Of a DNA stretch of 37,403 nt, positions 1-37,403 are shown in pieces; position 1 is the stretch's first letter, and every line of letters begins with the position of its first letter. Source of the stretch: Thermoplasmata archaeon (GTDB taxonomy: Archaea; Thermoplasmatota; Thermoplasmata; Thermoplasmatales; Thermoplasmataceae); NCBI GenBank assembly GCA_021818765.1, contig JAKATM010000003.1, positions 1 through 37,403 of the forward strand, given 5' to 3'. The translations under genes and the position numbers were made by a program. The notes under the pieces are model-generated. The model had not been told where the DNA came from, made no database searches, and was given only the letters and a program-made list of their open reading frames with translations.

Positions 1-156
1 GATGTAATCAGAAACCTTTACTGCTTTCTTGGTGATGCGATCATATCTCGAGGTGGAACGGTAGAGGTAATAATTCCCGTTGAGAAGTTTTGCCTCCAGG
101 GGAACATTTCTCTTTCTTCTCTCATCCTCAACAATCTTACTTACCCAGTCTTCCAC
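1..156 (-). mobile_element. N-terminal fragment of an IS-type transposase, truncated by the window edge
   Basis: Not in the ORF track. Manual minus-strand translation from a GTG at 156-154: VEDWVSKIVEDERRKRNVPLEAKLLNGNYYLYRSTSRYDRITKKAVKVSDYI. The 'GNYYLYRSTSRYD' style N-terminus is typical of IS4/IS1634-like archaeal transposases. The reading frame is open to the window edge. Confidence 0.55.
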
Positions 157-174
157 TAATCCCTATAGGGATTA
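157..174. repeat. 18-bp perfect palindrome TAATCCCTATAGGGATTA
   Basis: Sequence equals its own reverse complement. It abuts the putative transposase start codon. Confidence 0.8.
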
Positions 175-582
175 TAGACTAATAAACATTTGTGCCAAGC
201 AATGATTAGAAATGTGGAAGAATTATGCAATCACAAAATTCTATTCCCTAAAATTTGCGATGTTAAGGTTTAAAAAGTGGAACTGATAAACAGGTAATGT
301 ACAATTAATTTTATTTCTCCTAGGACAAAAGTCAACAACGCTGCTTTAAAAAGTAATTTCTAGTAATCAATTCTATTTTTTAACGCTTGGGTTCATTAAT
401 GGGGCATTAGTTTGGTGCGATGTAGAAGTTGATTAGACAATAATTTAATAGAATGAACATCTGAAAATGGGAAAATTAAATGAGATTGGATTTTAAATGA
501 TATTTAAGCTAATTTTGCACATGAACAAAAAACTTTAAAATATAACTATCTGAATATATTTTTTTAACAGAACGTAAGGAGT

Positions 583-2157
583 GTGATTAATATAGTTGAA
601 AATAGCGTAGGTAGTTCGGTTGGAAGCGTGAAATCGCCATATGGATCCTATCGTCTAATAAAGGATAAAAACGGTAGACAGTACAGGGTCGGAGAACGCC
701 CAGAAGATATTACCAAGAAGGTTTTAGGGTACAAGATTAGTAGAAGAACAATGGTTATTGGGGCATGGATGTGTTTCTTCTTTGGTAGTGTTCTGGAATA
801 CGGCTGGGGGTCCGCTTCCACGCTTGTTATTTCTCACTATGGTTGGTCTACTGTTGAGGGGTTCTTCAATTATACTGTGTACGTATTGTTCGAAGCCACA
901 GTAGCTGCGTACATATTTTCTCGTCTAAGGGAAAAAGGGCTCCTCTCTTTGAGGCGAATGCTCTGGCTAGGATCGGCACTGCTTATAATTTCTTATATAT
1001 TCTTCGCCAACTCATTTTCCCCATGGATCTCTTACGTCGGTTATGCAATGTTAGGCGGCCTTGCCTCTGGTCTCGGATACGCGGCTGGCGGTGGAGTAAT
1101 TTCAAAATGGTTTCCTGACAAGAGAGGGTGGAGGCTTGGTCTCGCGAATGGAGCATGGGCATACGGCTCCGTCCCATTCATTATAATCTACACTGACCCT
1201 AGCCTATTTTATCCCGGCGACTTCCAGTTTGTCCTTTATATGACAGGTGCGATCATAGCTGCTGGTCTTCTTGTTGCTTCATTCCTTGTTTGCGATGCTC
1301 CAAAGAACTGGTGGCCTGCAAGTGTTGACCCACTTGTAGTAGCAGCAGGCACTTCAAAGTCCAAGGAGCTTCAGGCAAACCCTCCTGCAGTTGCACAGTT
1401 TACAACTCAAGAATTTTTCGCAACCAGGCAGGGAAAGGCACAAATGGCTTCATTTACACTTGCTTTAGCGGCTTCACTTTTCAACGTCTCTTTATATGCA
1501 CCTTTCGGTGCTGCAATGGGATTTGGGGGCGGTATAGCTTTTACAGTTGGTGCTGCTGGATTCGCCTTCACGGATGGTATAGGAAGACCAACACAGGGTT
1601 GGATATCGACATTTATAGGAAGAAGGAAAGCCGTTACTATTTTCTACTTACTTATGGGAATAGGAGGTCTCGGTGTCCTGGCCGCTGGATTGGCCCATCA
1701 GGCCATCTTATGGGCAATACTGGCGGTGCTTACCGGGGCCGTTTCCGGTTCATGCTTCGTATTTGACTGGCTCATTATTGCTGATTACTTTGGTGAAAAT
1801 AATGTTGCAACAAACTGGTCGGTGCCTTATATGCTTAAAGTCTTTGGAGGCGCATTTGGTGGGATAGGCGCAACAACATTACTTGTTTTTGCAAGCGGCT
1901 ATGGATGGGGAACGGTTCTTGGTACATACACAGGAATCGTGACTTTTACAGATTTATCTTGGATACTTGCATTCCTGATAGCCACTATATTCGCATTGGT
2001 TGCAGCTGCTTTAGTTTGGTTCTACGAGAAGAAACCAACTATCGAGGAATATTATAAAGTGCGTGAGAAGCTTGGTTTGCCAATACCTGCAAGAGGAGAG
2101 CGGCAACCTTCTCCTGAGTTGACAGAATCCAACGAAGCGGCGGGGGGTGCTAGATAA
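583..2157 (+). CDS. MFS transporter, oxalate/formate antiporter (OFA)-like
   Basis: 524 aa with about 12 hydrophobic segments and glycine-rich MFS-type motifs (GLASGLGYAAGGGVISKWFPDKRG). GTG start. Confidence 0.8.
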   Translation: MINIVENSVGSSVGSVKSPYGSYRLIKDKNGRQYRVGERPEDITKKVLGYKISRRTMVIGAWMCFFFGSVLEYGWGSASTLVISHYGWSTVEGFFNYTVYVLFEATVAAYIFSRLREKGLLSLRRMLWLGSALLIISYIFFANSFSPWISYVGYAMLGGLASGLGYAAGGGVISKWFPDKRGWRLGLANGAWAYGSVPFIIIYTDPSLFYPGDFQFVLYMTGAIIAAGLLVASFLVCDAPKNWWPASVDPLVVAAGTSKSKELQANPPAVAQFTTQEFFATRQGKAQMASFTLALAASLFNVSLYAPFGAAMGFGGGIAFTVGAAGFAFTDGIGRPTQGWISTFIGRRKAVTIFYLLMGIGGLGVLAAGLAHQAILWAILAVLTGAVSGSCFVFDWLIIADYFGENNVATNWSVPYMLKVFGGAFGGIGATTLLVFASGYGWGTVLGTYTGIVTFTDLSWILAFLIATIFALVAAALVWFYEKKPTIEEYYKVREKLGLPIPARGERQPSPELTESNEAAGGAR

Positions 2158-2414
2158 TGGCAGAAAAACAATTAGAGGAAGGATCGACCATCCATAAGGG
2201 AAAAATAGATGTCTCAGACACTGTGATATATGTAATAGGCTTTATCATGGTAGGGATTGGTCTCCTGATCGGCGTATTAGCCATTACTAAGTCATCGCAA
2301 CTTATCATGGCACTCGGACTTACTATTTTATGGATAGGAGTTCTGATTACATGGTTCAGCGGCATAATAGGAAACAAAGTCATTCCCGAAGGTTTTGGCC
2401 CTAAGAAGCAGTAG
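2157..2414 (+). CDS. Small two-helix membrane protein, translationally coupled to the MFS gene
   Basis: 85 aa. The start overlaps the preceding stop (TAATG). Two TM segments. Confidence 0.7.
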   Translation: MAEKQLEEGSTIHKGKIDVSDTVIYVIGFIMVGIGLLIGVLAITKSSQLIMALGLTILWIGVLITWFSGIIGNKVIPEGFGPKKQ

Positions 2415-2565
2415 TATTTTCACGGGCACTATTTTTTTAAACAATTTTTTTTCCTCAATTTTAATTTTTCATAATTATGTGTTTATGCTGGTGATCGTTC
2501 TACCTATTCCAAAAGACCCAAATTTCTATGGTTAAAGCTTAAATAAAAAGCCAAGTTCCGGAAAT

Positions 2566-3504
2566 GTGGAAACACAGTATGAGCAGATATATCGGAAACA
2601 GCATTACTCCCTTGTTGGGAAGCACTCAGCGGTAAAGGTCTGCCACTGGACTAAAAGCGAGCTCAGGGGCGGTGAAGGATGCTATAAAGGAACATTCTAT
2701 GGAATAAAGTCACACCAGTGTGTTCAAATGACTCCTGCAGTTTCATCCTGTACGGAGAACTGCTCATTCTGCTGGCGTTTTCAGGGCTTTGATGGAATGC
2801 ACATCTCTGATGAGGACGATCCAGAATTTATTCTGGAAGAGAGCATCAAGGCGCACAAGAAACTCCTGACAGGATTCAAGGGAAACCCGATGGTTTCAAA
2901 AGAGAAGTGGGAGGAATCACAGGATCCAAAACACATTGCAATATCGCTTACGGGCGAACCAACCCTATACAGTCGCCTTGGCGAATTCATTGCACTCGCC
3001 AGAAAAAGGGGAATTTCAACCTTCCTTGTGACAAATGGAACACTCCCTATGGTTCTTGAGAAACTGGATCCTCTCCCGACGCAACTTTACGTCACTGTTG
3101 CTGGGCCAACTAAAGCAATTTTTAACAGCGTTTTAAACCCGGCGCTTGGAAACGCATGGGAAAACTTCAACCGGACATTGGATCTCCTCCCCTCACTAAA
3201 TACAAGGAAAGTGGTCAGGCATACCCTTGTCAAGGATGTCAACTTTCCTTATTTGGAGGAGTACACAGCAATGGACAAGCGGGCTGATCCCGACTTTATA
3301 GAGTCAAAAGGCTATGTACATGTAGGAGCGTCCATAGCAAACCTTAGCCAGGACAATATGCCTTCGCATGATTCCATAGTTGACTTCTCCAGAAAATTAG
3401 CTGCAAACCTTGGTTATGTTTACACAGCCGAGCGGAGGGAGAGCAGGGTATCACTTATAAGCAAGGATCCATCCAGAGCTAAGATCGATTTTTCCGCGAT
3501 ATAG
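2566..3504 (+). CDS. taw1: S-adenosyl-L-methionine-dependent tRNA 4-demethylwyosine synthase (Taw1/TYW1 family radical SAM)
   Basis: CTENCSFCWRFQGFDG radical SAM CxxxCxxC with the TYW1-typical 'CWR' context. Also AISLTGEPTLYSRLGEFI and FLVTNGTLP. Confidence 0.93.
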   Translation: METQYEQIYRKQHYSLVGKHSAVKVCHWTKSELRGGEGCYKGTFYGIKSHQCVQMTPAVSSCTENCSFCWRFQGFDGMHISDEDDPEFILEESIKAHKKLLTGFKGNPMVSKEKWEESQDPKHIAISLTGEPTLYSRLGEFIALARKRGISTFLVTNGTLPMVLEKLDPLPTQLYVTVAGPTKAIFNSVLNPALGNAWENFNRTLDLLPSLNTRKVVRHTLVKDVNFPYLEEYTAMDKRADPDFIESKGYVHVGASIANLSQDNMPSHDSIVDFSRKLAANLGYVYTAERRESRVSLISKDPSRAKIDFSAI

Positions 3505-3551
3505 ATGGCGTTCAGATATTATAAAACCTAAGCATCATGATTTGAAGAAAT

Positions 3552-4739
3552 ATGCTGGACTATTCTTTTAGTGATGAGGAGGAGCTTCTCAGGCAAACCG
3601 CAAGGGAATTCTGCGAACGTGAAATTTCACCAAAAATAAAACAGATGATGCATGACAGAAAGATGCCTTCATCCATCTGGAAAGCAATGGCAAAAATGAA
3701 CTTTCTCGGGATGAATGTGCCTGCTGAGTATGGAGGGATGGGAGCAGATCCTATCTCTACAGCAATAGTCGCTGAAGAGATATCCAGGGCTGATCCTACT
3801 GCCTCAATACCAGTTCTTTTCCTCGTCGATAATGCATGGTCGTACCTTATCTCGAGATACGGGACAACCGACCTGAAGGGAGAACTCCTGCCTAAGGTGG
3901 TTAAGGGAGAAAGGATAGTCGGGATAGCATCCACAGAGCCGAACTATGGATCCGATATAGGATCAATGAAATCTTATGCTACAGAGAAGAATGGGAGTTA
4001 TATTGCGACAGGCGAGAAGTCATACATCAGTCTTGTCAGGGACATAGCGGAGACTGGTGGCGGTTTTGTCACTGTTCTGAAAACTGATGTAAGGAAGAAA
4101 ACCGATGGCGTCTCTCTCTTCTACATGCCTTATGACAAATCATTTGATGTTACATATCTGGAGGAGATGGGACGCGAAGGTTCCTCATGGGCGGCTTTCA
4201 GGTTCAAGGACATAAGCATACCAAAAGAATACATGCTAGGTAAATTGAACGGTGGGTTCAAGATAATTCATGAAGGATTTGAATTCGCACGCGGCTTAAT
4301 ATCAGTTATATCAACGGGTGCAGCTATAAAGTCCCTTGAGAACGGTGTCGAGTACATGAAGCAGAGGGACGCTTTCGGTCAACCCATTGTAAAGTTCCAG
4401 GGGCTGCAGTTCCAGCTTGCAGAACATGTAGCTAGGATGGAGGCTGCAAGAAACATTGCTTACAAGGCCCTCTGGATGTATTCTGCTGAGCAAAAATCCG
4501 GTCGTTTCACGAGGTTCCAGGTAAGCAAGGAGATCGCTATAGCAAAACTTCTGACGACTACATGGGCCTTTGACGCAATAAATGATGCGCTTCAATGGCA
4601 AGGGGCATTCGGTTATTCCAAGGAGTGTCCCGAAGAGTGGGCACTGAGGGGAATCAGGTCATTCCAGCTGGCTGAAGGATCTCGTGAGATTATGAAGGTC
4701 ATCATAGCGAGGGAGACTGTCGGCAAGGAAAATATGTAA
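3552..4739 (+). CDS. Acyl-CoA dehydrogenase
   Basis: ACAD N-terminal, middle (ASTEPNYGSDIGSMKSYA) and C-terminal (QWQGAFGYSKECPEEWALRGIRSFQLAEGSREIMK) signatures. Confidence 0.93.
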   Translation: MLDYSFSDEEELLRQTAREFCEREISPKIKQMMHDRKMPSSIWKAMAKMNFLGMNVPAEYGGMGADPISTAIVAEEISRADPTASIPVLFLVDNAWSYLISRYGTTDLKGELLPKVVKGERIVGIASTEPNYGSDIGSMKSYATEKNGSYIATGEKSYISLVRDIAETGGGFVTVLKTDVRKKTDGVSLFYMPYDKSFDVTYLEEMGREGSSWAAFRFKDISIPKEYMLGKLNGGFKIIHEGFEFARGLISVISTGAAIKSLENGVEYMKQRDAFGQPIVKFQGLQFQLAEHVARMEAARNIAYKALWMYSAEQKSGRFTRFQVSKEIAIAKLLTTTWAFDAINDALQWQGAFGYSKECPEEWALRGIRSFQLAEGSREIMKVIIARETVGKENM

Positions 4740-4741
4740 CT

Positions 4742-6277
4742 TCATTCATTCCTTTCATTTTTCAGTGAGTTAGTCAGGTGGAACGGATTCAGCAGATTAG
4801 TCAGGAAGGCAGAGAGATCTTTCCACTGTATCTGTTTTGTAAGCAGCAGCACTCCTGTGAATACCAGGCCTGCGGCTAATATGAGTGGAATCAGTATAAA
4901 AATTCTCTGCGGATCTATATATCTAACGAAAAGGAAAATGAACAGTGCCTCAGCGGCCGCAGGAACCAGTGGATAGAACGTTCTTAAGCTGAATGATATA
5001 TGTGACGTTCTGTACAGTGAGATTCTCAGGGCAAGATAAAGGAAGAAGCTGGCGATGAGCGAGCTCACTCCACCACCCAAAGGACCAAGTGACAGTGCCG
5101 TTATCCCAAATATGCTGCTTGGTATAAGTATCAGGTTCAGCGCAATATTCATGACCAGGCTCGCTACTGTCAGGAGACCAACCGATCTTGCCTTATTCTT
5201 TGCAATTAGCGCCGAACTTGATGGTACCATGAGCACAACGAAGAGCGCATTGATCGAAAGTATGGCCAGAATATCTGAGTACGGCACATATATGGCGCTG
5301 AAAATTCTCATGATGTAATAGCTGAGAAATAATGTCACAACCACAAAAGGAAGTATGAATATTACTACCAGGCGCTCGAATTCATTTGTCTGCCGGTTCA
5401 AATTCTTTATGTCGTTTTCTGCATGCAGCCTGGCAAGGATTGGCAAGAAGAAGGCAGTCATTGCCGTTCCCAGGCTGCTTAATATGAGTGCTATTTTTTG
5501 CGCAAGATAAAAGCCGCCGGTTGCAAAGTCCCCCCAGAAGAACTGTATTATGACCTTGTCAATGTTACCATTAACCGTACCTATTATTGTTGCAAGTGAA
5601 AGCGGGATAGCAATCTTCGTGTATTTCTTTATATATGCAATGCTTATCTTCGAGAATTTCCAAGGCCTGCCTAGATTATAGGAGATGGCAAAATATGCAA
5701 AGTAGGAAAAGTCATATGCGAGCGAAACAAAGATAGCAGCCATGGTCTCAGAAAGAATTCCTGGCTTTACAACTGCTATTATGCCAATGACTATGAACAG
5801 CGAGTTCCTGATGATTGCATCAGCTATCAGGGGGATTGCGAACTTGGCTGCCCTCATATGAGATCTATGGTACGATTGCGGAAACGATCCGATACTTACG
5901 AAAAAGTAGTATGGAATAAGGCCAAGAACCACCCAATATTCGACAGAAAACTCAAATCCTCGATGAAGGACATCGGTCCACACAAGCAAAGCACCGTAAG
6001 TTGCGACGGCGAATACGACTCCCAATACAAGCTTTATAAAGAGGAAATTAGAGTTTGCCGATCCCTCATCCTCGCCAGATGAAAGATATCTTACATAGGC
6101 TGTCGAATACCCCATGTCTGTGAGGAAAGACATCACGCCGACAAAACCGATGCCGAATGAAAGAATACCCCATGCGACGGGATAATACCTTGTGATGAAG
6201 TAAACGCCAACAAGACCGAATATACTATTCAGAAAATTCTGAACAACAAGGACCGGCGTCTTGGATGTAAACAACAA
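4742..6277 (-). CDS. Polysaccharide/oligosaccharide flippase (Wzx/MATE-like membrane protein)
   Basis: 511 aa, about 12-14 TM helices, RfbX-like pattern (FGLVGVYFITRYY; FYLAQKIALILSSLGTAMTAFFLPILARL). Confidence 0.8.
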   Translation of the reverse strand: MLFTSKTPVLVVQNFLNSIFGLVGVYFITRYYPVAWGILSFGIGFVGVMSFLTDMGYSTAYVRYLSSGEDEGSANSNFLFIKLVLGVVFAVATYGALLVWTDVLHRGFEFSVEYWVVLGLIPYYFFVSIGSFPQSYHRSHMRAAKFAIPLIADAIIRNSLFIVIGIIAVVKPGILSETMAAIFVSLAYDFSYFAYFAISYNLGRPWKFSKISIAYIKKYTKIAIPLSLATIIGTVNGNIDKVIIQFFWGDFATGGFYLAQKIALILSSLGTAMTAFFLPILARLHAENDIKNLNRQTNEFERLVVIFILPFVVVTLFLSYYIMRIFSAIYVPYSDILAILSINALFVVLMVPSSSALIAKNKARSVGLLTVASLVMNIALNLILIPSSIFGITALSLGPLGGGVSSLIASFFLYLALRISLYRTSHISFSLRTFYPLVPAAAEALFIFLFVRYIDPQRIFILIPLILAAGLVFTGVLLLTKQIQWKDLSAFLTNLLNPFHLTNSLKNERNE

Positions 6278-6365
6278 GCCGGTATGTATAAAAGAGAATA
6301 AATATTATCATTGACTACGTCGCTGAACAAAGAAGAGCAATCTGTCTCTTCAGGAAGAATGCCGG

Positions 6366-7631
6366 ATGCCATGGAGTGAAAAATACAGGCCGCAGAACCT
6401 GCAGGATATTGTTATCACGGATGACCTGTACATCAGGATATATTCGTGGGTTGAAAAATGGCTTTCCGGGAGACCCCAGAAGAAGGGGCTAATCCTTTAC
6501 GGACCTCCGGGAACGGGGAAAAGCAGCACTGCGTACTGCATTGCTAACAGTTTTGGAATACCTGTCATAGAGATGAATGGATCATCCCAGAGAAACAGCG
6601 ACAAGATGAAGGAAATCGCGGGCAATGCAGCTATGTCGAGAGACATTTTCTCCAATTATTCTGAGCCAAATAAGAAACCCGATAAGATTATACTGATAGA
6701 TGAGGCAGATAACATAGATGCCGGACGGACCGGTACGGACTCTGGAGGAATCAGGGAGCTTGGATCGATAATCAGGAACACAGCATGCCCTATAATACTC
6801 ACAATGAACGACTTCTACGAGTTCCGGAGAAAGAATGGGGCAGATACCGTAATATCAGGGTCGGATGCGATAGAGTTCAAGCAGTATGCAAGGAGAAATG
6901 ACAACAACTCCAAAAACTTCAGGATGAAGCTGTTGAAACGAGTAAGGGACATCCTGGCAAAAGAGGGAAAATCACTTGGGCCTGAAATTCTCAACGACAT
7001 ATTTGAACGAAATGGAACAGACATCCGCGCTATCTTGAATGACGTAGAGGCGGCAGCCTCAAGTACCTCGACAACTATATCCGGCGAAAGGGATGAGCCA
7101 AGTAACATTTTCAGGTCGCTTGAGAGCATTCTTATCGACCGGGATCCGGTTAAGAGTCTTTCCTCTCTTGCTGACAAGGATTTTACGGTAGATCAGCTTC
7201 TTCTGTGGATTGATGAGAATCTTGTAGATGTCGCGGACAACCCAGCAGATCTTTCATCTTCTTACGAGAATATAGCGATAGCGGACCTTTTCAACGGCTT
7301 CGTGATCAAGAAACAGCACTTTGCCTTCCAGGGGTATGCACAGGAAATAGCGGCCTTGACGGGATCCACGCTACAAAACTCTGCCAAGCATTTCCTCAAG
7401 TTTCAGTTTCCGGCATACCTCAGCAGGATGTCTGCGGTAAGAGAATCAAGGGAGGCAAGGAAGTCCGTACAGTTGAAGCTCGCGAGATTCAATCACTCAT
7501 CGACTGGAACCATTTCCGCATATGAATGGTTTTTCCGGCTGCTTGCGCAGTCTTCCGGTCAGGAATTTTCATCCCTGGCCAGCAGGTTGTTGCTGTCAGA
7601 GGCAGAAGCTAGAATAATCGGCGGCAAGTAA
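6366..7631 (+). CDS. rfcL: Replication factor C large subunit
   Basis: MPWSEKYRPQNLQDIV start, Walker A GPPGTGKSS, Walker B IILIDEADNID, clamp-loader C-terminal domain. Confidence 0.93.
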   Translation: MPWSEKYRPQNLQDIVITDDLYIRIYSWVEKWLSGRPQKKGLILYGPPGTGKSSTAYCIANSFGIPVIEMNGSSQRNSDKMKEIAGNAAMSRDIFSNYSEPNKKPDKIILIDEADNIDAGRTGTDSGGIRELGSIIRNTACPIILTMNDFYEFRRKNGADTVISGSDAIEFKQYARRNDNNSKNFRMKLLKRVRDILAKEGKSLGPEILNDIFERNGTDIRAILNDVEAAASSTSTTISGERDEPSNIFRSLESILIDRDPVKSLSSLADKDFTVDQLLLWIDENLVDVADNPADLSSSYENIAIADLFNGFVIKKQHFAFQGYAQEIAALTGSTLQNSAKHFLKFQFPAYLSRMSAVRESREARKSVQLKLARFNHSSTGTISAYEWFFRLLAQSSGQEFSSLASRLLLSEAEARIIGGK

Positions 7632-7634
7632 TAT

Positions 7635-7892
7635 CTAGGTTCCGACTCTCTCCTTGCATTTCTTTATGGTTCCGCTGACTGTAATGACAGCTATACCTTC
7701 AAGCTCTTTATCAATGAAGTGGCAGAGATTATCTTTCTGGAACTGATCGGTCAGAACAATTGCATAGCAATCCTGCCTGAATTTCACCTTAGATCCAAAC
7801 CTAGACCTTATTCTATTGAGTGCTATTTCGACGCCTCCATTATTTTCCCCTTTTATGAGGACATATCTCTTGCGGTAGAGCGATCCCTTCAA
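7635..7892 (-). CDS. rnp2: Ribonuclease P protein component 2 (Pop5/Rnp2) candidate
   Basis: 85 aa, TTG start. RKRYVLIKG N-terminus and C-terminal VITVSGTIKKCKERVG resemble the Pop5 RxRYxxF and SGTIKK regions. Confidence 0.65.
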   Translation of the reverse strand: MKGSLYRKRYVLIKGENNGGVEIALNRIRSRFGSKVKFRQDCYAIVLTDQFQKDNLCHFIDKELEGIAVITVSGTIKKCKERVGT

Positions 7893-8075
7893 CCCGGACT
7901 TATAATAGGGCTGGATATTTTATTTTTGTAAAATCTGAAGGCGATCCAATGAAACAGTTGATCTAATGCGCCGAATAGTAGGTTTTTACAACAAAACAGC
8001 GATGAGAGTAACTTTCTCAACATGAGGGGTGGGCAGGAAATGTAAAACATAAATACGCACGCACGGTCACAAATC

Positions 8076-9203
8076 ATGAAAGTAATCAAGGCAACGACTC
8101 TTTTTGATGGATCGACAGAAAGCAGGGATCAGTACATTGCGTTTGATGATGAGATCAGATATATCGGGAAGAAGAGGCCGGAAGGCGAGCTAATTGCTGA
8201 AGGTATCGTCACACCGGCAATAGTTGATGGCCACAGCCACATTGGAATGGACAGAGCAGGAGAACCAATGTACGAGAGTGAGGCAAACGAAAAAATGGAC
8301 TCTATTTACCCTCTGGTAAGGGCAATTGACAGCATTTACATGGATGATCATGCATTTACTGAATCAGTGGAATCGGGAGTTCTCTACTCCACCGTGCTGC
8401 CGGGTAGCGGCAACCCTATTGGAGGCAAAGCCGCTCTCATAAGAAACTTCGCAGGCAACACGAGGGACGCTTTCATCAAGGAGATAGGAATAAAGGCTGC
8501 CCTCGGCTACAACCCCCGAAGTACGGTGGAATGGAAGGGAAAGAGGCCTTCAACAAGGATGGGAGCAGTGGCTTTGCTGCGTGAAAACTTCTCCAAGGCT
8601 GTCAAGGCGAAGAAACTAATTGATAAAAAGAAAAAACTTCCGGAGGAAATGGAACCATTAACGGAAGTATTCATGGACATACTTTCAGGGAAATACAAAT
8701 TGATGATACATCTGCACAAGGAAGACGATCTCTACATTGCGATTCAACTGGCCAGGGAATTCGGTTTCAAATTTGTCGTTAACCATGGCCTCGACATATC
8801 CAGGGCATTACCATTCGAGGATCTAAAGAAGCTCAACATACCGCTTATTTATGGCCCGCTTGATTCGCATCCATACAAGGTGGAATTAAAACATGAGACA
8901 TGGCGGAACTGCGAGCACGTAATGAAATCCGGCGTTAAATTTGGAATGATGAGCGACCATCCTGTCATACTGCAAAGAAATATGTTCTACACCATGCGGC
9001 ACTTCCTGAGGTTCGGCATGAGCAGGGCTGAAGCGATTTCGCATGTAACAAGCATAACGGCAGATATCATAGGGGCAGAGGGCATTGGTAGCTTAAAGAA
9101 AGGCTATAGATCGTCCCTTATCGTCTGGACCGGGGATCCATTCAATCTATCAAGCTATCCCTCAATGGTTGTTGGCGAGGGCAGGATACTGGTAGAGCAG
9201 TGA
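8076..9203 (+). CDS. Amidohydrolase (imidazolonepropionase/dihydroorotase-like superfamily)
   Basis: VTPAIVDGHSHIGM (HxH), LMIHLHKEDDL, VVNHGLD, MMSDHPV, EGIGSLKKGYRSSLIVWTGDPF C-terminal amidohydrolase motif. Confidence 0.9.
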   Translation: MKVIKATTLFDGSTESRDQYIAFDDEIRYIGKKRPEGELIAEGIVTPAIVDGHSHIGMDRAGEPMYESEANEKMDSIYPLVRAIDSIYMDDHAFTESVESGVLYSTVLPGSGNPIGGKAALIRNFAGNTRDAFIKEIGIKAALGYNPRSTVEWKGKRPSTRMGAVALLRENFSKAVKAKKLIDKKKKLPEEMEPLTEVFMDILSGKYKLMIHLHKEDDLYIAIQLAREFGFKFVVNHGLDISRALPFEDLKKLNIPLIYGPLDSHPYKVELKHETWRNCEHVMKSGVKFGMMSDHPVILQRNMFYTMRHFLRFGMSRAEAISHVTSITADIIGAEGIGSLKKGYRSSLIVWTGDPFNLSSYPSMVVGEGRILVEQ

Positions 9204-9222
9204 CCTTTTTAGATCAGAACCT

Positions 9223-10539
9223 CTATTGCGTTATGTAATCGACCTGTTTCTGTTCTCCCGCTGTGGCGTATCCGGCAATAAATATTCCTGCCAGCAGGAC
9301 AAATGAAGAAGCCAGGACAGCCAATATCCAGTAATACGCCCATCCATAGACTGCTGCGTAGTAAGGTATCAGGAGCAGTGCAACGGATCCTATAGTAGAG
9401 CCCAGATTATATGAGAACCCGACTCCGGTTGTTCTGTATTTCTTGCTGAAGGATTCCGCCATGAATGCTGGAAGCGTGGAAAATATCATGGCCTCGACAA
9501 ATACCTGGGCAGAAAAGGCCAGGACGACAGCAGAAAGATTTGTCGTGAAAGCGAATAGGTCAGCGAAGACCGAAACAATAATGAAAGCAATAACATATAT
9601 TTTCATGAAAATAAGTTTTTTCAGTGATCTGCTGGCTATTACGCCACCGAGAACCACCCCTCCAATGGAAACGAGGTTGATTATTGCTATCCAGAATCCC
9701 GTGGTGGGCCTGGAAAAGTCGTCCACAGACTCAAATATTGTCGGGTAAAGGCTGAATGTCGCTGTATTTACAAACAACAGGCTCCCCGCTATTGCGACAA
9801 CTATTAGCAATGGGATCAATGATTGTCTGAACAATGAAAATACTGGTTTCTGCAGCAGCTCCTTATTCTTCTTCGCCTTCTCAAAAACGGAAGATTCATG
9901 AACCTTGAACCTTATAACAAACGTGGATAGACCGGGTATAATTGTAGTGAAGAAGAGTATTCTCCATCCTATATTGCTGTAACTACTCCCGAAGATGTCA
10001 GTAAGTATGAAGAAGACAAAGGCAACCAGTGCATATCCAACACCGAAACCGCTCTGAACGAACGCTCCAAGGAGGTTTCTCTTGTTCCTGGGGACACTTT
10101 CCATGGACAGGGCCGTTCCGCCCCCATACTCTGCACCGGCAAAAAGACCCATGAAGAACAGAAGAACACCCATCGTTAGAGGGGCAAGCGCGCCTATGTG
10201 AGCGTAAGTTGGAAGAAACCCGAGGGCAAAGCTGGTGAGCGAAAATATCAGTATTGTTATAACCAGCATACGCTGCCTTCCCAGTTTATCTCCAATGAAG
10301 TTTCCAAGGAATATCGCACCAATGGCCCTTGCAATACCATTTACAACAAATATGAAGAAATAGACTATGTATAAGCTACCTGGAAAGAAGAGAGGTACGA
10401 TAGTGGACTCCTGGATAAGATAGGCTATCGTGACATAGCCATCCATAAGCCAGCCGAAGAATGAACCGAGAACGGGAATCATATAGCTTATACTTCTTGC
10501 AGTTGTGCTCTCGATGGATTCATTGTTTTCAGCTTCCAT
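9223..10539 (-). CDS. MFS transporter, metabolite:H+ symporter-like
   Basis: 12 TM pattern, GNFIGDKLGRQRMLV loop 2-3 motif, GGGTALSMESVPRNKRN motif. Confidence 0.87.
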   Translation of the reverse strand: MEAENNESIESTTARSISYMIPVLGSFFGWLMDGYVTIAYLIQESTIVPLFFPGSLYIVYFFIFVVNGIARAIGAIFLGNFIGDKLGRQRMLVITILIFSLTSFALGFLPTYAHIGALAPLTMGVLLFFMGLFAGAEYGGGTALSMESVPRNKRNLLGAFVQSGFGVGYALVAFVFFILTDIFGSSYSNIGWRILFFTTIIPGLSTFVIRFKVHESSVFEKAKKNKELLQKPVFSLFRQSLIPLLIVVAIAGSLLFVNTATFSLYPTIFESVDDFSRPTTGFWIAIINLVSIGGVVLGGVIASRSLKKLIFMKIYVIAFIIVSVFADLFAFTTNLSAVVLAFSAQVFVEAMIFSTLPAFMAESFSKKYRTTGVGFSYNLGSTIGSVALLLIPYYAAVYGWAYYWILAVLASSFVLLAGIFIAGYATAGEQKQVDYITQ

Positions 10540-10605
10540 ACCTAAGGAAGGTCATATACAAGTTGTTATTTATCGTTATGATTGCACATTGAGGTTTCGT
10601 AATTT

Positions 10606-11568
10606 CTAGATTTTTCTCATCAGAACTCTGCCAATTGAGTGATCCTGCTGTTTTTCCAGTATCAAATGTGCATGGAACTTAGTCGTTGCAATATTCTCCC
10701 GCAGATTTACGGCATTGATTTCATCCCATATTCTTCCTGCAGTCTCGACTGCCTTTTCCAGATCCAGGGCAGAATATGAATGGAAATATGACTCCCTCTT
10801 CTGGAAAGCTGTTTTCATAAGCACCTTAAATCGTTCTATAAACCATTCTTTTATGTTACATTCAACAGCATCAAGGTAAATGGAAAAATCAAAGAAGTCA
10901 GATACAAATAATTCAGGCTCGGAAGCCTGTTTCATGCTTCTTGACTGCAGAACGTTGAGCCCTTCAAGAATAAGAATATCCGGTGTGTTTACGGTTATGA
11001 ATTCTCCGGGAACAATATCATAGAGCAGGTGGGAATACACGGGCACCTTGAGATCACCTATGCCTGACTTCAAGTCATACAGGAAGGAGATCAGGTCCTT
11101 GACGTTGAAGCTCTCAGGAAAACCTTTCCTGTTCATAATATTCCTCTCCTGTAGGATTTTGTTAGGGTAGATGAACCCGTCAGTGGGTATCAGATCCACT
11201 GAGGGCCCTTCCGGCCATGCAGATATTAGTGTCTTGAGCAACCTGGCGGTAGTGCTTTTTCCAACCGCAACGCTCCCCGCTATGCCGATGATGAAGGTGA
11301 TCTTTTCATACTTGATTCCCAAGAATTCCCTTCTCGCAGCATACAGCTCCCTGGCAGCCCTATAGTACAGGTGCAGCAGCCTGGAAAGTGGCAGATAAAT
11401 ATCAACCACCTCATCAAGCGAAATATTTTCGTTCAATCCCCTGATCTCTTCTAGATCTGATGTCTTCAGCGTCAATGGCGTAGAATTCCTAAGCTCTTTC
11501 CAGGACTCCCTGCTGAACGTTATATATGGCGACTTTTTCTGCTTTGAAGCGTTTGTGCCTGAAATCAT
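10606..11568 (-). CDS. coaA: Pantothenate kinase, bacterial type I (CoaA-like)
   Basis: P-loop GIAGSVAVGKSTTARLL, LIPTDGFIYPNKILQERNIMNRKGFPESFN, ILEGLNVLQ; all match type I PanK. Confidence 0.93.
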   Translation of the reverse strand: MISGTNASKQKKSPYITFSRESWKELRNSTPLTLKTSDLEEIRGLNENISLDEVVDIYLPLSRLLHLYYRAARELYAARREFLGIKYEKITFIIGIAGSVAVGKSTTARLLKTLISAWPEGPSVDLIPTDGFIYPNKILQERNIMNRKGFPESFNVKDLISFLYDLKSGIGDLKVPVYSHLLYDIVPGEFITVNTPDILILEGLNVLQSRSMKQASEPELFVSDFFDFSIYLDAVECNIKEWFIERFKVLMKTAFQKRESYFHSYSALDLEKAVETAGRIWDEINAVNLRENIATTKFHAHLILEKQQDHSIGRVLMRKI

Positions 11569-11673
11569 GTGTTATCTGTATGCTAAGTAAATATAAATTC
11601 TGGCACTTCCAAAGAAAGCGATTCGGTTTAAGCATAAGAACAATTAAATAAAGTTTTCCAATACAATCCGAGA

Positions 11674-12081
11674 ATGATTAAGACACCAAAGAGATTTGGA
11701 AGCTTCATGGGCGGAGTTCTAGCCGCCATTATACTTATACCACTGCTTGTCATGGTTTCGGTTTATGCCGTTATTTTCGCAGGGCTAATAGCTGCACTTG
11801 TTTCCAGAGGAGTAACAAGGGGAGTACTGTCGACAATCCTTGCCGGCTTTATACTTGTTGCAGTTATAATTATAATTGCGGTTCTCAATCTGAACACTTA
11901 CATGTTTGACATTCTAGGTGATATCTCGAGTTTTTCTATCCTTAGGGCTGCAGACATACAAATATTAGAGCTTGTAGACTTCAGCAGTACACTCACGCTT
12001 GTAGAGAAGACTCTCTTCTACCTGGTCCTTTTGCCTGGTCTTGGCGGGCTGATAGGTGGTCTCATCAGGCCCGGGTACTGA
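11674..12081 (+). CDS. Small membrane protein of unknown function (DUF5518-like topology)
   Basis: 135 aa, several hydrophobic helices. Upstream AT-rich tract consistent with a leaderless promoter. Confidence 0.65.
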   Translation: MIKTPKRFGSFMGGVLAAIILIPLLVMVSVYAVIFAGLIAALVSRGVTRGVLSTILAGFILVAVIIIIAVLNLNTYMFDILGDISSFSILRAADIQILELVDFSSTLTLVEKTLFYLVLLPGLGGLIGGLIRPGY

Positions 12082-12133
12082 GCCCTTATAATCGAAGGGA
12101 CAGCTTTACCTTTGGACCCTTTGGCATCTGGTC

Positions 12134-13192
12134 TCAGAGGAAACCGGATTTATCCCCATAGACCTGGTTTGCCAGTTCCATATTATCCCTATAACCCTCT
12201 CCAAAAATCGTTTGAAGCGATGCAGAATCCCTGTAGAATTTCTCCACTCCGAAATCCTCGAGATATCCATAACCTCCATGGACCTGGATAGACTGCCTTG
12301 AGGCTCGGAGTGCAAGTTCCATTGCCCGAACCTTAAAATGCTTTCTGCCTGGAGCGTCAAAGTCATATGGATCATTAAGCTTCGATGAAAGGAGATCAAT
12401 TTCTTCCAGAATTGAGGAGATGGAGAATGCCACCGGGGAATAGTCCTTGAGCAGGTGACCAAACGTACTCCTTACCTTCGAATAGTCGAGTGCCTTTTGC
12501 ATGGAACCTTTAGCCATGCCCAGTGCAATTGCAGCGATGTCCAGATCAAGCGTATCAAAAACCTGCTGCATTTTCTGGTCCCCGTTTTCTCTCATCAGAA
12601 TCATGTGTTCCGCCTTGTCGAAGGTTGCATACCCAAACCCCAATCCTCGAAATCCAAGGGCATGATAACGCTTTACTGGAATACTCGCCTTGGTTGCTAT
12701 TATGGAAGCAGGCTTTTCATCCGTAAGAGCAATAATGCACTCAGAAGAAGGAGAAAGAACATAACTTTTGGATCCACTGAGAATGCCTTTTTCCAGAGAC
12801 AAGTTTCCTAAAGCCTCCTTCTTCATGCTGGATACAGAAAGAGCAATTCCAGCTGTTTTTTTACCTGAGGCTATCGCCTTCAAGATATCCTGCCCTCCAT
12901 CCACTCCTGACAGCAGCGGGTAGGCGATCCTGTTCTGTATCGCGATAAGCAATGCAATAGAAGGAGAAAACCTGGCAAATTCCTGAAGCATGAGCAAATA
13001 AGTCGCCGGATTAAGGTTTGAACCACCGTTTTCTTCGGAAAAGAGAAGCCCTATAAAGCCCTGGGATCCAATCTTGCCCATCATCTCATCGCTTATTCCG
13101 CCTTTTTCAATAATGGCGTTAGCCGGTTCCACGTTCTTGGAGAAAAAATCGTCGACTGCCGACATCAGCATGGATCTCTCATCGTCGCTCAT
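12134..13192 (-). CDS. Divergent acyl-CoA dehydrogenase
   Basis: 352 aa. SIQVHGGYGYLEDFGVEKFYRDSASLQTIFGEGYRDNM C-terminus matches ACAD. ATGA overlap with the upstream ACAD gene. Confidence 0.85.
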   Translation of the reverse strand: MSDDERSMLMSAVDDFFSKNVEPANAIIEKGGISDEMMGKIGSQGFIGLLFSEENGGSNLNPATYLLMLQEFARFSPSIALLIAIQNRIAYPLLSGVDGGQDILKAIASGKKTAGIALSVSSMKKEALGNLSLEKGILSGSKSYVLSPSSECIIALTDEKPASIIATKASIPVKRYHALGFRGLGFGYATFDKAEHMILMRENGDQKMQQVFDTLDLDIAAIALGMAKGSMQKALDYSKVRSTFGHLLKDYSPVAFSISSILEEIDLLSSKLNDPYDFDAPGRKHFKVRAMELALRASRQSIQVHGGYGYLEDFGVEKFYRDSASLQTIFGEGYRDNMELANQVYGDKSGFL

Positions 13193-14301
13193 GATTTCTC
13201 CTCCTTTGTAAGAAATCTAGAAATTACCAACTTTTCAACCTCGCTTGTTCCTTCCCATATCTCGAGTATCTTTGCATCCCTGAAATACCGCTCGAGATCG
13301 CCAGTCAGGCCTTCCAGCCCAGTCAGTTCAAGCGCCTTCTCGGCACAGAATACAGCAGATTCTGAAGCATATGCCTTTGCCATGCTCGTAAGTTCCGGCT
13401 TCGGCTTGAACTGGAAAAGATAAGATGCAGCTTTGTATGTGAGCATCCTTGAAGCCTCTATTCTTGTAGCCATATCTGCTATAGAGAAATTCACCTCCTC
13501 CATCCCCCTGTATCCATCATTCCTGTTCTTGAGAATGGCCAAAGTCCGATCCAGGCTTCCCTGGGCAACTCCCAGTCCCTGAGCGGCTACAAAAATCCTG
13601 CTTATATTGAAAAAAGTCATGATATAGTAGAAACCCTTGCCTTCCTCACCAATCATGTTTTCCGCAGGCACCTCGACATTATTCAACACAAGCTCGGCAG
13701 TGTCAGTCGCACGGACGCCGAGCTTACCTTTTAGCTTGTTAGCACTGAATCCCTTGCTCTTCGAATCCACAACGAATATGCTCAATCCATGGTGTCTCTT
13801 GTTGTCGGGCCTTGATGTTCGAACAAGCATGACAAAGAAGTCCGCAATAGATCCATTGGTGATGAACATCTTTGCGCCATTTATTATATATTTTTCGTCG
13901 ACCTTCTTTGCTTCTGTCTTGATGCCTGCAACATCGCTTCCTCCGCCCGGCTCAGTTACTGCAAGACCCATCATCGCCTTTCCCGCGTTCACCTTTGCGA
14001 GATATTTTTCCTTTAGGAGGTCGCTCCCGAAAAGCATGATTGTCTCAGCTCCAAAATATGGAACAGTAACAGAGATGCCAAGCCCCGGATCCACTCTACA
14101 CAATTCCTCTATGGCTACAAGGGTTTTCCATGGGTTAGTGAAATCTACAATTCCCTGATCAAAGGCAAGTTTCTTCAACGCATCCGGATACTTTTCCTCC
14201 ACGTCATGTTCCCTTGCAATTTCCGGAGTAAATTCCTTCAGTGCAAACTCCCTTACCTTGTCCCTGTGTTGAGCTATATCATCAGGCAGTTCAAAATCCA
14301 T
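13189..14301 (-). CDS. Acyl-CoA dehydrogenase
   Basis: AVTEPGGGSDVAGIKTEAKK, MFITNGSIADFF, ILEIWEGTSEVEKLVISRFL. The ORF track extends to 14343, but MDFELPDDIAQHRDKVREFA at 14301 is the better start because it avoids overlap with the thiolase. Confidence 0.93.
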   Translation of the reverse strand: MDFELPDDIAQHRDKVREFALKEFTPEIAREHDVEEKYPDALKKLAFDQGIVDFTNPWKTLVAIEELCRVDPGLGISVTVPYFGAETIMLFGSDLLKEKYLAKVNAGKAMMGLAVTEPGGGSDVAGIKTEAKKVDEKYIINGAKMFITNGSIADFFVMLVRTSRPDNKRHHGLSIFVVDSKSKGFSANKLKGKLGVRATDTAELVLNNVEVPAENMIGEEGKGFYYIMTFFNISRIFVAAQGLGVAQGSLDRTLAILKNRNDGYRGMEEVNFSIADMATRIEASRMLTYKAASYLFQFKPKPELTSMAKAYASESAVFCAEKALELTGLEGLTGDLERYFRDAKILEIWEGTSEVEKLVISRFLTKEEKS

Positions 14302-14305
14302 ACTA

Positions 14306-15511
14306 TCACACCCTTTCCAAAACCATGGAATAGCCCTGGCCACCGCCGACGCAAAGTGTTGCTATACCAATGTCCCTTCCCTTTTCCTGAAGCGTTCTTG
14401 AAAGCGTTCCAGCCAACCTTGCTCCAGATGCGCCGAGAGGATGACCTATCGAGATAGCCCCTCCATGTATGTTGACCTTTTCCATTGGAATATCGAGTTC
14501 CTTCATTGCATTCAAAGGAACAACGGCAAAAGCCTCATTAATCTCCCAGAGATCAATGTCCTTACCTGTCAATCCGGTATTTGCCAAAGCTTTCTTAGTT
14601 GCAGGAACGGGGCCCTCACCCATTATGGATGGTTCGACGGCTGCCCATCCAAAACCTCTTATTTTGCTTATAGGTTTCAGACCGTATTCATTGAGCTTGG
14701 CACCCGACATAAGCATAACAAGAGATGCACCGGCATTAAGAGGAGAAGAATTTCCGGCAGTTATACTTCCTCCGGATTTAAATGCAGGTTGAAGTTTCTC
14801 CAACTGTTCCAGATTTGTATCTTTTCTGATGCTCTGATCTTTGTCTATCTTGACAAAGTTACCATCCTTCTCCACCTCGACGGGAAGGATCTCGCCAGCC
14901 AGATATGATTCAACAGATTCTGCAGCAAGCTTATGGCTCCTCAAAGAGAACTCATCCATTTCCTTTCTTCCAATTCCCTTGATATCAGCCAGCTTTTCTG
15001 CTGTGAGACCCATTGAGTAGCCTGTATTCATGTCAAGTCTGGCATACTCCGGACGGACGAGCAACTTGATGTTCGGCTTGACATGAGGGTTGTTTGAAAG
15101 TGGCACATGTGTCATGTGCTCCATACCTCCCGCCAGCACAATATCGGCATTTCCAGTCATAATCTCCATTGCACCTATGCTTATCGCGTTCAGTGAGGAG
15201 GAGCAGGCGCGATCTAATGCCATAGCCGGGACGCTGACAGGTAGTTTTGAAAGCAGGGCTGGATGTTTTCCTCCATATGTCCAGTTTTCGTCTGCCTGGA
15301 GAGCACAGCCCGTGATCAAATCAGAAATTTCCTGGGGGCGAACACCGGTTGAAGAAATTGAATCGTTAATGAGGTTTGCAAGAACCTCATCCATCCTGAT
15401 CCCATTGAATACATCACGTTCCGGGTCATTTGGTCTTGATCTTGAAAACGGGCTTCTCTTATAGTAAACGATGAAAGCGTCTTTCTTATCTGGCATAATT
15501 ATCTCTTCCAT
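14306..15511 (-). CDS. Acetyl-CoA acyltransferase / thiolase
   Basis: Acyl-enzyme Cys motif ALDRACSSSLNAI, NEAFAVVPLNA, NIHGGAISIGHPLGASGARL, TLCVGGGQGYSMVLE. Confidence 0.95.
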   Translation of the reverse strand: MEEIIMPDKKDAFIVYYKRSPFSRSRPNDPERDVFNGIRMDEVLANLINDSISSTGVRPQEISDLITGCALQADENWTYGGKHPALLSKLPVSVPAMALDRACSSSLNAISIGAMEIMTGNADIVLAGGMEHMTHVPLSNNPHVKPNIKLLVRPEYARLDMNTGYSMGLTAEKLADIKGIGRKEMDEFSLRSHKLAAESVESYLAGEILPVEVEKDGNFVKIDKDQSIRKDTNLEQLEKLQPAFKSGGSITAGNSSPLNAGASLVMLMSGAKLNEYGLKPISKIRGFGWAAVEPSIMGEGPVPATKKALANTGLTGKDIDLWEINEAFAVVPLNAMKELDIPMEKVNIHGGAISIGHPLGASGARLAGTLSRTLQEKGRDIGIATLCVGGGQGYSMVLERV

Positions 15512-15991
15512 GATACAAGTAGTATTAAAATGAGTTATGCTGACATGAGTGCCGATAGATTTTAATAACCGAGGGACAAACTTTAAACTTAACCTGATTT
15601 AAGAAAAGTGCACAGAAGATTTATGGGAAATTACAGTCAAATCATACAGATATTTGCATTTGAAACATGTACGGAGGTTTTTGCTTAGTGAATCCAGGGG
15701 TTTCCGTCCTATTTTTGGCCCTGAACTAAATATGCGTATTAGGATTCGACAGACAAAACACTTATCCAGTTTAATGCTGGCAATGTATTACTATCTAAAG
15801 AAAGAACAGATACATATTACAAGAAGCTGAAGCTCATCAAAAATTAGCTATTAGGTAAGTATGCAACATAAAGATAAAATTTGGAAAAGTATTGTATTAC
15901 AGTTTGAGATTGTGAACTCTTAAAGCAATGAATTTTCCTCTCAATCAGACTCAGGTCAATCAAACATGACTTTTCCTGGTTTTTAACAGTG

Positions 15992-16012
15992 ATCCTCCAG
16001 TTACTGGAGGAT
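15992..16012. other. Perfect hairpin ATCCTCCAG-TTA-CTGGAGGAT directly downstream of the M1 peptidase stop
   Basis: 9-bp perfect stem, 3-nt loop, immediately adjacent to the TGA (16014-16016) of the minus-strand gene. No clear U-tract follows. Confidence 0.6.
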
Positions 16013-16013
16013 A

Positions 16014-18407
16014 TCATGAGCCGCTCTTGATTGCCTTAAGTAGCTTTTCGTTTATTGCTAACGATTCAAGACCCTGCGCAATTCCTCGTTCCAGCAAAGG
16101 AGTGCTTATTCTCTTTAACAGGTCCTCCATCTCCTTTGTCCTGCCTAGCCCAATATATGGCGTTACTCCGAATATGAGCCTGCTGGGTGTTGCCGTTCCG
16201 ACGAAAACACTCGACATCCTCTTTGCGATTTCCGGAAGCTTCTTGAACGCTAGATCCCTGTTTACAGGGTCAACCCCCAGAGACGAGAAGTAAGATGTAA
16301 TATCCTGTTTCTTGATCTTTCCTTCATCAATCAGCTTGGTTACGAGGTTGTAACTCTCTTCACTCTTTCTATGTCCCATGGCTGATATGATCTTGACCCT
16401 GTCCTCATCGCTCTTGACCTTTGAAAGTTTGTACGCCATCTTCCTGACGTCAGAAAAGTGTAGTGCCGCAGCAATTGCGATTGCTCCCCTCATGTCCGGG
16501 ACCTCATTCTCCATGGAATCGAATTTCTTCGCAATTTCCGCCGCGAATCCCGGATCAATCATAGCGAGCCTCGCACTTAAGGTTCCACGGAGAATGGTAT
16601 CATTCACAGACTCACCCTTCTTCATGGTTCCCAGTCTTTCGAGCTGGGTTTTGTAGAACTTTATTGCAATATCGACGAGCTTTTTATTCTTGTGATCGAG
16701 CAGATACAACTGCTGGTACTGTGATGACATCTCCTGTACGACTGTGTTATCCTGATCCTCATTGAATTTTGAAATGTAATTTGCATATTTTTCAAAACTC
16801 AGCTTTCCCGACACCAGGAATGCGTACATATCAGATACGACGCCCCATCTGTCAAGATAGCTCATGCTCTTCCTATTGCTGAACATGTTCTCGTATGAGG
16901 CTTCATCATAGAGGACCCTGTAGAAACCTGACTCATCAGCATTCAGTTTAACAAAATCATGAGCGTCGATTTCCATGTGATCCGACTCCATCAACAATGC
17001 CTCTTCCTTTCCCTTCCTTTTCAATGTAAGCGGTATTGGCCAGGTCTCATTGGATTGGGATCCATCCAGCAGGAAACGCTTCTGTTCAAGGCGAAGTTTC
17101 TCTCCATTACGCTTCACCGATATGTATGGGTATCCAGGCCGCTTGATCCAAGCTTCCATGACTTTGCTTATGGGCTTGCCAGAAGCCTTCTCAATGCTCT
17201 TCCATAAATCTGAACCAGTTGCGTTCTGGTAAGAGAAAGTTGTCAGATAAGAGTGAATGCCCTGCCTGAATTCCTCATAACCTGCATATTTCTCAATCAT
17301 TCGCAGTATCATGCCTCCTTTGCCATAGCTTATCTGGTCAAATATTTGAGCTACTGTCTCCGGGTCCTTCACATCAACATCGATAGGATGAGTTTTCTGC
17401 AGAGAATCATCATTGAATGCCCCCGAGGCTCGTGTAAGCATCATTTCTCCCGTAATATTCCAGTCAGGGTAATATTTCTCGACCATCTTGTACATCATGA
17501 ATGTGGCAAAACTTTCGTTTAGCCAGAGATCGTTCCACCATTTCATCGTGACTAGGTCACCAAACCACTGGTGTGCAATCTCATGAGCAATTACCGAAGC
17601 GACTCTTTTCTTTGTTATCTCGCTTGTATTCCTGTTTACAAGAATAGCGGTTTCCCTGAAAGTAATGGCACCCCAGTTCTCCATTGCTCCCGCGCCAAAC
17701 TCCGGCACCGATATAAGATGCATTTTAGGAAGTGCATAACTTATCCCAAAGTATGTGTCAAAGAACTCGAGCGATTGCTTTCCAACCGTAATGGGGAAAT
17801 CAGTGCTGTCCAGATTATTTACAAGACCGCTGAGATACACATCCTTGTCCTTGTATTTTCCCGATCTGGTCTCGAACTTTCCTATTCCAAGATACAGGAG
17901 GTATGTAGACATCCTTGGAGTTTCATGAAATACGAATGTCTTCTTGCCCTTTGCAGTTTCCACGTTTTTTGCGGGCATATTTGAGATTACATCCAGGCCA
18001 TCATCCACCTTTACAGTCAACTTGAAAACAGCTTTCCAGCTTGGATCGTCGACGCATGGAAAAGCCATTCTTGCTCCGGTAGATTCAAATTGCGTGGTTA
18101 GCATCTCGCTTCCATCCACTGTCTTGGCAAGGTAGAGCCCCATCAGCGTTTTCGAAACATCGGCATGAAACTTTATCTTCAGGGAGGACTTCTTGCCAAA
18201 CTTTCCCTTTACAACAATCTCGTCACTCTTGGATCCCTTCTCATGTTTAACAATGGATCCATCCAGTTCCATGGAATCAACAACAGGTCCTGATAAATTG
18301 AGAAGCAGCGAGTCTGACTCGCCCTCCGTACTTATCGTTTCCTCACCTAAATAAGAGTGGCTGGAGAAATTCACATCAAGCGATATATCATATTTCTCTA
18401 TTTTCAT
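16014..18407 (-). CDS. M1 family aminopeptidase (tricorn-interacting factor F2/F3-like)
   Basis: GAMENWGAITFRE, HEIAHQWFGDLVTMKWWNDLWLNESFATFM gluzincin motif, ERAP1-like C-terminal domain. Confidence 0.95.
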   Translation of the reverse strand: MKIEKYDISLDVNFSSHSYLGEETISTEGESDSLLLNLSGPVVDSMELDGSIVKHEKGSKSDEIVVKGKFGKKSSLKIKFHADVSKTLMGLYLAKTVDGSEMLTTQFESTGARMAFPCVDDPSWKAVFKLTVKVDDGLDVISNMPAKNVETAKGKKTFVFHETPRMSTYLLYLGIGKFETRSGKYKDKDVYLSGLVNNLDSTDFPITVGKQSLEFFDTYFGISYALPKMHLISVPEFGAGAMENWGAITFRETAILVNRNTSEITKKRVASVIAHEIAHQWFGDLVTMKWWNDLWLNESFATFMMYKMVEKYYPDWNITGEMMLTRASGAFNDDSLQKTHPIDVDVKDPETVAQIFDQISYGKGGMILRMIEKYAGYEEFRQGIHSYLTTFSYQNATGSDLWKSIEKASGKPISKVMEAWIKRPGYPYISVKRNGEKLRLEQKRFLLDGSQSNETWPIPLTLKRKGKEEALLMESDHMEIDAHDFVKLNADESGFYRVLYDEASYENMFSNRKSMSYLDRWGVVSDMYAFLVSGKLSFEKYANYISKFNEDQDNTVVQEMSSQYQQLYLLDHKNKKLVDIAIKFYKTQLERLGTMKKGESVNDTILRGTLSARLAMIDPGFAAEIAKKFDSMENEVPDMRGAIAIAAALHFSDVRKMAYKLSKVKSDEDRVKIISAMGHRKSEESYNLVTKLIDEGKIKKQDITSYFSSLGVDPVNRDLAFKKLPEIAKRMSSVFVGTATPSRLIFGVTPYIGLGRTKEMEDLLKRISTPLLERGIAQGLESLAINEKLLKAIKSGS

Positions 18408-18475
18408 GCGTTGTGAATATTACTTTAAGTTTAATTCTATCGATCGGCAAGAACCGCTTCGTTGAGAAATGAGAA

Positions 18476-20497
18476 TCACAGCAGCTTGCCTGCAATTATC
18501 TCTGAGATATCGTTTATCTTTATCTTCTCCTCTCTGTTCGTTACCTTCCGTGCATCGTCAAGCATGATCATGCAGTACGGACAAGCCGTTACAAGATTCG
18601 TAGCACCGGTCTGGTCTGCCATTTCCATTCTCTTATGTGAGATCTTTGTTCCGGCGGTTTCATTCATCCAGAGTCTACCGCCACCTGCGCCACAACAGAG
18701 GGACTTTGACTTGTTCATAGCCATCTCAACTATGTTGCTGGAAACTGAACCAAGCGCCTCTCTTGGGGCATCGAATACCCTGTTGTATCTTCCGAGATAA
18801 CATGGGTCATGGAAGGTATACTTTGCCTCTTTGTCATCATCCTTTGCGACCTTAATCTTTCCTTCAGAAATAAGCTTGGAAATGTATTCGGTGTGGTGGA
18901 ACACTTCTACCTTATATCCCATTGAGGCGTAATCATTCTTAAGTGAGTTGAAGCAGTGTGGGCATGCTGTAATAATCTGTTTTACGTTGTGCTTCTTCAG
19001 CGTTTCGATGTTCTGGGTGGCGAGAGTCTGCGCCATGTATTCGTTACCCGTCCTCTTTGCAGGGTCACCTGTGCATTTCTCCTCCTCTCCTAGTATAGCA
19101 AAATTGATCTTCGCCTCCTTAAGAATCTTAACCACTGATTTTGCTATGTCGCTGTTTCTTGGATCAAAACTCGCGACACAGCCAACCCAGTAAAGGAGAT
19201 CAAAATCATCGCTTTGACTCTTTGAAACTATGTTTATCCCAAGGTCCTTAGCCCAGTCAGCCCGCGTCGATTGGGGATTGTTAAAGGGTGAATTATACAT
19301 CTCGAGGTTCCTGTACATGTCGATTGTCTCCTTCGGCGCCTTCCCCTCGTTCAGCACCAGCGACCTTCTCATGTTCACGATCTTGTCAAGGTGGTCGATC
19401 ATGACTGGGCACTGCTCCACACATGCCATACATGTCGTGCAGGACCACAGATCCTCCTCCGCAATCGCAGATCCAATTACAGGCTTGATCAGATCCGACT
19501 TTGCAGGGTCCGCATGCGACCTCCTCACCTCAGGACCTTCTGCAAGCACAACTTCCCTGAGGTCCCAAATTATATCCCTCGGGGAGAGGGTTTTCCCAGT
19601 CATAGCGGCTGGGCAGTTTGCAGTACACCTTCCACACTCAGTGCATGCATAGAAGTCAAGGTAATCCTTCCATGTGAAATCACGGATATCGGTAGCGCCG
19701 AACTTGGTTTCTTTCTCAAAGTCTATGGGCATCAACTGAGCCTGCGGCGTATCCTTCAACAGAAGGACATTGAAAGGAGCGGCAAGTAGGTGGAGATGCT
19801 TTGATCTGGGTATGTATATAAGGAAAACGAGAAAATCGAGTGCATGCACTGTCCAGACAGACCAGTAAAGATAGTAACCTGCCGGACCGGATATTTTTGG
19901 CAGGGATGTCGCAAGGGCATACGTTATCGGGGTGTATTCCGTTGGAAGCCCCGTCATAATTGCGCCTGGGATTGATTGCGTCACGCCGTCAATCCGGAGT
20001 ATGCCGAGAATGTAATAGCTAACCATCAGAGTTCCTACAAGGAAAAGTATAAACGCTGCCTCAAATCCGTTGAAACCCTGGTATCTGGGAATCCTTATAA
20101 CCCATCTTCGCAACACTGCATATATGACATCTGCGATCAGTATAGCAGCCATGATATCTACAGTGAGGAAGACCGCATCTGCAAGGCCGCCAGGAGGTAT
20201 CAGCACCTTCCCGGGGAACAGGCCAGTATAGAAGAAGCTCAGGGAATAGCCTGCGAATGCGATGAATCCCCAGAACATTATCGCGTGCATTATCCCGCCG
20301 GAAAGATCCTTGAAGAGCTTACCCTGCAAGAAGACGTTTCTTATGACGTAGTAAAGCCTTCTTCCTATGTTTGCCTTCATTTTCACCTTTTTCTGCGGTA
20401 TTTTGAATGCATTCCAAAGCAGGGAATAGACAGTGTAAAGGAAAAGCGAAAGAGCGATGATAACGCCAGCAAGCAGTAGAATCGAGAATTGGTACAT
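18476..20497 (-). CDS. Membrane-anchored Fe-S oxidoreductase (NarI-like TM domain, two 4Fe-4S, two CCG domains; HdrD/FadF/EMO-like, candidate ETF:quinone oxidoreductase)
   Basis: N-terminal TM helices; CTECGRCTANCPA and CTTCMACVEQCP ferredoxin clusters; CCG motifs ACPHCFNSLKNDY, LCCGAGGGRLWMNE, ACPYCMIML. Confidence 0.87.
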   Translation of the reverse strand: MYQFSILLLAGVIIALSLFLYTVYSLLWNAFKIPQKKVKMKANIGRRLYYVIRNVFLQGKLFKDLSGGIMHAIMFWGFIAFAGYSLSFFYTGLFPGKVLIPPGGLADAVFLTVDIMAAILIADVIYAVLRRWVIRIPRYQGFNGFEAAFILFLVGTLMVSYYILGILRIDGVTQSIPGAIMTGLPTEYTPITYALATSLPKISGPAGYYLYWSVWTVHALDFLVFLIYIPRSKHLHLLAAPFNVLLLKDTPQAQLMPIDFEKETKFGATDIRDFTWKDYLDFYACTECGRCTANCPAAMTGKTLSPRDIIWDLREVVLAEGPEVRRSHADPAKSDLIKPVIGSAIAEEDLWSCTTCMACVEQCPVMIDHLDKIVNMRRSLVLNEGKAPKETIDMYRNLEMYNSPFNNPQSTRADWAKDLGINIVSKSQSDDFDLLYWVGCVASFDPRNSDIAKSVVKILKEAKINFAILGEEEKCTGDPAKRTGNEYMAQTLATQNIETLKKHNVKQIITACPHCFNSLKNDYASMGYKVEVFHHTEYISKLISEGKIKVAKDDDKEAKYTFHDPCYLGRYNRVFDAPREALGSVSSNIVEMAMNKSKSLCCGAGGGRLWMNETAGTKISHKRMEMADQTGATNLVTACPYCMIMLDDARKVTNREEKIKINDISEIIAGKLL

Positions 20498-20682
20498 CAG
20501 TCACCACACCGGAGATTCAGGTAATCCACTTGTCAATATGTAATCGCATTATATTTATTGTTTCCCTAATCTTTCTAAGAGATTCCAGTTCTTATCAAAA
20601 CAGCTCTTCGAACATGGTTGATCAAAGCGCATCAAGATAATTCATTTCGAAATATTCCTGCTATGTTCTTGACAAAACATGA

Positions 20683-23586
20683 TTACTTACGCCGACGACG
20701 TGATGCCACTATTCCTGCAGATATAAGAGTCAAAGCGAGTAGCGTAAGCAAGATCTGAATTTCCATGTTCGAAAGAATGGAATTATAAATAGAACCAAGT
20801 ATGCCATTCGACTTGCCCCTCGAAAAAGTTATAGACTCGTTCACCTCGTGGCCAGCCACAACGATCGAACCATTAGATGGGCTTGCGTTATATCCTCCAG
20901 GGGCGGAAACATTGAACGCAAGGGTCGAATTAGCGAAGTAAAAGATGATAGACGTGTTGGTTCCAGAGAGAGTTTGGTTTCCAAGCATGACTGACCATTC
21001 AGTTCCAGCCGGAAGCCCGGTTTCACTGAATACCACGGGTGTAAGATACAATCTGAATGATATATTTATGATGGATGGTTTTCCGCCAGAAACTGTCAGA
21101 GCTTTTAACGATGAATTGAAATATGACCTGTTTGAGCTCCAGGCGTGATAAGTATATGTGCCATTCATCAGATCTACCACTATGTTCGAGGTGTTAGATG
21201 ATGCATTAAATGTGTGCCCCGATGAGTTGGTTATGTTGACATACCAGAATCCAGAAGGCAGGCCTTTCTCAATAAATGTCTCCGCATACAATACCGGGCC
21301 AAAGATGATCGTAATGTTGACTGACCTATTTCCTGATACAGTAAAGGTCCCGCTTCTATTCAAGGGTCTGTAATCCGCATTTGTAGATTCAGGGAAATAG
21401 CGGTAAGTTCCGTTTTTGAGGAAGATTTCAACAGACTTCGAAGTTGAGACCTGACCGGTTATATTCGCCGTCTCGTTATATATATAGATAGACCACGGCG
21501 TACCTGGCGGCAGACCCGACTCTTCAAATGAAGCGGAAAATCTTGAAACCATGAATTTGATATCTATAGTCTTCGATCCATTCACTGTAATATTTCCGGA
21601 AGAAGGGTATGCTAAATACGACTGGTTCTCGCTTGAAACATTGTAGGAGTAAGAACCGTTCGAAAGACAGTATGTTATATTCGAACCTGACAATGCAGAT
21701 TCTTTTTTCCCGGACAAGTTTACGAACCATTTACCAGAAGACAGGCCGGACTCATTGAAAGTCACCCTGTGTCCGAGCTGGATACTTACAAGGTTATAGG
21801 AATTTATGCTCCCCCAGCCAACGGAGAGGCTATACCCGTTTCCTGCTGCGAAATCTGCGTTAGAGCCGTTCTTGATAAAATAAAAGACAGGTTTTCCAGA
21901 TAAATTTCCAGAGACCTGTTCTTGCCCAAGCTTGTAGAGGATAGGGTTGATAAAACCCTCCGGTTTCCCTAGCGAATGATCGATAACGGCGACCTGTCCC
22001 GCAACAAGCGGGGATGCAATACTCGTTCCGTCCACTTCTGCATAATAGGCTTGCCCATTAATTGAAATGTAGATTGACATGTTTGCTCCATCGGCTGCGA
22101 TATCCGGTGTACCCCTTCCAGACGCAGCACCAGTTATTGGTTCAGCTTCTGATATGACCTTGCTGACATACGATGAGGATTGCTGCCAATCCGGCTCTGA
22201 AAAAATCTTGCTTACTCCGCCCTGGGAGCCGTTTCCTGGGTCGGGTGTGTTGAACCAGACAGCCTCTGAAGAAATACCAGTGGTTCCACTGCCATTACTG
22301 GACTGCGTTCCAGATAGGTAGGTGAAAGCACCTCCCACAGCCAGTGTTCCAAAATTATTGTACGCCATTGAAGCCGGAAAGGATGGTACAGGAGACGGTG
22401 TGTTGCCATTATCGCCAGAAGATGCTATGACAGTTATTCCCCTAGCTGCCGCCTCCATTTCGTATTGCATCCAGGTTGAGTCATTGCAATCCTGAGTCCC
22501 CCATGAATTAGATATCGCCACAACTTTTGAAAGCGCAGAATCGACTGTTGCATTATAGCTCGGAGAAAGCACGGATGCAAAAGCAACATTCAGGTCAGCA
22601 ATAGATGGTGCGGATCCGTAAACTTCTACAATCGATGCTCCAGGAGCAGTTGAACCGGCCATTTCAAGATCGAGTGTGCTCTCCACATTTGCATCAGTTG
22701 AGTCATATTGAGCAGATTGACCCGGCGGCAGTGCACCGCAGACTGGATATCCATAAACAGAAGGGACAGGCTCCTCTGAGGGCAGGTTATTTTTGAAGTA
22801 TGTCGATATGTCAAGAGGGTCAAAGGGTGCAACCGACACATTGGAACTGTTATGCCCGGCCCAGAGTATGGTTGCAATAGTGGAATTGGAAGGATAACCA
22901 TACTGCTTGAAAAGTTCATTAAGCTGGTACGCAGCCTGAAAATCTGAGCCGTAAAGTGCCTGGCTTGTTCCAGAGCCGGTGAAGAGGGGCGACAGGCTGG
23001 GTATAAACCTGTCACTAAGACCCGAGATCGACGTAATTTTTCCAAAGTTTGCATCCAGGCTGAGCGCAGCATCTGGAGCAAAAAATAACCTTCCAGGAGC
23101 CTTGAAAACCATGATTTCCGTATGGAAAACATCTTCAAACTGTGTAACTGTTGCTGTCAATGATATAGATACCCTGTCTTCAAACGTTCTTGATACATTC
23201 AGGCCCTGCGATCTGAAATAGTTCACATACGAATTGTATTCGGTATAGCTTGGCGAGAATTGTGAAACGAACTGTTTCTCGCTCAGATATCTGTGATACT
23301 CAGGAGAGAATGGATCCTGGAGGTTCATCAGAAGATGGCTCAATTGCGCGGTGTTCCTGAATTCCAGTGTTACAAGGACATTCAGCTTCTTGCTTTGATT
23401 CATTGGTCCAACTTGCATATCCGGTCCAAGATATGTGCACGAAGCATCCGCGGATATGTACTGAGAAGTATTCGGATACAAGGAGGCTCGAGGTTCGCTT
23501 GAATAAGTATTATCATGCATTAAACCAAGCCCTGAAATAAGGATCAGGAGTAACGCGATTGCCCATGCAATGTAAGCATACTTCAC
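20683..23586 (-). CDS. S53 family (sedolisin/kumamolisin-like) peptidase with C-terminal repeat domains and membrane anchor
   Basis: Pro-kumamolisin activation domain; ESTLDLEMAG (E-xxx-D), SSGDNGNTPSP, DGTSIASPLVAGQ catalytic motifs; signal peptide; C-terminal TM followed by RRRRK. Confidence 0.92.
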   Translation of the reverse strand: MKYAYIAWAIALLLILISGLGLMHDNTYSSEPRASLYPNTSQYISADASCTYLGPDMQVGPMNQSKKLNVLVTLEFRNTAQLSHLLMNLQDPFSPEYHRYLSEKQFVSQFSPSYTEYNSYVNYFRSQGLNVSRTFEDRVSISLTATVTQFEDVFHTEIMVFKAPGRLFFAPDAALSLDANFGKITSISGLSDRFIPSLSPLFTGSGTSQALYGSDFQAAYQLNELFKQYGYPSNSTIATILWAGHNSSNVSVAPFDPLDISTYFKNNLPSEEPVPSVYGYPVCGALPPGQSAQYDSTDANVESTLDLEMAGSTAPGASIVEVYGSAPSIADLNVAFASVLSPSYNATVDSALSKVVAISNSWGTQDCNDSTWMQYEMEAAARGITVIASSGDNGNTPSPVPSFPASMAYNNFGTLAVGGAFTYLSGTQSSNGSGTTGISSEAVWFNTPDPGNGSQGGVSKIFSEPDWQQSSSYVSKVISEAEPITGAASGRGTPDIAADGANMSIYISINGQAYYAEVDGTSIASPLVAGQVAVIDHSLGKPEGFINPILYKLGQEQVSGNLSGKPVFYFIKNGSNADFAAGNGYSLSVGWGSINSYNLVSIQLGHRVTFNESGLSSGKWFVNLSGKKESALSGSNITYCLSNGSYSYNVSSENQSYLAYPSSGNITVNGSKTIDIKFMVSRFSASFEESGLPPGTPWSIYIYNETANITGQVSTSKSVEIFLKNGTYRYFPESTNADYRPLNRSGTFTVSGNRSVNITIIFGPVLYAETFIEKGLPSGFWYVNITNSSGHTFNASSNTSNIVVDLMNGTYTYHAWSSNRSYFNSSLKALTVSGGKPSIINISFRLYLTPVVFSETGLPAGTEWSVMLGNQTLSGTNTSIIFYFANSTLAFNVSAPGGYNASPSNGSIVVAGHEVNESITFSRGKSNGILGSIYNSILSNMEIQILLTLLALTLISAGIVASRRRRK
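20820..21770 (-). repeat. Four tandem degenerate protein repeats (about 75-80 aa, 'F.E.GLP.G..W.V') inside the S53 peptidase gene
   Basis: HRVTFNESGLSSGKWFVNLSG / FSASFEESGLPPGTPWSIYIYNE / YAETFIEKGLPSGFWYVNITN / TPVVFSETGLPAGTEWSVMLGN, each followed by a 'NGTY/NGSY/NSTL' segment. Boundaries are approximate. Confidence 0.75.
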
Positions 23587-23806
23587 TCAGTGGCATTATC
23601 TAATGGGATAAAATAATTAATGGTGCAAATCAGGTAGCCCTTAATGGATCCAGAAATTTTAAATTTGCTGAGCAAGAAATTGTCACCATTCCCGGAGAAG
23701 ATTGCCTTCAAAAAATCAATCGTTCCAGAGGTGTAAGTAATCATTTAGAACCTCAACCTGGTATCAACGAAGCTGCCATCCATTAGGTTGCACTGCATTT
23801 ATGTGA

Positions 23807-24940
23807 CTATCGTTTCTGCATCAGAAAAATGTATTCATGCTTGAAGACATAATATCCACCTGCAAGTGCGCGATATCTCCATAGCTCCTTCTGGCTCCTT
23901 TTACCTCTAGTGTCCTCAAAATTCTTGACTATAATACTTTTAAGAGTGAACCCGCATTCCATAAGCTTTTGCATGGAATAGAAACCAACCGGTATCCAGG
24001 ATCCTGATGCATACTTATCTCCTATCACCATGACCAAATGCCCTCCTTTAGCCAAAAGATGATAACACTTATCCGCTATTACAGACAGGCGTTCCAGAAA
24101 CATTTCCAGACTGGCAGAATTAGAAAGATCTCGCTCATCGGTGCTGAAATGTATAATGTCAAAATATGGTGGATGCAATAATATCAGCTTTGGCGAGGGC
24201 GCTCCAAGATCCGCAAACATCTGGTTAAAATCAGCAGCCAGGCTGTCTGCGTTAATCATTATTGTCCTTGGTCTGGATGCATCCTTAAGTGCATTCAGCA
24301 CACCAGTGACCCTCGCGGTCGTTTCTGCATTCAGGTCGATTCCAATTGAATTTCTACCAAGGTTCGAAGCTTCAAAAAGCGTCGTTCCACTGCCAGCGAA
24401 TGGATCAAATACCCAGTCATTCTTTTTAGTGAATCTAAGCATGAACTGCCTCGGTATCTGAGGGACAAAATTCCCCCAGTACCACGCTGAGTTTCCCTTG
24501 GAACTTTCTCTCCTGTCTAAATGCCAGTAGCTATCCGTAATAATATCCTTATAAATTTTCCACTGATTCAGATTCAGGTCATTTATCCCGTTGCTTTTGT
24601 GCCTGACAAGCGATCTTGAGAGCCTTTTCAGGTAGTAATCCATGCGTTCCTCGGTATATGCTGACATTGCCTGATCCACTTCATCAAGCAGATATGAAAG
24701 GGAAACCATATTTCCATCATCGAGAAGGCCGTCAGTTAAAGGCGGCAATTGAAGGGATAAGATCTCCTCCTTAAGGTTCTTCAATCCATTGAATTTAGTC
24801 TCTTTGCCGCTTAACTTAGCGATACGATCAACTAATTTCACAAGTTTATCGTCAATACGAACCTTGAAATCGCTATTCTTGTTGAGATTTCCTGAATGTT
24901 TATCGCCTTGTGGTGTTTTTTTTCCTATCCCTTTTTCCAT
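23807..24940 (-). CDS. DNA methyltransferase, N4-C/N6-A amino-methyltransferase-like
   Basis: VFDPFAGSGTTLFEASNLGRNSIGIDLNAE (motif I region) followed by LILLHPPYFDIIHFS (motif IV variant) and GGHLVMVIGDKYASG. Confidence 0.85.
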   Translation of the reverse strand: MEKGIGKKTPQGDKHSGNLNKNSDFKVRIDDKLVKLVDRIAKLSGKETKFNGLKNLKEEILSLQLPPLTDGLLDDGNMVSLSYLLDEVDQAMSAYTEERMDYYLKRLSRSLVRHKSNGINDLNLNQWKIYKDIITDSYWHLDRRESSKGNSAWYWGNFVPQIPRQFMLRFTKKNDWVFDPFAGSGTTLFEASNLGRNSIGIDLNAETTARVTGVLNALKDASRPRTIMINADSLAADFNQMFADLGAPSPKLILLHPPYFDIIHFSTDERDLSNSASLEMFLERLSVIADKCYHLLAKGGHLVMVIGDKYASGSWIPVGFYSMQKLMECGFTLKSIIVKNFEDTRGKRSQKELWRYRALAGGYYVFKHEYIFLMQKR

Positions 24941-24986
24941 CTTATGTCTCCATTAAGACAAGGCAGGATTTAAGATTGTTATCTGC

Positions 24987-25868
24987 ATGCTTCAACTGAA
25001 ACTGCTAATGGAAAATGAACTGACCACATCCGATCTTCTGGATATGATAATGAGATCATTTCCGGAATTGAAAATATCGAAGATCGTCATAAACAACAGG
25101 GGATGGGACAATATCATAGGCATAGTAAACGACAATGTCGTATTCAGGTTCCCAAAAAATACATCGTCTGAAATGAGCATGAAAATGGAGATAAAACTGA
25201 TTGGAATGCTAACAGGATTTCCAGTTAGCCTTCCAGAATACACTTTTCTGTCTAAATCAGGTAGATTTTTTGCCGGATATCCTTTCATTCCCGGGCTTCC
25301 TTTAAACTCCTCCTCCACACTGGGGAAGGGAATTTTAAGTGATATTACCAGGATTCTTCAATACTTGAGGGAATTTCCGCTAAGCAAATGCATGCTAGCG
25401 GGTGTGCCCATTCATGACAACATTTCCTGGCTTAATAGGCAGCAGGAAATATTGGGCAGATTTGAGCAATCCCTCTCTATATTGACCGGTTCAGGGTACT
25501 TCTCTGAACTGAGGAAAGAACTCATTGATGCTCTATCAGGAATGAGCAAGGATTGCCTAACGCTCTGTCATGGAGACCTATACAGGGGAAACGTGTTGAT
25601 CTCCGGAAAGCATGACAGGATAACAGGTGTAATAGACTGGGGCGATGCATTCTACGGGGACTACGCTTTTGACATCGCGGCAGTGACACTTGACTTTCCT
25701 TCCAAGCACATGAAGGAAATCGTATCTGAGTTCTCACCGGAAACCGACAAAACAGCTTTGGAGAGGATATTTTACTATACAAAGGTCGAACCGCTATATC
25801 TAGCAGATAACCTGATGAGGAAGGGGCATGCGGAAGAAGCCAGCAAAGTACTAGAGGAGATTATGTGA
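24987..25868 (+). CDS. Aminoglycoside phosphotransferase (APH)-family kinase
   Basis: LCHGDLYRGNVLISGKHDRITGVIDWGDAFYGDYAFDIAAV, the APH catalytic loop and DxD/DFG-equivalent. Confidence 0.9.
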   Translation: MLQLKLLMENELTTSDLLDMIMRSFPELKISKIVINNRGWDNIIGIVNDNVVFRFPKNTSSEMSMKMEIKLIGMLTGFPVSLPEYTFLSKSGRFFAGYPFIPGLPLNSSSTLGKGILSDITRILQYLREFPLSKCMLAGVPIHDNISWLNRQQEILGRFEQSLSILTGSGYFSELRKELIDALSGMSKDCLTLCHGDLYRGNVLISGKHDRITGVIDWGDAFYGDYAFDIAAVTLDFPSKHMKEIVSEFSPETDKTALERIFYYTKVEPLYLADNLMRKGHAEEASKVLEEIM

Positions 25869-25882
25869 ACCTGTCCAAACGG

Positions 25883-25898
25883 TTCGCTACTTAGCGAA
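25883..25898. promoter_or_regulatory. Inverted repeat TTCGCTA-CT-TAGCGAA between the APH stop and the vWA promoter
   Basis: Perfect 7-bp arms with a 2-bp spacer, about 30 bp upstream of a TATA-like box (atatttataa). Candidate operator or hairpin. Confidence 0.4.
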
Positions 25899-25929
25899 TA
25901 AAATACGTAATTCTATGACGCAGATCAGA

Positions 25930-25940
25930 AATATTTATAA
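25930..25940 (+). promoter_or_regulatory. TATA-like box for the vWA gene (leaderless start at 25963)
   Basis: aatatttataa centred about 27 nt upstream of the in-frame ATG at 25963. Confidence 0.45.
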
Positions 25941-25962
25941 CTTGTATCATGCTTTAGCCCTT

Positions 25963-26802
25963 ATGGTATACGAAGCAGAAATCAGCCGTACAAACCCGTC
26001 TTTGATATTATTCCTCATAGATCAGTCAAGATCAATGAGCCACAAGTTGCCGGGTGGAGAGAGATCCAAAGCACAGGAAGCCTCGGATGCAATCAACAGG
26101 CAAATAGGTGACTTTGTCCTGAGATGCACAAAGAGTGATGGAATTCGTGACTATTTCTATCTTGGCGTTATTGGCTATGGTTACGTTACTGGAAAGGCTG
26201 GCTCCATTCTCAAAGGGGACCTTATACACCCAATTTCGGAACTTGCAGGAACTCCTCTCAGGACAGAAAAGAGGAAAATGAAGGTATCAGACGGATCAGG
26301 CGGGGACATAGAAGTAGATTATGATTTTGGAGTATGGTTTGATCCGGTTGCAAACGGCGACACCCCAATGTGCAAGGCACTAACGATAGCAAGGGATACC
26401 ATAAAGGACTGGGTAGAGGAGCATCCATCTTCTTATCCACCGATCTTGATAAACATTACCGACGGACAGGCCACCGACGGGAACCCTGAGGACGTAATAA
26501 AGGAGATTCTCGAGCTTAAGACCTCAGATGGCGATACACTGATTTGGAATTGCCACTTATCTTCTAACCCATCGACGCCGGTTTCATTCCCTTCGGAGGA
26601 GTCGGACCTGCCCAACGACAAATATGCTATCTCGCTGTTCGGCGTATCTAGCGTTCTTCCTTCACAATACGTAGGATACGCAAGGGAAATGCAGATAGAT
26701 CTTAAGGACAACGCCAGGGCATACGTCTTTAATGCCCAGCTAGAGCAACTAGTCGAATTCATCGATATTGGAACAAGGGGTCCCCAGGGGCAGATGCAAT
26801 AA
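25963..26802 (+). CDS. vWA domain protein (TerY-like) with intact MIDAS
   Basis: MVYEAEISRTNPSLILFLIDQSRSMS (DxSxS), GDTPMCKAL (Thr), ITDGQATDG (Asp). The track gives 25915 as start; ATG 25963 fits TATA spacing and the family-like N-terminus better. Confidence 0.88.
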   Translation: MVYEAEISRTNPSLILFLIDQSRSMSHKLPGGERSKAQEASDAINRQIGDFVLRCTKSDGIRDYFYLGVIGYGYVTGKAGSILKGDLIHPISELAGTPLRTEKRKMKVSDGSGGDIEVDYDFGVWFDPVANGDTPMCKALTIARDTIKDWVEEHPSSYPPILINITDGQATDGNPEDVIKEILELKTSDGDTLIWNCHLSSNPSTPVSFPSEESDLPNDKYAISLFGVSSVLPSQYVGYAREMQIDLKDNARAYVFNAQLEQLVEFIDIGTRGPQGQMQ

Positions 26803-27537
26803 TTGCTTTCAGTGAGAGAATTCCACCGCCCCAAGTCTGGGTATCGGGAATCTGAGTATGAGGATGCATACTCATTGGATGCAGATGGTGGGAAATTCGC
26901 AGTAGCTGATGGTGCAACTGAGTCCAGTTTCTCAAATATATGGGCTAAGGCCCTCGTCTCAACTTTTGTCGAAAACCCTCCCCCAATGGACATGAACGAC
27001 AGGCAGTCAGTCAAGAACCTTTTGGACGAAGCGAGAAAAAAATGGTACGGGGAGATAGACTGGACCTCGCTTCCATGGTTCCAGAAGAACAAGGCAGTAC
27101 TGGGATCATACTCAACTTTTCTTGGGCTTCAGGTAGACTCTCCTCAGAGCCCAAAGCGCTACAGATGCATTACGATTGGAGATTCTTGCCTGTTCCATCT
27201 TTCCGGCCCGAAAATGGAGTCTTTTCCCTACTCTGATTACAGGGATCTTAATTACACGCCGAGGCTGATGTGGAGCGGCCATGGGTACCCCATAGGGCTG
27301 AGCAAGGACGTTGAACCGCCCGGACTGGAAGTCAAATATGGCAAGATAAAGGATGGTGACACCCTTATACTGGCAACGGATGCAATCTCCAAGTGGATGC
27401 TTCAGAACAAGGCAAACAGGCCATGGCAACAAATACTGGACAACGCCGATGACTGGGACTCATACATAGGCGGGCTCATTTCGAGCGGCTCCATGAAGAA
27501 TGACGATATCACCGTTATTTTCATCTCTGTATCTTAG
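26803..27537 (+). CDS. PP2C-type protein Ser/Thr phosphatase
   Basis: YEDAYSLDADGGKFAVADGATESSF, CITIGDSCLFHL, LILATDAISKWML, NDDITVIFI motifs. TTG (or GTG at 26812) start directly after the vWA stop. Confidence 0.88.
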   Translation: MLSVREFHRPKSGYRESEYEDAYSLDADGGKFAVADGATESSFSNIWAKALVSTFVENPPPMDMNDRQSVKNLLDEARKKWYGEIDWTSLPWFQKNKAVLGSYSTFLGLQVDSPQSPKRYRCITIGDSCLFHLSGPKMESFPYSDYRDLNYTPRLMWSGHGYPIGLSKDVEPPGLEVKYGKIKDGDTLILATDAISKWMLQNKANRPWQQILDNADDWDSYIGGLISSGSMKNDDITVIFISVS

Positions 27538-29128
27538 CTAGCTTATCAGGATCTATTCCATCCCACAGGGGGTCTTTATTCAATGCTTCAATAAGCAACT
27601 TTGTCAGCTTTCTTATCCTTCCCTTCTTCGATAGAAGCTCATTTATAAGCGGAGATTTATCGGGCATGAGGAAATCAGTTTTCCTGAACAACAGGCAGTC
27701 CTGGTCACCCCTGTTGTATCTGGTCCACAGGCTGGGATCGGATGCCACCGCCAGCAATGACAAATAAGTGACGAGAACAGAGAAATTATCCAGTCGCTCG
27801 TCATATGTGGATGTGGTTCTCTGCGGATGCTGGAAATGATCATGTCCATTCTCCGGCGCCTTCATCCCTTTCAGGCTGGGGACATACATTCCGTCGTAGT
27901 CGACCAGGGTGATCCCATCAGAAGAATTCACCATGACGTTGTCGCCGGAAATATCCCCATGAGATATTCCAAAGGATCGCAACCTTATTGCAACCGAGAG
28001 GAATCTTTTTGCTATGTCGGTTATTTTTCTAGGCGTTTCAAGGTTATTTGCAATGTAAGTGTTAAGGTTGACACCATCTATCCATTCCATCAGTAAAGCA
28101 GGGAAATAGACGGCAGGGTTCCTGAGTGTTCTCAATGTCTTCGGAAGGTAGCTGAACGAAGCAAACGTCGATCCGTCGTTGAATCTGGAAATGGCCTTTG
28201 AAATAAGGTAGTAACGCTTGCTGAGATCCGGCTTGCTGCGAGTAAAACATTTCAAGGCATGTGCGGATTGGCCATTTTCCAGCTTGAAAACCGTTCCGTA
28301 GTTCCCTGAAGAGTACACCACATTGCCTGGCATGTTGACATATGGATTTGGGACTACCTTGGAAGAAAGTATTTCCACACGATCCTTCGAAATGCTGAAC
28401 TCAAGATTCTGCATGGCCCTGGAATAGTCGCTCTGGCTTGGCCATGAAACATTCTGGGGTATAGAGTCAAGATCCGGGGGCACCTCGTCTATGATTGTTC
28501 TTGGATCTGGTGCTGCGGGTACAGTCTCTGCCTGTTTTTGCTGCTGTTGTGGAGCATCAGGCGGGGGAGCCTCATCCTTCTTTGGCTCTTTCAAGGCGTT
28601 TACCGCTCCCGTCTCCTTAGGCTGCTCCTGCTTTGCTGATGTCCTTATGAAGGTTGCTGCCACGAACAGGAAGAAAGCGAAGAATACAACATCATAGATG
28701 GGTAGCAGATACGCTATTAAAAGGGACGCAAGCACAGGCACAAGAAATAGGAATCGCCTTGGCAAGGATCTGAAGTAATATAGGAATAGTCCTGTGGATA
28801 ACGCGAGAACTGCAATGAGAAGTGCTATAGTATCGATGAAATCAAGAGGATTAACCAGGAGGGACATGGTCAGGAGTATTGCTATTGCAAGCAGGGAATA
28901 ACTGCCGGATTCCCAGTTTATCATTCTCTTCGATCGTACGACAGCTAAAATTACCAGCAAAATGAATGCAACAACAATTATATGATACGTCTCGTATGCT
29001 ATGAATATGGATGCAAGGTGGAGTCCCTTTTCAGCATATGCCCAAGAACTGTAAATGAACTGCAGCGGCACAACTGCCAGGAAGAGAATTACGAATATGA
29101 GTGCCAGGACCTTGTTTATATATTTCAT
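27521..29128 (-). CDS. Membrane-anchored Ser/Thr protein kinase (N-terminal multi-TM domain, Pro/Gln-rich linker, kinase domain)
   Basis: About 6 TM helices in the first ~165 aa; linker PPPDAPQQQQKQAETVPAAP; ALKCF (VAIK Lys), ISHGDISGDNVMV catalytic loop, LVDYDGMYVPSLKG (DFG equivalent). Confidence 0.88.
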   Translation of the reverse strand: MKYINKVLALIFVILFLAVVPLQFIYSSWAYAEKGLHLASIFIAYETYHIIVVAFILLVILAVVRSKRMINWESGSYSLLAIAILLTMSLLVNPLDFIDTIALLIAVLALSTGLFLYYFRSLPRRFLFLVPVLASLLIAYLLPIYDVVFFAFFLFVAATFIRTSAKQEQPKETGAVNALKEPKKDEAPPPDAPQQQQKQAETVPAAPDPRTIIDEVPPDLDSIPQNVSWPSQSDYSRAMQNLEFSISKDRVEILSSKVVPNPYVNMPGNVVYSSGNYGTVFKLENGQSAHALKCFTRSKPDLSKRYYLISKAISRFNDGSTFASFSYLPKTLRTLRNPAVYFPALLMEWIDGVNLNTYIANNLETPRKITDIAKRFLSVAIRLRSFGISHGDISGDNVMVNSSDGITLVDYDGMYVPSLKGMKAPENGHDHFQHPQRTTSTYDERLDNFSVLVTYLSLLAVASDPSLWTRYNRGDQDCLLFRKTDFLMPDKSPLINELLSKKGRIRKLTKLLIEALNKDPLWDGIDPDKLAKIQR

Positions 29129-29187
29129 CTGTGCGGGATGAAGATCATTCTCTACCTCTATTTTTTATCTTTGGTATTTGTCAGGCG

Positions 29188-29202
29188 TTATTTTATTTAA
29201 TT
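29188..29202 (+). promoter_or_regulatory. TATA-like promoter for the acetamidase/formamidase gene
   Basis: ttattttatttaatt about 26 nt upstream of ATG 29221. Confidence 0.4.
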
Positions 29203-29220
29203 ACCTGCAATTATACTTAC

Positions 29221-30147
29221 ATGCTCATTGTGGATGGACGAAAGGAGTCGAATCTCCACTCCTCGTGGTCCAAACAAAACATGGAAATATGCGCTGTCCC
29301 GCAGAATGAGATTGTCCAGATAATCATACCGGACTCCTCAACCATGCAGATAACAAAGGATTCAACCTCTGAAACGCTGCATTTACTCGATTCAAGCAGG
29401 TATGATGCCGCGGTTGGTCCAATCAGGGTGGAGGGGGCATCTCCCGGCGATTCATTGGAGATAGAGATTATACAGATCAGAACGGGAGACTGGGGCTGGA
29501 CTTCGTTATCATCTGATTTCGGGCTCATAAAGAAGAGGTTCAGCGAAAGACTTTACCACTGGAGTATTTTTGGTGGTTATGCCACCCCGATGGGAGATTT
29601 CCTGGAGGGCATTAGAATAAGGACCGATCCTTTTCTTGGTGTCATAGGAACGCAACCTTCTTCTGGAAAGTATGGCATGATTCCTCCGCGCCATTTTGGT
29701 GGCAACATGGATAATAGGCTGCTCAGGCCCGGATCAAGGCTCTACCTGCCATGCAACATTGACGGTGGGATGATCTCGTTCGGAGACCCGCATGCTGCCC
29801 AGGGGGATGGCGAGGTATGCGGGACTGCAATAGAAACATCAGCGGAAGCAATGGTCAGGTTCAGGGTTCTCAAAGGAGAGAAGATTTCATTCCCAAGGGC
29901 CCGCATTCCTCCAGTGGCTGAACCGGAGTCAATAATGACATCCGGAATATCCAGGAGCCTGAGACAGGCAGCTATTATTGCTGTTGAAGAGATGATCGAC
30001 GATCTAGCCCGAATGCAGGGGCTGACAGCAGAGGAAGCCTATGTTCTTTGCAGCGTAGCAGGCAACCTGAAGGTCTCGGAGATCGTTGACGAGCCGAATT
30101 TCGTCGTATCTATGACGCTTCCAAAGAACATATTCAGCAGGGCATGA
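29221..30147 (+). CDS. Acetamidase/formamidase family protein
   Basis: GDSLEIEIIQIRTGDWGWTS, MIPPRHFGGNMDNRLLRPGSRLYLPCNIDGGMISFGDPHAAQGDGEVCGTAIE. Start at 29221 preferred over 29101, which overlaps the divergent kinase gene. Confidence 0.93.
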   Translation: MLIVDGRKESNLHSSWSKQNMEICAVPQNEIVQIIIPDSSTMQITKDSTSETLHLLDSSRYDAAVGPIRVEGASPGDSLEIEIIQIRTGDWGWTSLSSDFGLIKKRFSERLYHWSIFGGYATPMGDFLEGIRIRTDPFLGVIGTQPSSGKYGMIPPRHFGGNMDNRLLRPGSRLYLPCNIDGGMISFGDPHAAQGDGEVCGTAIETSAEAMVRFRVLKGEKISFPRARIPPVAEPESIMTSGISRSLRQAAIIAVEEMIDDLARMQGLTAEEAYVLCSVAGNLKVSEIVDEPNFVVSMTLPKNIFSRA

Positions 30148-30217
30148 TTTTTGCATGGTGGATCTTTACGACCAGTGCAAAGAAACCTTTATTACAAGAA
30201 TCTGACTGAGTAATTGG

Positions 30218-31468
30218 ATGCAATTCAAAACTTCATTCAACATACCTGCTTCACTGTGCATCAAGTGCAGATCTGCCAAGAACCTCTGCGGTCTCTCATA
30301 TTGCCCCATACTTGTCAGCACAATGGTAACACCCAAATTTGAGAGGCAGATCAGGAATGAGGTATCTGGTTCATCTCCGCCATCCGTGTTTGTGGGCAGA
30401 TTTGGTTATCCAAAGATAAAGGTTTATCCTTCCACCCCACCGGAATTCGGTGAGACAGGAAGTTATGAAACACCATCAGAATGGATGAAAATGGACATGG
30501 AAAAATTTCTCTCAATGCGCCTTTCCATGCTGAGGGGTGGAATGGAAATATCCGTGAAGAATGCATCCACTCCGGACGGCAAGCTTCTCGACACACAACT
30601 TCTCTCGATGGCAAGCAAGCCAGTTGATATGGAAATGATTTTCAGCAAGAGCATGCTTTCATCCAAAATCGTGCTTTCGGAATACACACCACCAATGGGA
30701 CCTGCGGCCCCGCTCAAAAACATATCTTATGGAAACGTGAAAATAGAGCCATACGTCGAGCGGGCTTTCAATGACACAGATCTCCGTGCGGTCAAGGCCA
30801 TATACGACCTGTACAACAGAGGGGTAGACGTCTCCCGCCTTTCAAAAATACTTAGCACCGGTGCATTCGGTGTGAAGGAAGACCGCAGGGCGGTGCCTAC
30901 CAGATGGTCTATAACGGCGGTCGACAAGAACGTTTCAGATCTGAACCTGAAAACGCTCAAGGGCATGGAAACAGTAGACAAATTCGAGGTTTTTGTGCGA
31001 AAAACAAGCGGGAATCTGTTCATGGGTATAATGGCACCGGGCAACTGGCAGTTTGAATGGGGAGAGGCATGGTTCCCGGGCAGCACATGGAATACCTGGG
31101 GTTCCGATGCCGAGGTAGAGATCGATTATGAAGGGTACGACGGGAGGAAGGATTATCCTGGAATCGGTGGATGCTACTATGCATCAAGACTAGCCGCAAC
31201 AGAATATATGCTGAAGAGAAGGAGGATGGCAATCCCGCTCTTATGGAGGGAGATCTATCCGGGATTTAATCTTCCCGTCGGCGTCTGGTATGTGAGGGAG
31301 AACCTGAGGGAGATGTTCAACACCAAACCGGTGCAGCTAGACGACATTGAGAGCTGCATTCTCTACCTGAAGACGCAGATGAAGATACCTGTGGAAAAGT
31401 GGCTCTCAAGATCCACGATATACAGATACCTGAAAGCAGGATCGCTTGACAGGTATATTGCAGCGTGA
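30218..31468 (+). CDS. nreA: NreA-family DNA repair protein
   Basis: SLCIKCRSAKNLCGLSYCPI zinc-finger N-terminus, VFVGRFGYPKIKVYP, GPAAPLKNI, WSITAVDKNVSDL. Confidence 0.92.
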   Translation: MQFKTSFNIPASLCIKCRSAKNLCGLSYCPILVSTMVTPKFERQIRNEVSGSSPPSVFVGRFGYPKIKVYPSTPPEFGETGSYETPSEWMKMDMEKFLSMRLSMLRGGMEISVKNASTPDGKLLDTQLLSMASKPVDMEMIFSKSMLSSKIVLSEYTPPMGPAAPLKNISYGNVKIEPYVERAFNDTDLRAVKAIYDLYNRGVDVSRLSKILSTGAFGVKEDRRAVPTRWSITAVDKNVSDLNLKTLKGMETVDKFEVFVRKTSGNLFMGIMAPGNWQFEWGEAWFPGSTWNTWGSDAEVEIDYEGYDGRKDYPGIGGCYYASRLAATEYMLKRRRMAIPLLWREIYPGFNLPVGVWYVRENLREMFNTKPVQLDDIESCILYLKTQMKIPVEKWLSRSTIYRYLKAGSLDRYIAA

Positions 31469-32310
31469 ACGATATGCAGGTAGTCGAAATAAAGGCAAAG
31501 TCAGCCCTGAACAGATCTGGAATGGTGGAACTAGATTACGCCTTCAATGCATATCTGGGCTGCGCTCATGGTTGCAGGTACTGCTACGCTGCCGATATTA
31601 CACCTGGGGAATCGGCGGAGACATGGGGCGATACCGTCAGGGTCAGGGTCAACATAATCGAGCTTCTGCAGAGAGAGATAAAGAGCATGAGGAGAGGGCT
31701 TGTCGGTATTTCGACCATTACTGATCCGTATCAGCCAGTAGAGGCAAAATACAGGCTCTCCAGGCAGGCAATTTCGCTCCTGTTGGCAAACGGCTTCAGG
31801 GTATCAATTCAGACGAAGTCCCCTCTTGTGCTGAGGGATCTCGACATACTGCGGGACAGGAAGGGACTAGATGCAGGCGTCAGCCTGGCTACACCGGACA
31901 GTCAAATATCAAGACTCATAGACAGGAAATCGCCCCTTCCCGAAGCCAGGATAAGGACCATGCGTGAACTCACCAGGAACTCTATCAAGACATGGATGTT
32001 CCTGGGTCCAATCATTCCAGGTATCAATGATTCTTTCGATTCGATAGAGGCACTTATTTCCGTGGCTTCAGACCTTAAGATCAGGGTTATTTATGATCTT
32101 CTCAATCCATACAGTGGTGCGAAATCTATGCTAGGCGACAGTCTGGGTCCTGCATGGATTTCATCAATGAGCGGGCTTGACAGGCGCAGGTGGTGGGAAA
32201 GAGTTGAGTCAACTATCATCAGGATCGCAAGGGAATACAACGTGAAATGCAACAGCGAAGCCTCAGAACTCAGCGCCGAGACTGGCCTTATTTATAAGCC
32301 GCTTTTCTGA
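31465..32310 (+). CDS. SplB-like radical SAM protein
   Basis: YLGCAHGCRYCYA (CxxxCxxC), GISTITDPYQPVEAKYRLSRQAI, VSIQTKSPLVLRDLDIL. GTG start with 4-nt overlap with nreA. Confidence 0.88.
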   Translation: MNDMQVVEIKAKSALNRSGMVELDYAFNAYLGCAHGCRYCYAADITPGESAETWGDTVRVRVNIIELLQREIKSMRRGLVGISTITDPYQPVEAKYRLSRQAISLLLANGFRVSIQTKSPLVLRDLDILRDRKGLDAGVSLATPDSQISRLIDRKSPLPEARIRTMRELTRNSIKTWMFLGPIIPGINDSFDSIEALISVASDLKIRVIYDLLNPYSGAKSMLGDSLGPAWISSMSGLDRRRWWERVESTIIRIAREYNVKCNSEASELSAETGLIYKPLF

Positions 32311-32396
32311 CGATATGCCCTTCAGCCGCTGATCATATGAAAAGAATTATTAATCATCATGTTGATTCTCTGCAATCCGGATAGGTGTAAATTCAG

Positions 32397-33128
32397 ATGA
32401 CAGCACTCAATATTTCTGTTAAAAACCTGCGAGAACTTGCAGATCTAATAAATACGGTTGTGGGAGAGGCGAAATTTAAATTCGACAAGGCGGGAATGCT
32501 CGTAAGGGTGGTAGATCCAGCACATGTGGCCATGATCAATGCAGAGGTTCCTAGAGAGGCATTTGTGGAGTATCAGATCGATTCAGATGAAGAGATTGCA
32601 CTGGACCTTGAAAAACTCAAGAACGTCTTAAAACTCGCAGGATCCAACGACAATGTTTTCGTGCGCAAGACAAACGACAAGCTCAAATTTGAGCTTGGCA
32701 CAGTGAGCAAGAGTATCACTCTTCTTGACAACAGCATCGTAACCGTGCCAAAGATACCGCAGATATCCTCCGAATCATTCCTTGTCATCGGCAGAGGGGA
32801 TTTTGAACGAGGGTTGAAGGCGGCAGAAGACGTTTCAGACGCAATAAAATTTACCCTTTCCCCTGAAGAGTTCACGGCGAGATCCGCCTCGGATTCCGAG
32901 GATTCAGAGATGACAATCCCAAAGGACATGCTTAAGGAGATCAAATGCAGCGGCACAATAAAGAGCCTTTATCCGCTCGAATATCTTCTGAAGTTCGTCA
33001 AGTCGATACCATCCTCCGAAACGCTCAAACTAAGCTTCAAGGACGACTACCCGCTAACAATAGAATTCAACTTTGGCGGGTCAGGGCTCATGAAGGGGCT
33101 CTTCCTTCTCGCTCCGAGAACGGAATGA
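32397..33128 (+). CDS. pcn: DNA polymerase sliding clamp (PCNA)
   Basis: 243 aa; MLVRVVDPAHVAMINAEV, central IDCL region, YPLTIEFNFGGSGLMKGLFLLAPRTE. Confidence 0.95.
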   Translation: MTALNISVKNLRELADLINTVVGEAKFKFDKAGMLVRVVDPAHVAMINAEVPREAFVEYQIDSDEEIALDLEKLKNVLKLAGSNDNVFVRKTNDKLKFELGTVSKSITLLDNSIVTVPKIPQISSESFLVIGRGDFERGLKAAEDVSDAIKFTLSPEEFTARSASDSEDSEMTIPKDMLKEIKCSGTIKSLYPLEYLLKFVKSIPSSETLKLSFKDDYPLTIEFNFGGSGLMKGLFLLAPRTE

Positions 33129-33236
33129 TATCACAATACGATCGAGCAATTGCAGCAGATAATCCTGCCAATTATTTTTTACAAAGTATTTTGAGAACTT
33201 GTTATATAAGCTAAAGTCATATTTGATTTGATATCA

Positions 33237-33599
33237 ATGAATAAGCTCACTAAAGAAGAGGAAAGGGTTATTGTCCACAAGGGGACTGAGCGACCATTCA
33301 CAGGCGAATACGACGATTTCTTTGAAAAAGGCACTTACGTATGCAGAAGGTGCAACGCTCCATTATACAGGTCCGACAGTAAATTTGACTCCGGGTGTGG
33401 TTGGCCAAGCTTTGACGACGAGATTCCGGGAGCAGTGAAGCGGCTGCCTGATCCGGATGGAATGAGGACAGAGATAGAATGCTCAAACTGTGGCGCGCAC
33501 CTGGGTCATGTATTCCTCGGTGAACGCCTGACGACAAAGAACACCCGGCACTGCGTGAATTCAATCTCGCTTAGATTCATACCTGGTGGTGAAAAGTAG
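33237..33599 (+). CDS. msrB: Peptide-methionine (R)-S-oxide reductase
   Basis: [59 protein letters not shown] start at 33237 preferred; ORF track starts at 33228. Confidence 0.95.
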
Positions 33600-34148
33600 A
33601 TGCCTGGAACTCCGGAATCAATAGTTCTTGGCGGCGGCTGCTTCTGGTGCACGGAAGCTGTATTCAAGGAGATAACGGGCGTTGTTGAGGTCGAACCAGG
33701 CTATGCAGGGGGCAATGTCCGCAACCCGAACTACAGGATGGTCTGCACCGGTAATACGGGACATGCAGAGGTTGTAATGGTGAAATTTGATCCTGACGAA
33801 ATAGACCTGAAAGAAATACTCCAGATATTCTTCGCAACCCACGATCCCACCACACTTAACAGGCAGGGAGCAGACTTCGGTACCCAATACAGATCGACCA
33901 TCATGTACAAAGATGATGAGCAGAAGAAAATTGCTGAAGAGACAATAAAGGAACTAACTGATGACAACGTCTTCAAGAACCCCATTGTGACTAAGGTCGA
34001 GCCCCTTGGTGAATTCTATCCGGCAGAGGACTATCATCATGATTACTACGCGAAAAACCCTCTCGCAGGCTACTGCATGATGGTAATCTCGCCTAAGGTG
34101 TCAAAGCTTAGAAAGAAATTCAGCGACAGGATAAAAGTAAAGAATTGA
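33600..34148 (+). CDS. msrA: Peptide-methionine (S)-S-oxide reductase
   Basis: LGGGCFWCTEAVFKEITGV, GYAGG, EYHH-like AEDYHHDY. Confidence 0.96.
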   Translation: MPGTPESIVLGGGCFWCTEAVFKEITGVVEVEPGYAGGNVRNPNYRMVCTGNTGHAEVVMVKFDPDEIDLKEILQIFFATHDPTTLNRQGADFGTQYRSTIMYKDDEQKKIAEETIKELTDDNVFKNPIVTKVEPLGEFYPAEDYHHDYYAKNPLAGYCMMVISPKVSKLRKKFSDRIKVKN

Positions 34149-34190
34149 TTCATTCCCCTAATACAAAAGAGGAAATGTCTCCTCACACTT

Positions 34191-34742
34191 TTAAAATTCC
34201 AGTTCCGAGGACCAGATTATGCTGGCAAATTCACCATTAATTGAAGCAAGGTTTACATCATGTACGATGTCGGCGCTGATCTTCTTTCCATCCAGTTCAC
34301 GCTCATGTGCCGCGCATGCATCCCTGATCACAAAAGTCCTGAATCCCAGGTTTCCGGACATCCTTGCTGTTACACTCACGCAGTGATCTGTCGTCAGTCC
34401 CATGATATAAACTTCGGGGTTACCCATAGAGTGTAGAATCCCTTCCAGCTTTGTCCCTATGAATGCACTGTTCACGTGTTTTGTTACGATCGTCTCATGA
34501 TCAAGGGGCGATACTTCTGGTTTGAAATCAAAACCGGGTTTCCCGCTTTTGAGAAGTGAGTCTGGATTGAGTGAATCATGCCTGACATGTATAGATTTTC
34601 TGCCGTTTAGCCGGAACTTTCTGAGAACTTCCTTTATTACATTTTCGGCACCAGGATTGTTCCTTGCACCCCAAACCGGGTCGTCGAATCCTTTCTGGAC
34701 ATCAATAATTACAAGAGCGGCCGAAGAAGAAACAGTTACCAT
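34191..34742 (-). CDS. Isochorismatase-family cysteine hydrolase
   Basis: ALVIIDVQKGF (Asp), IVTKHVNSAF (Lys), MGLTTDHCVSVTARM (Cys). Intact triad. Confidence 0.92.
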   Translation of the reverse strand: MVTVSSSAALVIIDVQKGFDDPVWGARNNPGAENVIKEVLRKFRLNGRKSIHVRHDSLNPDSLLKSGKPGFDFKPEVSPLDHETIVTKHVNSAFIGTKLEGILHSMGNPEVYIMGLTTDHCVSVTARMSGNLGFRTFVIRDACAAHERELDGKKISADIVHDVNLASINGEFASIIWSSELEF

Positions 34743-34792
34743 AATCAAATATTATGAAGTGCCTAATATTCTTGATGCAAGGATTTTCAGGT

Positions 34793-35104
34793 CTACTTAA
34801 GTTTTTCAATCTGCAGCTTCAAGCCATCTATGCCCTTGACTAATGCCACCTCACCAGGATAGAACTCATCTCCATCATGAGTTGGAACCGCTTCCCATAT
34901 TTGTGAATTTGCAACTACATCTATCCTCTTTCCGGAAACTCTCTTCACCCTGCACCTCCTTCCTATTATGCTTTCTACTCCGACAAAACTTCGCGTCCTG
35001 AATGGAAACCTGACCAGGTTTCCTCCTAAGATTGCTCCTATAAATAGAGATGTAACGGTATCAAGCAGGATTATCAGAATAAGCGTTGACTCAGTGACCG
35101 GCAT
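34793..35104 (-). CDS. NfeD-like small membrane protein with C-terminal OB-fold-like domain
   Basis: One N-terminal TM helix, then GRRCRVKRVSGKRIDVVANSQIWEAVPTHDGDEFYPGEVALVKGIDGLKLQIEKL, an NfeD C-terminal pattern. Confidence 0.65.
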   Translation of the reverse strand: MPVTESTLILIILLDTVTSLFIGAILGGNLVRFPFRTRSFVGVESIIGRRCRVKRVSGKRIDVVANSQIWEAVPTHDGDEFYPGEVALVKGIDGLKLQIEKLK

Positions 35105-35286
35105 ATATGCCCTTCAAATCAAAATATCATTTCCCGGTTAATGTATTTTTACAGTTGATCGAATTGTAAACTATTGCAGAATAAATAACAGATCAAGAAT
35201 AAGCATGAATATCCCTCAATGCCTATTTTAGCATCCTTCAAAGCATGCTTGTATTGCCGGATTTGATTTTTCAAAAAATTAACGTT

Positions 35287-35916
35287 TCAGATTTGATCCT
35301 GCAGGCTGCCAATAAGGTCATCCTGATGGCCACTCAGGAGAGACTTTGCACCAGTTTCCCTAACAATCTTTGAAAGGCTCTTCTTTACAGCATCCTTCTT
35401 GCTTCCATCCGGGTCAGGCATTATGTGTCCCGGGAACAAGACCAACTTTCCATCTGAACCCCAGGCAGAATCCCCAACAACAAGCATATCCTCAAAATGC
35501 AGAACCATCTCATCCAGAAAAGGCAGATTCTTTTCAGATTCAGGTCTTATGTTATAGGGCTTCAAGACGAAAGGAAGTTTGGAACTCGGTCCATATTTCA
35601 CCGCCTTCTCAAGATGATGCAGCCTGATCTCATCTTCAGGTTTTCTTCTCTCAGTTCCTCTTAAATCAGGTATGCAGAGATCAACACCCAGCACTCTGGC
35701 AAGTGCTGAACTTCCCCTGATGTGTGAAAAGTTAGTCATAATGACAGCTACCGGCTTCCCCAGAATTTTCAATGCATCCACAAGACCCGGCACCATTGGA
35801 GGATCTATGGCGGCAACGGTTCCAGATGATATCAGGACATGACCTATCTGCTCGATCCCAAGCTCAGGATCATTGGATTTCCATTTGAAGACATTCTTGG
35901 CAACTGGAATCAACAT
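35287..35916 (-). CDS. Metallo-beta-lactamase-fold-like protein with degenerate metal site
   Basis: Overall MBL-like layout (ISSGTVAAIDPPM, VIMTNFSHIRGSSALARVLG, MLVVGDSAWG, LLSGHQDDLIG), but the HxHxDH motif is absent. Confidence 0.65.
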   Translation of the reverse strand: MLIPVAKNVFKWKSNDPELGIEQIGHVLISSGTVAAIDPPMVPGLVDALKILGKPVAVIMTNFSHIRGSSALARVLGVDLCIPDLRGTERRKPEDEIRLHHLEKAVKYGPSSKLPFVLKPYNIRPESEKNLPFLDEMVLHFEDMLVVGDSAWGSDGKLVLFPGHIMPDPDGSKKDAVKKSLSKIVRETGAKSLLSGHQDDLIGSLQDQI

Positions 35917-35987
35917 AATACAAACAGTGTTACTTCGTTAATAGTTATTAGCATAATTACTGCCAGCACTCACATTCGCTGCATTTT

Positions 35988-36347
35988 TTATTTATTTATG
36001 CCGGATATTTTTTTCTGTACGTATTCCCTGAGTGCAACTGCATTATTGAACCTGTCCTCTTTAGAAGAATAGAGAAAAGTAACTTCTTTCCCTTTGCAGA
36101 GTTCCACAAAGCCAGCGGTGTTTGGATTATGATCCAATTCTGCAAAGTATCTGAGCTTGAATGCTTCCCACTTTGCAGGTTCGTGACCAAACCATTTCCG
36201 GAGATCATCCGAAGGTGCAATCTCCTTTGCCCAACTATCCAATTTAAGATCGGCTTTTGATAATCCCCTCGGCCACAATTTATCAACAAGTATCCTGATA
36301 CCTCTACCAGAATGGTTCTTGTCATATACTCGAGCTAGATTGATCAT
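35988..36347 (-). CDS. DUF488 family protein
   Basis: RILVDKLWPRGLSKADLKLDSWAKEIAPSDDLRKWFGHEPAKWEAFKLRYFAEL. Confidence 0.93.
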   Translation of the reverse strand: MINLARVYDKNHSGRGIRILVDKLWPRGLSKADLKLDSWAKEIAPSDDLRKWFGHEPAKWEAFKLRYFAELDHNPNTAGFVELCKGKEVTFLYSSKEDRFNNAVALREYVQKKISGINK

Positions 36348-36650
36348 TGGTCTTATAGTATGATGTGAAAGAAAAGGATTATGTCCCTTTTTATTGTGTA
36401 AGGAACCAGGTTGTAAGTAAAAATAATTAATGTTCTTATCACGTCGTCAAACAGTGAATTACAGTTAAGCAAATCTTCTCGGCAACGAAATAGTTTAAAT
36501 CAGGTCTATAATGGAGATCAAGGGTGTTTAACAGGCTTTTTTCTGCAGATTATGCTTTGTCGCGGACAAGCCCTGAATTTGGCCCATAACTAAGGCTCCT
36601 TCGCTTAATATATCCTGCAGAGATTTACCTTTAAACACACAACTTGGATT

Positions 36651-36734
36651 GCGGAGGGCCGGATTTGAACCGGCGAATCTCTACAGAAATGGACTCTGAA
36701 TCCATCGCCTTTGACCAAGCTCGACAACCTCCGC
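36651..36734 (-). tRNA. tRNA-Leu (CAG), type II with long variable arm, no encoded CCA
   Basis: Minus strand: GCGGAGG-TT-GTCGAGCTTGGTCAAAGGCG-ATGGA-TTCAGAG-TCCAT-TTCTGTAGAGATTC-GCCGG-TTCAAAT-CCGGC-CCTCCGC. Perfect acceptor, anticodon and T stems. Confidence 0.95.
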
Positions 36735-36760
36735 TCTGTAATAGGGGTATAATAGTTTGG

Positions 36761-36770
36761 TATTTTAAAA
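36761..36770 (-). promoter_or_regulatory. TATA box for tRNA-Leu
   Basis: ttttaaaata (minus strand) centred about 30 nt upstream of the tRNA 5' end. Confidence 0.5.
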
Positions 36771-36936
36771 GTCATTGCTTTCATTATCTGATTCAAAATA
36801 GCCACATTTTAAACAATAATACATTTAGGATAGAAACATGAATTATTCATCGAATGGTACAAATCTGATGTTTAATTGGTCTGTTTTGACTTTTCTTCCA
36901 CAGAATTAAACTAAGTTCATAGAATAAGGTTCCTGC

Positions 36937-37403
36937 ATGCATGAAGACTTGAAGATACGACCTGATGACACAATTTTCATTGCAATCAATCCCGGAGTGG
37001 AAAATTTCAAGGACGTATCAACTAAATTCGAAGTGGTAACAGCTTTTGAATATATTTTTGAGGCAGCCCGTAAAAGACAGATTCCAGCTATCTTTTGTAG
37101 AAGAAAGGAACCCCTAAACATGGACAAAGGAGTTAACTCCCTTCATGTCACTGCCTTTGACAATGAATTCTCCAGCAGGTACCAGAAAGTCCTCTCTTCA
37201 TCTAAAGAAGGGTATCTTCCATACGACGGCCTTGATGCATTTACATCGAGTGATCTGGTCAATAGGATAAAACTATCTCTGAGATCGGCAATATGCATTT
37301 TTGGCATACCTATCGAAATGGATGTGATAGCGTCGGTCTTTGGCGCCATCCGCCTTGGATGGAAACCATTCCTGATTTCAGACGCATCATCATCTGTATC
37401 AGA
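36937..37403 (+). CDS. Partial isochorismatase-fold-like protein with replaced catalytic triad, truncated at window end
   Basis: Absent from the ORF track because it has no stop in the window. Manual translation: MHEDLKIRPDDTIFIAINPGVENFKDVSTKFEVVTAFEYIFEAARKRQIPAIFCRRKEPLNMDKGVNSLHVTAFDNEFSSRYQKVLSSSKEGYLPYDGLDAFTSSDLVNRIKLSLRSAICIFGIPIEMDVIASVFGAIRLGWKPFLISDASSSVS. Confidence 0.65.
   Translation, partial: MHEDLKIRPDDTIFIAINPGVENFKDVSTKFEVVTAFEYIFEAARKRQIPAIFCRRKEPLNMDKGVNSLHVTAFDNEFSSRYQKVLSSSKEGYLPYDGLDAFTSSDLVNRIKLSLRSAICIFGIPIEMDVIASVFGAIRLGWKPFLISDASSSVS

What the first reader, a model, noticed from the sequence alone, without database searches (positions are those of the whole stretch)
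25963..29128. TerY-P-like vWA + PP2C phosphatase + membrane-anchored kinase triad in an archaeal chromosome
Seen directly: a vWA protein with an intact MIDAS (DQSRS / GDTP / TDG) is followed with no gap by a PP2C phosphatase (YEDAYS / VADGATESS / NDDIT). A convergent Ser/Thr kinase (HGDISGDNV, VDYDGMYVPS) overlaps the phosphatase tail. Established knowledge: bacterial TerY-P triads combine exactly these three activities (vWA, PP2C, kinase) as phospho-signalling modules tied to Ter stress or conflict systems. What differs here: the context is archaeal, no ter genes are in the window, and the kinase carries a roughly 6-TM N-terminal domain and a Pro/Gln-rich linker. Inference: a membrane-tethered phospho-switch, with the vWA protein as metal-dependent adaptor or substrate, sensing envelope or metal stress. 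This is the best candidate for an undescribed system in the window.
Basis: partly seen in the sequence, partly recalled or inferred. Interest (0 to 1): 0.75.

Follow-up and report, generated by a model that had tools for sequence, protein, structure and literature searches.

The report
Archaeal TerY-P-like phospho-signalling triad
Three neighbouring genes in an acid-loving archaeon encode a metal-site adaptor protein, a phosphatase and a membrane-anchored kinase; they are homologous to a bacterial stress and anti-phage triad, but here the set has become a fixed, single-copy part of the chromosome of almost a whole archaeal family, with a different sensor domain on the kinase in each branch.

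Summary
TerY-type vWA (25963-26802), PP2C (26803-27537) and a convergent kinase with about six TM helices (27521-29128) are intact and score clearly against the three PADLOC TerY-P models (1.5e-90, 2e-27, 1e-53). The triad is single-copy in 23 of 32 near-complete genomes of the family (11 genera, including the genomes I take to be T. acidophilum and T. volcanium). The nine lacking it belong to three genera that form one clade. In 17 of 17 lineages read, these three genes are the only conserved neighbours; PP2C and kinase meet tail to tail within -23 to +12 bp in 30 of 30 loci. This differs from bacterial TerY-P in three ways: the kinase is inverted, the C-terminal OB half is missing, and a lineage-specific N-terminal module is present (TM here; PH-like or Ig-like in sister clades). 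TerD is absent from all 61 genomes searched. TerY is more conserved than both partners in every comparison. Best reading: a TerY-P-derived, vertically inherited kinase/phosphatase switch with exchangeable input domains and a constant TerY adaptor. Signal, substrate and any anti-viral role are unknown. The "envelope or metal stress" inference is unsupported: membrane anchoring is limited to one of three clades. New variant of a known kind.

The parts
25933..25938 (+). TATA-like element (TTTATA) about 25 nt before the TerY ATG; suggests a leaderless TerY-PP2C transcript
   Evidence: read directly from sequence; inference, no transcript data
25963..26802 (+). TerY-type vWA protein, 279 aa, intact MIDAS
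   Evidence: PADLOC TerY E=1.5e-90; start supported by homologues; AF2 pLDDT 83, vWA fold by Foldseek
26803..27537 (+). PP2C phosphatase, 244 aa, directly after the TerY stop codon
   Evidence: PADLOC PP2C (TerY-P) E=2.2e-27; metal aspartates invariant 28/28
27521..29128 (-). Ser/Thr-kinase-fold protein, 535 aa, convergent with PP2C; 3' ends overlap by 17 bp
   Evidence: PADLOC STK_OB E=1.1e-53, model positions 2-273 of 562 only; fold match to protein kinases
28649..29128 (-). N-terminal membrane module, residues 1-160, about six TM helices
   Evidence: hydropathy, AF2 helices 2-160, first helix at low confidence
28478..28645 (-). Pro/Gln-rich disordered linker, residues 162-217
   Evidence: AF2 pLDDT below 50; unconserved in alignment
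27524..28444 (-). conserved WPxQxDYxxAxQ motif and kinase catalytic domain, residues 229-535
   Evidence: alignment of 11 kinases; catalytic residues

Best explanation
The three genes are an archaeal offshoot of the TerY-P (vWA, PP2C, kinase) triad that has been fixed as a single-copy chromosomal signalling module in most of this Thermoplasma-containing family. The kinase phosphorylates and the PP2C dephosphorylates a shared target. The TerY protein, with its MIDAS metal site, is the constant adaptor or substrate that presents that target. The N-terminal module of the kinase (six TM helices here, two in Thermoplasma, PH-like or Ig-like elsewhere) sets where the kinase sits and what it senses. 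Shown: homology, intact active sites, co-conservation, convergent layout, clade-specific N-termini, largely congruent trees, one loss and one transfer to Sysuiplasma. Inferred: that the three act together, that TerY is the adaptor or substrate, and that the N-terminus is the input. Unknown: the signal and the downstream effect.
For: Direct homology to all three TerY-P models. One TerY per genome in 47 of 61 family genomes and in 23 of 32 that are at least 90% complete; in that set every near-complete genome of 11 genera has it and all nine lacking it fall in g9, g18 and g19, which form one clade in the NreA tree (100/99), so one loss suffices. The three genes are conserved in 17 of 17 lineages; the next neighbour is in 5 of 17. 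Tail-to-tail PP2C/kinase ends within -23 to +12 bp in 30 of 30 archaeal loci against co-directional genes in 7 of 7 bacterial loci measured. Active sites invariant. Input-module classes each form one group on the TerY tree (A 86/92, B 99/98, C 99/97); the quick kinase and PP2C trees recover B and C, and the kinase tree recovers A weakly. TerY identity exceeds both partners in 66 of 66 genus pairs and is on a par with the DNA-repair protein NreA (median 56 against 55), as expected of a constrained hub.
Against: No expression, phosphorylation or interaction data. Conservation of neighbours does not prove a complex. The PP2C tree does not hold clade A together (g15 drifts away). Near-core presence does not exclude a broadly kept anti-viral or stress system. 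The PH-like and Ig-like assignments are sub-threshold Pfam hits and were not modelled. Clade A support is moderate.
Confidence: 0.6

Rival explanations
1. It is an anti-viral TerY-P defence system: the kinase senses infection and phosphorylates a target that stops the virus or the cell, with PP2C and TerY holding it off.
For: PADLOC files these three models as a defence system. A bacterial TerY-P is reported active against T7-like phages (PMC7699616), and the OB-fused form is described as a stand-alone antiphage system (PMC11090510). TerY-P accompanies predicted RNA-targeting CoCoNuT systems. The triad moved once to Sysuiplasma, so it can be transferred.
Against: Fixed, single-copy and mostly vertical in the family. 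No conserved nuclease, helicase or other effector next to it. The C-terminal OB half linked to nucleic-acid binding is missing. None in phage records and only two plasmid hits, both cyanobacterial.
Confidence: 0.2
2. It is an envelope- or metal-stress sensor as first proposed: the TM domain senses membrane or metal change, and TerY is a metal-dependent adaptor.
For: TM module in this clade and an intact MIDAS. TerY-P has been hypothesised to be metal sensing (Anantharaman 2012, as cited in PMC11090510). The hosts live in metal-rich acid (general knowledge).
Against: TM anchoring is not general to the module. TerD is absent. No metal gene among conserved neighbours. A MIDAS is common to most vWA adaptors and does not imply metal sensing.
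Confidence: 0.15
3. The three genes merely sit together and work in separate housekeeping roles.
For: The convergent kinase is not in the same transcript unit as TerY-PP2C (layout).
Against: Co-conservation in 17 of 17 lineages with otherwise different neighbours, and joint absence of TerY and PP2C in the g9 and g19 genomes tested.
Confidence: 0.03

Closest known systems
TerY-P triad with OB-fused kinase (Gao et al. 2020; PADLOC TerY, PP2C, STK_OB)
   Same: Three homologous proteins, adjacent; same catalytic motifs including the DYDG and GHxxFQHP segments
   Different: Archaeal kinase inverted and tail to tail; OB half absent; N-terminal TM, PH-like or Ig-like module added; near-core instead of accessory
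[quoted passage not shown]
   Same: vWA, PP2C and kinase triad
   Different: Archaeal kinase ends with the catalytic domain, so no C-terminal zinc ribbon; no CoCoNuT genes beside the archaeal triad
Actinobacterial GAP1-N2 GTPase neighbourhoods with kinase fused to zinc ribbon or TM helices, plus PP2C and vWA genes (PMC7159879)
   Same: Kinase-TM fusion with adjacent PP2C and standalone vWA genes
   Different: No such GTPase among conserved neighbours here; order and orientation there not compared
Planctomycete, Obscuribacterales and Campylobacteraceae triads (L064-L071)
   Same: TerY 38-46% identical, PP2C and kinase adjacent
   Different: Co-directional; no N-terminal extension; TM segment, TPR-like or other long regions after the kinase domain

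Membership tests
TerY-P triad | TerY-type vWA protein | tested here: met
   PADLOC TerY E=1.5e-90, positions 1-275 of 277
TerY-P triad | PP2C phosphatase of the TerY-P set | tested here: met
   E=2.2e-27, positions 10-239 of 242; metal aspartates kept
TerY-P triad | Kinase of the STK_OB set, catalytic part | tested here: met
   E=1.1e-53, model 2-273; residues kept
TerY-P triad | C-terminal OB fold or zinc ribbon on the kinase | tested here: not met
   Archaeal matches end by model position 284 of 562, whereas Calothrix covers 7-537; protein ends with the kinase domain
TerY-P triad | Co-directional TerY, PP2C, kinase genes, as in bacterial loci read | tested here: not met
   Kinase inverted in 30 of 30 archaeal loci; co-directional in 7 of 7 bacterial loci
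TerY-P triad | Link to Ter stress proteins | tested here: not met
   TerD absent from 61 genomes; other Ter families not searched
TerY-P triad | Anti-phage activity | not testable with these tools
   needs a virus assay
CoCoNuT Type II/III-A | CoCoNuT helicase and nuclease genes next to the triad | tested here: not met
   No fourth gene family conserved beyond 5 of 17 lineages; none among the window genes scanned

The most novel reading that the evidence does not exclude
A triad best known from bacterial conflict systems was recruited into a core archaeal phospho-signalling module in which the TerY adaptor is held constant while the kinase's sensor domain is exchanged between lineages (membrane, PH-like, Ig-like), and in which tail-to-tail gene ends are kept for a reason, perhaps antisense balancing of kinase against phosphatase.
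Probability: 0.4. Interest if true: 0.65.

Novelty: new variant of a known kind. Interest (0 to 1): 0.5.

Why it matters
TerY-P is treated as an accessory bacterial stress or defence cassette whose logic is unknown. A stripped-down form with no associated effectors, single-copy in what I take to be Thermoplasma acidophilum and T. volcanium, offers a clean three-protein system in which to ask what the vWA protein does with the kinase and phosphatase. It also gives a case of a conflict-type module becoming a fixed cellular pathway.

Tried and rejected
Looked for ter genes: TerD absent from 61 genomes. Looked for mobile context: no phage hit, two cyanobacterial plasmids only, one weak viral-contig hit. 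Looked for a fourth conserved gene: none beyond 5 of 17 lineages; the apparent 15-lineage cluster there is ORFs antisense to the triad genes. Considered that the T. volcanium PPM phosphatase known from the literature (recalled from memory as TVN0703) is the triad's PP2C; rejected, because that genome has a second canonical PP2C near 708 kb and the triad is at 570 kb. Considered that a vWA protein seen in the Cuniculiplasma proteome (CSP5_0782, PMC7285479) is the triad's TerY; gene order fits, but a second vWA lies 32 kb away, so left open. PDB profile searches with the PH-like and Ig-like modules gave nothing firm. Bacterial phyla could not be sampled with the genome search. The sigma-70 promoter scan was at chance level and does not cover archaeal promoters.

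Full report
Observation. The three ORFs are present and intact. The vWA protein is best started at ATG 25963: homologues share this start and a TATA-like element lies about 25 nt upstream. PP2C begins directly after its stop codon, and the kinase lies on the other strand with its 3' end overlapping PP2C by 17 bp. General Pfam models score the three only weakly, all below the Pfam cut-offs, which is why they look unassigned, but the PADLOC TerY-P models match at 1.5e-90, 2e-27 and 1e-53. Catalytic and metal-binding residues are invariant across 28 archaeal representatives.

Structure. The kinase model (pLDDT 72) has N-terminal helices to residue 160, a disordered linker at 162-217 and a protein-kinase fold. 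The TerY model (pLDDT 83, pTM 0.85) matches vWA domains, although global TM-scores are modest.

Distribution. Of 61 genomes of the window's family, 47 carry TerY, always one copy (one MAG shows it frameshifted). Among the 32 that are at least 90% complete, 23 (11 genera) have it and nine lack it; the nine belong to g9, g18 and g19. These three genera form one clade in an NreA tree (100/99). G041 and G027 have contig lengths of 1,564,906 and 1,584,804 bp, which I recognise from general knowledge as T. acidophilum and T. volcanium. Outside the family, in samples of 400 genomes of the class and 390 of the phylum, only f14 and a divergent version in f15 were found. An f14 contig matches in length a record named Candidatus Sysuiplasma superficiale (28,184 bp). 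In f14 the triad is 77% (TerY), 60% (PP2C) and 59% (kinase catalytic part) identical to the window and nests next to the window's genus, while NreA is only 34-37% identical: a horizontal transfer, most simply from this family into f14.

Layout. In 30 archaeal loci the order TerY, PP2C, inverted kinase is constant and the PP2C and kinase ends lie between -23 and +12 bp of each other. In the seven bacterial loci measured all three genes run the same way. Across 17 lineages (16 genera of the family plus f14) no other gene within about 9 kb is shared by more than five; NreA (4) and its radical-SAM neighbour (5) come closest, with a pro-kumamolisin-type protease (5).

Variable input module. Bacterial kinases begin with the catalytic domain and carry long C-terminal regions. 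Archaeal kinases end with the catalytic domain and carry an N-terminal module instead. Clade A: five to six TM segments in the window's genus, f14 and g15, two in Thermoplasma. Clade B: a roughly 85-residue domain whose members hit six different PH-like Pfam families below threshold. Clade C: a domain hitting Filamin and Ig-like families below threshold. These classes map one to one on TerY clades, although no module column is in that tree.

Rates. In 66 of 66 genus pairs TerY is more conserved than kinase and PP2C; medians are 56, 43 and 37%, with NreA at 55%. Four residues are invariant in archaeal TerY but variable or different in bacteria (S8, S35, T56, Y254; Y254 is Phe in 8 of 9 bacteria). 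These are candidate sites only.

Mechanism. From the anatomy: kinase and PP2C with intact active sites are opposed enzymes; a vWA protein with MIDAS is typically a partner-binding scaffold (general knowledge); TerY is the constrained member; the kinase N-terminus varies. The simplest reading is an input-swappable kinase/phosphatase switch acting on TerY or through it. The steps from co-conservation to complex, and from complex to phosphorylation of TerY, are inferred.

Comparison. This is the TerY-P kind by homology and gene content, but two features of the bacterial forms were tested and not met (C-terminal OB or zinc ribbon; co-directional genes), TerD is missing, and defence activity is untested. 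I therefore call it a TerY-P-like archaeal variant and do not file it as an anti-phage TerY-P system. TM-fused kinases beside PP2C and vWA genes have been noted in actinobacteria (PMC7159879), so the TM fusion alone is not new. I found no held paper describing the archaeal form; the founding paper (Anantharaman 2012) was not read here and may mention archaea.

Verdict. Real, well supported as a conserved unit, moderately novel.

Noticed in passing
L072-L075 (f14) against window 25963-29128: The triad of Candidatus Sysuiplasma and relatives (another family, outside the order) nests beside the window's genus while NreA is very distant: horizontal transfer of the whole triad with its TM module.
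   Followed up: yes
L076-L079 (f15): A divergent second archaeal form of TerY, PP2C and kinase, in different gene orders, in a high-GC lineage of the class.
   Followed up: partly
window 30218-32310; L037, L040, L041: NreA and a radical SAM gene lie close to the kinase end of the triad in four lineages (radical SAM gene also near it in g16); could be an old linkage or chance.
   Followed up: partly
G000:C47:2267-2902; G027:C1:708345-708902: A second, canonical PP2C exists in the window's genome and in the genome taken to be T. volcanium, separate from the triad.
   Followed up: yes
bacterial kinases L064-L071, L086, L087: The ATP-binding Lys of the kinase (Lys in all 28 archaea) is Arg in 5 of 9 bacterial TerY-P kinases at the aligned column.
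   Followed up: no
L066:7874-12759: An Obscuribacterales locus carries three tandem kinases of this family after PP2C.
   Followed up: no
window 23807-24940: A DNA methyltransferase gene (PADLOC MTase_II 2e-122) with no nuclease gene recognised beside it; seen next to the triad only in the window's genus.
   Followed up: no
window 20683-23586: A large pro-kumamolisin-type secreted protease; relatives lie within 7 kb of the triad in 5 of 17 lineages.
   Followed up: no
G001:C91:2092-2917 (L063): TerY and the kinase are split by frame breaks in this low-completeness MAG; likely assembly error.
   Followed up: no
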